Positions 1-64,000 of a DNA stretch of 64,000 nucleotides are shown one piece after another; positions within the stretch are counted from its first letter, which is position 1; every line of letters starts with the position of its first letter. Origin of the DNA: Trichoderma breve (taxonomy: Eukaryota > Ascomycota > Sordariomycetes > Hypocreales > Hypocreaceae); contig NC_079232.1 in assembly GCF_028502605.1 (NCBI RefSeq), forward strand, positions 6,882,001 to 6,946,000, read 5' to 3'. The translations under genes and the position numbers were made by a program. The notes beneath the pieces were generated by a model. The model made no database searches, was not told the DNA's origin, and saw only the letters and a list, made by a program, of their open reading frames with translations.

Positions 1-497
1 CAGGCAACACACCCCCACAAACGCCAGTGCTGACAGTCAAAAGAGCAGATTGCATGGTGTAGACGATCACTGTTGTGGCTATGGCCTTCACTCATCTGGA
101 CGATGGATCGTATGGGGTACACAGAAACTTCTCAGGTTACCTAAAAGATACGAAACACAGAAAATCGCAGTCAGCGACCGTGCAATCGTTTTGGGCTATG
201 AGGGAGATAGAGTTATCATTATTACTACGTCGGCGAAAAGTGGACCAGATTTCGAGCATATATCCAAGATGCACGGAGGAATAATTTGATTCATCCGCTT
301 ATGATGTAACTGTTTCGCCGAGAACGAACTTGGATCGCCTTGAAGAAGCTTGGGATTCCAGATAGTGTCCAAGCCACGCAACATTTATCCAGACGACTGA
401 GTGCCCAGATAACTAACACAATATTGGTATTTTCCTCCTTGATGAACGAAGATCATAATTTCGACTCAAATCCCTTATTAGCTTTCCCTTATTATCT
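1..497. other. Gene-free left edge
   Basis: Only short unrelated open frames occur here, none with a recognisable motif or plausible splice partners. It is the 3' side of the alcohol dehydrogenase gene. I see no feature I can support. Confidence 0.5.
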
Positions 498-1526
498 TCA
501 CTTCATTACCAAGACATTTCTGAAGCGAGGCTTTCCTGCCAGCAGACTATCGATCGCCTCTTGAACATTTGTCAAAGCATACTCTTCCACCATGCACCTG
601 ATGCCATGCAGCTGAGCAAACTGAATCGCCTCTTCACTGTCAATTGCATGACCGCTGGGCCAGCCATGCACACTTCGACCTCCATTAACAAGCGTAACAG
701 TATTAAATTCCACTCCGCCAACAGGAGCCAAACAAAGCAGTTTACCGCCAGGAGCAAGTCCATCGACCAGTCGCCCTATAATGTCGGGGTTTGGTGCCGT
801 TTGAACAATAATAGAGGCGCCACCAAGTTTAGCAAGTTCAGTAGGGCCGTCGACCTTTTTGGTGTTGATGTAATGATGCGCACCGAGTTGCGTGGCGAAG
901 GCAGCTTTGTCGTCGCCAGATGAAAGAACTACCACTTCATACCCCATTCTGCTCGCATACTGTACGGCAAGATGGCCTAAGCCGCCGAGACCCTGAATAG
1001 CAACGATGGCGCCCTGTTCAACCTGCAATTTCCGGATGCCGTTGAAGACTGTGACTCCTGCACAGAGTAGAGGGGCGGCTTCTGCTGGGTTCATCTCTTT
1101 GGGAATGCGAACGATGGCTTCCTGACGGAGGAGCACGTACTCTGCAAAGCCACCATCTTGAGTAACTCCGTTGATTGCCTGGTGTTCACACATCTGAAAC
1201 CGTCCTTTTTGGCATTGTCGACAACTGCCGTCATGCCCGCCATGCCAAGGGCCTCCGACTCGCTCCCCTATAGTAAACCGGTTGACATCTTGGCCCAGTT
1301 CGACGACATCTCCGATGAGTTCGTGGCCTGGAGTTCTAGGAAAGACATCTCCGAGGTGGCCTTGGACTACTGCGATGTCTGAGAAACACACGCCGCACGC
1401 TAAGACTTTGACAAGGACTTGGCCTGGTCCTGGATGTTGGAGTTTCACGTCGTGAAGCTTGAATGGTGCGCCGGGTTCTGTGAGAATTACGGCTTTGTAT
1501 GTTGTGGGGAGTGGAGCTGAAGCCAT
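498..1526 (-). CDS. Zinc-type alcohol dehydrogenase (MDR superfamily)
   Basis: An intronless 342-residue medium-chain dehydrogenase, expected to oxidise or reduce alcohols/aldehydes with NAD(P)H in the cytosol; the substrate cannot be read from the sequence. The N-terminal GroES-like domain has ACGVCFSD (catalytic-zinc Cys47) and PGHE (around residue 69). The structural-zinc loop reads GSCRQCQKGRFQMC: three Cys are evident and the usual first position appears not to be Cys. The Rossmann domain carries GLGGLGHLAVQYA. The frame is open 33 codons further upstream, but I chose the ATG before ASAPLPTTYKAV because family members begin there and the upstream residues look like translated 5' UTR. The length is normal for fungal ADHs of the yeast Adh1 type. 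Confidence 0.9.
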   Translation of the reverse strand: MASAPLPTTYKAVILTEPGAPFKLHDVKLQHPGPGQVLVKVLACGVCFSDIAVVQGHLGDVFPRTPGHELIGDVVELGQDVNRFTIGERVGGPWHGGHDGSCRQCQKGRFQMCEHQAINGVTQDGGFAEYVLLRQEAIVRIPKEMNPAEAAPLLCAGVTVFNGIRKLQVEQGAIVAIQGLGGLGHLAVQYASRMGYEVVVLSSGDDKAAFATQLGAHHYINTKKVDGPTELAKLGGASIIVQTAPNPDIIGRLVDGLAPGGKLLCLAPVGGVEFNTVTLVNGGRSVHGWPSGHAIDSEEAIQFAQLHGIRCMVEEYALTNVQEAIDSLLAGKPRFRNVLVMK

Positions 1527-2366
1527 TGTAACGTGAAAGGAAGCTGAGCCCCGAATGACAATGACATCTTTAGAGCCTTTAAGCAGCCGGAGATTGAAGG
1601 ATTTATGTATCCGAGCCTGAGTCACCTAGCTATTATGAGCTGTTCCTTTGCTAGAGATATGCGTGGCAGAATCCCCTCGACATCCACGTCTCTTCACTGG
1701 CGACACAGATCGGTGCCTCAAACGAGTAATTCTCACATGACAGCGAATTGGTTTATTAAGCCCGAAGACGGAAAGTTGTACGTAAGTCTTATTAAAGCAC
1801 ATACCTCTCTTCTTCAGATTTATAAAGTCACTTACACCGTATTCAGGCATGCCAAGAGCATCCCGTAGACCCCACTGAAGCGGTTGGACATTGCCTGAGA
1901 AAATTACTCGAAGAGGAAAACAGTCGTTTTGCGCCGGCCGATCGGGGTCCACATTATGACCGCCTTGTGCCGTTCAAGAGGGTGGAGATTCAGGGACGAT
2001 GAGTTTCGTGACGCACAGTATGTCCGAGGATTTGTGGGGCGGATGGACAGTGTGAGGCCGGTTGAGCAAAAGACTTTGTGCTTCAAGGTGCTTACCAGGT
2101 TACAGTTCTGACTTCGCAGCAAGGTCAGGGATAACTGTGTAAGTGTTGGTTGAAACAACAAAAGAAAGGGATTATCAGAATGTAGATGAACGAGTCCATG
2201 GAAGTGTTTTGTTGATCCGAGACACCGCACAACATCACACTCAATACACTTGGGACCTTCAAAAACAGACATGGAATTACCAGACGAAAGCATCAACTTG
2301 CTGGAGTCTATTGATCTACAAACATCTCTCTCAACATATACGTCCTGTCAAAGCTCTCCTGTGAGC
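1527..2366. other. Intergenic region, ADH promoter and GNAT 3' side
   Basis: This 840-base stretch lies upstream of the ADH gene and downstream of the acetyltransferase gene, both on the minus strand. Open frames of up to 130 codons exist but show no domain motif and shadow one another on opposite strands. I see no supported feature. Confidence 0.5.
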
Positions 2367-3050
2367 TCAGTTTGGCAGGTGCTTGCTCGGAAAATATCTG
2401 AACGCCACCAAAGTGATCTGATTATCTGGATTCCGCAAATCAGCATCCTCCCAGTCCAAAAATCGCTCGAACCCAGACTTAGTAAGGACGTTTTGGCTGG
2501 CAAGGTTTTCCGCCGACGTAAACGCCGTCATAATCTCCAGCGGCTGCTCATCTCCCTCGGAAAAGCTGCGCTGGTCCACTTCGACTTCTGCCTCTTCTCG
2601 AGGCAACTTGCACCACATGTCTAGCCACCCCTTGGTAAACTCAGTCGCATATCCCTTGCCCCAAGCGTCTTTACGAAACATGTAGCCCATGGCGGGCCAG
2701 CCAAAGATGGATTTCAGCTGGTGGCAGCCGCCGATGCCAATCATTTCGCCTGTTTCTTTGAGGCAGATGGCAAAGTTGTAGTGTGCCCCATCCTTTGGCG
2801 GGAGGAAGAACTCGAGCTTTGGCCGAGTTTCATCAAGATCTATGTCGGGTCTTCCCTGGGGAGTGTTGATCATGACCTCGGGCTGTGAGCGGATCACGTT
2901 CAGGCTTTCGAGGTCTTCAGCAACCAGAGCCCGGATGATTAAGCGATCAGTTGTGACTGGAGCCCGGGTAGAGTTGAGCGGCAACGGACGAACAGGCAAA
3001 GTTGTCTTGACCGTTGCCCATTTTGGCTTGGAGGGTGTTGATGACGCCAT
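2367..3050 (-). CDS. GNAT N-acetyltransferase (RimJ/RimL type)
   Basis: A single-exon protein of 227 residues. The GNAT fold starts at TDRLIIRALVAEDLESL, the usual first strand of the Acetyltransf_3 (RimL-like) group. The acetyl-CoA loop is RKDAWGKGYATEFTKGW, matching the R/Q-x-x-G-x-G/A signature, and the end SQNVLTKSGFERF is the conserved 'aSxrvleKlGF' segment. It should transfer an acetyl group from acetyl-CoA to an amine; the acceptor is unknown. An upstream in-frame ATG would add 24 residues. I prefer the internal ATG (MASSTPSKPKW), which gives the usual N-terminus of fungal homologues. It has no signal peptide, so it is probably cytosolic. Confidence 0.88.
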   Translation of the reverse strand: MASSTPSKPKWATVKTTLPVRPLPLNSTRAPVTTDRLIIRALVAEDLESLNVIRSQPEVMINTPQGRPDIDLDETRPKLEFFLPPKDGAHYNFAICLKETGEMIGIGGCHQLKSIFGWPAMGYMFRKDAWGKGYATEFTKGWLDMWCKLPREEAEVEVDQRSFSEGDEQPLEIMTAFTSAENLASQNVLTKSGFERFLDWEDADLRNPDNQITLVAFRYFPSKHLPN

Positions 3051-3707
3051 GAGTTGTTTTCTTATAAGTTGCTTTGAAGGTGAGTTTACGAGAGATGTTT
3101 GTCCTGTTGTCGTATGAATCACAAATCACGAATATCTCTCATGGTTTTGGCAAAAGACCCCTAGAGCTTCCAAATGTGGCTAAAACCGCTCCTTCGCTAA
3201 CTTCTATCTTAGCTCTGTCAGGACTAGAATTAGAAGAACACAGTGTGTTGGTAGACCACACTGTCCGTTAGTAGCCTCAGCTGAACATTGAGAAGCAGTT
3301 TTCCGTGCTCCGTGGAGATAAAGCCGAGCGGAGCCGCCACAGTTAGGCTCGATTTGCAACCAATCTGGGTTGACGCGGATGATGAATGCCAAGACGATCT
3401 TTGACCATTTCTGGTAATTTTCAAGTCCAACTTGCATCGGATAGAACCGAGAGTTGCTGAATCACTCTCGAGACTCATTATTCAGCGGTCAATTTGCAAT
3501 ATGACGAGGTTATCGTTGTCTGTTTCTGAGATGCCTCGCTTTCTTTATCCGTTAATGGATTATTCGCCAATTGTGGCAATTTTCTGGATTTGCGAGGGAT
3601 TGAAGCCACGTTCTGAGCATAAATAAAACCTTTGAATGCTTCGGATTGAATATTCAGAATGTCGACATCAGAGTCATCTTTCAACAACTCAAACAAGCTC
3701 TTTAAAA
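3051..3707. other. Divergent promoter region, GNAT / GFA genes
   Basis: This 657-base intergenic space lies between divergently transcribed genes and therefore holds both promoters. It includes CCAATTGTGG at about 3568. I see no convincing TATA box or gene. Confidence 0.45.
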
Positions 3708-4328
3708 ATGGCATCAACAACAGGAAGCTGCAACTGCGGCTCCATCACAGTCTCATTGAGCGCACCTCCTTCAAAGACGGTGGCTTGTCACTGGTATGCT
3801 TTCTCGTGCTCTCTCTATCGGCTAGAGTCCCTGTTGCTGATATTTGTAGCCTCAATTGTCGCCGTGCTGGTGGACGTAAGGAATAGACACAACGCCTAGT
3901 TCCACACGAATGACACTAATTCTCGATAGCATATTCCATCAACTATGTCATGGATGAGAGCGAGGTAAAGGTGGATGATGTGCGGGACACGCTGAACGAG
4001 TATGAAGATTACAAGACTGCCTCGGGCAACTTGGGAAGAGTATGTCGAAACACCTTGCCATACTATTGGTTCTAAGCCACTTGAAGGATGATGTTTCTGA
4101 TTGAAGGCGTTTATCCAGAGGAATTTCTGCAAAGCTTGTGGAAGGTAAGACTTCTTTTGGTGCGATATTACCTGAGAGACACCTTGTACTGACCGTCAGC
4201 ATAGCCCGATATACACGATCGACATTACGATGCCCGGAAAGCTGCTCATCAAAGCGTCACTATTTGATGACATTGTCGAAGATAGAATGGATGTGTTTTT
4301 GGACCGCAAGATCCAGTGGTCTGGTTGA
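3708..4328 (+). CDS. GFA-domain protein (glutathione-dependent formaldehyde-activating enzyme / CENP-V-like)
   Basis: Five small exons (3708-3793, 3850-3875, 3930-4039, 4107-4144, 4205-4328) splice in frame to 127 residues. Zinc-binding cysteines of the GFA fold are all present: CNCG near residue 8, CHCLNC formed across the first intron, and FCKACG, followed by SPIYTI and a last stretch ending FLDRKIQWSG. The family includes the bacterial enzyme that catalyses S-hydroxymethylglutathione formation, but most fungal members are uncharacterised, so the substrate is unknown. Introns are 52-67 bases with GT..AG ends; the last acceptor (CATAG before 4205) was chosen because the nearer CAG breaks the conserved GSPIYTI. 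It is divergent from the acetyltransferase gene. Alternative: a CENP-V-like protein without enzymatic role. Confidence 0.82.
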
Positions 4329-4730
4329 GCTGCCCTACCAGGTACTGCAAAAAATAAAATTAAAAAAGAATTATTCACATACCTAAATCAATAATTTTGC
4401 TGAGCTCTAAGAATTCAATATGCATTGAATAGAGCAAACATGATTCAGTAATCCGAATTGCGGAGCATCAACGCCCGAGTTTTAGTGCTTCACTCATCAC
4501 CTGATGGATCCAGCAATTAAGCTTTCACTGCAGCGTCCAATGCAGGCTGTTAAGCTTAGTAAGCAGAGTTATCCTCTTATCCCGGCTTGACGATTCTCTG
4601 CTTACTCTCTCAACTCTTTACTTAAACTTGCCGTCTCACAACCCTGGTAAGCCAATTGAGCGACGAATGAAGCTGTGACCGAGCGAGACGAGTTGATCAC
4701 AAGCATAGTCAATGTGCATCGCGAGAAACA
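4329..4730. other. Intergenic region
   Basis: 402 bases between two plus-strand genes, containing the terminator of the GFA gene (A/T-rich run at 4350-4375) and the promoter of the next gene. No further feature is seen. Confidence 0.5.
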
Positions 4731-6621
4731 ATGGGTTCGGATGTCAAGCCTCAGGGATTCAACGTCATCCCGTACGAAGACCCAAGAGACTCCAAACCAT
4801 CACAAGAAACCGGTAACTCTTCTCTTGTCTCGGATGTGATTGTCGATGTTCCTGAAACTGAATTTAAATCAAGCAAACAAGTCTTCCATCAAAGATGACA
4901 TCACCAACTCTTCCGCCAAGTCAAGCGGCCACAAGCCTCTTGAGTTTGTCTCGGTGACGCCGGCAAAGCAAAAAGGCAACAAAGCAATATCGACTGTTGT
5001 CCGCACGCAAGTCATGAAGGACTACTTTTGGAAACAAAGGAATCCCGAGAGCACCGACCAGGCAGCAAGCGAGAATCCGGCAAACCCATCCCAGTACAAG
5101 GGAAGATTTCGACTCAACTCACAACCCAACAGGACAAAGCCCAAAGCAGGCGTCAAGAAGGCAAAAGGTCGCGAGAGGACCTCTAATGAAGTCGCCAGAG
5201 CGCAAAAGGGAAGGATTTTAGTGCCGAGGGGTCCGATTTCCGATCCGAGCATCTACGATCCGGATGGGTTCTTTGCGAGTACGCCTGCGGGACTGTTGGG
5301 TGGGAGTTTGGATCCTTTTGACTCGTTTTCGCTCAAGTTGAAGCCGGAGAGTTTGAAGCTGATTTACTATTGTGAGTCGGGCAAAGGACACTGAGTTGCT
5401 GGGCGTCGGCTACTTTGACAAAGATCTCTCACTGACCGCGGCATCGCCAGACAAACAAAGCTATTCCAAGGACTTTCTCGATCTCAACGTAGGAGGCGGC
5501 TACTGCTTGTTCGATGCTCGGGAACACCGGGCTCTGTTCCATTCCATTCTGTATCTGGTTGCTCTCGATTTTAATCTCAGACGCGGGTTCTCCGATGCCT
5601 TTGGGTGTCTCTATCATTCATCTGAGGCATTTCGGCTGATCAACGAACGGATCCAGAGCGCCAACTTTGAAGATGCGACAATAGCAGCGGTTGCATTGAT
5701 AGGCGCCAAAGAAGTACGTTTTTGCCGTCTCTTTATCATCAGTATTGTAACGCTAATTTTGTGCTATGCAGAATCTCGCTGGCATGTTCGACGTTTCGTA
5801 CATGCACATGCAAGGCCTGAAGTTCATGATTGAGAAAAGAGGCGGAATCCAGAATATCAAGGGCCTTCATCGCGGTGTAGTCATTTGGTGAGTTCCTGTT
5901 TTCTCGAGAACATCATCCAACTTCTGCTTGACCAAACTGACAATATTTGGCTGCCAGGGCTGATTTCTGCAACTCGAGCGTTTGGAATTGTCCGCCACAG
6001 TTTCCGCATACCTCACTTTCCTCGAATCAAGACATCGAGTTCCCATCCGAAACATCATCATCGACAGACGGCGCCTCGCAAGACAATCTCGATGTTGAAT
6101 CGCAAATCGTCTCCCTCGTACAATCTCTTCGCAAAATATCCGCTGCAAAAGACGTACAAGGCCACAAAAAGACGGAAGCAAGTCATGTATACGATACCGA
6201 GTACAGGCTCCATCTTATCAAAGCCAGTATTGCCGATCGCGGAGCCAGCAGCAGTGAATTGGTTCCCCTATGCGTTGCTTTGAACATATACCTCTACCTG
6301 GCTATACGAGAGCTTCCGGCAAGAGCTCAGATGATTCAGCGCTTGATTGATCGGCTACAAGCCACGTTCAATCTGCAGCTCATAGAGAAGCCGCCTTCGA
6401 ACACACATAAACAAAGCTGGATATTGTGGATGTTATTCATCGGATACGCGGCTGCCCTTGAAAACAAACGACAAGAGTGGTTTGCGCAAAGCCTGAAGTC
6501 GCTGTACACTAAGTCCAGCTTTCGGGACATGGACCAGCTTCAAGAAACACTCAAGAGCGTCTTGTGGCAGGATAGCTGGAGTGAGTATTACTTTAAAAAG
6601 CTCAGAGAAGAAATCGCTTGA
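4731..6621 (+). CDS. Fungal-specific transcription-factor-like protein without zinc cluster ('tachykinin family')
   Basis: Five exons (4731-4812, 4874-5371, 5451-5713, 5772-5887, 5958-6621) give 540 residues. The N-terminal third is basic and low in complexity and contains VVRTQVMKDYFWKQR, a short motif (VRxHVMxxxxxxxR) found in a large fungal group usually annotated 'tachykinin family' or 'fungal-specific transcription factor domain', where it stands in place of a Zn2Cys6 DNA-binding domain. The rest is alpha-helical, as in the regulatory half of Zn-cluster factors. No Zn2Cys6 or C2H2 finger is visible, so direct DNA binding is not shown. The start is the ATG at 4731, reading MGSDVKPQGFNVIPYEDP. 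The third intron (5714-5771) uses GTACGT..GCAG. A role in transcription is inferred from family resemblance only. Confidence 0.75.
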
Positions 6622-6770
6622 GGGAGAGGGTGAGGAGAGACATGGGTGGGTACAAATCGCCATCATTTTGAACAACAAAACTCCTAGACATTAATTTGAA
6701 CAGCCTTGGGTATAGCGCACTGTCATTTCGTCGTTACATTCATTCCATCATTCCCACAATGAACATATGT

Positions 6771-8695
6771 TCATTGCGTCTTTTTTGTTCTTGTGACATC
6801 CATCCAGATTTGTGATTGGGCAAAGACGCCGTGGTTGAATATCTTGTAAGGCTTATCCGGATCGCACAGCGTAAAGTCGAATCGCCGGATTAGCTATGCG
6901 ACACAAACACACAGTTAGCGGTCAACTTGCGCAACGCGACACGAAACCTTACCTCGACAAACACTTTGTTCAACTCAATCAGGGCAATGGATTTACCCAA
7001 ACAAAGCCAGCGACCATAACTGAAGATGAGATCCAGAGTGCTCTCCATTTCCTTCAGTTTGTCTGAAGAAATGTTGAGCCATCTCTCTGGTCGGAACTTC
7101 AGCGCATCTTCACCCCAGACATCTTGCCGCCGAGTAATCGCCCAGATGCTGTAACCCACTCTTGTCCCTCCTGGAATAAAGACGCCGTTCCAGGTATCAC
7201 CTTGTGGTGGAACCTCTTTTGACATGAGGCCCGCGATTGGCGGGAAAATGCGGAATCCCTCTTTAATCACCGCCTGAAGGTATGGCAACACTTTGGCTTC
7301 GCTGTCGGTGATGACATCGCCGGCAATGTTGGCAGAGGCGATTTCTTGCCGAAGTTTACGGAGGATTTCGGGGTTTGCACATAGCTCCAACATCGTGGAC
7401 CTGATGGCTGACGCGGTTGTGTCAGACCCGGCAGCGCTGGATTACTCAGTAAATCAGAATGAGTCAAGGTTGCAGGGGGTAGTGAAATGGCTTACATTTG
7501 CAGCAGGATTTCGGACTCGGATTCGGTCTGGGTGAGGCCGTGTCGGATGAAGGACCCGAGCATGTCCCGCTCGGCTTTGACGTCTGGCTTGAAACGTTCT
7601 GCCGCGACGTCTCTTGCGATGCTTGACAAATAAAATGCGGAGTCAACATCCACGGTCTTACTCGTGTGGGACAAACCGGTACCAGGGGGGTTGAGGACAG
7701 GCTGCTCACCTCATTATCCTACCAAATCCAAGCTTGTCTTTCGCCGATGGGAGCAACCCTTTGAGGATTGGATTATTCAACAGCTTAAGCAACCAGGGGA
7801 ACACAGTAACCACCATCACCATGGGGAGGTTCTTCTCGGTTGTCTCAATGTACTCGTAGACATCAGTGTCCGTCTCGATAAAGCCGAACGGCGCTCCGTA
7901 TGCAATATCAGAGATGCAATCCAAGGTGAAATACTGGACCTTGCGGCCAAGGTCCACGGGTGCCTTTCTGTCAGCGTATCTGCCTAGCAGGCCCATGAAT
8001 GCCCGGACATTGTTGTCCATTTTCGATTCGATGTTGTCGACGTCGCGGCCAGCGTACTAACACTCTCAAGCGTTAATTTCTTTCCAAAACTCTCCGGTTG
8101 AAGATATCATGACACATACACCAGCGGCCATTTTGGATCGCAGAGCTGAGTGTGCAGCTTCATCTCGTGTGGACAAACAGTTGTTCGAGGTGGGGTTGAA
8201 GCGCATGCCATCATACCAGCTGGACCGTCGATATTCTGTTTTAACATTGCACATGTGCTTGACAAAGATGGGGTCGTCGGTGACGAGATCGTTGAGTCCA
8301 ACTCGAGCGATTGTTCCTGTAAAGTGGCAAGGTGTGGTTAGTTGTGTTTCATCAAGCCAGTGCACGCGGCATAATGCAGCTGGGCACTATGGGCGTTGGC
8401 TGCGAGCCGCGGCTAGCTACTAACCGTATTTCTGCGTCACTTCCCAGAAATCGAGATACGATCTGCCGCTATCCACAGATTTAAAGAGCCACAAGTTTGA
8501 GATCTTGGCTAGCAACGGCCCGTCGAAATGGCGAAGTCGATAGTATTGCCATGTTGAGGACGACACAAACCACGCAACTATTACCACCAAAGTGAAAAGA
8601 GCGACGCTAGCCGGAGAGATGGTTCTGATGAAAGAGCTGACATGGTCAACAAAAGGCGAAATACTATGGGCCAGTTGCGCTGTATGGCTCAGCAT
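6771..8695 (-). CDS. Cytochrome P450 monooxygenase (pisatin-demethylase-like group)
   Basis: Six exons (8425-8695, 8120-8316, 7710-8056, 7496-7621, 6953-7436, 6771-6893) splice to 515 residues. An N-terminal membrane anchor (about residues 25-48) points to the ER. The I-helix oxygen-binding motif is AAGSDTTAS (about 315-323), completed across an intron; ExxR is EGFR (373-376); the haem loop is FSYGRWLCLG with Cys459 as thiolate ligand. Trp replaces the usual Arg two residues before the Cys, which is normal in fungal P450s resembling pisatin demethylase (CYP57). The C-terminal exon supplies LIRRFDFTL. It should hydroxylate or demethylate a hydrophobic substrate that the sequence does not reveal. 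It stands alone, 14 kb from the terpene synthase, so joint action is speculative. Confidence 0.9.
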
Positions 8696-11600
8696 CGCAA
8701 ATAAGAGGTGAAATGCGGCTCCAGAAGATATTCCATGATAGATCAGAAAAAAGAAGGCTCAAGCGATAAATGTCGACGAGTGTGTGCAAAATATTTTCAT
8801 CCTTGCTGCGATTCTCGGCCTTGGCCGCTCCTAAACATGGTTTTTGGGGGCCATCCCACATGCAGCCCTTGCCAAGGATGGTGATAACACTACTCGGTAT
8901 ATAAATGGACAACTCAAGAACCAATAGGCTAGTAAACAAGCACTTTGACCATCAAAGTATCACATGTCTCCACCAGCCAGGCTAGATTCAGCCAATGTCC
9001 GACAGATCCGGACTTGAGACGTAACCCAACGCTGGTCAAGAGGGTGTCGCAATATAGCCAGAGAAGATCTCGCATTACGTGACCCCCTTTGACAAAAACA
9101 CAAATGCGGTTCCGTAGTGGATGCGAGTCAGGAACCGGCTGTTGAGTTGAATCCCTTGGTTTTACGCGGATTTCGACGGCTAACGTCAGCAGACCATTCC
9201 GGTTCAGTAATCTATAAGGCAGGCGAAGACATATTAGTTTGTCTCTAAGGATTGTCTCTATGGAGTTTGCTAATGAAAACCACGGACTTGCGGAGTTGAG
9301 TCAGGCGACAACCCGGTTACTCTCAAGTAACATCTTAGCGACAGGCGGGGCAAAGCAGCTGCAGGACGAAATAGGGCTGTGTCTCTTAGCTCTTGGGCAA
9401 TGCAAGAATATGCAAGAATACCCAGGATTGACTGCTCAATCGACTGCTCATATGCAAATAGAAGCCTGTCACTTTAGCTAAGTGGTGCTAGTAAGCGCCA
9501 ATTGCGCCTGGTCCGCGAAAATTGGCGCTATCCGTCCCGCAAGGCTAGGATGCTCAAAAGCCTCCGGATTGTCTAGGCGGCCTCGGCAGGCTTGGTTAGC
9601 CAAGGCCAAGGCACCTCGGCCCTGAGGCCGGTAATTCGGGATGGGTTGATTTCAAGCACTTGCCTTTCTTAGCTTGGGATCTGAGCTCACGAACGGCTTG
9701 GGGGCTCTGACGAACAGGTAGACACGAGCAGGGGATGAGGCACTAGGGCGAACCACAATGCACTTAGACCAATGAAGCATATGTAAGCCCCCCAAAGTGG
9801 CGGCCTGTTTCCTCTGCTTGGGTCCTGATTAGTTGCAGAGTTGTGAGAGTTCAGAGTCGACTACCTGTCTGACCAAGATGTGGCTTTTGCACACTTCGAA
9901 TTATCAGTAAACGTTGATTGCTGTCATTGGCGCCAGATGTGTCATCTTCCAAGGCTGTGATATGTTTGGAGCCTGTTGCGTGATGATTCTGAAAGTATAA
10001 AGTAAGAAACAAGAGCACTCAATGTGCCATCGGTATAGACACAGCCAACGCCACAACTCCACAAACCATTGGTACAGTGCCTACCCGGACGAACCCGGGC
10101 AAGGTTCAATTTGTTTCAATCTCTTGAAACAAGTGAGCTGAGCCGAAAATTGTAGAATGCAATGTTCCTTCTGCCCTCGTGTAGAGTTGGAGTGAATACT
10201 TATGCTTTTCAAGATTGCGACCGTTCGTAGCTACACAACCGACAAGTTACACGAGGTGCAGTTATTCTGTAACATCCAGTCAGTGAATCGAGTAATTCTT
10301 TAGGGGCAAGAAGTAACAAATAAAACACTGACAGATCCATCTGATGTAAACCTCTTGTTTGAAGAACATCCGGCTTGGCTATCCAAGAGACAACGTTGCC
10401 AGCAGCGCGATCGAGAGAGCGCGAGGTTAGTAAATTCACAGAAGATGCCTGCACAAACTGAGCCATTGAGCGCCACATGTGTTGTTCTCATGTGGGAGGA
10501 TTAATTTTTCCATTGCTGCGACGACATACTCGAGCCAGGCCTTAGCGATGATTCCTGAGGATTGTTGCCCAAACAAACAGGGAGTATATTGCACTTGGGC
10601 ACAAAAAATGTCGAACAATTGTTGCTGTCGTCAGCAGAACTTGGCTATCAGCAATTTAGTAGAGCCAGGTTTCGAGTCGTCATGATCTCTCACCATGGTG
10701 CATATATGACCAGCCGCACATTGCGAGTGCTACGCTCACTGTTAAGTCCTTCGCATACCTAAAATCCCTGTCGAAAGAGCGTTGATCGAAATGTATAGTG
10801 ATCATCTGACTGTTTCGTAATTCATTCAGCGACCGTAGGCTGTGAAGAGCCAGATCTGTAACATACCTGCCGTCGGGAGCATCATGTCGCGTACAGGTAC
10901 GCCGTCTGTACGGACGTGTTGTAGCCCGCACCTCATTGAGCTGAGGTTGTAGCTGAAGCAAACCACAGTTACGTGGTACTGCGAGAAAGTATTGTGCTAA
11001 TCAAAGGTTAATAGCTTCTCACAACACCCATGACGGCATAGAGCGGGATAGTTGAGTTCAAATCAGAGATGGTCTAATGCCGCAGTAGCCTTCTTCTACT
11101 GGACGCTCACCAATGCAGCCGCCGGAAACTACGCGGATCGGAATCCGGAGCGAACCCCTGGCTAATGCACATTCGGCAGTCTCTATCGAAGCTGGAAAAC
11201 GGTAAGATGCAGGGCAAATTAGGCTACTGCTCAAGCACGGGAGTGGTGTGTCGATCCAGGGTCGCATCACAGACGTTGTGTCCTGGAGCTGATTCACAGA
11301 GGCGACATGTAAGGTGAGACGGAAAAGAGATGCCGGCACGATTGCAGCCGAGCACTCAAGACACAAAGATAGGCCTAAATCTTCCGGCTCATCAACGATT
11401 ATTCAATCATTTGCTGCAGTGCAGGACAGAGTGTAGCGTTTGACTGCTCTCGTGATGCAGCCAAAACCGCCAGCTTACTTGGTTGTTCGGTCCAGGGTCG
11501 AATGGGCTTTTCCGGGCCACTGCTGAGAGTGTTATCCAGGATACAGCAAAACGAATAAATGCGTCACATACCCAAGTTCGATGCAAAGGCATTGACAACA

Positions 11601-12026
11601 CTCTCATTGCAAGTTCATGCCATATCGATTCTTCGGAACATCGCTGACGAGCTAATGCCACGTGCGCGGAAACTGGCTGACTGATTCAAGAGACTCGTTA
11701 GATAGAGTTGGCGGGAAAGGGTGGAGTTTCGTCGTACACCCAATCAGGAAATAAAATGTCAGCTGTCGTAGTCCGATTTGGGCATACGATCAATTGATAT
11801 AAATGACACTGAAGACGCCAGATGGGAGACGACATCAATTCAAAGCATTCCTCTCTGTCGCAACTCCAGTCCTTCAGGCTCATATTGAGTTCTCTTCATT
11901 GTGAACCCGAATTCAACCTGTGCTTCGTCGACCGATCGCTGTATCGTCTTATTGAGCTATCCGACTTTGTCTAAAGGGCAACCAGAACATTAGCCATCAA
12001 AAGCTATCCGCGATAAATATTCCACG
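8696..12026. other. 3.3 kb gene-free region
   Basis: This holds the P450 promoter (a TATATAAA/TTTATATA element at 8898-8905) and otherwise only short open frames broken by stops on both strands. It contains a small perfect inverted repeat at 10111-10132. I recognise no gene, transposon open frame or tRNA. The composition is ordinary rather than AT-rich, so this does not look like a heavily RIP-mutated repeat. Confidence 0.5.
10111..10132. repeat. Short inverted repeat
   Basis: TTGTTTCAA (10111-10119) and TTGAAACAA (10124-10132) are perfect inverted copies around a four-base loop (TCTC). It sits in gene-free DNA and has no obvious partner gene; it may be a chance hairpin. Confidence 0.5.
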
Positions 12027-12862
12027 ATGCATCTCATTCTTACCGGTGCCACTGGGCTCATCGGCTCGAGTGTTCTCGACGCCATGCTCAAAATGACCGA
12101 GGTGACAAAAATCTCGATTCTCAGCCGCAGACCAGTCGCAATGGCTGAAGACGCCAAAGACCCCCGGGTCAATGTCATCATTCACAAAGACTTTTCGAAA
12201 TACGATTCAGAAGTTCTCAGCAAGCTTCAAGGCGCGACTGGTGCAGTTTGGGCCCTGGGAGTTAGCCAAACCAAGGTCTCGAAAGAGTATGCTGGCCGCG
12301 TTGCTTAGCCCATGTCAGAAGCTGGAACTAACTGACCTTGTCACACAGGGAGTTTATAAAGATCACAAAAGACTATCCTCTTGCAAGTGCCGAAGCGTTC
12401 TCCACGCTTCCCCCAAATAATGACCCATTCCGGTTCATTTTTGTATCCGGTCAAGGCTCAACGCAGACGCCAGGTCGATTTACAAACCTGTACGGCAAAA
12501 CAAAGGGCGAGGTTGAACTTGCCTTGTCTCAGATGCGCATCACCAACCCGCGTCTGTTGGCAGATGCCGTAGGACCTGGCTTCGTCGACGGTAAAGATCA
12601 TGCAGCAATTCGGCCCTACCTTCAGAACCAGGGTCTCTTTATCGACGGCACCAAGATGTTGTTGAGAAAGCCGATTGAAGTGGGCGCCAAGTGGCTGCAT
12701 TGCCCGAGCGAGCCAATGGGACGGTTTCTGGTTGGAATGGCATTGGGGAAGTATGAAGCTCAGCTACGAAGTGGGAACGTTGACATGGTGACGCTGAATG
12801 GAGGTCTGAGGATCATCAAGAACGTTGCGATGAAGCAGTTGGTTGGCCTCGATAATGCGTGA
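12027..12862 (+). CDS. NAD(P)-binding Rossmann protein (atypical SDR)
   Basis: Two exons (12027-12286 and 12349-12862) give 257 residues. The N-terminus MHLILTGATGLIGSSVLD carries the GxxGxxG dinucleotide-binding turn at residues 7-13 with the following helix. The layout resembles small atypical SDR / HTATIP2-like proteins (ILSRRPV after the second strand; NLYGKTKGEVE as the YxxxK-like segment, Tyr then Lys four residues later). A redox role with NAD(P)H is expected; the substrate is unknown. The intron is 62 bases (GTATGC..CACAG) with an AACTAACTGAC branch region. No signal peptide or membrane segment is evident. Confidence 0.8.
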
Positions 12863-14229
12863 AGGAGGCAGAGGGTCTCATCTTTTGGTCACGGAGTTGC
12901 CTGGATTCTAGGCACATGGTTAGCAGCGTGCAAATATTGGCGTTAAAGGAGTTGGATTGGAACATGACTTTGACAAACCATAGATGGATGTGTATAGCGG
13001 ACAGACAGATGAAGAGACAGGAAGAGCGCGTCGTTCGAGCCATGTTGAACATGCGACTGTTTCTGCGCTGTATGGCAATGAAACACCTAGTAATTTGTAG
13101 AAAGACGATGAAGAGGAAAAGAAAAGACAAAATCTGAAAACAAATGTGTTCTTGCCAATGTTGTGTGTTCTGCCTCAGGTATAATCCTCGTTTACAGCTG
13201 TTAAGCGAATTGTTTTGGGGAGGCGCGTTAGTCAGCATCGTGAACCAAGGCAAGAACTTCCATCGCCTGTCGATGCTCATCTTGAGCGACGAGCAAAGGG
13301 TCAATGACATGAAATTACATGAATTTATGAATGCATCTCATATAATTCTCAGAGGTTAATGATTAACCTGGAAACTATTTCATGCACGCAGCGCTTGGAT
13401 CATGTCATCATTGAAGATGAGGTTATCTGGATTGTGCACGGCTTCGGAACGAACCGACGAGTGAGATGCATGAGGCAGTCACTGTGAAGCTGAGTGAAGT
13501 ACACTCCTTTGCACTCCGCTAAATTTCTCACTACATCAGGGGCATTGCCTTGAATCAGTTTTATTTACTTCCATCTTCGTGAGATTCAACTCGGTGTTGC
13601 AACGCCGCTACGTTTTTCCGTGGCCGGAATTGGTGATACTGGAATGCGACATTCTGACGTCAAATTTCCAGGCATCCAAGGTCTAACCCGGTCATGTCCG
13701 CATCATCACAAGCGGCCAAGAACTCAATTACCAATTTACATGCAAGGGGTACAGCAGCCGTGATGTCTATGTAACCCACAATGTTTCATCCAAATAGGAA
13801 GATGATCGAAAAACATTGAGGCTATATCAATATTGATTGTGATGCCCAAAATTGATGTTGCGCTTCTCCAGGTGCATTATCAACCACTGATAACAACCTC
13901 GGCTGCTTTCGTAGCGGACATCAAGGTGCACGACGCGCTGCGAACCCCGTCGGGGCGCTGTAATACAGAACGTTTGCGGGCAATTGGCCACCCTGCAGCC
14001 CCTGTAACTCATGCGCTGTAAGGTTTGGAGCAAAAGCTCCACAGCCCGCGTCATCGATGATGCGACGATAATTCCAAGAAACCTAATGTTTATTATAAGA
14101 TAGATACGGCCTCGCCTCATTTTGTCATGAAATTATCCAATTCTGTTTCCTTTATCAGTACCCTATACGAACAGCCTCAACTTTGATTATATCTTAATTT
14201 CCATACTTTACAATTACTACTCCCACGCC
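12863..14229. other. Intergenic region
   Basis: 1.37 kb between two plus-strand genes. Open frames here are short and overlap on both strands without motifs. The last 120 bases are T- and C-rich and should be the promoter of the small secreted protein gene. No other feature is seen. Confidence 0.5.
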
Positions 14230-14710
14230 ATGTATATCCAAAAGCTTACAGCCGCCGGCCTTGCTCTCGCCAGCATCGCATCATGTACGACGGATTCCCA
14301 TCATTTCCCCCCTTCTTTTCTCAACAAAAATGAAACTTAATGAAAAATTACCTCCATCTAACGCATCATTTCTAGCTGGCGATACCGTCTCCAAAGGCCA
14401 CGTACTCGACTTCGCCGTTGAAAAATGCATCGATAGCGACGGAAACATTCGCTGCACCAAGCCGTTCCCCGTCAAGGAAGGTTCATGCTACCGGTTCGAG
14501 TGGTCGACAAACGGGGCGCTCGCTCACACAACGGTGGAGGTTAAAGACGCCGGGAGTGGCGAGATTGTGTACTACCGGGATACCAACGGCGAGTGGAAGC
14601 CTGAGAAGAACGAGATTGTGTATCTCGATTTCAAGCCCAAGATTTGGGGGCAGGGCAATGAGACTGTGGATTATGAGGTCAAGAAGTGCGATAAGGATGA
14701 TGAGCTGTGA
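14230..14710 (+). CDS. Small secreted cysteine-containing protein with C-terminal DDEL
   Basis: Two exons (14230-14284 and 14376-14710) give 129 residues. The first exon encodes a signal peptide (MYIQKLTAAGLALASIAS), so the product enters the secretory pathway. The mature part (about 110 residues) has four cysteines (CIDSDGNIRC, GSC, KKC), is rich in Thr, Lys and acidic residues, and looks beta-structured. I recognise no family. The last residues are CDKDDEL; DDEL is the ER-retrieval signal used in Kluyveromyces lactis and resembles HDEL/KDEL, so the protein could be ER-resident rather than secreted. The intron is 91 bases, GTACGA..TCTAG. The size and cysteines also suit an effector-like secreted protein. 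Confidence 0.72.
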
Positions 14711-15642
14711 TTGAGTCATCTCGGATGATTGATATAATTTTATAATAATAATAATCTGCTGTATCAGCACTGAGTTTTGAGAACTCACGCATTATTAGCC
14801 CATATTCGCACATATGAAGCCACGACCAGTGATGAAAGTGATGGTGATTGTACGTAGAATGGCGTGTATCAAAAACATCCAAGGAGTCTCAAAGCACACA
14901 CCACATTGAGCCTAATAAAACACCACAAACTGAGATCATCACCAATTCAAGGCTCTACGCCATTCGTTTCATTTAAATCTTCAATTGCGGGTCATTTTGT
15001 CCATTTTGTTGGGAGCAATCCCCCCTTTGTCCACAATTGTATTCCCTTTCATCAATCTATTCTTGTCTACCTGTGCAGTATCTACAGTACATTGACTCTC
15101 ATCATTGTCTACTGAGCTCATATAGGATTGGGTATAGGCAGGTACTCGGAGGTGAAACCACCACGTCCCACTAAATAAATACGAAACATCACGAGTACTC
15201 CAAAGTTTAAAATACTCCCATTGATAAGGCCCATTTCCACCATCACATTGGCATTCTGATCCCCTTTGCCAGCTCCGATTATGTCATCCCTCGCTCCATA
15301 GGGCTGAGATTCAACGAGATCCGAGATCCGAGACGCCGCCATTAGCGGATCGAGCGGACTAGGGTCCACCAACACTTCACTTTAAATCAACTCTCAGGTC
15401 ACTATCTTACGTGCTGCACGGCGGTACTTTTCGAAACGCCATTTATTTATTCCGTTCTACTACTTGTCCCTGTCCCCGTAACCAAAAGTCTTAGTCAGCA
15501 CCCTACTCTTGTAACAAGTCTGTGTACCTCGATGGTATAAGCCGCCCTCCTCCATTACCACCATCTCGGCCACCTTGTAGAACGGAATATCCCAATCATC
15601 GCGTTCGCTCCTCATACCAAGGCACGGAATAGGATGGAACGC
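14711..15642. other. Convergent intergenic region
   Basis: This lies between the 3' ends of the small secreted protein (plus) and the DUF3669 protein (minus). A minus-strand open frame at 15118-15375 (about 85 codons) has no recognisable motif. No feature is supported. Confidence 0.45.
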
Positions 15643-17370
15643 TCAGCTTAGGCGCCACCAATCCCGCTCCTCGTTCATTACCTGGTTAATAAAGCAGCGC
15701 GACAAACGTAGTCTCTCTCCCCTCTGTCTCAGAATATAATCCGAGGCCGCAATGTAGCTGGAGACAAAAGCGTCCCACGTCCGCTTCTGGATCGACAGCC
15801 TCTGATTCGGTCTTGGGATGTAGTAGCTCTGCTTCACAGCTTCCACAGCCAACTGCACGCCGTCTTCATTCATTTCGATTGTCCGGGCTTTCTCAAAGTG
15901 ACCGACCCGGAGTATGGTGTGGCCTTGAGGGAGAGAACCAGCTTGTGAGAGTTGGCTCTTAACGCTCTTCCATGAGCTAAACAGGAAAAATTGGACTCCA
16001 CGGGCGTCGATGCAGGCGACCCAATGCAGAAGCGCCAGAGCAACGGCCACTCTACGGGCCAACGACTCAACGTCCAGCTGTAGCTCTATCATTTGGTTGA
16101 AATACATCTTGTCGTTGTGATATGAGAAGCACTTGGCGTCGCCTCTGCCCTGCATCGAACTGAAATAGAGATGCACGGAGCAGTATCTGTAGGTATCGGC
16201 TCTGCAGGCGTTAATATGGGGCACATAGTTACCCACGATGTGCTGATCCAAATCCAAAATCGGCACATTTGGAACCGATAGTGGAAGTGGCGGAATTCCC
16301 TCGGTGCCATCGTCTTTTGCTGGAAGATAGCATATTGTCTCAATTCTATACTCCCACGATGGAAGCCCGCCGAAAGGAATTGCCTCATTTGTGTTGACGT
16401 AGGGATATCGTGCGACTTCGACGGCAGTAAATTTCCATCCCTGAAAGATTTCAAATATGTGCTGATGCATTTCTTTGAAAACCGATGCTTTATTCATTCC
16501 CCGTGGTATGGGCGGCTGGTGCGGGCTCGGAAACGGAAAGGATGGCCTGCCAAAGCCAGTGGCATATCTTGGATGAAGCCGTATGGGAAGATCGAAAGTG
16601 GGCACTTGATAGTACCACCAGCCTCCTACTCCTCGGAAAGCACGCCCATAGGGGAATCGCTTGTCAGAACCGGCTGGTTTATACCCTCCACCTAGATTGA
16701 CTGCCTGTGCAAGCGGGAAAATTGGCGCGGGATCGCTGGCCGGGAGCATAGGCGACGGTGAAGGATTTCGGCTCCCGCTCGGAGTGTTTGGACTATCACT
16801 CGGAGTGATTGAACTCTCACTCGAAGTGCTTGAATACTCACTCGGAGTGCTTGAACTCTCACTCGGAGTAGATGCCTCGGAAGTGGTTGCCCATAGTCTC
16901 GGCCACATGAAGGTGCCGGCGTGCATCATGCTGCCTGATGTACCGGATGAAGAAGACTCGGAATCGACGCTTGAACTATGGGGGTTATAGCAAGATGTGC
17001 CGACGATTGGGGTACACTGTGGCATAGGATTTTTTCCTTTGTCCTTCTTTTTTCCTTTGCCCTTCTTTTTTCCCTTGCCTTTCTTTCTTCCTTTGCCCTT
17101 CTTTTTTCCCTTGTCCTCCTTCTTCACAGTGCTTGCCTCTGGGCTCTTTGGCTTTTTGTCTTGATAAAATGACGAGACCTGAAGCCATTCTGGGAAATGC
17201 TCCACATCCCAAGGACAGTCATGCACTTCGGCTTTGTCATGGTCACCAGGGCGACAGAAGGCCTGGAGGGGACTTAGCTTGATGCTAGGAGGAGTCATCT
17301 CGAAGTGGTGTGCGACTGGAGTGTCCATGTTAGCATGAGTACCTGGAGGGGTGAGGCTTGACCTATACAT
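15643..17370 (-). CDS. DUF3669-domain protein with low-complexity N-terminus
   Basis: An intronless gene of 575 residues. The N-terminal third is disordered: a lysine/glycine tract made of KKKGKG-type repeats (minus-strand coding around 17030-17110), then a Ser/Thr/Pro region with seven-residue repeats of the type SESSxTP. The C-terminal half has features of the fungal DUF3669 family: a central ALALLHWVACIDARGVQFFL segment, then YYIPRP and a final W..F...Y helix. The function of DUF3669 is unknown. The start was set at 17370 because a TATA box (17485-17494) lies about 115 bases upstream, no other ATG lies between, and the longer open frame begins with TTG. The Lys-rich tract could bind nucleic acid or direct nuclear import; that is inference. 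Confidence 0.78.
   Translation of the reverse strand: MYRSSLTPPGTHANMDTPVAHHFEMTPPSIKLSPLQAFCRPGDHDKAEVHDCPWDVEHFPEWLQVSSFYQDKKPKSPEASTVKKEDKGKKKGKGRKKGKGKKKGKGKKKDKGKNPMPQCTPIVGTSCYNPHSSSVDSESSSSGTSGSMMHAGTFMWPRLWATTSEASTPSESSSTPSEYSSTSSESSITPSDSPNTPSGSRNPSPSPMLPASDPAPIFPLAQAVNLGGGYKPAGSDKRFPYGRAFRGVGGWWYYQVPTFDLPIRLHPRYATGFGRPSFPFPSPHQPPIPRGMNKASVFKEMHQHIFEIFQGWKFTAVEVARYPYVNTNEAIPFGGLPSWEYRIETICYLPAKDDGTEGIPPLPLSVPNVPILDLDQHIVGNYVPHINACRADTYRYCSVHLYFSSMQGRGDAKCFSYHNDKMYFNQMIELQLDVESLARRVAVALALLHWVACIDARGVQFFLFSSWKSVKSQLSQAGSLPQGHTILRVGHFEKARTIEMNEDGVQLAVEAVKQSYYIPRPNQRLSIQKRTWDAFVSSYIAASDYILRQRGERLRLSRCFINQVMNEERDWWRLS
16778..16869 (-). repeat. 21-bp coding tandem repeat in the DUF3669 gene
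   Basis: Units of the form CTCGGAGTG...CTCTCA repeat about four and a half times with a 21-base period and a few substitutions, encoding seven-residue Ser/Thr/Pro repeats (SESSSTP, SEYSSTS, SESSITP, SDSPNTP). Period in multiples of three keeps the frame if copy number changes. Confidence 0.8.
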
Positions 17371-17484
17371 CTTGATGTCTTGACCACGACGGCTAAAGGA
17401 TAAGCGAACCTGAGCTGAATCCAAGTTGAAGACTTGGATGAAAGTCAGATGAAAAGATGCAAGCCGATGTAGGGGGGAGACTGC

Positions 17485-17494
17485 CTATTTATAG
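17485..17494 (-). promoter_or_regulatory. TATA box of the DUF3669 gene
   Basis: CTATAAATAG on the minus strand, about 115 bases upstream of the ATG at 17370. The pyrimidine-rich stretch between them is a plausible transcription start region and contains no earlier ATG. Confidence 0.6.
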
Positions 17495-17497
17495 ACG

Positions 17498-17584
17498 AAT
17501 GGCGATGGCACTACTCAGTCGAGCACACCAAACTTCACAATGACCAATGGCGATGGCGCTACTCAGTCGAGCACGAACTTCACA
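17498..17584. repeat. Tandem duplication upstream of the DUF3669 TATA box
   Basis: The segment beginning AATGGCGATGGC occurs at 17498-17539 and again at 17546-17584, 48 bases apart, differing by one substitution and a three-base gap. It lies directly upstream of the TATA box and may duplicate an activator site. Confidence 0.75.
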
Positions 17585-18484
17585 GAGATCAGCAGCCGTC
17601 GTGCTTGAGCCAGCTCGTCATACCCCTCACATCTGGACTCGGGAAATTTGTTGTGTGAGGGCGAGAACCTTGTTCCGCGAAGAAGACGGGCCCATGAGGC
17701 TGTTAGAGTTTTATGCAAGTACAGGCGATATACTTCACTCCTTGCTTTGGAGAGCGCGCCAAGCACAGTATCGAAGGCGTCAGAGAAAGATGGCCTGGTA
17801 TTCATTTGTCCAGCTGTCTGTAAGTTGAGGTTCATCCCCATAGCTTTTTTATGTCTCTAATGTTGACCCATTTCAATTGTCATGACTACTACTATGGCGT
17901 CCATCAAAGAGCTATCGACGCGTGCGGTCGTATAGTAACATGTATAGTCGAGCCATCGTCCAGCATATCGCCAGGAATCTGTCGGCACTAGGACATGTGC
18001 TGTAACCGGCACATCGCCGAGCTCCTGATGGCAGATGTTCTAGTACTGGAGAGGGGTCGGCTCATCAGATCATACCAGAAGTTACTGTGTTCGTGGCGGC
18101 TCCGGCAAAGTCCCTGGTGGCCGGCTTACCTCATGCTGTAGACGAGCTTTGCCGAGAGATATGCCCCGATGCGCCATCTCTGGGCTGATATTGAGTTTCA
18201 ATAAGTCTCGTTGTTCCGCTAGATAAAGATAATGAACAGGGAGCTGCATCAAACGGCTTGACTTCATGGGGCTATTTTAATATTCGGACAGCTTTTGGCC
18301 ATATGCTGGGTCGTAGATGAACGAGGATGAGCAGCCTTGTACCAAGATGTGACGAATATATGACTGCAACCGTAGTCAGCCTCCATGTTCCAACGTCGGA
18401 ATGGTCTGAAGATCGGCGTGCCAGGTAGACTACTGCCCGCGTACCTACCTATGCCAGCGACAATCCGTCCATTGACTTATACAG

Positions 18485-18727
18485 TTCGACTTGCGTCGAA
18501 ATAAGGAGGTCTACTGTCACGTTGCTTTTCGTTGGCTCACTGAAATAATCACTGCCGAGGCCCGTCTGTTGGTGGAGATTGAATACCAGGAAAGGCAAAA
18601 GATTAAAGCCTATCTTGCTAGAGGGAGTGCCATTGGACTGCCTCCCTCGGAAAATCGGACCCAGACCCAGTTTCTCTACGCAATCGTAGATCGAGTAGTG
18701 CCTAAAAGGGGGAATGCCAAACCATAG
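18485..18727 (+). pseudogene. Coding-like orphan exon fragment
   Basis: An open frame preceded by a plausible acceptor (TTATACAG at about 18476-18483) encodes helical, charged sequence such as ITAEARLLVEIEYQERQKIKAY and ends in a stop at 18725-18727. It has no ATG of its own (the frame begins with TTG) and I cannot find upstream exons. It could be the last exon of an unrecognised gene or a gene relic. I do not recognise the family. Confidence 0.2.
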
Positions 18728-19549
18728 GGAGAGAGGGTGCCATCCGGTTGGCTAGAAACAGGGCGCGCTGAGTGTATCGAATCTGTTTGCTTCTTTTGAT
18801 TCAAGAGTCCATCAGCTCTTGAGCATATAACGTGCCCATCAAAGGTTGAGAATGCAAGCACCTAGTCAACTATCGTGCATATCGGACAAGGACGAGGCCG
18901 TGGACTGCGTGACGTATTTTGGGTGGAGCTGACGCAAGGATGTGAACTGGCTGAACAAGTTTGTGACGATTAGTTGAGGTACTTTTTGCTTGTGTTTGGC
19001 CCTCCAATGAGAGGGGTAGAAAGGGGGGTGAACGGGGGGAGTGCAACTCGCAGCAATGAAGCATCACCTGTCCGGGGACAGGGCGCAATACGACAGAAGT
19101 GCAGAGAAGAGGATGGGGCGGGAACTGACCGGTAGGCGCTTGTTGGAACTCTCGGCCAGACTAGTGAGAGGTTATTTATTTTGTTTCAACGTCTCAGGTA
19201 GATCACCGCCGCATTGGTTCGATCGTGACCCGATCTTTGGGGGCGTAGACGAAGGTGGCGTGTTCGCCTTACCTCTGCCCTACGGGGGACAACCTTGTTC
19301 GGCGTGATGATTCCATCGTCGGCAACAGAGGAGGCTCAGACAGTTGAGATAAGCCGCCGCCGCTAGAATCCGAGAAGTTGGCGGACGAAGTGTTGAGACG
19401 ACGATAAAAGGGTGGCCTGGATTGTGCTGGGCAGAGGTTTGCGTGAGGAGAAGAGAGATGGTGCGAAGGCGGTCACGGGTCAGTCACGATGTCACCAAGC
19501 ACACCAAAAGTTCATTCAGCTTGTCGATAAGGTCGCTGACATCCAGCAT

Positions 19550-19810
19550 CAATAAACCATCACTATATCTCAGTATTTCGAATTACTTATTAATCATTTG
19601 ATATTTCGATGAAAATAATGGTTATCATTGCCTGAAAAGCTGGTATTCATATCGGGGGCCAACAATGTTAAGCATATTAGGGATAGAGAATAAAACACCA
19701 CACAAAATAGCGCGATATTCATAAATATACGTCAAATTCATTTATGTATTTTCAAATACTTCAAAAATATTTCCTATATGAACATTTTTCTATTCTATTT
19801 GGGAAATTAT
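19550..19810. other. AT-rich island
   Basis: About 260 bases that are visibly much richer in A and T than their flanks, full of TATTT/AAATA words and without open frames. It could be a decayed RIP-mutated repeat or a promoter-like spacer; no repeat ends are recognisable. Confidence 0.45.
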
Positions 19811-20044
19811 TTGTTGGTACCTCAGGTAGTATCATGTTTGGCAGCCTTGCGCTACCGCCTGCCCGGCAGAATCTCAGTCCTTGGGCGGTCTGATTCCTTC
19901 CTTTGGAAATCGCCGAACACTCTCCGTCATTGCACTCATCTTTGAATTTCTCAATCGCCTTCATCGCCTTCATCGCTTCCATCTACATCAAGAAACCCGC
20001 ATCGATACTCTACCGATTTCTTCAAGATGCTCCCATCCTCATCT

Positions 20045-20340
20045 TCACTGGCCACCAACTTCGTCAGCTTCAAGCACTTTGGTGCCAGAGGAAGCCTTTT
20101 CCATCGTTTCCAGATACCAGTCCTCTGTAGCCTGCTCTCGCAATTTGATTCGGTCCAATGATTCCATCCTCTTTGCCAACAACACTTGGATCTGTGCTGC
20201 CCTTTTGTTCATCTATAAGCTATCCGTAGCAGAGGCACAATGTGATGACCACTAACCTGCGTTGCATAGATATCACCACGATCGTTCTTTTCACATGCTG
20301 CCAGTCGCACAACTCGACCCAATGACGATTGCTTTGATAT
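20045..20340 (-). pseudogene. Possible two-exon gene relic
   Basis: Minus-strand exon 20257 to about 20340 (LGRVVRLAACEKNDRGDIYATQ) joins in frame across a short 44-base GTTAGT..TATAG gap to 20045-20212 (MNKRAAQIQVLLAKRMESLD and onwards, 55 residues ending at a TGA). The joined text reads as a basic, helical, coiled-coil-like C-terminus. No 5' exons with good splice sites were found, and a stop lies just upstream (about 20349), so this is either a relic or the end of an unrecognised gene. Confidence 0.3.
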
Positions 20341-22120
20341 GAAGCTCTAGGGAAGATGTTTTGGAGCAAAGGTACTGGCAACTCTCTGCCAACGCAGTAT
20401 CGAGCCCATTCCATTTGACCGTTTTGCAACGTCTTCTAACCTGATTGGAGCATGCAGAATCTGCCCCAAGAGCCAGAAAGAATCCAATTCCTTTCTCGAA
20501 AGGTCGACTTCTCCCCCACACGATCCATGCCCCGGAGCAGTGCTCAGGATATCCTCTGCGTTAGTCTAGCCCGCCGGCTACCCAGTTCAAGAAAGGCCAA
20601 CATGGCACAGATTCCACACGTGTCACGCATCATTCGATGATAACAGGACAAACTCCAAGAAGACACCAGCAGGTCGAGGGTGAGCTGGTGAGGGATCCTC
20701 GTTTGGAATGGGCCAACACTAATGTTCTAGCCTACCCTAGGATACTAGGCATCAACGAACTTCTTGATAGTTTGACATCGCCGATACCACCTATCGTCGC
20801 CACCTTCGTTGCACTTATTTCTGCCGTACCACAGATGATCTTCATTAATGTCGCCCTGCCGTTTAACCTCACTTGTTTCTTTGTGATTCACACAAAGGAA
20901 GAATAAACGTCAGCCACCCATATACACGCCAGTATATACACAACGGTAAGTATCACAGCCTTTTTCTTCAACTGCTTTGAAGAGTCGTCCCCTACAAGAT
21001 ACCAACCATGTCTGATTACAGCAATTCTCAACAGGTTGATACCACATCTGATCTACTCAACGAGAAATATGTGTTTCCTACGACGCATACTGTAGAAATC
21101 TTAACAGCAGCACGTCGACAAGGAAAACTAAAGGAATGCCAAACAAACCAATCACCTCCTCGCCCACCCACACCCGACAGACCCAACGGCGGCAGGCCAA
21201 CAGCGTTTCATCGACGCGTGTCACCGTTGTTCTAGCCCCCAAATTTCTCAGTGAGCCAGCCCTGTGAATGCAGGTACAGCCCTGTTCAGGCACAGCATGG
21301 GTCACCCCTGCGTGTTCACGTTGAACTGGCAGCATCCCACCATTTACGCGACGTTTCAGAACAAAGAGCCTCAAATCAACTCTACAGATATGACGCTGTA
21401 TGAGGCATTGGTGCTTTGCCGTTTTTGAGGGGCGCATTCATGTGCAAAGCATCAACAGGACAGGGGCTTGATTCGGCGTTCGGTTGGGCCTAGAAGACCG
21501 GCATTGGCATCGGACATTTACACACGCGCCTTATTGCCGCCATGAAAAACGGCTATGTAATCATGGCGCCCCTGGACAAGCACGGTCCTCGATATCCTGA
21601 CAACCACCGGGCAGGGCGAACAGGGCGGACAAGGTTAACGACACCGCCTACACCTCCAGGGATTTGAACAACCCGTGGAGGGGCGAGGGCTTGATCGCCT
21701 CGAGGTCAAAGCACAGCGGCGAACTCCAGCAATGGACTTTCCGAGACGTCAAAACACACGGACCTGTCAAAATATGCTTCTGGAGCCGCGGACCAAAGTG
21801 GATGAACCGAGACCCGGTTTGCCAATTTCGCCGGCCCCGGTGATCAAAAGTCCGTCGCGAAAACGGCAGCAGCAGCGATCTTATTAGTGATCGAAAACCT
21901 ATTCACTGCGAAATACATTCGGTCACAAGTTGCGAAACAATGGCTTGATTTGTGATTCTCGAATAACAAATAACATGGTATAGTAATTACGCTTGTCTAA
22001 CAATTCCCCATAGGACGGGCTGTACTCTCTCTCGCAAGAGCAGGGATGAAGTACAGGCAATTATTGAGGGGGAAAAAATCCCAGTAAAAAAAAAAAGAAA
22101 ATCCCACGCAGTGCGAAGTA

Positions 22121-23800
22121 TTAACCAAAAAACAATTGCCAGGGGAAGATCATTCGCAAAGAAAAACAAATACCCAGCAAGAATGAAATCTCAAGTAGAA
22201 GCGTTCTGTCAAACAGCTGTGGCTGCACATCTATAGCCGGCGAATCCGCCAGAATTTGAAGCTTTCGAGTCGCTCGAACCACGTCGGGATTAGAGCCCAG
22301 GTAACGCTCGGATTTAAAACTATTCACACGTCAGTCCCCCGAGATGCGGATCGCCATGAGCGCATAGTTGCTTCTCACCTCCAGTTGAGATTGGCTCTGA
22401 CTACGCATTTGATGCCCTCAATGTACTTTCGGACCTGAACGTCGGCCTCCTCTCCCCAGCTCGGCACACAGGCCTCTGCCCTGTCCCAACGCCGGTAGCG
22501 GTCTTCAAGGAGTTTGCCTACCTTGTCAAATGCTTCTTGTGCCGATAGTCCATTGAGTCGACAGGCCGTGACCATGTTGTGCGGCACTCCCTCTGCCTGC
22601 CCGAGAGTAAGCTTCTGTCATATGAAAGGGGAACGGGAGAGAGATTAGATGCTGACTTGTTCTTTGCGGTAGGACAGAATGTCATTTGATCTGCGCATGA
22701 TTCTGTGAGACATGGAACGCCAGGCGTGTACAAGTATTTAGGCAGAATCTTACATGGCTACCATGTCCATGCCGATGTTTTCCAGCTCCTGAATGACCGG
22801 ATGGTCAAACACCTCGTCCGGCACCTGGAGGCGATGCGCATATTCGACCAGGTGGTATAGGGGTCTGCAGCCCGCGGACTCTCGGCGGATCATGGCGATT
22901 TCTTCGAGCGTGGGGCGTTTTCCGGAAAACTGGTTATCGATCTGCACGAGTGCGCCTCGGCAATAACCTTGCATTGCGAGGGCAAATCTCCGTTGGACGC
23001 CTGAGTGAGGCTGTTAATATATGATGCGATGTTATGGTGGATAGTGAGGATCGTACCGGTGGGTGATTTCTAGTGACATGATCTGTTAGTAGAGGTGATG
23101 GGGAGACTGATACGATCCAGCACCGGGGCTTACATACCATGGCCATTCTTTTGACAACAGTATCGTGGAACTGTACAATCCGCAGGCGACCCTTGGTGCG
23201 GATGCCTTTCTTGGAAGCACTACTCAGCATGGGCATCATCAAGCTCTCCATTACGAGCTGGGATTCTTCCGGTCGATCGCGTAGGTGTCCATTGTCAAAC
23301 ACTAAGACTGTTGTCAGGTAACTTCAGTCATCGGGAGATGGTCGAGCTTACTGTCATCGTATGGAAAGACCTGTGGGGAGTCATGATGCTCGATTAGTAG
23401 AGCTCTTTTAGGGGCAAATTGTTTGGCTCATTATGATTCTTGCTTACCCAGTTTCCCCAGTCGCACAACGTTCGAAACCTCGATCGAGAAGCGTGCGGAG
23501 CGGCAATGGCGCAGAAATACGAGAAGTCGCATTTGTTAATCTTCTTTTTCATTTTCGGCCCAAAGGCGCAGAATCTTTTGCAAGACTGTCAGCACGTGGG
23601 ATGCTGGTGATGAGTGATACGACGACCAAAGAAGAAGGGGGAAAAGGTGCTGAAATTTACCTGCCCAGTGCTTCTTCCGACTCCACTTTGACAGCTTCAT
23701 AATGAGGATTTACTTCTGGTGCTTGCTTGAGGAAGGTTTGGAACATGTCAGGTAAGGAGACAGTGATTTGTTCTGGCTGCACTGCTTTGATATTGGACAT
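22121..23800 (-). CDS. Class I terpene synthase (sesquiterpene-synthase-like)
   Basis: Nine exons splice to 396 residues: 23661-23800, 23448-23574, 23352-23370 (19 bp), 23138-23301, 23057-23069 (13 bp), 22754-23000, 22657-22702, 22379-22614, 22121-22319. The metal-binding motif DDMFD follows FPY and is completed across an intron. The second motif, NDILSYRKE, fits ND(L/I)xSxxxE. The C-terminal RY pair is in SERYLG. These are the Mg2+/diphosphate ligands of farnesyl-diphosphate cyclases; the product cannot be predicted, though the sequence style resembles Trichoderma/Aspergillus sesquiterpene cyclases. The acceptor before 23574 is AAAAG, chosen because the nearer CAG is out of frame. The end is odd: about 50 residues follow the RY motif, the last 25 strongly hydrophobic. 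It is divergent from the oxygenase gene at 25073. Confidence 0.88.
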
Positions 23801-23881
23801 GGCGATGGATTTTGGCTGTGCAATTCATTACTATGGAGGAGTATATGACGATGACTGCTCACAAAGCTTTGACATACGGGC

Positions 23882-23890
23882 TATATATAT
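23882..23890 (-). promoter_or_regulatory. TATA box of the terpene synthase gene
   Basis: TATATATAT lies 82-90 bases upstream of the ATG at 23800 on the minus strand. It is AT-symmetric, so orientation rests on the neighbouring gene. Confidence 0.5.
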
Positions 23891-24948
23891 CATGACATAT
23901 TTTCCGTTCCAGCACTACAATGAACTGAATCAATCATACCGCTAAGTCCACAAACAGGGCAGCAGGATGATGCTAGAGGAGGACGGACCACCAGCCAAAG
24001 GGGCCGATTCTTAGGATGGCTCCTCAATAGACTGTCACTGCGAATAAGCCCCGAATGAAAAGCGGGCAAAGGGGATATTTGGAGATATGGGCTGATTTTC
24101 TTGTCCTACTACGATGGCATTACGGAATTGGTTAGTTGGATGGATCGGGAACCTCGAAACCATCATCACCGCCTTGGATCTTATTAAAGGGTATATCCGG
24201 AAACAAGTTGGAAACCGAGCATTGTTCCATCTAGACGTGGCGGTAAGCTTCGGCCAACGAATGCACGGAGGATCTACGCGTGATTTTTGAATATTTTTTT
24301 TATCCCACAGTATTGGTTGGTCGAACTCAAGGAGCGCCTTGATTCCAAAAGTTGACACGGAGTGACATGTGAGCATAACGGATGACGTGCTGTCTCAGTT
24401 GAATAGGTATGGAGAGTCATCGTGATTTCCAGTCATTATATGTTTATTACTGAATGACTTTGGTTTCAATTTGGACGCGCGGGCATCTCAGGTGAGCAAA
24501 GGGAATGAAAAGACGTTGGTGGCTGTTGGGTGGGTGAAACGTGAGATCGGGTGGCGCTAAGGAGATTGGATGGAACCGGCGTGGCCCGAAGAGGCTTTGG
24601 CAATACGTTTGGACGGTATTGTGATGGTGAAAGTCTGTTGGCTGTGACATGGGATGGTGGCGAAGAGGGAGAATCGGGTTGTTGGTTTGTCGACAATGCG
24701 TTGTGTACTGCGTATGAATGACATTAGTGCAAATTGTTCATTCTGTATGCACTGAAGAAGTATTGCGTGCACGCAAATCTTCAGCACGTTGGCAGTGGTG
24801 TTGGGTCTTTGAGGGAAGTTCAGCTACGTATAGCTCATTTGAGGGCGTACTTGATGTGTTTGTTGGCTGGCTCCGACTCGTTAGTGTAAGGGCATAATGG
24901 GGATCAATGGGTTGTCTGGAAATGTGGTGTATGAATGACTGGTATGCT

Positions 24949-24956
24949 TTATATAT
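24949..24956 (+). promoter_or_regulatory. TATA-like element of the MpaB-like oxygenase gene
   Basis: TTATATAT lies about 120 bases upstream of the chosen ATG at 25073 and about 55 bases upstream of the uORF ATG. Confidence 0.45.
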
Positions 24957-25008
24957 GTTTCTCGTCGAGAACATCCACCTTTGAGTGTCGTAAAAGGCCT
25001 TGACCCCC

Positions 25009-25032
25009 ATGCAGTCCAGAGTTGCGTGTTGA
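25009..25032 (+). other. Upstream open reading frame (uORF), 7 codons
   Basis: ATG at 25009 opens MQSRVAC followed by TGA at 25030, forty bases before the oxygenase ATG and downstream of the TATA-like element, so it should be in the mRNA leader. Such uORFs can lower translation of the main frame. Confidence 0.4.
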
Positions 25033-25072
25033 TATCTCTCGAAATCTGTTCAAGCGCCAAGTCAGCACCGCC

Positions 25073-26449
25073 ATGGCATTCCATACGGTGGGAAACTACA
25101 CATTTCAGTGGACAGACCTTCATTTGCCTCGAGAAAAGACCGATCCCCTGCGCCACGAGTACGACACACTGGGACACGATGCCGTTAAGAAGCTGCAGCA
25201 GATTGCGAGGGAGTTGAAGGGAGATGCAGCAGTCAAGCCCACGCTTTGTCCCGGTGGCTTCGACATGTATGCCGTTCTCCGGGATCATCACACCGAAGAC
25301 GAGACATTGGATAGGCTCTGGAGAGAGCTTCATACGGTGCCGGAGTGGGTGGACTGGGAGCAGATTGAACGTGGACAGAAATTCTTCTACCGCTATGCTG
25401 CGGCGAATATGGTGGGCTTTTTGCTACAGGCTTTCTTTGGAGAGAACTCTGCGGCGCCGGGTGTTATTGAGGTCCTGATGCGAACAGGGGGCTTCTCGCC
25501 AAAGGTGCTGGTCCGTCGACTGCTGGAAACGTTTCAGCATCTTTTGCAAGTTACGTCGAGTCTTGAGTCGATTCAACCGAGAGGTCAAGGCCACACAACG
25601 ACGATTCGAGTTCGTCTGCTTCATTCTGCGGTGAGGGAGCGAATACTCAGACTGGTGGAGACTCGACCCGACTATTTCGATGTGGCCACGTACGGAGTGC
25701 CTGTGAATATTCTGGACTCGATACATAGCATCACGACGTATTCGTGTAATCCGATGTGGTTTCAGCTGCCGCAGATGGGCGTGTTTCCAACGGAGCAAGA
25801 AAAAGAAGACTATATCGCCCTATTTCGTTACGTTGGCTATCTTTTGGCGACTCCCACCGAGTATTTTGCGAGCGTGGCTCAGGCCAAAGCCACCATGGAG
25901 AGCCTGTTGCTTCACGAACGGAGCGTCACTGCGAACTCGCTGATTATCGGGCACAATCTCATGGAGACGGTGAAAGACATGGCTCCGTTTCACATATCCG
26001 AGGGCTTCATCGAAGCTGGGAGTCGCGTCCTCAACGGCGATGCCCTGAGCGATTCTCTAGGTCTTGGGAGGCCTGGGATGCTGGCGTATGCGTGTTGGAA
26101 GGGTCATTGCTGGTTTGTGCGAGTGCTGGCCCTGGCGCAGAAATGGATCCCGGGTGCTGATGAGGCTGTGGTGCGATATTTCAGAATGACGCTGTATGAT
26201 GCTATTGTGAATAGTAGGAAGGGGCTTGGAGGGAGGTTATCGAAGATGGATTTCAAGTATGTGCCGGAGATGGATAAGATGACTAAGAGGGAGGGGAGTG
26301 GACGAGGGTTGTTTGTGGGTTCGTTTGTTGAGAGGCCGGTTGAGACGTTTTATCTTGCGGTGTTTGTGGTAGGAAGTGTGTTTTGGCTGGGGATTGCATC
26401 GGTGATGATTTTGGGATTATTGAGGATGTTGAAACTGGGTTTGATGTAG
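25073..26449 (+). CDS. MpaB / rubber-oxygenase-type haem oxygenase (DUF2236), membrane-bound
   Basis: An intronless gene of 458 residues. The family signature is IRVRLLHSAVRERI; His184 in it corresponds to the conserved histidine proposed as haem ligand in Lcp/MpaB-type oxygenases. Before it lies EVLMRTGGFSPKVLVRRLLETFQ, as in other DUF2236 proteins, and after it WFQLPQMGVFPTEQEKEDYI. The C-terminus has one membrane span (FYLAVFVVGSVFWLGIASVM), suggesting ER anchoring. MpaB of the mycophenolic acid pathway cleaves a farnesyl chain oxidatively; a terpenoid substrate here is inferred from the divergent terpene synthase next door. The frame extends 17 codons upstream, but ATG 25073 (context CACCGCCATGG) is a far better start. 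Confidence 0.85.
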   Translation: MAFHTVGNYTFQWTDLHLPREKTDPLRHEYDTLGHDAVKKLQQIARELKGDAAVKPTLCPGGFDMYAVLRDHHTEDETLDRLWRELHTVPEWVDWEQIERGQKFFYRYAAANMVGFLLQAFFGENSAAPGVIEVLMRTGGFSPKVLVRRLLETFQHLLQVTSSLESIQPRGQGHTTTIRVRLLHSAVRERILRLVETRPDYFDVATYGVPVNILDSIHSITTYSCNPMWFQLPQMGVFPTEQEKEDYIALFRYVGYLLATPTEYFASVAQAKATMESLLLHERSVTANSLIIGHNLMETVKDMAPFHISEGFIEAGSRVLNGDALSDSLGLGRPGMLAYACWKGHCWFVRVLALAQKWIPGADEAVVRYFRMTLYDAIVNSRKGLGGRLSKMDFKYVPEMDKMTKREGSGRGLFVGSFVERPVETFYLAVFVVGSVFWLGIASVMILGLLRMLKLGLM

Positions 26450-27602
26450 ATGTGATGTGATGTGTGACTCTTTTGGTGTTTTGGTTGGGTTGGGTTGCTG
26501 TTTTGTTAGTTGCTAATTATTACCCCATACTCAGCACAACATTAATGATAGTATATGCTTATTTCACGGCTAAAACATGCATAGATACTAGGTAACTGAT
26601 CAACATGAAAATCAGCAGTAAAATAATAATACAGTTCCCTCTTTTGAACAAAAAATAGACAAACAATGGCTGTTGCCGGGTAAGTAGGTAGGCTTAGGAG
26701 GCTCTCTGGGGGCGGCCAAAGCTGACTCAGGCTTCCTTCAGCCCAACCGGATATAGGAAATACCAGTCACCTCCATGCATATGCCCGAACAAATGGCGAA
26801 CACGAAGCTGAAACTGAAGCCAAGGGGGTCGGCGACTACTAGGTATTTATTGTAGATTATTTTTAATTTGCAGCCACGCGATGGGAACGAAACAACCGCA
26901 GCGAGCGGCAGTCGCGCCACTAGCAGATGCATCTCAGTTACAGTAGTTCAGTTGAATCCTTCGCGGGCCCTGAAACTACCCTAGACTACCCTGGCTTGGC
27001 CTACCCTGGAGACTGGAGAAACAAAACAATTTAGAATAGGGCTCCAGGCTAGTTCCTGTTTGGGTCTTTTGGTTGGGCTGACTAGGCTCGGACCGGCTTA
27101 GTCATGGATTGCTGTAGCCTGTGGCTTGGGTCCTAATAATAAAATCAGGGCTTGGCGCAGCCGCTAAAGCGCATTAAAATCTGACAGAGCGTTTGCCGAT
27201 CCGCGGGAGAAGGTTGTTGCGCGCCGGTGAGTACGTGGGACTACCGGAATACGGCACGCTGGGCGTTGTTTGCGGGCGAGAGTGCGGTACCACAGAGGTG
27301 GCGTGTACAAGCCACATGAGCATGGAATACTCTCGTACTGGTTCTACCAAAAGTACTAGCAGGACAGCAATGTCTCATTGTGTGACAAGAATGAGGAAAA
27401 AGAGCGGCAGAAAAAAGGAGAGAGGCGGCGGGTGTGGCGGGACAAGGGAAAGATTTGGAGGCCGGGCTAGGCAAAACAGAGCCTCAATTTTTTGTTGAGG
27501 GTGTGCGAGTGGTGTACGGAGAAGAGCAGGGAATAAAAAAGGGAAAAAAAGAAGTAAACAAGGCTAATTAAGGTAATTATGATTACATATGTGCATGTAT
27601 AC

Positions 27603-27627
27603 TTTTTTATTTTATTTTATTTTATTT
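27603..27627. repeat. (ATTTT)n microsatellite
   Basis: Four consecutive ATTTT units in a T-rich run within gene-free DNA. Confidence 0.8.
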
Positions 27628-28401
27628 GGATGCGCTGGCGTTACTCGTATATGCATGAAATGACAAAATAACAAAAACACAAACCATAAAGCACATGGTG
27701 TGGGTTGTGGGTTGTGGATTGGGATTGAGTCAGTAATATGAGTTTAGTCAGTGATTGTTTAATCAGACAGAGAGCAAAACGGAAACATACCTAGGTAAGG
27801 AACAAAAGAAAAAAGCATCTGATAATGCCTGCTTCAGAGACTAACTCCCACTACGGATTACCACTACTGTTGTCCCGAACCACCGTACTCGGGCTAAAGC
27901 TCCCACGACTTTGCAGTAACGAGGCCAGGTCGGCGATCCAGGGGTGGTTGGACGAACCATAGCTTATAATATGATATCCTCCGTAGCTGGGCCTCGTAAT
28001 CTGCTAGCCTAGTAGGGCTCAATCCATTCAGCCCCTGTCTCTGGCAAACTTGCAGGGGTCACAGCCTGGCAGCGCGGTGGATACGAATTAGATTGATCAC
28101 GTTGGATTATAGGTTCCAGGATACAGGATACTTGCAGGCAAGCAGGATTCCAGGATACCATCCAGCCATCACAGCCCAGCCCAGCACAGCACGGCATCCT
28201 CGTAGACCGTTATTGATACTCACTCTTACAGGGCTGACGGATTGGCCTTGGGGGTCCCGCGCCGAAACGGGCAACGCCAGCGATTTGTATGCTTTGGGGT
28301 ATAAGTTGCATGCCCCAGTCATTATTAATAGAAGACCGTACCGTTCTCTTTAGCCGAGCTGTTCTTTTGGAATCGCCTCCCACCTTTTTTTCTCTTCCCT
28401 T

Positions 28402-28425
28402 CTGATGCTGATGCTGATGCTGATG
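28402..28425. repeat. (CTGATG)4 microsatellite
   Basis: Four exact six-base units, upstream of the lectin-like membrane protein gene. Confidence 0.85.
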
Positions 28426-28747
28426 CTTGCCCCAGTTTAGTGGCACCGCTCTTTTTCGGGGGATCTGACGGGCGTTTTTTCTCTGGTCTCGTAGTCTTTC
28501 TTCCTCTCTCGCGCCTACCTCTTGCTCCTCTTTTTTTCTTCTTCTTCTCCTTTCTCCATCTTCTCTTCGATTCACTCGTTTTATACTTTTGGGTAATCCA
28601 TCCGCTTTCTCCTCCTCTCTTGCTACCTTGTTGAGCGGAGAGCGGGAACGCTGAGCTAAGCGGTCCGTTGCTTGCTTGAGCTTGAGCTGTGGGCTACCGT
28701 TATCGTATCGACTTTCACCTCATCTCATCACCATAATCATAATCATC

Positions 28748-30602
28748 ATGAACATGGCCAGGAGCTGGAGCGTGGCTGCGCTGGCGGCCAGCAGCCTCAT
28801 TGGCACTGTCAGCGGCACGTCCATGTACGCCTTTTACCCGGGCCCTGACAAGGGCGCCCAGATTGGCACGCAGGATCCCAAGACGGGCGATATCTGGGTC
28901 AACAACTGCAATGCCCAGATTGACGGGGCGCCGCTGTTTCCCACGTCGAACCCCAATGTGCTGAAGACTGGAAACAAGCCCAAGAAGGGCGGCAGCATGG
29001 CGGCTACGGGCTGGTGGGATTCACAGAAGGTGGTGGTGAGTAAAAACATGTTTTCTTTTTCACTTTTTCTTTTGGGTGTGACGATCATGGCGGGGGAAGA
29101 GAGATATCATCAAATATTGGGTCCTGATAATAGGATCTGCATACATGTGATGGATGCCTGACAGTCGGGGGATATTTGCTAATCATTTTAACCAAAAGGC
29201 CTCCGTCTTCTGGCACTCAGCCGATGGGAAAATCATGAACGGCTTTTACAACTGTGATCCCGAGTCCGGCACCTTTATCCAGGCCGGCGAGTACACCATC
29301 TCGGACACGGCAAATGTCACAGACATCCACCCCAACACCGGCCTCTCCGTCGAGCTGTTGGGCAGCACTGCCGGATACCGAGTCTACTATCACGACAAGG
29401 ACAGCCAGGTCCATCAGCTGTCCTACACCACCAAAACGGACTGGAACTACTACGGCGCCGTGTCGCAGGATCCCACGTTTAGCCAGGCGCTGGCCTCGCT
29501 GCATTCCGGCAACAACAACATCACCGTCATCTCCCCCAAGAACGACAAGGATGTCGAGGTCTCACGCTACAACACCGATGGCACCTGGCACATTAGTATG
29601 TCTTTTCTTGTCCTGCTTGTTTCATCCGTTTCACTTTTGTTTTCATTGTTTCCCAAGCTTTACAAACAAAAGCGTTTGTCCTGGCTCCCACGCTGACCTC
29701 CCCTTGTAGCCGCGTTCCCAGAGGCAATTGAGAATTCTCCCACAAACAAAACGGCGCCCTCCAAGATCGGCATTGACCCGGATGTGAAGCCCAAGTTCTC
29801 TCTTCCCGCCTGGAATGGCAAGCCCGGAGGCTTGGGCGCCGCCGTCGACAAGTCCAACACTCGCACTGCCTTTTATATCGGCAGCGACAGGAGGCTCTAC
29901 GAGGTCGCCAGCATCAACTTTATCTGGCAAAACATGCCCAACCAGACCGCAGCGGCGTGGCCTTTGGCTGACGACGCAAACGCCGAGCTGGCCGTCACTT
30001 ACAACCAGGCTACTAGCGAGGCTTGGGTTTACTACGTTTCAAACAGCAGCCTCATCCAGGCCTACCGAGGCTCCGACGGCACATGGAGCAATCACACGGT
30101 GCTACCAACCTCGACCGGTTCTACTGGAGGCGGTTCCGGCAGCGACGGCGACGGTTCCGGATCCGGAGACGACAACAGCAAGGCACCCAGCTCCGGACTT
30201 TCCGGGGGAGCCAAGGCCGGCATCGGCATCGGCGTCAGCGTTGGAGCCATCGGCGTCGGTCTGCTCGGCCTCCTCTTCTTCCTCCGCCGCCGGAAACAGC
30301 GAGCGGCCGCCATGGCCGCCGAGGCGGACAAGGAGCAACCGCCCATCAACTTGGGTCAATACCACTCTCCCAGCGAGCAGGCTTTGTATTACATGGCTGA
30401 CGGAAGCGTAGCACCGGCATACACCCCGCAGACGCCGTACGACTCACCGGACGCCGTGAAGAAGGCCACGCCCGACATGAACATGCACCCGGCCAACATG
30501 GCCTCGCCGCTGGTGGAGATGGAGCAGCCGCCGACGATTTATGAGTTGCCGCCGACGAATTTTAGTTATGAACTTCCTGCGGAGACTGTGGAGCGCAGGT
30601 GA
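28748..30602 (+). CDS. Type I membrane protein with fucose-lectin-like ectodomain
   Basis: Three exons (28748-29035, 29199-29595, 29710-30602) give 525 residues. MNMARSWSVAALAASSLIG starts a signal peptide ending near SGTS. The ectodomain (about 25-360) consists of repeating motifs such as SVFWHSADGKIMNGFYN, GYRVYYHDKDSQVHQL and AFYIGSDRRLYEV, typical of the beta-propeller blades of fungal fucose-specific lectins (PF07938). A Ser/Gly/Asp linker leads to a transmembrane helix (about 399-422, GIGIGVSVGAIGVGLLGLLF) with RRRK stop-transfer, then a Pro/Tyr-rich cytosolic tail (APAYTPQTPYDSP). This layout suggests a cell-surface sensor or adhesion protein; the ligand is unproven. The pyrimidine-rich leader is typical of well-expressed fungal genes. 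A frame-open ATG lies 24 codons upstream but would bury the signal peptide. Confidence 0.82.
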
Positions 30603-31026
30603 CTCTTGGGGAACGGCGCTGATGGCCGACAGTAAGAGAAAATTCTGTGTAACGAACGCTCTTATTATCATTTTTTTTATGTGGTTCCTCTTTTTTTTGT
30701 TTATATATACATATACCTCTCTTGTGTAAAGATCTCTCTTTATTAGAGCAACACGATTTTGAATAAGCACTAGCGATTTTTTTCTTTTCATTTTTACACT
30801 CGACAATTTTTATAATGTGTTTTGCTGTAATGGCTTGGATGTTGAAGGGAGGGGAGATGTGAGATGCGTGGTTCGTCTTCATCAACGAGGGGGATAATTT
30901 AAGAATAGCAATGACTATTTTACTTCTGAACATTGAATCATTACACATTGATATATATGTATGGATACGAATATATACAGCAATTCCCGTTGAGTCTTTG
31001 GGTATATACACATTTTCTCTGCCCGT
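30603..31026. other. Convergent 3' region
   Basis: Between the 3' ends of the lectin-like gene and the GH71/99-like gene; AT-rich with T-runs, as expected for terminators. No gene seen. Confidence 0.55.
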
Positions 31027-32575
31027 TTATTTGACAGCAGCCGCAAACGCAGCGGCCTTTTGTCCACCGAGCTCGAGGTAAAAAGCAGTGTCGGCAAAGG
31101 TGTTGTCGTAGCCCACGAACTTTTCGTTGGTGGGGAGCTGGTTGTTTTTCAAGCATGGCAGGCTTTGGGTACCTATTTGGATAACACACACAAACACGTT
31201 AGAAGCTGAAGATGTAGGTATGGGGATGATGGGACTCACCTTCGTTGATTTCGTCAAACATGGCGTTGAACGCAAACAGGGGCTTGACTGCCAGGCCAGT
31301 GATTGCGTCGGCTTGCATCGAGTAGAAGGAGCCGTTGAAGCGGGGGAAGTAGTCAAAGTTTGCGGGGGTGTTGACGCCGTTGAGGTGGTAGGCTGAGGTG
31401 CCGGGCCAGATGAGGGGGGCGTGGTCGATGCCGAGGGATTGGAGGGTTCTAGGGAGGAGGATTGAGTTAGAAGGTTTGCGAGTAGAAGAGAACGGCAAAC
31501 AAAGAACGAGACAGCACTTACTGAGAGTCGGGAATCTGAGTCGTCGTGTGGTATCCCTTCAAGTAACCACCGTTGCTAAAACTTCCCACAGTCCAAGGGC
31601 TAATCAAGTTGGCCGCCTTGTACGCCGACGCAAAGCCCGTGTTTGCCCTCACATCCGTGCCAAAGTTGGCGGGCACGCCAAAGCCAACATACGCGCCGGC
31701 GTTCTTGAGCTGTGTGGCAATGTTTGCGCCGTCGGTGACGTTAATGGCGACGGTGGGGAAGCCCACGCCAAACACCATGACGGCGGGCTTGCCGTTGTGG
31801 TGGATGTAGGCGGACGAGGTGGTGTAGGGCTTGATCTTGGAGTTGTAGTCGGCGAGGATCGTAGATGCGACGCTGGCGGAGGCGGAGTTTCCGCCTGAGG
31901 CGTCGTATTCGACCATGAAGCCTCGGCCGTATTTGACGGCGGCGGCTTCGACTTGGTTGAGGATCTGGGGGTTGGTGAATGCGTTAGTTGGTGCTGGAGT
32001 CTCTTGTCTTTTGCAACTCCGTGTAGATGGGGGCGAAACTGACTGTGATGAAAGAGGCATCGGTGAGATGACTGAGGAATCGTTGTACAATGATTCCGTC
32101 AATTCCATACTGCTGCATCCACTTAAAGTGCAAGTCGACAACTCCCTGGCAAGTGTTGTCGTAGAGTTGCACCGGTTGGCCATTGGGTGCTGTCAAAGTT
32201 GACGTGAAGAGGCAGTTGGCCGGATACTGGCTGACATCGGGCACAAACTCGAATTCAACTAGATTCACTCGTGTCAGCAACAATTCTTCAACCTGAACAA
32301 TATCTATTTTAAGCATTGTTTCAAAGAGCAAGTTCAAACATACCATTGCCAGGTCCTGGAGTTCCGCCGTTGGGAGACCAGTGGTTGTTAACACCGGATG
32401 CTGGCTTGCGGAACCAGCCTTGATAGCCGTACAGCCACTTGCCCTTCAACGTCGATGTATCAACTGCTGCTGCTCTGGCATACTCTTGATGAACCTTTGC
32501 GTGTCCCTCATGGCCGTGGGCTACTGCCGTTGAGGCTGCAGCAGCCAGCAACAATCCAGACAAAGTAGCACGCAT
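31027..32575 (-). CDS. Secreted GH71/GH99-like glycoside hydrolase
   Basis: Five exons (32344-32575, 32044-32258, 31522-31964, 31240-31448, 31027-31172) give 414 residues. A signal peptide (MRATLSGLLLAAAASTAVA) is followed by HGHEGH. The catalytic TIM-barrel motifs fit the GH99_GH71-like group often annotated 'xylosidase/arabinosidase': KWLYGYQGWF near the N-terminus, HFKWMQQYGIDGIIVQRF, FMVEYDASG, PLIWPGTSAYHLNG, and FNAMFDEINEG, the last with acidic residues typical of the active site. It should cleave an extracellular glycan; the substrate is unknown. Introns are 52-80 bases, each with in-frame GT..AG. Within this fold the two catalytic carboxylates cannot be assigned without an alignment. 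Confidence 0.8.
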
Positions 32576-34403
32576 TGGAAGAGCCGTCTCTTTACAAAAC
32601 TTGACAAAAAACAGTCCTTTCTTAACAAACAAATAAAGAACCGGCAGATACTCACGGCTCCAGCTTCGGCATTTGAGTCTGGGGGCGGGTCTTAAATATC
32701 TCCATTGGCAATTCTCCTCATACGGAGTATATCGTTATGAGTAATCTGATGCTTAAAAGTGCCGGTGAGCGCCGTTGTTTGGGCGTCGTCAGGATAGCGC
32801 GGCACCAACGATGCGAGAGAAAAAGGCCCGATGCAACCACACGGATAACCCCTGTAAACAGAAACAAAGGGGAAACAAAACACCAAAACTCGAGCCAAAC
32901 CACACAAAGTCGACCACGTTCTCGGTGGATGTCGGCATTACTTTCTTACTTGTTGTCTCGAAAAGGAGATTGGTGTATGCCTATCCTGGTGGCAATCATA
33001 TGCGTGTAACATGTAGTTTATATGTAATCGGATGGAGAGTGCCGGCGGGAGTGTCTTTGGTGTGCTTTTCCGTCGGATGAAGAGGTTTCAGTTACGTGGT
33101 TAAGCTTATAACGCCACAATTCCGACGGGTGCTGTCAAAAGCATCGAGTATTTAGTATTTAGGAACTCTATCTGGCCAAATTGGAGGATTCAGAATTACT
33201 GATTCAATTGATTCGGTATATTGACGCAATCAACTCAAGGTAGAGCGACTTCCGCTGAATGACATGCTTTATTTGTCTTACCATGCACGCAACCAAGGCC
33301 CCAACTCAAACCGAGGTTTCTGTATCGTACCATCACATAGTAGCGGTCAGAATAACTAAACAATTCATTAAATAGGCAGCTTACTCTCAGGAATTAGACA
33401 CAGTGAGCGGGTTTCTATTGTATGTGGAGTAAATGTTTTGTCGGGTTTGCCCGCTAGAGCTGACTAGTTGCCAAGGTGAAAGAGGAAGCTCCGTAAGAAC
33501 GAGAGCCACTCCCTGTTGAAGATCGGATCATATAGGCGTTAGGATAGGTTGATGAGACTATAGCTCAGGATAGTCGGGTTAAAAGACGGGCGCTGTTGTG
33601 GCTGTTGACATAGTTCGGGATTAACTGACAGCGGCCCCGTTCGGGATTTCGGTTCTGCTAGGGGGCGATCATACAACGTAACATGTCACTATATCGGTGC
33701 CGGAGACTAGTCGACTTAGGTAAAACCCTTGAAAACGACTGTCCCTCATATTTTGTTATAAAAGAGTGCAGTTCCATGCTGAGTTGACTCGAAAGATGGT
33801 TCGCAATGCTCTTCACTTGAGCGGTGTTGCTTCCCTGGTCAAGGCGATTATGACAACTACCTGGTCTGCTGAAGCTTGGCAGATCTGATCTACCTACGAC
33901 CTAGAAGCAGATCATTAAGATGTGAATAGTAATCATCTTCTTTTAAGAGCCCAGCGGAAGGATTTGCCAAGTAACCTCGGATCGCGGGGTATTACCACCC
34001 TACCGTGTACAGAACAGGCTAGGTTTGTGAAGATGTTATCGAAATGTAGTAAAAGCGTCGGGTGCTGAATGAATGGCTTCTTTCGGATATTTAGATCTGT
34101 TGGGAATGCAAGGGACCCGGTGCTTATCTGGGGAAACTAAGCCATGGCGGTGCTCAAATCTGATCCCATGACTCGCATATCTGATTCATCGAAGCGCACA
34201 AACCATCTACTGGCTTTACCGATACTCCTAAAAGAGGTGGATGGTTCAGCCAGGATCCCTGCTCAATACCTATATATATAGGCTGATGGTGATTTCAGTT
34301 GTAGATGGTATTTGTGATAAATTGCACCATAATCCTCAGCAATCCTCCACAACGCTCATCTTGATCTACCCAGTATATCACGGAACGTATTGTCCTCCCG
34401 CAA
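32576..34403. other. 1.8 kb intergenic region
   Basis: It holds the promoter of the hydrolase gene and a 30-codon ATG-initiated frame at 33796-33888 with a TATA box in front. Otherwise I see no gene, repeat or RNA. Confidence 0.5.
33757..33888 (+). other. TATA box followed by a 30-codon open frame
   Basis: TATAAAAG at 33757-33764 is followed 32 bases later by an ATG that opens 30 codons (MVRNALHLSGVASLVKAIMT and ten more) to a TGA at 33886. The start looks like a weak signal peptide. It could be the 5' remnant of a secreted protein gene or chance. The ATG is unusually close to the presumed transcription start. Confidence 0.2.
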
Positions 34404-34811
34404 CTATGTAGAGTTCGAGGCAGCCGAGCTCGCATCTGAATTGAGAATGGCAATCTCCTCCAACCAAATAACCTTGCCGTCGCCATTCACCTCGCCCATA
34501 AGCATCGCCTCCGCATTAGTCTCCGTACCATCTTTTCCGTGTCCATACGCAGAGTGTCTTTCAGAAAACAAGTTTCCATCTCGCAAAAGGTAATGGGATT
34601 TGATGTCAACAGACGTTGTCCTGGCGCGGATGGCTTTTATGTACGGGATAAACTCGTCCCATGTCATCCGGTTCATGTTCACGGTAATGATGGCTTCTTT
34701 GACGTAGATGTTGAGGATCATTTCTTCGAGTGAGGTGTCGGGGCTATTGAAGGCCGCTTCGAGGGCTGCGGAGAAAGACTCTTTGCTGGAGAGGGGCCTG
34801 ACAGTAGACAT
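34404..34811 (-). CDS. SnoaL/NTF2-like small protein
   Basis: An intronless protein of 135 residues starting MSTVRPLSSKESFSAALEAA. It has the alpha+beta cone layout of NTF2-like proteins: an N-terminal helix with 'LEEMILNIYVKEAIITVN', then MTWDEFIPYIKAIRARTTSV, then strands with SHYLLRDGNLFSERHSA and a final VIWLEEIAIL strand. The usual SnoaL-type pattern is a small-molecule binding or isomerase/hydrolase pocket, but catalytic residues cannot be assigned. It has no targeting signal. Family assignment is by fold-like pattern only. Confidence 0.65.
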   Translation of the reverse strand: MSTVRPLSSKESFSAALEAAFNSPDTSLEEMILNIYVKEAIITVNMNRMTWDEFIPYIKAIRARTTSVDIKSHYLLRDGNLFSERHSAYGHGKDGTETNAEAMLMGEVNGDGKVIWLEEIAILNSDASSAASNST

Positions 34812-35513
34812 GGTGACTATATTGGTCTGTAATACAGAGTCAGATGAGAGTCTCTAGGTTAAGTTGTTGAGTTGTCGCCTTGGGCTAAATTGAATGGATG
34901 ATCTCTCTGGAATTTCGATGCGAAGTTACCCTTCCTACCTGTATGTGGATCTCAACGGCAGTGGTGAATAGCTTACCGCAGAGTGAATATTCCAAAAGGA
35001 TTGAAATGCCGTTTATGAGAGGTTTAGAGAAAAATTGCCTTCCCCGCGTCATGCTTGTCTCAATGTGATCTTATGTGAATCTCATCCACACTCTCAGCTT
35101 ACGTGCTTACTCACATAACACAGTGGTTGTTATTTTTAGCTAACAAATTGAAGTAAACTATGATCATTAGTCATGAAGCTTGTGCTGCCTGTAGAAACCC
35201 ACTAAATCATGGATGTGATGTTGAGATAAAGTTTGGGATTGAGTTTGGGTTGTCTCTAGATCGGTTGAGTCCATTGGCTGGCAACTGCGTACGACTCTAC
35301 AGAGCTGCGATGCATTAGTCAAGAGGATGGGCGGTGGGTTATTTTTGCAAGGGTTCGGAAAAGAATCATTTGCCAGTGTTGACTAAACGCGTTGTATTTA
35401 TTATCTCACTCTTCTAGTTCTGGATGAATCCTAGTACCATTATACCGCCTTGACCGAGCACAAATAGAATGAGAATCGGAGTGTATATAAGTAACATGCG
35501 GTGCATCAAGAAC
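34812..35513. other. Intergenic region
   Basis: 702 bases: promoter of the SnoaL-like gene and 3' side of the MBL-fold gene, both on the minus strand. No other feature recognised. Confidence 0.5.
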
Positions 35514-36416
35514 TTATGGGAGTTGCAAGTCTCCCTTGGTCACCAGCTCCGAAATACGAAGAATGTAGTTTCCATATCTCTTGGGGTATGCCTTCTGGAC
35601 GGCCGCCTCCAACTCCTGCCAAGTGGTGGTTTCTGCATTGAGCTTTGTCCACGTGCGGATGTAATCCTGGGTAGCCTTCAAGTGCTCCAACCCAAAGTCG
35701 TCCGTGGATTGACGGTGAGATGGCACGACAACCTTGGGATGAAGCTTGGCTATCTGGTCAATGGCATCTATCCAGTTCTGACGGAGCTCAGGTGTTGTGT
35801 TTTCAGCGAGGTACTGGTAAATATTTCCGTAAAGAACGTCTCCTCCAACAACTAGCTCCAGAGAGGGTACATGAAGAACGGTGGATGAGGCAGTATCACC
35901 ACCAACGACTTCAACAGCGCGGAACTCGTGGCCGTCTACTGTAAAGCAATCTTGACCTTCTGGGAAGACGTGGACTTTGGGGTTGGGCTTTGGGCTTTCT
36001 CCCAGCTCAGGAAATGTAGGAACCCACAGGCCGTCCCAAATTGCTGGAGCAAGCTGTTCTAGCATGTGCTCATAAGTGCCCTGAGTTGCGCGGATGGAGG
36101 CATCTGGGAAGTGCTCCTGGATAGCTTCCGCGGCGAAAAAGTGATCGCCATGGCCGTGAGTGATGTAAATGGTGCTCAGCTTTCGGTGTTCGATGATTTC
36201 AGCAATCCAAGTCGCAACTGGCTCGGCTCGAGACCTAACTGCGGGAGCATCAACGAGCACCGCTTCGTTTTGCGTAGTGATCAAGGTGAATGTAGTAGGG
36301 TTGAAGATGACGGGATCTGTAAAGTTTTGTCCAGCGAAAACGGCTGGCACGGGAGAGTCCCAGTATGTGTAGGCCTGGATGTTGTGTCCATGGGCAATTG
36401 GGATATGGGGAGACAT
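35514..36416 (-). CDS. MBL-fold metallohydrolase
   Basis: An intronless protein of 300 residues. The metal-binding signature is THGHGDH (His87, His89, Asp91, His92), with VVGGDTASSTVLHVPSLELVVGGDVLYGN providing later ligands of the metallo-beta-lactamase fold, and VVVPSHRQS the last His. It lacks the lid domains of glyoxalase II, so it is a general MBL-fold hydrolase; the substrate is unknown. There is no signal peptide. The ATG at 36416 (MSPHIPIAHGHNIQAYTYWD) is the first in the frame. Confidence 0.88.
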   Translation of the reverse strand: MSPHIPIAHGHNIQAYTYWDSPVPAVFAGQNFTDPVIFNPTTFTLITTQNEAVLVDAPAVRSRAEPVATWIAEIIEHRKLSTIYITHGHGDHFFAAEAIQEHFPDASIRATQGTYEHMLEQLAPAIWDGLWVPTFPELGESPKPNPKVHVFPEGQDCFTVDGHEFRAVEVVGGDTASSTVLHVPSLELVVGGDVLYGNIYQYLAENTTPELRQNWIDAIDQIAKLHPKVVVPSHRQSTDDFGLEHLKATQDYIRTWTKLNAETTTWQELEAAVQKAYPKRYGNYILRISELVTKGDLQLP

Positions 36417-37114
36417 GGTGGATCAAGTGTAATTTCTTTATCGAATTGATCAATTGAGTACATAGATTGAATTAACACTCAAAAATCAGCGGCTCTGGCA
36501 AAGCATTTATGTCTGATGCGGCTTGACACTTATCTAAGCCGAGAGGCGGCAAGTTCCGTAGCTGAAGGGTTGCCAGATCGAGGAGGACATTAGTGATAAT
36601 TACGCCATGCCTGTAGCTGCACCAAAATGGTGTCCACCATTGCCCCAATTGAGTAACACACGGATCAGGCCCTGTATACTCGTATGCGCTGGGCGTATTG
36701 TCCGCTAATCACCGAAATGCTACGGTAGAGCGCGGACTTTTGCGGATGTTTTGCGGAACTTTGCTTGGGAGTTGTATGGAATTATTCTAGTGTTAGTAAA
36801 CAACATTTATAATCAGCTCAGATCTACATGGGGTTTTCTCATGTTCACCGAGTTTGGGGATGGTGTAATACTCTTGACCGAGGTTAATTATAGAGATGTA
36901 ATCAACGATTTGTTGAGGACTCCAAGCCGTAGCTTATCAACAGATATCCAAGTGATGGATGTATTACTCATGAAATTACCTTTTAGTCAGAGGATGGGCC
37001 AAGAAACTGCATTTCTAAGAGCGCTATGCTTAGGATGTCATCTACAACCTGTTTCAACAAATAAAATGACTATTGAACTCGTACTTATAGGAAGAAGACA
37101 GTTCAAGGTTGCTT
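36417..37114. other. Intergenic region
   Basis: 698 bases: promoter of the MBL-fold gene and 3' side of the metallophosphoesterase. A plus-strand open frame of 124 codons (36751-37125) lacks motifs and overlaps the phosphoesterase end, so I do not count it as a gene. Confidence 0.45.
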
Positions 37115-37967
37115 TTATAACTTGATAGCCATTGCGGGATCAAATACATGCGGGTCTCGTTTAGTCTTGCTCTTCACCTTTTCCTTTGGAAAAACATATC
37201 CCCACTGGTTTGCCAATAGTCTAATACCCTTATACTGGAAATCCGTAGAATAGTGCGTATGGCCGAAGATCCAGCAAGTGACATTACCCCAGTTTCCCTT
37301 GGTTACAAGATCGGTCGCAAACGCAGGTGTCCATGGGCTATTGGTATCCGCCGGCTTGGACGTGCCTTGTAAACACGGTGCGTGATGCGTCACGATGACA
37401 ATTTGCCTGGAATTATCTTGGTCCTGTGTTGCCAATTGCGCAACTTCTTTGCGAAGCCATTCAGCTTCCTCAATGTGAATCTGACTATGTTTCAGCGTAG
37501 TCCATCCGATTATTTTTTTTTAAAGTCGTTGATCTTTGTTTCAATCATAGTGGCAGCCTCTTCCGGTATAGCTGACCAAAGCGTGCAGCCCAGAATCGTG
37601 AGATTGGAATCTGGGTCATCCCAGCGAGACTTGTTCAAAAGTACAACAAAGTCTTTGAGAGACGGCTCTTCTGAGAGGCGCTGCGCCATACCCACTCCTG
37701 AATCATAGTCGAGTTCATAAATTCGTGGTTTCCCAACACTAGAAACACCTTTTTATATCGAGAGGCTTGCATTTCGAGGAACGCTTTGTAGTTGCCGTAG
37801 TCAACCAGTCTCCCGATATCGCCAGCCAGTAGAAGAAATGGTGCAGTCACCGGGAAGGTATATGACATATATTGTTGGCCTATCTCGAGATGCAAATCGG
37901 ACAGGATCTGTATCCGAATCTGTGGCTGGCGTATCTTTCGTATTAAAGTCTTTAGTAATTGTGGCAT
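37115..37967 (-). pseudogene. Calcineurin-like metallophosphoesterase with two frameshifts
   Basis: All five metallophosphoesterase motifs are present but spread over three frames: SDLHLE, AGDIG and GNHEF in the first (37967 to about 37710), VTHHAPC and GHTHY in the third (about 37515 to 37115). The frame is lost just after GNHEF (a T3 run near 37730) and again at an A9 run (37513-37521); each break looks like one missing base in a homopolymer, and sequence on both sides reads as good family sequence. No GT..AG intron explains either shift. The gene is therefore a recent pseudogene or carries assembly errors. An intact enzyme would be a cytosolic binuclear-metal phosphoesterase of about 285 residues. 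Confidence 0.7.
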
Positions 37968-39188
37968 TTTCTCGGAGAGAAGTGGTGGATGGCTGCCAAA
38001 CGTCAACTCCCTTCGTTTGTGTGCAAGACGATTTTGTCCTACAGAAGATCATGTGATGTAAACGGGTTGGCAGAGCAACAAGATTCAAGACACTTAATAA
38101 GAGCTTGTTTACGGTATAATATCGATTGTAGTAAGCCGAGATCATTAGTTTCCCGTTCCCAAGCCGTAGTCACAGTATAAAACCCCAAGATGTTGGATGC
38201 TTATGGAAGCTGACAAAGACAAAAAGTGGATATTGCTATATCGACTTATTCTAATAACGAAGAGGCCGAGTGGCTGCAAACAGATTGGATTGGCCGCAGC
38301 CACCTGAGGTCTCTTTTACCAATACCGCGTGCATGGCACTCCAGACCCGTGGACAGTTTGATCTGATAGATCTTGAATTTGCTCTGGATACTCATGGATG
38401 GGGCCTTGAGTTATCATATACCAGTTTACTGAATACTCTCTGTAACGTGCAAATGAGAAGCAATACACTCTCCAACCCACAAACCTTCTCAAGGAGTACT
38501 ATTAACTCAGTTGCAATGAAGTAATGGGCTAAACCTGGGTTTGCTTGAGTTGAGAAGTAGCTTCAGGTATGTATAAGACTGGGGAGATAATGAGGCCCTC
38601 TTTCTTTAGATTCTAGAACAAAGGTTTACAGTCTTATTCTACGAGTGGCAATTGAGAGAAGAGCCCATGTGATCTCCCGGCTGGCAACTCAACGCATAAC
38701 AACTTGCATATTTTCGATATGCGATGTTATTAGAGAGCTTGTCTGTCTACTCATGCCAGTAACCAAGTTTTTCGATAGCCTCATGGACCACCAGGTCCAT
38801 GGTGATCTCGATCCATATCTCTTTCAACAGTGAGCCGCCTTCACCACCCTCCTCTTCAGGATAGACTTAAACTTCCGCATATCACTGGTCATGCCAATGC
38901 CAGTGATACGCTGCCGAAACTGTTCATGTGTAGCTGTGCAGTTTTAGTAGGCACATCCACAAGGGCCTAGGAGCACTTGGAACCGCCGCTCTTAGTTTCA
39001 CCCTTCTGTATCAAGTGCCCAAACGTGACTTTTCGGTAGGGTATATAGGGGTAGAGTGAGCCCCTCGTTGAAATCCATGCCATGGCTGCATGTCTGGCTG
39101 GTAATCTCGAGGAGCCTCCATTGAATGTTGCTGGTTCGCCTGGACTTGCCTAGCCCGAGCCTGGTGAACTCTCAGCTGCTGCTGTCAC
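37968..39188. other. 1.2 kb intergenic region
   Basis: Between the phosphoesterase 5' end and the 3' end of the C2H2 gene. Short open frames (38270-38524, 38645-38833) have no motifs or splice partners. No supported feature. Confidence 0.5.
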
Positions 39189-41538
39189 TTAGTCCTCTTT
39201 ATCTGGAGAACCATATTGCGGGATTGGGTCCTCGATGCGGTTCTTGACGATAGCACCGCCAGTATGGATGCGAGCATGTCGAGCCAAGTTATCTCTGCGA
39301 GAGAAACTCTTACCACACTCACTGCACTCAAAAGCCTCCCTTTGGGTGTGGACAGTATGGTAGTGTCGGTTGAGGGATTTTTGGCCGTGGAAGCGTTGGT
39401 TGCAGCGATCACAGATAATGGTCCTGGAAGGGTCCTCGGCCAGCGGCTGCTTGCGATCGCTGCGATTGGTGGAGGTAGGCATGGAGGAAGAAGCTTCATA
39501 GTCCGAAGCGGCAGAGGCAGTCTCGGTGACGACAATCTGCTCGTCGCCAGACTGGAAACCGCCAGTAGCGTTCATGATTGACGTAGGCTTCTGATTGCGA
39601 ATATGCATCATCTCTTGATCTGATACCTGAAGTACTTCTGACGGTCCCGTGGGGCTAGGATCACCAAAGAAAGGAGGCGGGCCTGTATCCATGGGAGACT
39701 GAGGACCAGGATGCATTGGGGGACCAGCCGCGGTTCGTCCAAGAGAGCGGCGAGTCTTCTGTGGCATATGTACGGATTGAATTGCTTCAGAACCAGGAGC
39801 CCTAGGAGCGAATTGGGGGGCATAGTGATGAGAGCAGAGAGATTCTGCAAATATGGGCTCTTCGCAACTCCAAACGGAGCACCTCGACCTCAGCCTAAGC
39901 GCCTCATCGCGATTCATAGGTGCGGGATTGCTAGGCGGCGGGAAGTTGCCCATGCCAAACGCCCTAGGAGGGGGAGGAATGGGAGAATGAGGCCTAGGCC
40001 AGACCATGTCCAGAGGGGGCCGTGGGGGCTGTCCGGCGTAGTAGCTTGCAGGACGATATTTGGCACGAGGCCGGCCAGAGGCAGCGGGCTGCTGGAGCTG
40101 CTGAGCCTGCTGGACTCCATACGCAGCGGGATCTTCAAACTGGCCTCTTCGGTGACTACGCTGAGAGACGACGGGCTGAGTGATAGCATGCTTAGTTGGG
40201 TTGTGTTGTGCCTTCTTAGGGCCCCTGGGATTACTTAAGTCTTTTGGATCCCTTGAATCCCTCGAGTCTCTATTCTTTGGTCGAAGTCGGGGCTTTTCGT
40301 GGTCTCCTTCGCCGTCGTCGTCTTCAATGGGTCGAGCGAAGACTGCAGGATCAGGTGGAGCACGAGCATGAGGCTCTTGAGAATCCTGAGGGTCGTGATG
40401 GCGGTTTCGATATGGTGCGGGTGTGCTGTCAGAGTAAGGAGAGTGGCTTCTGATGCTCGAGGCTATCTCATCATCGGAGTCAGGCTCTGGCATTCTGATC
40501 TTGCTGATATTGAATTGCTCAGGGCTCCTTGGGGGCGGTGATCTGGCGTATCGTCGAGTGCTCTCCATGCCGATGGTGCTGCCAGCGTCCTCGTCAACAT
40601 CCTCCACATAGGCTACCATACGTTTGTTAATGTTAGGTCGAGGGCTCCTGGACCTGTCGTATTGGTCTTGGGATCTTCGAATGCGTTCTGGATGGGTTGT
40701 TTCTTTAAGCTTCCGGCCAAAAGTATCAAGGATTCCTATGCAGCATATTAATACCTGGCCTATGCTAATTACTATAAGTTCTAGATCGTGGCTTACTGTT
40801 CATTTCTTTGTCATGTTTCTCGAATAATTGATGCATGGCGTTGTCATGTTTCTCCAATAATTGATCCATGGCGTTGAATCGGCGATCAAGTACCACGTCG
40901 ACGGTGCTGCCAGTGTCCTCGTCAGCATCCTCCACGTAGCTTACCATAGATCTATCCACAGTACTCTGGGTGTTGACATTGTGTGGTAAATCCGCCGATG
41001 AAAGCTCAACCTGGGGGCCTCGAGGCGGTGCCATAGGCTCCGCCTGAGGCTGTTGTTGGTTGCCTACACCAGCGGTAGTCTCTTGCCGGATGGTCTGAGG
41101 TTGGCTGGTCATCTGTGGCTGTATCATCGAGTTTCTATCCATTGCTTGCATATGATCCTGGCGGTGGCTCTGCCACCGCCGCAGAACCTCAATGAGCTTC
41201 TCCTTGGGGAGATCATTGATGGCCTGCCTTTGTTCTGGGGTCATGTTGGCGAGCATAGCATTGAATGCGGTGTGATTGGGCTTTTGAACTCCTTGGTGAA
41301 ATTGCTGGTCACTAAATTGGACGCCAGCTTGCCCCATGTCCTGTGGCACCTTGGAACTGATATTATCAGAACTTGTAACGGGGGTGCTTGAGGTATCTAT
41401 AATTGGATTCTGCGACGTAGCCATGCCTCTACCCATCTGGGCCAAGGCGTGAGCTTGAGCTTCAGTAATACAATGAATTTGAGCTTCAGGATCGTTTGCC
41501 TGACGCTTTTTCAAAAAGTCCATTGTTTTATTTGCCAT
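39189..41538 (-). CDS. C2H2 zinc-finger protein with disordered middle and internal duplications
   Basis: Two exons (40797-41538, 39189-40735) give 762 residues. The N-terminus (MANKTMDFLKKRQANDPEAQ) has a helical segment, MLANMTPEQRQAINDLPKEK, and an 11-residue tandem repeat (MDQLLEKHDNA, MHQLFEKHDKE) at the end of exon 1. A SYVEDADEDTGST segment (about 199) returns as AYVEDVDEDAGST (about 288). The middle is rich in Pro, Arg and Ser, with a Cys/His cluster CSVWSCEEPIFAESLCSHHY. The C-terminus carries two classical C2H2 fingers (C689-H710 and C718-H738). DNA or RNA binding is expected. The gene follows another zinc-finger gene on the same strand, 224 bases downstream of its stop. Confidence 0.8.
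40581..40947. repeat. Dispersed coding duplication in the C2H2 gene
   Basis: The 39-base segments 40909-40947 and 40581-40619 differ at only a handful of positions (GCCAGTGTCCTCGTCAGCAT versus GCCAGCGTCCTCGTCAACAT in their first halves). Both encode an acidic VEDxDEDxGST peptide, and they lie either side of the intron, which suggests a local duplication. Confidence 0.7.
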
Positions 41539-41762
41539 AGTTTGGCTATATGCTTCCTAGATTCTCTACGTTAGCATCTTCTACTTTATGCTGCCCCCTT
41601 CTTTAATATAAAGAAAGAAGCTAAATTGACTAATACGTGCTTCAGTTGACGACTTATGAAATGCTTCCCTCTCAAATTGGCAGCCAAAGTCAGTTGCTCG
41701 ATTGTAGTCAAGTCCACCCATCGCCAGGGAGATATTAGAAATTCTCATGCAAGTATTAGCTA

Positions 41763-44475
41763 TTAGTAGTTTCTGTAGTTAAAGAATAAGGCTTGGAGTA
41801 CATACAGGTCTAATGTTTTCCCCATTCGCTTGTTTACAGAAAAGCTTGAGTGCCATGTTTTGCCGTCCATTGGCGGTGTATTTCTTTGCATGATTGTCTG
41901 AAGAACAATCTGCTGTAACTGATTAGCTGTCGGCCTTCGCTTTGGCTGAGAATCCAGCGGCTCTCTCTCGGCCTCAGCCATGAAGTCGTTACCGACAACG
42001 CTATCACTAGAGATAGGATGAAGACTAGAAAGAGGATTATCAACAAACGGATCGCCTTTGGAAAGGTGTGCATACCTAGACATCTCTTGTCTATTGCCAA
42101 TATCGGATCTACCTAAGTCTGATCTGTTAGAAGACGAACCACTTGAGCTCTCGGCTTTTTTAAGCCCCGATACTTTGCTCGTGGGCAGCCACATGGGCAG
42201 CCACATGGGCGGCTTGGCATTGCCGTAGCCAGGACAGACCATACCGGCTTCGCTGCAGTTATCACAGACCGGAATCTTGCCGTCACATAGCGTACCGCGG
42301 CGTTGACACTCCCAGCATTGCGACTCTTTCGAAGTCATGTATTGTTCATTTGATGGGCCAGCAACGTCACTACTATCCTCCTGCGGAGCGTGTTCTTGTT
42401 CGAGTTGGGGGTTCGACATGTCTATGTCGTCAGAATCCATGTCATGCCTAGAGTTGGCCTCATATTCGAACTGGATGGTACTTTGTGTACTGTTTTGTCC
42501 GTCACTCGATTCTGGAGAGGAGATTATCTCGGTTTTGTTAACCCTGACATGCTCTGAATGCTGAACCAAGTCAATGTGGGTATTGTCTTGCTGGAAGAGC
42601 ATATCCACAAAGTCTTCGTCGCTAGCCGCAGCATCGACTGCGGCTGATGGCTCAGCTATATCGTCCAAGCTCCCATCAACAGCCGACTGGATTATAAGAA
42701 TGTCCTCATCATCTAAAAGATTAATCGTGCTTCTACTTCGCGGTTGTGAGCTGTTGGATCCATTTTTGTCACTTCCAACGTCGCCTAGAATATCCTCGTC
42801 GTAGTGGATTGGAAGTGATATGATGGCAAGCGATCTCAAGTGGCCAGTTATGTGATCCGTTAGACGGGTATCGATTTCAGACTCGTCTTTACCACAAAGA
42901 GGGCATGACATGAATAGCTTTGTTAAGCTGCGAGCGTTTCTGTTTGCCAAGGAGCGAAGCTTGCTGTCGTTAAGTTTGCTGTCGTGAACGTCCCGCATAT
43001 GTTGCATGTAACTATCACATGTTGGAAACAGGCCCAGTTCACGATGCGATGGGCAGCGCCAGCGTTGAATGTGTTGATGCATATGGCTGAGCCATTTTTC
43101 GCTATGCTTGTAAAGCTCATCTGGCTCACTGCACTCTTCAAAGAGGCATACATATGGGTCCAGGTCATTTTTTACATGATTTCTTGAGAGCTAGTTAGCA
43201 ATTTCTTGTGATCGCTAGGCTGTACGTTTATACAAGCTAATAAAGATATCGACTCACTGCCATTTTTTCTCATTGAATACCTCTTCAAGAGAAAGCGTAT
43301 AAAAGCAATATGGACATGTGACTTCCCCTATAGCCGGAACATCTGGCTTGAAAACTTTGCTGAGCTGTTCCTCTGTGGATAATCTCCTTTTCGCATCTCT
43401 CATATTAATAGCATCGTCGAGGATTGGGTCGGCGGCAGAGCTTGGCTCATCGGCTTTTCCGAGCATAGCTTGATGAGCCGCCAGCTGCTCTGCCTTAAAC
43501 TGTTCGTATTTTCTCTTGGCATGGAGCCCAGGCGCTGCTGGAAACTTGAGGGCTTCATGGTTGCCTAACGCTACAGTCATGGTGGTTGAAACGACGGATG
43601 GGCTTGAAGTAACCATTTTGAACTTTTCGGGCTGTAGAGTTGTTGCACTTTTGATCCGAGAGGGTGCAATAGCCTTCTGGTTATCTTCTAATTGTAGAAG
43701 GGAATCTGGCAATGTGATGGAGACTTTGTTTTCCACCTTTGGTAGCTGGATAGCAGTGCCTCCATAACGGGATCTCCTATACAAAATACGCTTCCGGCGA
43801 AGAATCATTGCGTCAGCAAGTCTCTGTTGAATACTCTCGCTAGCTGTGGGAAAACCATCACCGATATAGTGTTTGTAGTGACTCAACAGTATTGGCTGAA
43901 CATCATTTCCTTCCTCGTCTATCATGTGAAAGTCTCTGGCTTGAACATTTTGAGAGTCTTGGCTAGCTTTTCGAATGATGTTTGACATTTTGTTGAGATG
44001 ACTGATCTCGGTAGCAACATAGCCCAAAAGCTTTTCCAGCCTTTCGTCAAGAACGCTTGAGATGTGTGTTTCTGGACTATTTGCATGGCTATGAAGGAGT
44101 TCCAAGACTGTTTGGGCATTAGACTGATTTATATAGCTCTGAAGATATTTGATTGTTATAAATGAAGCCGAGAAAAGACCATTACGTACGCTTTTGAATG
44201 CGATAGTTTAATGATTCTAACAAGCTTATAGTGATACTTTGCACCTCAGGAGCGTATCGAAGCCGGTGATCCATAGATGCTCGCCCAAGAGCAAAGACTC
44301 CAATCCCACTAGTCCAGGTAGAAAATCTGGCGACTTGATCCTCCACCAGAGAAAATTCTCTGGGGTGGATAGACGATTCTCGCGAGAGGCATTTGTTGAA
44401 TGATTCGAGACATTGGTTAGCAGCAGCAGCAACAGTTTTCTTGTTTGGTTCAGTTGTCGCGCTGGTGTTCGTCAT
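41763..44475 (-). CDS. Large zinc-binding protein: C2H2-like fingers plus internal Zn2Cys6 cluster
   Basis: Three exons (44186-44475, 43258-44136, 41763-43182) give 862 residues. The N-terminal helical domain (CLESFNKCLSR to ISLLESLNYRIQ) matches the start of a large fungal group with C2H2-type fingers annotated 'oxidoreductase acuF-like', often found near NLR-type genes. The centre has CPYC, CLFEEC, CPSHRELG, MQHMRDVH and CPLCGKDE...H...H, forming several C2H2-like fingers. After an acidic Ser-rich stretch comes CWECQRRGTLC ... CDNCSEAGMVC, spaced C-x2-C-x6-C-x6-C-x2-C-x6-C, as in GAL4-type binuclear clusters. The start was set at the second ATG (MTNTSATTEPNKK). The first intron (GTAATG..AGAG) is less certain than the second. 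It shares a 421-base promoter with the subtilase gene. Confidence 0.75.
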
Positions 44476-44896
44476 GGCTAGTAGATAATCTGTCCTCACG
44501 CGATAAACCGATCATCTACTATTATCCGCTTTTCGTAGTTGTGTACAGGGCATTGAAGTGGTGTCAGCTTCTCCTCACGCCGACGGTACTACCTGGATTA
44601 ATCAGGCTGCGAGCCTCACTCAACCACCCTTGAGCCTTTTGTGATTGGCCAAACTCGTATGCGTGGTTGAATGATCGGCTATGCCTCGCTTAATTCATCT
44701 CAATAATCCCCGCTTCCCTCTCTTACGACAGGAATTACAGAAGCAATACGCGAATTATCGTTGTTTACAGTCACTCACACGTTGAGCGGAGAATCTATAG
44801 CCAAAGCCAACAGCATTGAATCTCGCCCGATATCCTTCGCCTCTTCTAATACCCCAACAGACACGCATTTAATCTGCTGCATCTACAATTGACGGC
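44476..44896. promoter_or_regulatory. Bidirectional promoter, zinc protein / subtilase
   Basis: 421 bases separate the divergent ATGs at 44475 (minus) and 44897 (plus). No gene fits here; a CT-rich stretch is visible before the subtilase gene. Shared regulation is plausible from the arrangement. Confidence 0.5.
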
Positions 44897-47800
44897 ATGG
44901 GCACACCGCGGGCTCCCGAGGGCGAGAGCGAGAGCGAAGTTGACTTGTTCAAGAGAGTGTCGCAAACTTTCCGTCAAATGGCAGAAATCGTTCGAAACAT
45001 CGACATGCACGAAGAGGAAAGGATATTCTATAGCCACCTGGCGCTCCACTGTATGAGATTCGAAGTATGCATAGAGCGCGCTTACCAAGTCTCGTCTCGA
45101 TTTAATGGAGATGAAATCGATCGCGCTCTATCCTATCTCTACTCGCTGATTTCTGGACCTGGCTTCCACGAACTTCCATATTACACCTCCTTCAAATCTC
45201 GACTTCAGGATCTTAATGCTTCTTGGAGTAAAACCAGGAAACAAAGCCACAATGCGCAAGTCGATTTTGTTACACAATGGATGAAGCTCGGATCACCCGA
45301 GGACCATCTTAATGGAATAGATGAAGGATTGGGGGATTGCGCAGATATATTAGAGAAACACCAGAAACAGCAGCAGCAGCAACGACAACAACAGCAGCAA
45401 CAACCAGAAAATGTTTTGAAAAAACACTCACATGATGTCTTATCCGCCGGCAATTATGAGCCATCATATGTTGTATGGAAAGCAGCCCAAGCTCTATATG
45501 AAGCGCTACAAAAATGCAAGGGCTGTTCTTGCTCCAAACAGCACGAATTTGGAGCCAAACTTGAACTAGGGACTTATCGCAAGCCCGTAAAAAAGGGAGA
45601 AAAGAGTCTAAATACTAGGCCTCGCCCAAGCCTTATGCGCTGCAGAGATGGTGACGCAACTAGGATACTGGATTTCGAAATGTTTCTGTCCATGGAGCAT
45701 AAATGGCACGAGGTTCGTGTCCAAACTGTGAAAGAGAGGGTCGTCGGGTTCGCCATGGATGACCACGCTCCAGCATCTCTTGAAGCCCATAAAGGAAAGG
45801 TCGTGGAGAATCTTTGCAAATCGATTGATAGCACAAAGTCAACGGCATGGCAGCGCCTCGTATTAAAGCTCAGAGAAGGCCAGCTCTTCAATGAAAGAGT
45901 TGAAAAGACCAATTTCTGGATTGACAAATCTACTGAACCCATTTCTCTGCTGAAATGTTTTGAAGAGAGGCGCGAGTTTTTCACAGAGAAGACCAAGCGC
46001 ATATTATCCCTCATCATAGGATATGCGGTTCTTCACCTGAATAGAACATCTTGGCTTCAGCCGGGTTGGGGGTCAGCAAATATTAAGTTCTTTCAGACAA
46101 CTACTCGGAAGACGCCTTTGAGGCCATTCATCCAAGTTGATCTACCCGAAGCTGATGCGACTACAGATGTTGAGCTCGGCAGCGATGACAAAGGTGACGC
46201 ATGCTTTGAAGACCTCGATGCGGGACATCCATGTCCAGCACTGATTGCCTTGGCAATTGTTTTAATAGAGGTCTACTTTGCGAAGCCATTTTCCAAGCTG
46301 GCTCAGATGAGCGGTATCCCACTTGAGAGTTCCAGTGGGCACATAACACTAGTAGACGTTTATCAGGTCTTCAACGGTGAAGATGAAAACGAGATTGAAG
46401 GGTGGCGATCTCATATCCCGGAAGACTCTCCTCTTCTCAAGGCGATAGACAATTGCTTGGATACAGCGAAGTGGGAAGATGAAGAAGGCGATGCTCTTGA
46501 TAACGAAACAATGAAATTTCGGATCTACCAAGACGTTGTTCGGCCGTTGGAGCTTCACTTAAAATCTGGCTTCAGCAGTATCCCTCTAGACAACGTGGAT
46601 GACTATGCAAGACAGCTCGACTTTGGGCAGTGGGGTCAGATTATAAATTATCATGAGTCACAGACAATTACTTCTACTCTGCCCCAAGAGCCGCTTATAC
46701 ATCAACGAAGCCCTTCACCCGCTGTTATGCTACTCGATTCGGGCCAATTGGCAGTACAATTGGGTCCACCGGCGTTGCAGAAACTTTTACATCAAATCTC
46801 AATGGTCAACTCTTTCGCTTCGTCTTCACCCTCTTTGAAGAGTCTGGGTTCTTTCTCAAGCTACGAGCCTAATTATCGAGCGTCTCAGTTTTTTGACGAC
46901 GAAATCGGCGATGGAGGATATTCCAACGCAAAGTAGGTATCTCGAACGTGGCACTGAAAATCTCTATTCGTTAACTGCTTCCATGTTTGGATGTAATTCT
47001 TACTAATTCATCGTCTCTTTAGGACAAAGGACTACATAAAATGGAGATCCGAGTACGAAAACGTCTATACCAAGTGTATCAGAGAGCACCTTTCAGATCC
47101 TCCCTTAAGACCTGTGAAGATTGCCATTCTAGATACGGGCATAGATCGTGACCATGATGCCTTCGAAGCTCGTGAGGAAAATATTCAAGCAAAACTCAAC
47201 TTCTATAATAAAAGCCAAAGGTCTATTCCCGATTTGAACGGGCATGGCACTTTTACTGCCAGTCTGTTACTCGATTTCGCCCCAGATGCGGAACTCTACA
47301 TTGCCAAGATTGCAGACAAAGAGAACGCAACACCAAATGCAAAGATTGTGGTGGATGTAAGCATACAGGCGGCATGCCATTCACATATATGTATCCGACA
47401 CTGACATACGCAGGCAATCAACCACGCAATTGACGACTGGAATGTAGATATCATCTCTCTATCGTTTGGGTGGCCTTCTACAAATTTTGAAGGCTATGAA
47501 GAACTTGAAGATGCCATAGATAGGGCACACGGGAAGAAAATCCTGATTTTTGCCGCCGCTTCTAACAGTGGTGGCAAGCTTGGTCGAGCATACCCTGCGA
47601 GCAGTTCACAGGTTATATGTGTCCATTCAACTGATACCTTGGGAACTCCATCAGGCTTTAGCCCAACTGCAGAGCCTGACAATCTCAATTTTGCAACAGT
47701 TGGCGAGTCGATCGAATCGGCATGGCCAATGCTGCTTTGTAACGACACGACAACTCCACCAAGGTATGTCAAGTCACGCTCCGGGACGTCATATGCAACG

Positions 47801-48049
47801 CCTATCATGGCAGGAATTGCGGCTTTCCTGTTGCAATATGCGAGGCTTCATTTACCAGAGAGAGCTGCATCAGCTCTCAAAAGAAAGGAAAAGATGGAGG
47901 CTTTACTGAAAAGATGCGCCAAGCGAGGGCCTAACTACGCGCCAAGAGGCAATTATTACTACGTCGAACTAAGTTTACATCAGCATAATCTTTTTGGAAG
48001 AGAGTTGGATAGGATTAATGACGAAATCTTGGAGACTTTAAAGAGATAG
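44897..48049 (+). CDS. Intracellular subtilisin-like protease (S8) with long N-terminal domain, HET-Q2-like candidate
   Basis: Three exons (44897-46932, 47023-47356, 47414-48049) give 1001 residues. The C-terminal domain has the full subtilase triad: Asp716 in AILDTGIDRDHD, His753 in NGHGTF and Ser916 in SGTSYATP, with AAASNSG as the oxyanion Asn. There is no signal peptide or typical pro-domain, so it acts inside the cell. The N-terminal ~700 residues are helical, include a Gln-rich tract (about 155-171), and contain stretches (ILSLIIGYAVLHLNRTSWL, HPCPALIALAIVLIEVYF) typical of the fungal DUF7580 domain found in NLR-like proteins. The 3' end is 45 bases from that of the convergent gasdermin-like gene. 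In Podospora the subtilase HET-Q2 cleaves gasdermin-like HET-Q1; the same job is inferred here. Confidence 0.88.
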
Positions 48050-48094
48050 AAGTATTGTTTGCGGTTTATGAAGTCAATTTTAGAAGTAATATCA

Positions 48095-49047
48095 CTATGC
48101 GTCATTAGTTTCTCGCGGAATTGCGCAAACCACCACCTCTTCTCCTTCAGTCAACTCTTCCGCATCAAACCCTTCCCCAGCTGCCTCTGGATATTCAACC
48201 TTTAGAATGGAAAGCGGCGGGCTCTTGATTCGTTGCTGCTCTTCCTCATTACCAAGCATAGCTCCCCTACGATAATCTTCTTCGCTGACGACCTGGTCAG
48301 TTCCCTTGCCCACAAGGACTTTACTTACGCGAAACGCAAATACGAAGTCATCGCTATTCTTAAACGCTGTAATAGCCTTGGTGGAAGCCGTGTTCTCAGT
48401 TCCGGAACTGCCAAAGTTGATTGGCCCAACATGGGGTATGTTACTGTCAATCTGTATGGCTGGAGAGCTCTGAACAGCGTGCGACGTATGCATATTGGCA
48501 TCAACACCAGTAACTATTTTTAACCCGGTGATGACATAGAGTGGTTTACGATAGCGGGAAATTTGGAGATAGCGGCGAACATCATCGTTTTCGACACAGC
48601 TTTGGATGTACGAGGACGTGGGAATGAACTGGGTCGTTTCGACGGTATTGAACGAAAACTTGTTCTCTTTGCTGGTACATTTGTTAGTGAGACACTTTGT
48701 TCGGCTGAATCAGTCACTCCTTGCACAGTTCCAACCCACTCCGCTCTTCAAGTCCCCGCATTTACATCTGCCTACCTTGTCTCTCGTCCGGTACTGACTC
48801 GGACATTTAGACCGAAAATGCTGAAGAATCTCACCAGAATGGAGAATCTTTCGTTCTGCAGTTGATCTTTGGTGTGCTCGACGCTCATTTTCTTTGTCGA
48901 AAAGACGTCTGACTCTGAAGGCGGAACGCAATGGAGCGGCCGCTCGGGCTTCTTCACGGAGGTGATGACATTGCCGAGCTTAATGGGACCGTTTGGGGGA
49001 TAATCCCACGTTGGCGCGTAAAAGAATAAATTCTGATTGTTGGCCAT
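48095..49047 (-). CDS. Fungal gasdermin-like protein (RCD-1 / HET-Q1 type)
   Basis: Two exons (probably 48776-49047 and 48095-48704) give about 293 residues, close to the size of known fungal gasdermin-like proteins. The N-terminus MANNQNLFFYAPTWDYPP, the segment GPIKLGNVITSV, and the later VETTQFIPTSSY and SRYRKPLYVITGLK are, from memory, conserved in the RCD-1/HET-Q1 family. A further strand, DFVFAFRVSKVLVGKG, precedes an acidic C-terminal tail that may be the autoinhibitory part. Such proteins form membrane pores in allorecognition cell death after cleavage or allelic pairing. The intron joint is the weakest part: the donor (after 48776) and the acceptor before 48704 were chosen for frame only. 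It is convergent with the subtilase gene, which supports the assignment. Confidence 0.72.
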
Positions 49048-50041
49048 ATCTAATATCGAGGATTTGCTGCTGCCCTGTCTGGTATACTTGGTAGATTGGT
49101 AGTATACTGGTCCTAACTCAAGTAAGATGAGGCCACACAATGAAGCCTGACACAAATGTATGGCGTATCAGTACCGCTTCTCTATCGATAGAGCGCGAAC
49201 GAAGCTGTGTACATTATGTAGAAATAAAATTATAAATGCAAATGCCTTGAGGTCTATTGGTGCGTTTTGGACAGGATTCGAGCGGGCACCAATAGGAGTT
49301 GTGTTTCGTTTCTGCTGCAATTCCAAATATCGCGAATGCCCTGGCAGTCCGACTTCTACTTGACTAATCTTCAAACAAGAGGGCAGTTTACTTTTTTGAA
49401 CATGTCAAAGGAATAATGGTCTCTTGTTGTAGCCGTCCACCAAAGACAATGATGACAAGTGTATGGCCCTGATCTAACATCCTGTGAACAGGAGTAATAT
49501 CAACATCAACCAAGTCAAGACGGTACACAGACTTGATCTAGAGATACCATGATTCTTAACTGATAGTCAGGAAAGTGCTTTGACGTTTAGGTCACTCTAT
49601 TACGCAACATTTTGTACTGCCTTTCTCTCTATGTATGCAGTGTACCATGACCAGGCAATGCTTTGATCCGCGCCCAAGGTGGGGTGGGCGGTTAACTGAC
49701 CCCTTATCATCCCATAAGGTACGAACTAACTGGAGGAAAATTTTGCATGTCTCATGTCATCCATGCTATAAATATCAGTACAAGCATTTGGTATAGTACC
49801 TAGAGGGAGAAAACTTTTTCATTCTAGTAGTCTTCTATGATTGATACGGAAAAGTATACGAGACATCACTATTAGGCTTACTGGTAGCGCAAACATGTAT
49901 CATTTTCAGACTATCGAGAATCTAGCTGTTTCATAACGATTCATTCCAAATACTCCGATGTTCTTCTTTACGTGGAGTTTATTTCCCAACGCTAAAATTT
50001 CAGTATTAGCCCCTTGCCCAGTCAGAGTGATATCGTTCGAC
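49048..50041. other. Promoter region of the gasdermin-like gene
   Basis: About 1 kb upstream of the gasdermin-like gene and 3' of the MDR oxidoreductase. A CTATAAATA element at 49768-49776 has no gene behind it in either direction that I can support. The last exon piece of the oxidoreductase may lie at about 49975-49985. Confidence 0.45.
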
Positions 50042-51183
50042 TTACCGTGCCACAAGCTTCTTGGCGCTAACCTTTCCATCATACAAAGCCTGAACTCCCT
50101 CGACAATGCTGTTCAAACCGTCTGGAAGAATCTCCACAGGATGGGGCCTGAATTTGCCTTCTGCCAGCAGATGACTCAGGTACCTGTAGAAAAAGTAGGC
50201 GAATTCGCCATCCGCATGTGCCTGCTCCTCATTGATGAAACTGTGGGAGACGTGATAGGCAGAGGACACGAATGTGCGAGTGAACTTGATGGTCTCGGGA
50301 AACTTCCATGTCTGGTCAGTAGGGGGGTCCACCATGTTGATGTGGCCGCCGCCCGACGCGAGAAGGACTTCGGTGATACGCTCGTAGCTGCCGTGTCCAG
50401 ACACAGCGTCGAATGCAATCTTGATTTTAGCAGACCCGGCAGCGGCAAGGATCTGTTGAGTCACATCCCCTTTTCGATAGTCGATGATGTGGTCCGCTGC
50501 GTTGAGTGACTTAACGTAGTCGATTCCATTGCCAGCAACGGTGATAATGGGTCCAATCTTGCTTAGCTTGGCCAGCTGGAGGGCATAAGCTCCCACGGCA
50601 GTTGCTCCGCCCCAAATCAAGATGGGGGTCTTTCGAGCAGACTCACCGATGGTCGTTGGGAGGGGAACGCCTAGATACTGATACAGTGCAAGAGCCGCCG
50701 TCATGAAAGATAGGGGAAGCCCCGCGCCTGATTCGAGGGAAATATTAGGGGGCAGGGGGAAAGTGGTTGAAGCCGGGACAACTGTATACTCTGCATAAGT
50801 GCCGTGAGGCTGGAACATTCTGTGAAATCCCGCAACACGGTCTCCCGGCTTGTATTCAAACACTTCAGACCCCACAGCTTCAACCGTGCCAGACACATCA
50901 TCGCCGACGTTGAAGGCAGTTGACTGATCACGGTTTTTGGTAAACTACCGAGGTTAGTTGATGATACCGGACTTGATAAGTGAACAAAACATGTTACCTT
51001 CCAATCCTTTGGATTCAGACCGGTGTAAGCAACTTTAATGAGAACATCTTTTGGTCCTGGCTTCCTGGGAGGTCGTGAGCAATGATAATCTCAATCATCA
51101 GTAGACCGAATGGCTCACGGAATCTCAGCTTCTCTCACAAAGCCAGCATAGGTAGGCTTGCCGTAGATGACGAGTTCTTGCAT
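50042..51183 (-). CDS. MDR-family zinc-independent oxidoreductase (enoyl-reductase-like)
   Basis: Three exons (51119-51183, 50998-51064, 50042-50944) give 344 residues. The GroES-like part has PGPKDVLIKVAYTGLNPKDWK and the family pattern GDDVSGTVEAVG; the nucleotide-binding part has ILIWGGATAVGAYALQLAKL. No catalytic-zinc Cys/His set is present, so it belongs to the quinone-reductase / trans-enoyl-reductase side of the MDR superfamily, as in fungal 'zinc-binding dehydrogenase' trans-acting ERs. The stop TAA overlaps a perfect donor (CG|GTAAGT); if this is spliced to the acceptor near 49988, the protein would end in a few different residues (RVGK) instead. It starts at MQELVIYGKPTYAGF. The substrate is unknown. 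Confidence 0.85.
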
Positions 51184-53458
51184 TTTTGATGATTTCTGGA
51201 TTGGCCTGAGGACAGAGTGATGATGAGAAAACTGCTGACGTGAAGTTGTTTGAAGTATCAACTTTTGATTGTAATGATGTAGAGATGAGCTTATGAATCT
51301 CGTAGTGTTGCTGTATTGACGGAACATGGCCATGGAGATGTCTATATTTATATATATTTATGTTTGCGTAGTTTTATTTTTGCAACAACATTAATAATTT
51401 CTATACATCCATATACTTATAAAACCAATATTATTAATTGCAGTCTCAAAGTGTTTTGGCCTGATTGTAGAAACTGCCGATATCATAGCTGACGATTTCA
51501 GGGATGCCGACAAAGCGCCGCAGCGGATAACGCCGTTTACATGCGGGGATGTCGTCATTAAGGTATTTTCTAAGCAAGCGGCTGACCAAGCTAGTGCTTA
51601 TACCGATACAGCAGCAAAGCAGATTGGAGAAATTTTTCGGAAAGTCGGTGCCTGTAAGTCTCCCGAAACCCCTGTGGCTGTCCAATCCAATCATTTGATT
51701 GGGATTAATCCGGATATTACTTTGGAAGCATAGTGTAGTTTATTTCCATCTGCTGGTTGTACATGCTGGTTTTAGCGAAGCGCAAAATCTCCATGTCCTT
51801 AGATTGAACATAAGCACCGCAACCATGTTAGAATGTGGGTCGTGTGAATAACTGTGGCTGGAAACTATGCAAATTCTAAATATGCCAACCTGACATATAT
51901 CAGCCTATCTTGAATTTTCTCAATCATAGAGTTGCAAGGTTAGTCAAGAAGTCTGCCGCCTGTAGTTAACTAGACCGTAGAGGAGCATCACTACAGATAC
52001 AGCCTTGAAGCGTCATCATTGCCGGCTGTAAAAGACAGCGTTTACGGTTCAAAGTCCAATTGTGCCTGCTGGTATGGTTTAATTGCACTGGCTTGATAAC
52101 ACAAGTTAGCCAAGTCACACGTAGCAAGGTGCGGGTAGGAGTGCTAAGTGAAGACTAGATGGAGACTGAATCAGGCAACGAATATCTTATCCTCGGTTAA
52201 GATTTGACAGCCCAAGTCAAAAAGTTGCACGTTGCCACCTCGCCCGATGAATTATTAATCCTCATCGCGATTGTCCCAGTCTTCAAGTTCTATATTTTGC
52301 ACATGTTGGCATAAAATCACTGACTGGTCATGTCAAAGTGAGGCCGTGCGGTTTGACTTATAGCATGTTGACCGAGATCACGCTCATCAACATAGTATGC
52401 ATCATGATCCAACTTGAAAGCATCCAATTGTTGCATCTGTATTGTCATATTGCACATCTAGTGCCAGCTTGCGGTGTCGTGGTGATTGCGAGATGTGATT
52501 CTCTTGTCTTCAAATAGGTACAACCAACGCATCGAATGATAACGCTCTTTACGGCGCCGGTATAACTAGTTAAACGTTGGATCCGATTAGAGGCAATTGA
52601 ATCTGTTGAGTAAGACTTGTTTTGTGTTCTAAGCCTTTATCAGCGACACACACCTGATTTACTTTGCTTTGTCTCGCCTTATACTACTTATTTTTTTTTT
52701 AGTTCATTTACCTTTTGAATGCTGATTTTTCCGACTATGAGTATGTAATGAAGCATCTGGAACTTTATCAATCACCTAAATGCCAACACGAAATTCTCTG
52801 TCTCTTTTCATATCATAATGGAGCAAATGTGTTTGTGATAAGACAAAGTGCTCAGTCCAGGTTAAGTCGGACAAGACTGAGATCAGGTCTCAGTGACTAG
52901 AGGTTACAGCGTTTGCGGGGCACACTCCCGCGTATCCTGTACATGTTCCTGAAGTGATCCAGTGATGTCACTTTATGGGCCCTTGATGACTCATGACTCG
53001 TGATCTCGCTGGATCGACAGATAAGATAAGTGCCCGCGGAATTTGGCGGGGCACGCAGCTGGTATCGCTATCGCTATCGATACCAATTTGAAGAAGTCGC
53101 ACTCCTCAATCTTCTGCTGTGTAAAAGCCAAAACATTTCTCCTTCATCAAACTCGTGACTTGTAATCGCATATATGAGGCGACCATGATGATTGTCAATC
53201 TATTCTATGCGCAGAAAAATCCGTGACGATATTTCACTGAAGCTGGTCTTTCTGTAAATCTGATTTATAGTGGTAAGGCGGGGCTGCAAATTTGGTGGGG
53301 TATCTTTGTACCTTGGACTAACACTACAAACTTTTAGCTGCTGTTACTCACTTTTCTCCTCTGCGATCTCGACAAACTCCCGCAAGCTGTCGAGGTGCCG
53401 CTCATTGGACCAAACGATAGCCTCACAGGGTATTTGAACCTCTTCACTGATCCCAAAA
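51184..53458. other. 2.3 kb intergenic region before ADE2
   Basis: Divergent promoters of the MDR oxidoreductase and ADE2. It holds short open frames only; one minus-strand frame (51446-51694, 82 codons) has no motif. No gene, repeat or RNA supported. Confidence 0.5.
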
Positions 53459-55377
53459 ATGAGCTCCAAACCCGTCATTGGCCTTCTCGGAGGCGGCCAG
53501 CTGGGCCGAATGCTCTGCCAGGCCGCCGCTCCCCTCGATGTCGAAATCGCAATTCTCGACGCCGAAAACGCTCCCGCGAAGCAGATCAACCACAACAGCC
53601 ACAACATCAATGGCTCCTACAAGGACGCAGAGAAGATCAGAGAGCTGGCCTCTCACTGCAGCGTCCTCAGTGTCGAGACGGAGCACGTGGACACGACCGT
53701 CCTGGAAGAGATTGCCACGACTACAAAGGTTGCCGTCTGCCCGTCTTGGAAGACACTTCGTCTGATCCAGGACAAGTACGAGCAAAAGTCATACTTCGCT
53801 GGCCAGGGTATTCCTGTTGCTGAGTCGGTGGCCATTGAGGGATCTGGCGATGCCATGCTCGCCTCTCTCAAGGCCGTCTCCGCCAAGTTCGGGTATCCCT
53901 GGATGCTGAAGTCCAGGAAGGATTCTTACGACGGCAGAGGAAATCTCAAAATCTCTAATGAAGCCGATCTGGAGCGTGCTGTTACCGAATTTGGCAACTT
54001 TAGCTGCTATGCGGAAAAGTTTGTGCCTTTCCAATGCGAGCTGTCTGTGCTCGTCATCCGCACCGAGGACGATGAGGGTCGAACGAAGCGCCTGCTGCCG
54101 TATCCTGCAGTAGAGACGGTGCACGAAGACAACATCTGCTCACGGGTCTATCTGCCACCCCGGACAACTCCTGCTGCGGCTTGTGAGCGGGCTCAGCAGG
54201 TTGCCAGCGATGTTGTTGGCAAGCTGTGGGGAAGAGGCATTTTTGCTGTTGAGATGTTTGTCACCCAGGATAACCAGATTCTGGTCAATGAGATTGCGCC
54301 TCGACCGCACAACTCGGGACATCTTTTCATTGAAGCAGTGCCGTACATGTGAGAATCTGCTCATCAATTTTACTTTCCTCTGACAACGAGCTAATACAGT
54401 TCATCTCCAGGTCACAGTACAAGGCACAACTCACCTCAATCCTCGATCAAACTCTCCCCGCCACGATTGAACCCTACGTCTCTTCGAGCATCATGATCAA
54501 TATCCTTGGAGGCGCCAACCCCGACTCCCACCTAGCTCTCGTCGAGAAAGCCAAGTCCATGTACGGAAACAAAATGGCCGTATACGTCCATCTCTACGGC
54601 AAGGAGTCAAAGCCCAGTCGAAAGATTGGCCACATCACAGTCACTGGTTTGGTGGCCAGCATAACAGAGCTCGAAGAGTTTGCAAAGCCGCTTGTTGACA
54701 TGGCTAGCGACATTAGACAAGAGAGATTGCAATTACGCAGCAAGGCTCTTCGACCAGAGCAAGCCATTTCCAAGGCCACACAGGCACCCCTTGTCCTTGT
54801 CACCATGGGCTCAGACTCTGATCTCCCAGTGCTCAAGGCTGGCATTGACATTCTTAACCAATTTGGCGTGCCATGGGAAGTAGACATCACATCGGCACAC
54901 CGCACCCCGGCTAAGATGGCTGATGTCGCCACAAAGGCCGCTGGTCGTGGCATCAAGGTCATCATCGCGGCAGCTGGAGGAGCCGCTCACCTTCCCGGAA
55001 TGGTGTCTGCCTATACACCATTGCCCGTGATTGGAGTCCCCGTCAAAGCCACACATCTCGATGGCGTCGATTCTCTGTATTCGATTGTTCAGATGCCTGT
55101 AAGTTCAAATTCACCCCGTTCCCTTCATAGAACTCTCTCCTCGGCTGTCATGATGCTAATAAACTCTTAGCGGGGCGTACCGACAGCCACGGTAGGCATC
55201 AACAACTCGACCAATGCGGCTCTCCTCGCCATTCGATGCCTGGGTGCCTTCATTCCCGAATATCACAACAAGATGAAGGCGTATCAGCTGGACAACGAGA
55301 AACAGGTGGAGGAAAAGGCGAACAAGTTGCGGGAGATCAACGTCGAGGCATATCTCGCACAAATGAAGAAGGCATAA
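53459..55377 (+). CDS. ADE2: Phosphoribosylaminoimidazole carboxylase (purine biosynthesis)
   Basis: Three exons (53459-54348, 54411-55098, 55171-55377) give 594 residues, the normal length of fungal Ade2. The N-terminal PurK-like ATP-grasp part begins [19 protein letters not shown] and contains [11 protein letters not shown] and [12 protein letters not shown]. The C-terminal PurE-like part has [12 protein letters not shown] (Gly430 to Asp434), TSAHRTP, and [10 protein letters not shown]. It converts AIR to CAIR in de novo purine synthesis in the cytosol. Both introns sit at phase-compatible sites with GT..AG ends. Loss of this enzyme gives the red adenine-requiring phenotype known in yeasts. 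It is housekeeping and has no evident link with the cell-death genes on both sides. Confidence 0.97.
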
Positions 55378-55869
55378 TTTGCCTCTTTACAATCATGCGC
55401 TCAACTACGAAATCCTCTCATATGCTTTGAGCATGCAGTGTTGGCCGTGATATTTATTCACAAGCTTTGTTTGTGAAGGCGCGTCGAATTTTATACTATG
55501 ATGGCAAAACGAGTGATATACCACAGCGCTTCAACAGTTTTGCATCAAGCTGTGGTGCAATATATAGATACAAAGGTCGCGAGAGAAAACACATATAAAG
55601 TTATTACGCAAAGAAGTCAGTGTCGTCGAATGTCTACTAATATCGACAGTCGTGTGATTTCATGAGAAACAAGCTACTATCAGCCACTATCACTACTATC
55701 AACTACTATCAACTACTATCAACGACTATCAACGACTATCAACGACTATCAACTACTATCAACTATTATCAACTACTATCAATTACTATCAGCTAGTAGT
55801 GCTACTACCAACTGGTAGTGATGGTCTATTTGAAAGCATCTCAATACCGAGCAATACATGACTGGCACC
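55378..55869. other. Convergent 3' region with minisatellite
   Basis: Between the 3' ends of ADE2 and the STAND/ankyrin gene. It contains the 10-bp minisatellite and short hairpins such as CTACCAACTGGTAG (55806-55819). No gene seen. Confidence 0.6.
55691..55790. repeat. 10-bp minisatellite
   Basis: Ten adjacent 10-base units of the form AACTACTATC/AACGACTATC, with degenerate copies on the left (from about 55674). Three consecutive AACGACTATC variants lie within the array, indicating local expansion. Confidence 0.9.
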
Positions 55870-58800
55870 TTAATAATCCCCGTCGAGGTTAAAATCTTCG
55901 CCATCAGAATTTTTCGCCTCAGACGCTGCATCTTCGTCGCTCTTGGAGTCTTCTTCACGATACAATGGCTCAATGACCTGAAAGGTATGTGTTAAATCGT
56001 GCAAGTCGGATCGGTGATTGAAGCATTTGAAGCAAAGCGCAAAGTCATCTGAGCAATCGACGCATTTCCACTGGCGACCTACAACGTCCTTTATGTCATG
56101 GTATTGTTAGAATCTGGTTCAGCTCATAAAAAGAGGCGGCTCGCTTACCATAAAACAGCTGTCGCAATAATAGGGTTTCCTATCCCCCGGCTTAATCTCA
56201 TGGATGTTACCATCCCACTCCTCCTCTATGCCCTCAGAGGTTACTCGGACACGCTCTTTGGGCTCCAGCAAATGCCTCAAGGCTGTGTTGTTGTCTGAAA
56301 AGTTCATCAGCTTCAATGCTGACCACTCTCCTCCAGCGCCAATTGCACGACCTCGAACCCATACGTCAGCACCTCGCTCAATCAGCATGGTGATGATATC
56401 TGCAGAGCCCGATCTTGCTGCCCACATCAGAGGAGTCCAGCCATCTTGGTCTGCCACATTAATGTCCATGTCTTTATACTGGTCTAAAAGATATGTGACG
56501 GGATCCGTTGAAACTGTTAAATCCGTTCCCGCCGCAAAGTGTATTGGCAATCGACCAAACTTGTCTTTTGTGTCAACATTCGCACCGGCTTCAACCAAAG
56601 CTTTCATACGCTCCAGAGATGCTGATACGCATGCAAAATGTAGCGCGGTTCTTCCTTGGCTGTCAGCGACATTTACTTCAACCTTACGCCGGATGAGGAA
56701 CTTGATAATTCTGATAAGCGTGACAGGGTTTCCGACCGATTTCGCCGCGGAAATGATAGGATAGCCCAAAATACCACCAAATTTGTTGATTGGTACTTTG
56801 GCTTCATCCACAAGATACTTGACCATTCTCCTAAGTTTCCAGTCGTCTCTAATGTCGAGCGCCGTGTATAATAACGACTTGCCATACTTGGGATCAACTG
56901 CTTCGCGATCGGCCCCAGCATCAACGAGAAACTTAACAAGGCTCAGGTCGCCAATCTCGACAGCCAGATGTAGAATGCTGCCAAATTTGGGACCGAATAT
57001 GTTGACGTTGGCCCCACGCTTAACAAGATACCTGGCGACGCTTGAGTTTTCCTCTCTGACGGCGATAGCCAGTGGTGTATATCCATCTTCATCCTGAGTA
57101 TCGATTGGGGCCCCGGCTGCGGCTAATAGCTCAACTATTGAAACTCTTGTACCTGTTTGAATGAAATGGAGTCGAGTCTGGCGCTTCTCGTTGATATAGC
57201 CTGCATTAATACTGTTGCGGCTGAACAGCAGTAGCCTAAAACACTCTTCTGCTTGTTTGGAGCCTTGATTTCCACCCAACAAGATATCGAGTGCGTCTTC
57301 GCCTTTACTATTCCGGAAACCTACATTCGCCCCTGCATCTATGAGAAGCCTGACACATTCCGAATAATACCAGTAGCAGGCAAGTTGGAGAGCTGTGTAT
57401 CCCATCAAGACTTCCTCTCCAGTATACTGTCCATGAACGGCCTCTAAATCGGGTTTAGGATCATGATTGATCAGAATTTTAATGCTCTCGGGCTCATTCA
57501 ATACAACAGCTCTGGAAAGTGCAGTGAAGATGAGACTGTCTTGGTTGATATGGCTGATAGGAAGACCCTTTGCGAGTAGCTGTCGAACGATTGAAGGGTA
57601 TTCGGTGGCAGCAATGAGTGCAGTTATTCCATCAGGAGCTTCCTTGTAGACATCAACCTTTTGATCTTGCAGTATATATTCAGCGAATTCCTTGCCACCA
57701 TACAATAGGGCAGAGATGAGCGGAGGGTTGGAAGGTGGAGGCTTGGGAGCACTTCCAGTGTAATTGATATCTGCACCACTCTGAACCAAGAGCTTCACAA
57801 TCTCTAATTGTTTCTCAGCACAAGCTAGTGAAAGCGGCGTCTTTGAATAGAGATAGTATGGATCAAAGTCATTGACTTCGGCGCCGTGTTGGATCATCAT
57901 TGAGACAAGCTCAGTGTCCCCTGTCTCGATTGCTATTGATAAAAACATAGGTTTGTTGGGAAATTGCCGATACAAGTCTTGGTTTGGTTTATAATCGAGC
58001 AACAGGCGGGCAATGTCCGTATGCCTATTTTCAACGGCCTGGTACAAAGCCAAATGGACGGTGCCCAAGATATCTGGTTTAACTGCGTAGCTGAGTAAAG
58101 TTCGGACGCATTCTGTTGCACCACGCTTAGCGGCCGTAAACAAATGTGGTCTTAAAGAGATTTTGCCAGCTTCGTCATCTTCAGTACTCACAAAGTTGAT
58201 ACCGGCTTTGATGATCAACTTTAATGCTTCATGTCTCGAATGCATGATTGCGCCTAGAGTTAATTCTGACCCATCTCCATAAAGTCCGTACGCTTTTAAG
58301 ACCATTTTGACCATCAGAGGCGTTCCGCAAACGGCAGCCATGACAAGTAGATCGCCTCTGTCGGAATGATTCCTACTGAAATCCGGCTTATGATCGGACG
58401 CTAATAAGATCTCTGCGGAAGAAGCACAATTCCACAGCACTGCGTTACTGATCGCAGTTGGCATATAGAGCTCGTCAAACCCATTCTTGTCGTCTCTACA
58501 TGTAGACTGCAGTATGGTTGTGAGGAGATCATTGAGCCCAATACAAGAGGCTCGATGGAACAGGAGTTCCGGCCACTTAAAAGTCTTCAAATTTGGTACT
58601 TTCTCGACCAGAAGTCTGACAGTATCTGGGTTTCCTTGACCAGCTGCCCAACATAGAGCGTTTTTGAGCTCTTCGTCGTCCACTGACACATGTTGCAACA
58701 GCTTGCCAACTATGCCACTATGGCCCCCCCGAGCTGCTTCTGAAATGGCGAACCAGCAATCCATTTGAAAGAAGGGTTGTCCAGTTCTGGTCTGCAACAA

Positions 58801-61468
58801 TTCATTAACAAGGTCTTCTAGGCCCAGCATGGCATATATGGGCATTTCAGAGATGTAACTTCGTTTTGGTCGGATAAAGGGGTCGGATAGAAGCCAAAAC
58901 ATTGTCTCCCAATGGCCTCTGGATTTCATGTTGGCAAACAACTCACGTACGAGATGTCTAGGTTTGATATTGGCGCAGGCTTTATAGTGACGAGGCCAAA
59001 ATTGCACGGCGTATTCCGCCAGACTGGTTCTGGGGCGATATATGACGACAGTGTCAATGAGTGCTTCGTCGTCTCTGTCTTCGGATAATACCGCCGAGGA
59101 AAACTCGTGAAGTGCTTCTTGCGCTTCCTGGAGTTGTAAGTAGCGCAGGCAAACCTTTGCTATAGAGCAATTGACTTGGGCCGCTCGATCATCATTTCCC
59201 CCATCGATCCCTAGCTCAGGTATGGCATAAAAGGAGTGATGAACAAATTTCACATCACGGTTCTTGACGGTGATGATTCCCCCAAGGAATTTCACCATCT
59301 CTGCTGCCAAATTACGTGGATTAATATCACTCAAATAAGGCTCTTTATCGTAGAATTCGTCCACCACAAGGGCTTCTGATAAGGATTCGAGTGTCCACGG
59401 TTCCGCAGCGTGCTTGATCCAGTTGAAGATTTTCTCGGCTCTCGCTTTGCGTTCCGATCCAAGGGATGAGATCATCACATGAACTGTATTCTCCACCGTT
59501 ACCGGGGAAAGGCTGTGTATTATATCCGCAATTTCTGATTTTGGCTTGCCTCGGGGGAGTTCTTGAAGCCAATTCAGGATACAGTGTCCAAGAAACGGTG
59601 CAGATTCGCACTCTTCAAGCACACTTTTCAGTGACTGACGGAAGCTTTGATATATTGGACGGCTCCTCAATAACCTTTCCAGTCCTAGCAAGAGATCTTG
59701 GGCTTCTTCCTCTTTCAAACTAATCATAGACGGACAATCATCAATATTAATGCCGGCCGTGTCCGGGAATGTTTCAACATCCAGGCCACCTCGAGTAGAG
59801 GTTGAGAAAATAAGACGATATTCACTCTCATTGTAATGTTGTTCTTCCAATATACGCTCCAGAAACCATCGTCGTTGATCTCTAGGGCATTGGTCGAAGC
59901 AGCTAATAAAGATGGTCAGTTCACGGGTGCCGGAAGAATAAATGCGTAGCAAGCGGTACACATAGTACACATCGTCAAGTGACCAGGCCTGCATTTCACT
60001 CATGGAGTTGAGTTCGAAGATCAAACCTTTGCTCGGCGTTTTGAAGAAATGAGACAAAATCGTGCTCATCACATAGATAAGCATAGACGAGATGTTATTG
60101 TATCTGGTGTCCCACTGGTCAAACTCAAAATAGATGGTGGATCGTTTTGGTATCGGTGAATCGCGATCTCTCTCCAAATAGAGCAGGCGAGAAATATATT
60201 TGATGTCCACTAGAGAACCTTCACTGGCGTAAAGGTGTAGGAACCGGAATCCTGTACCCGCTTTGTCAAGATTGGTGTACGGCGTTTGCTCTTTAATCCA
60301 GTCTAAGACTAGAGGCACTGGCCCTGTTGCATAGAAAGGCGTGTCTGGGTTGATAGTTGGAGGAGCCAAAGATAATAGACGGGCTTGAATCTGGAGCATT
60401 TCGTGGCCTATCTCGATGTCTACTTTGGTGGTCAGTATTGCAATGATGATATGCTGCTCTTATCGGTAACACTCACTGCAGCCGATGCGGTTAAGTCTGT
60501 CAGCTAAGACGCGAGCCCACACAGGCCCCCCATCGCCAACAACAGAACCCGTGACCTTGATCGTATGCCTGCCGATGGCTTCAAATGCGTGTCCGGCTGT
60601 CTGTGTATGTAGTGAAAATGCGGTAGTCGGATTGAGTCTATTGTATGGCTCCGATCCTTCTGGGGTAGATACATCGCTGCTGCCACGTTGATATCGCAAA
60701 CTGTCGACGACAATGTTAAAAATAGTAGCGTGATTTAGCAGCTTCGTGTCTAGGAAGCTGTCATTAATCCTTTTCACTTGAGTAGCTAGATTTCTAATCT
60801 TGTCCAACAGTTTGATCTGTATCTCAGGACCAGGATGCAGCAAAAGGTCGTGGAGCTGATCTTCAGCATGGTGGATGGATCGAAACCGATGGGGGGTTCC
60901 CAAGAAGATCTGTCATATTAGTAAACTAAACAGCATCGTATTCAGGCAACTATTTTATGATACTACTTACAATTGCGGTTGTTAGCATAGCAATGTCCCC
61001 ATATTTGCGAGGATTCATTAGTGCTAAACGTAGAGCCTAGTTTAATCATAAGCACGCCTTCGAATGACAGCTGAAGAATTAAGCAATAGTTCATAACTAC
61101 CTCTTTCACTATAGTGCCGCCTAAATCATGGCAAATCCATATGATCGGATGGCGGTCCGCTGGCTACAATTGGTATTAGATCAACTTGGAAGTGCGAAGG
61201 CATATTGATATCCTACCTTTCTAAGCGGATGACGGAATCGCGAGAATCGCCAGATGAGATCTTCAGCATAAAACTCTATGCCTCCAGGCTCATACAATAT
61301 TGCGTCTTCGTCAATATCATACGCGTAATCGGCCTGCACAATCTTTCTTGGATGGAATAAACTATCCACGATCCACGGAGTCCTATTGCCCCTTCTCCAG
61401 GCAGTTTTCTCATCGTCCCGTATGCCATGAACGGTGATTACGCTAAATCTCGTCAGTTCTGCTGTCAT
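55870..61468 (-). CDS. STAND/NLR-like protein: alpha/beta hydrolase, degenerate NTPase, ankyrin repeats, ZZ finger
   Basis: Six exons (61217-61468, 61101-61163, 60971-61036, 60477-60909, 56149-60422, 55870-56088) give 1768 residues. The N-terminal alpha/beta hydrolase-like domain has VITVHGIRDDEKTAW, ICHDLGGTIVKEA and FLGTPHRF; Asp97 replaces the usual nucleophile Ser. The NTPase-like domain (about 330-560) has FLHLYASEGSLVDIK at the P-loop position, without GKS/T, and LTIFISCFDQC as a Walker-B-like strand. About twenty ankyrin repeats follow (about 820-1670; for example DGYTPLAIAVREENS, GRTALHFACVSAS). The last exon completes a ZZ-type finger (CDSC..CVDC..CFKC..HDLTH) and an acidic tail. This is a fungal NLR-type architecture, probably a cytosolic sensor. 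Residues that look like family sequence continue upstream of the ATG in another frame (61443-61694). Confidence 0.82.
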
Positions 61469-61694
61469 TGATGTCTAATAGGCGTTTACTATCGTACTCA
61501 AAGTCGATGCAAGATGAATCTGACTGTAACCAAACTGTTCTCAGTTGAGGTTTGTGCCGTATTAATCCGGAGTCTGATGACTGGTCACTCCAGGTTTTAG
61601 CAGACGCAGGCGCTGGTAAACCATCGGTGTCAACTGGTTGATCTTCATCGACACTTTGGGCTTTTAATTGTTTTCCCGAGGAATCATCTGCCAT
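61443..61694 (-). other. Overlapping upstream frame of the STAND gene (uORF or frameshifted exon)
   Basis: An ATG frame of 83 codons (MADDSSGKQLKAQSVDEDQP onward) ends at a stop 25 bases inside the STAND coding region, in another frame. It may be an overlapping uORF, a missed first exon (an intron of length 1 mod 3 is needed; the only good acceptor gives a poor donor), or the true N-terminus lost to a one-base shift. The ATG at 61772 would extend it by 26 codons. Confidence 0.4.
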
Positions 61695-62432
61695 GGCATC
61701 CAAAAGAGCTGCTTTGAGATAGACGATATCTAGCTCAACACGGAGGATATGGGCGAAATGGATTCTAAGCATTCATTGCAAAATGGGAGAGCTCTCATGT
61801 GTTGGTTTCAAATTGATCGGCACACAGGGCGTGGCAGCCCCTCATTGAGAGAGCCTTGTCATTGTGTGCTATACAACCGAGGCCCATTATACAGAATCCT
61901 TCGAACTTCGACCCACCCAGTGTTGTAGCACTGTGAGCGAATAAACAACATTACAAGTACTATATCGTTAATGTAAGGGCGCAAGTGGAGGACAAAAAAG
62001 AAATCAAGACCGAGCAGATTTTGAGAACCTACGCGTTAAATTATAAGCCGGTTTCTTTGGGTATCTGCTACTATAGCTTTAGTTTCGCTAGTATTTACTG
62101 CTCTATATATATTTCTTTAATAGCTGCTACTATATATTTATTTCTTTTCCAGCTGCTACTATATACCTATTTCTTTTATAGCTATTACTACCATTACATT
62201 TCTCTAGCACCAGCTATCATCGCTTTGTAATAAAATTCGAGTGTTGGCTGAATAGGCTTTCCTCTGCAAAACCCGGGCTACCTATTGAGCTGATTAAGTG
62301 CCCATATTGCCAAATGTATGCGCTTATTCATTTTGCAGCACGCTGGCTGATGTTTTGTTCACGCTGAACTGAATACTAGGCAGACATTCAGGCACTACTT
62401 AGACGGATAAGCTATCCTCAAGCCTTGTCATT
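61695..62432. other. Intergenic region with tandem repeat
   Basis: Between two minus-strand genes: promoter of the STAND gene and 3' side of the next. It contains a T/A-rich tandem repeat at 62122-62192. No gene seen. Confidence 0.5.
62122..62192. repeat. 29-bp imperfect tandem repeat
   Basis: AGCTGCTACTATATA followed by a TATTTCTTTT run occurs at 62122-62150 and 62151-62179, with a shorter third copy (AGCTATTACTACC) from 62180. The unit is 29 bases. Confidence 0.7.
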
Positions 62433-63302
62433 CTATATAAGCGTTCTAAATGTGACGCTGCAGAGGTCATCCAGATTGACGTTGCTCAACTCATCATGGC
62501 CGTATGTGACGTTTTTATTCGAGCCCGCACCTTTGTCACGAGGGTTGGGTTGAAAGATAATGGGGTCGTCCTTTGGTATCTTGTTGAAGCATCCTTGTAT
62601 AGCCGTCTTGAGATCTGTGCGACAAACGAAATTAACTCTGCACAGGAATTTCTGCCTGTCTTGTCTAGACACAAGTACAGCGACCTTGAGCGAGGCGGGA
62701 ATGCCCTGGGGTTGCAAGGGGTTCTCCGAGAGAGTCCAGGTTGCGACGCGGTTGGGGGGTCTGTTATTAATAACACGCATTGCACCGCTCAAAGTAATGG
62801 CGTTGGACAATGTTGAAGTTGTCGACTTGTCCCACTTGGTAGTGAGGCCGAGATTGGCAAACTGTTGTATGCCGACAGTGGCTTCGATGCCTTTGGTTAT
62901 CGTTTCTTCTTGATGTGTCGGCATTAAGCTGTATGTGTCTTGAAATGCTATGTCTTCAACCTCAATGTCGCCATCGGCTGAATCGGGCTCAAACAAGAGC
63001 TTGATAGTGGCCTCGGAGATCCTCCGCGAGCCTTTGGGTTGTATGAACCATTGCATAACGATGAGACTCGCATAACGGTCGCTTTCTGGAGAGAGAGCTC
63101 CATGAATGACTTTTTCAAGTTTGCAGGTAACATCGATTGCTCCAGTTCGTTGAAGAACTTCCGCTCGATGGTAATGATTTGGCGTGGTGTTGAAGACATG
63201 AAAGCCGCTGCCTTCTTCGCCTCCTGTCTCGTACAGGTCGATAGATATTGTCTCAAGATCACCGCCGTGCCCACCAAGGGAAGAATTCTCAAATTCAGCC
63301 AT
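62433..63302 (-). CDS. Beta-rich cytosolic protein of unknown family, candidate cell-death executor
   Basis: An intronless protein of 289 residues starting MAEFENSSLGGHGG; the longer open frame begins with TTG and was not used. There is no signal peptide and no classical transmembrane helix. Most of the sequence looks like beta-strands. A central segment alternates polar and apolar residues with many Ser and Thr (FANLGLTTKWDKSTTSTLSN), reminiscent of membrane-inserting hairpins of pore-forming proteins, and is followed by a RVATWTLSENPLQPQGIPAS strand pair seen, to my recollection, in a widespread uncharacterised fungal family. The gene is divergent from the partial gene at 63620, with 317 bases between. 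A role as executor paired with that gene is inference; I do not recognise a named domain. Confidence 0.7.
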   Translation of the reverse strand: MAEFENSSLGGHGGDLETISIDLYETGGEEGSGFHVFNTTPNHYHRAEVLQRTGAIDVTCKLEKVIHGALSPESDRYASLIVMQWFIQPKGSRRISEATIKLLFEPDSADGDIEVEDIAFQDTYSLMPTHQEETITKGIEATVGIQQFANLGLTTKWDKSTTSTLSNAITLSGAMRVINNRPPNRVATWTLSENPLQPQGIPASLKVAVLVSRQDRQKFLCRVNFVCRTDLKTAIQGCFNKIPKDDPIIFQPNPRDKGAGSNKNVTYGHDELSNVNLDDLCSVTFRTLI

Positions 63303-63619
63303 GATCAAAAGACTCAGGATCAGCTTGGGGTGCTCATGGCCAATGAAGAGAGTAATTATCGTTTGTATCAAGTGGCGGGGTACGGAGTACTAATGGCAAT
63401 ATCTGGCCCTCGATCATCCAATAGAGACTATTCTACGGCGAGGATGCCCTCTTCTGCTCTCATGACTCACAATTCGCACTGTATGCAGAGCCTCCTATCA
63501 CATATTAGCCTCGGGTGGGGGTCAAAATGGTACTCTTTGACATAACGCACTTATCTTTCCCATCAAATCTCGGATGTTTCTACGTTGAAAAATCCTTCTG
63601 AGCTTTCAATTGTCTTACG
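63303..63619. promoter_or_regulatory. Bidirectional promoter at the window end
   Basis: 317 bases between divergent ATGs at 63302 (minus) and 63620 (plus). No other feature. Confidence 0.45.
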
Positions 63620-64000
63620 ATGGCTTCGGAACCAGATTTTGACGACGATTTTTTCCTGGACAGGAACCATGCGGATGTTCATCGAGAAGGGGAGGATGAG
63701 CATGAGCGACGCTTCAGAGAGGCGTGTAGGGAAATAAAAGACATCAGAAGGCATTTTGACGAAAGTGATGTTGACGAGTTCTTCACTAAATATGGCGATG
63801 TTGTTAATCAGCGCTCGAAGAAAACTACGGCCAATCTTCTCCACACGCTTGTCGACGTGGTTACGCACAATGAAGTTCAACCAAAACACATTGAGATTCT
63901 AGTCCGAAGAGTGGTTGAGAATTTTCCGGATTTGCTGACGCATCCAAATGAGGAGACATATAATCCAATTTTCCTGGCGATCAAAGCCTCTCAAAAAGGC
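63620..64000 (+). CDS. 5' part of a gene cut by the window end (possible ankyrin/protease-type protein)
   Basis: ATG at 63620 opens a frame that runs to the last base of the window (127 codons, no intron needed). It starts MASEPDFDDDFFLDRNHADV and continues helical and charged, with DESDVDEFFTKYGDVVNQ, then NLLHTLVDVVTHNE, VRRVVENFPDLLTHPNE and TYNPIFLAIKAS, which looks like the first ankyrin-like helical repeats ('nllH.lv', 'npi.lAi'). Intracellular fungal subtilases with such N-terminal repeats are known to me, but no catalytic motif lies inside the window, so the protease idea is a guess. Confidence 0.6.
   Translation, partial: MASEPDFDDDFFLDRNHADVHREGEDEHERRFREACREIKDIRRHFDESDVDEFFTKYGDVVNQRSKKTTANLLHTLVDVVTHNEVQPKHIEILVRRVVENFPDLLTHPNEETYNPIFLAIKASQKG

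Follow-up and report, generated by a model that had tools for sequence, protein, structure and literature searches.

A fungal gasdermin gene tail to tail with a DUF7580-bearing S8 protease gene in Trichoderma breve: a probable cell-death module with a variable front end

Fungal gasdermin (fGSDM) genes tend to lie close to protease genes, about 80% being clustered with proteases and about 63% with proteases of the S8 family (PMC10197012; this and the other papers are cited from their accessible parts). In Podospora anserina, the gasdermin HET-Q1 is reportedly cut by HET-Q2 at F238, with the removal of 40 residues (PMC10989679). Kinase-like domains are named among the proteases of this class in a review, which counts the nature of the stimuli that such putative sensors respond to among the major questions still open (PMC12881547). 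Trichoderma, a genus used in biocontrol (PMC6560777), carries up to 23 homologues of rcd-1 in some strains (PMC10989679).

Here we describe a gene pair from Trichoderma breve, located in a window of 64,000 nucleotides (the whole stretch of DNA analysed; contig NC_079232.1). Two convergent genes occupy positions 44897..49047, a protease gene on the plus strand (three exons, 1001 aa) and a gasdermin gene on the minus strand (two exons). Exon reading bore out the positions that an earlier note, made from the letters alone, had given for both genes, as well as its tail-to-tail spacing of 45 bases, which is the distance between the two stop codons. The features are as follows.

44897..46932, plus strand: protease exon 1 (N-terminal helical region, DUF7580 and most of the linker), followed by a GT-AG intron
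44897..45466, plus strand: predicted helical N-terminal region, codons 1-190 (helices modelled in homologue P0121)
45485..46567, plus strand: DUF7580 (PF24476), codons 197-557, possible kinase-like regulatory domain (Pfam E = 7.4e-31)
47023..47356, plus strand: protease exon 2 (start of the S8 domain, with triad residues Asp and His)
47114..47920, plus strand: Peptidase_S8 domain, codons 710-959, split by the intron 47357-47413
47132..47134, plus strand: codon of catalytic Asp716 (Asp in 28/28 aligned loci, window included)
47243..47245, plus strand: codon of catalytic His753 (His in 27/28 aligned loci, one gap)
47414..48049, plus strand: protease exon 3 (Asn841, Ser916, stop)
47789..47791, plus strand: codon of catalytic Ser916 (Ser in 26/28 aligned loci, two gaps)
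48050..48094, no strand: intergenic gap between both stop codons, 45 bases
48095..48671, minus strand: gasdermin exon 2 and stop
48098..48259, minus strand: short C-terminal tail, codons 229-282, candidate inhibitory segment, beyond the part aligned to HET-Q1 pore chain 9uv9
48125..48127, minus strand: codon of Cys273, within the conserved VVVCAIP stretch near the C-terminus, a near-invariant column of gasdermin alignment A1
48672..48775, minus strand: gasdermin intron, 104 bases, GT-AG, with a CTAAC branch point
48776..49047, minus strand: gasdermin exon 1

The gasdermin had been given a length of about 293 residues, which corresponds to an exon 2 beginning at 48704; we prefer a beginning at 48671 and a product of 282 residues. 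The two versions differ solely in the intron acceptor. The shorter one is favoured by a CTAAC branch point lying 16 bases ahead of that acceptor end, and it matches P0001 and P0002, the two nearest homologues, in length (282 aa, 92% identical over 100%). Among the matches listed, the closest relatives belong to the T. harzianum group, with gasdermin identities of 92% to T. harzianum and T. guizhouense (87–92% across the four nearest Trichoderma homologues), and the nearest protease, at 91% identity, is that of Trichoderma sp. SZMC 28012. The proposed membership of the small protein in the fungal gasdermin family was supported by a phmmer match to RCD-1-1 (E = 2.4e-8) and a profile match to the HET-Q1 chain (E = 3.9e-7), and structure comparison agreed, the predicted fold being that of the gasdermin pore domain. 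A remote profile match to bacterial gasdermins was also seen, and NCBIfam prok_gasdermin matched at E = 0.01, under the family cut-off.

On the protease side, the Peptidase_S8 domain (PF00082) was found at E = 1.4e-27, and exon translation together with the 28-locus alignment gave the triad D716/H753/S916 exactly as first claimed; Asn841 is by its position a candidate oxyanion-hole residue. Two of the marks of Q2-L proteases, an S8 domain with an Asp/His/Ser triad and an fGSDM gene within 10 kb, are present here. The N-terminal region had been thought NLR-like, and a NOD-like receptor was accordingly considered and rejected: Pfam, run on the full-length protein at E ≤ 1, returned DUF7580, S8 and a weak match to an unrelated family (YlbD_coat, E = 0.073), with neither NB-ARC nor NACHT. 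That the activation of the protease is under sensor control is nonetheless plausible. With 134 gasdermin relatives at E ≤ 0.001 (the best 120 of them listed) and 109 relatives of the protease or its DUF7580 half among 7983 candidates scored, alongside the S8, DUF7580 and RCD-1-1 matches, the gene pair is not a product of chance.

The arrangement recurs within the genome (38.5 Mb in nine contigs). A search with one query found nine gasdermin loci (ten matches, two being the two exons of the window gene), and six of the nine had a Pfam S8 match less than 3 kb away, a count that reached at most three of nine in 20,000 random draws. A seventh locus, L043, adjoins a weak S8 match (E = 6e-6); the remaining two adjoin a WD40 protein (L041) and DUF7580 (L039). 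The gasdermin stands tail to tail with DUF7580-S8 at L044, L045 and L046 as well, and at L047 all the parts lie on one strand, so that the module is multi-copy in this genome.

Several further loci of the genome deserve separate mention. At L039 (2587-4296; C6:1411086-1412795), DUF7580 and gasdermin frames share strand and frame with one stop codon between them, CTAAC overlaps that stop codon, and an S8 match is absent nearby; the frames may belong to a single intron-containing gene for a sensor-gasdermin fusion, or to two genes. L041 (C3:3985500-3993500) lacks an S8 match, and its gasdermin frame adjoins a protein with 13 WD40 stretches. Shortly beyond the end of the window, C1:6948164-6948978 (L048:1-3281) holds another S8 match, with ankyrin repeats in a frame upstream, about 17 kb from the pair and adjoined by none of the nine detected gasdermin loci, and the window itself contains an ankyrin-repeat frame of 1426 residues at 56119-60399. 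The region may be a small cluster of immune-type genes.

Both families were found in at least 27 other genomes, in genera that include Trichoderma, Fusarium, Colletotrichum, Diaporthe, Neonectria, Clonostachys, Chaetomium, Lepidopterella and Scytalidium. We chose these 27 pairs manually among the 120 listed (of 134) gasdermin and 109 protease matches, rows with no recognisable name being omitted. In 26 of them the longest recorded contigs of the two proteins were equal in length, and in one the two were joined by consecutive tags only; 13 of the 27 had consecutive locus tags, and for multi-megabase contigs lacking these (e.g. Dactylonectria, Chaetomium, C. truncatum) the result denotes the same contig and does not imply adjacency. 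Left unpaired were Cephalotrichum (DNG_04526, DNG_02418) and Colletotrichum tanaceti, where the contigs differ in length, and Trichoderma virens FT-333, with only a DUF7580 protein lacking S8 (P0199). Across 28 loci, the distances of all four protease segments correlated with those of the gasdermin (r = 0.74 each; reached in 0/1000 permutations), which we ascribe mostly to common descent and do not take as a sign of co-evolution.

The C-terminal end of the gasdermin resembles that of HET-Q1 in position. The alignment with chain 9uv9 stops at residue 227 of the 232 in that chain, equivalent to about residue 225 of the window gasdermin, and the linker at about 229-242 would, from its correspondence with the HET-Q1 cut, be the cleavage region. 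This linker is more variable than its flanks, and pLDDT falls to 51–57 at residues 221-240 in the model of P0001. After it come about 40 residues that are predicted to form three strands and that end in VVVCAIPRETNDA. A Cys lies within the last 20 residues in 95 of 107 full-length homologues (255–345 aa, starting with M, from the best 120 of 134 listed), other 20-residue stretches having a mean of 0.13. In this genome, it is present near the gasdermin end in 6/6 complete-ended copies adjacent to S8 and in 0/2 copies with no S8 neighbour; the ninth copy, L043, was set aside from this count, being apparently incomplete at its C-terminal end. A second gasdermin subfamily has the Cys in the last 20 residues in 17 of 22 members, three of the 17 carrying it outside the same motif. 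As no more than a lead, this suggests that the last strand may serve as an inhibitory plug.

The protease is most variable, within Trichoderma, in residues 1-190 and in the linker 601-700. Against T. velutinum, whose gasdermin is 89% identical and whose two genes lie on contigs of equal length with tags four numbers apart, residues 801-1001 were 88–89% identical and residues 1-190 41–44%. The corresponding values were 92–93% and 43–47% for T. afarasin and 92–96% and 52–54% for T. pleuroticola; residues 701-800 were intermediate in all three (78–88%), and the linker 601-700 was variable too against T. velutinum and T. afarasin (43–48%). The N-terminal version of the window protease is shared by Trichoderma sp. 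SZMC 28012 and T. harzianum THARTR1 (79–86%). These comparisons are of proteins between species, and for T. afarasin and T. pleuroticola the differences could come from comparing a non-equivalent locus. Fast N-terminal evolution is also general, with a median identity of 72% (range 36–96%) over 49 protein pairs with S8 identities of 85–92%. In 15 of the 17 Trichoderma pairs whose S8 domains are at least 85% identical, N-terminal identity was at most 62% (range of all 17, 36–85%), and the 43 other pairs gave 49–96%. A CAG/CAA-rich stretch at about 45360-45405 (plus strand) encodes a short glutamine-rich tract at the end of the N-terminal helical region. Judged from the identity comparisons, the variability of codons 1-190 fits a diversifying recognition domain, although it could also be a matter of relaxed constraint.

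Once its 21 matches in this genome were merged, DUF7580 stood at 18 places. Its partners at the scanned places, either fused or 3' on the same strand, were S8, PNP_UDP_1 (L009 and L017), HeLo (L026), and S8 with a kinase and ankyrin repeats (L042), a variety typical of an interchangeable regulatory module. At L042 (C6:3674500-3682000), DUF7580, S8, the protein kinase and the ankyrin repeats follow one another on one strand, and none of the detected gasdermin loci adjoins. For this protease, Pfam gave no HeLo match at E ≤ 10 among the 39 members of alignment A3; since HeLo occurs in the paralogue L026, the link is to the family and not to this protease.

Profile, pairwise and fold comparisons gave mixed results on a kinase-like nature of DUF7580, which they leave at the level of suggestive. 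In L026, the DUF7580 match (E = 3e-12) overlaps a sub-threshold Pkinase match (E = 4e-5), and this paralogue alone reaches LIM kinase 1 at E = 2.6e-4, which suggests a kinase-like origin. Profile A4, with L026 and L027 included, reached kinases (best E = 2.7e-4) and also two designed repeat proteins (E = 3.6e-4 and 9.8e-4); profiles A3 and A6, from which both were left out, reached no kinase. A3 matched the L042 kinase with a probability of 1.2%, no better than an unrelated gasdermin alignment (0.7%), and that kinase, used as a query for kinase sequences at E ≤ 1e-20, found nothing. In Foldseek with the protease, a viral kinase was the first match that was not S8-like (E = 0.056, aligned region not displayed), and PDB fold searches with the full protease model gave only S8 among the matches listed, the S8 domain filling the list. 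By our reading of the family alignment, LHKGLRSHNILFF of L026 corresponds to LQPGWGSANIKFF in the window protease, and neither has what we take to be the kinase loop's catalytic Asp.

The two genes, the intact triad, the gasdermin homology and fold, the recurring linkage, the place of the tail by comparison with HET-Q1 and the N-terminal variability are all observed here, and we consider it highly probable that the pair is a regulated cell-death module, in which an fGSDM is restrained by its short C-terminal tail and a Q2-L-type S8 protease acts as sensor and trigger. The gasdermin would be kept inactive by the tail until a signal is sensed by the N-terminal helical region of the protease jointly with DUF7580; the S8 domain, then released or oriented, would cut the gasdermin in the linker preceding the last ~45 residues, and the freed N-terminal domain would oligomerise in the plasma membrane and kill the hyphal compartment. 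Cleavage, tail inhibition, pore and death are proposed by analogy with HET-Q1/HET-Q2, and the variable N-terminus may be a recognition surface, for which there is no direct precedent. More tentatively, and with rather less than even confidence, we propose that recognition falls to the N-terminal helical region as a domain under fast diversification, with DUF7580 as a (possibly kinase-like) hinge relaying the signal to S8.

The gasdermin might instead behave like RCD-1, activated uncleaved by a different allele after hyphal fusion, with a neighbouring protease unrelated in role. RCD-1 is its closest solved relative by score, and is described as activated by the coexistence of two alleles and not by cleavage (PMC12881547); yet the gasdermin is here the conserved partner (87–92% to the four nearest Trichoderma homologues), the reverse of an allelic recognition protein, it retains a conserved tail, and its linkage to an S8 gene recurs across many genera, all of which makes this account improbable. 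A protease that is a degradative partner, removing gasdermin for instance, or that acts on another substrate with no role as trigger, is a shade less probable again: no substrate is on record for it and DUF7580 is joined elsewhere in the genome to other domains such as PNP_UDP_1, but the pairing with gasdermin recurs in this genome and others, and HET-Q2/HET-Q1 provides a precedent for a trigger. Fungal gasdermin genes are described as undergoing death-and-birth evolution with strain-specific expansions (PMC10197012), which would favour a decaying or silent relic; open frames in both genes, GT...AG introns, an intact triad and full-length close homologues make a relic very improbable indeed.

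If the cell-death module holds, with the recognition role proposed for its front end, N-termini that differ between species on a nearly constant catalytic domain and gasdermin would be expected of self/non-self sorting or of tracking a changing intruder. The locus offers a handle on the sensor question, in that executioner and catalytic domain are conserved and the front end joined to them varies; if this end sets specificity, comparing its versions would show how the sensor works and bear on which Trichoderma strains can fuse.

Among described systems, HET-Q1/HET-Q2 shares with this pair a fungal gasdermin and an S8 protease, a similar gasdermin length (278 vs 282 residues) and a short tail past the pore domain. 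The protease differs, HET-Q2 having 388 aa (PMC10989679) against 1001 here with DUF7580 and a helical N-terminus. Of the HET-Q2/HET-Q1-type pair first proposed, an S8 protease beside a fungal gasdermin was supported by sequence, profile, fold and neighbourhood, and likeness to HET-Q2 over its whole length did not; the window protease is a multidomain Q2-L protease. Proteases of that group likewise lie beside gasdermins, but their described domains are TPR, ANK, WD40, NLR, CHAT and kinase-like (PMC10197012, PMC12881547, as far as the accessible parts go) and not DUF7580, a name not found in the openly accessible literature searched. Within the same scope, titles and abstract openings of the listed matches on gasdermin and Trichoderma held none on this pair. 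RCD-1 of Neurospora crassa, the closest solved relative of the window gasdermin by sequence and fold, differs in being activated by allele mixing, with no protease (PMC12881547). Bacterial gasdermin operons, in the accessible descriptions, also combine a gasdermin with an adjoining protease gene, at much lower similarity to the window gasdermin and with other sensors. A protease-triggered gasdermin of the Q2-L/fGSDM kind is thus already in print, and the variable, DUF7580-bearing sensor half is the part of this locus worth following.
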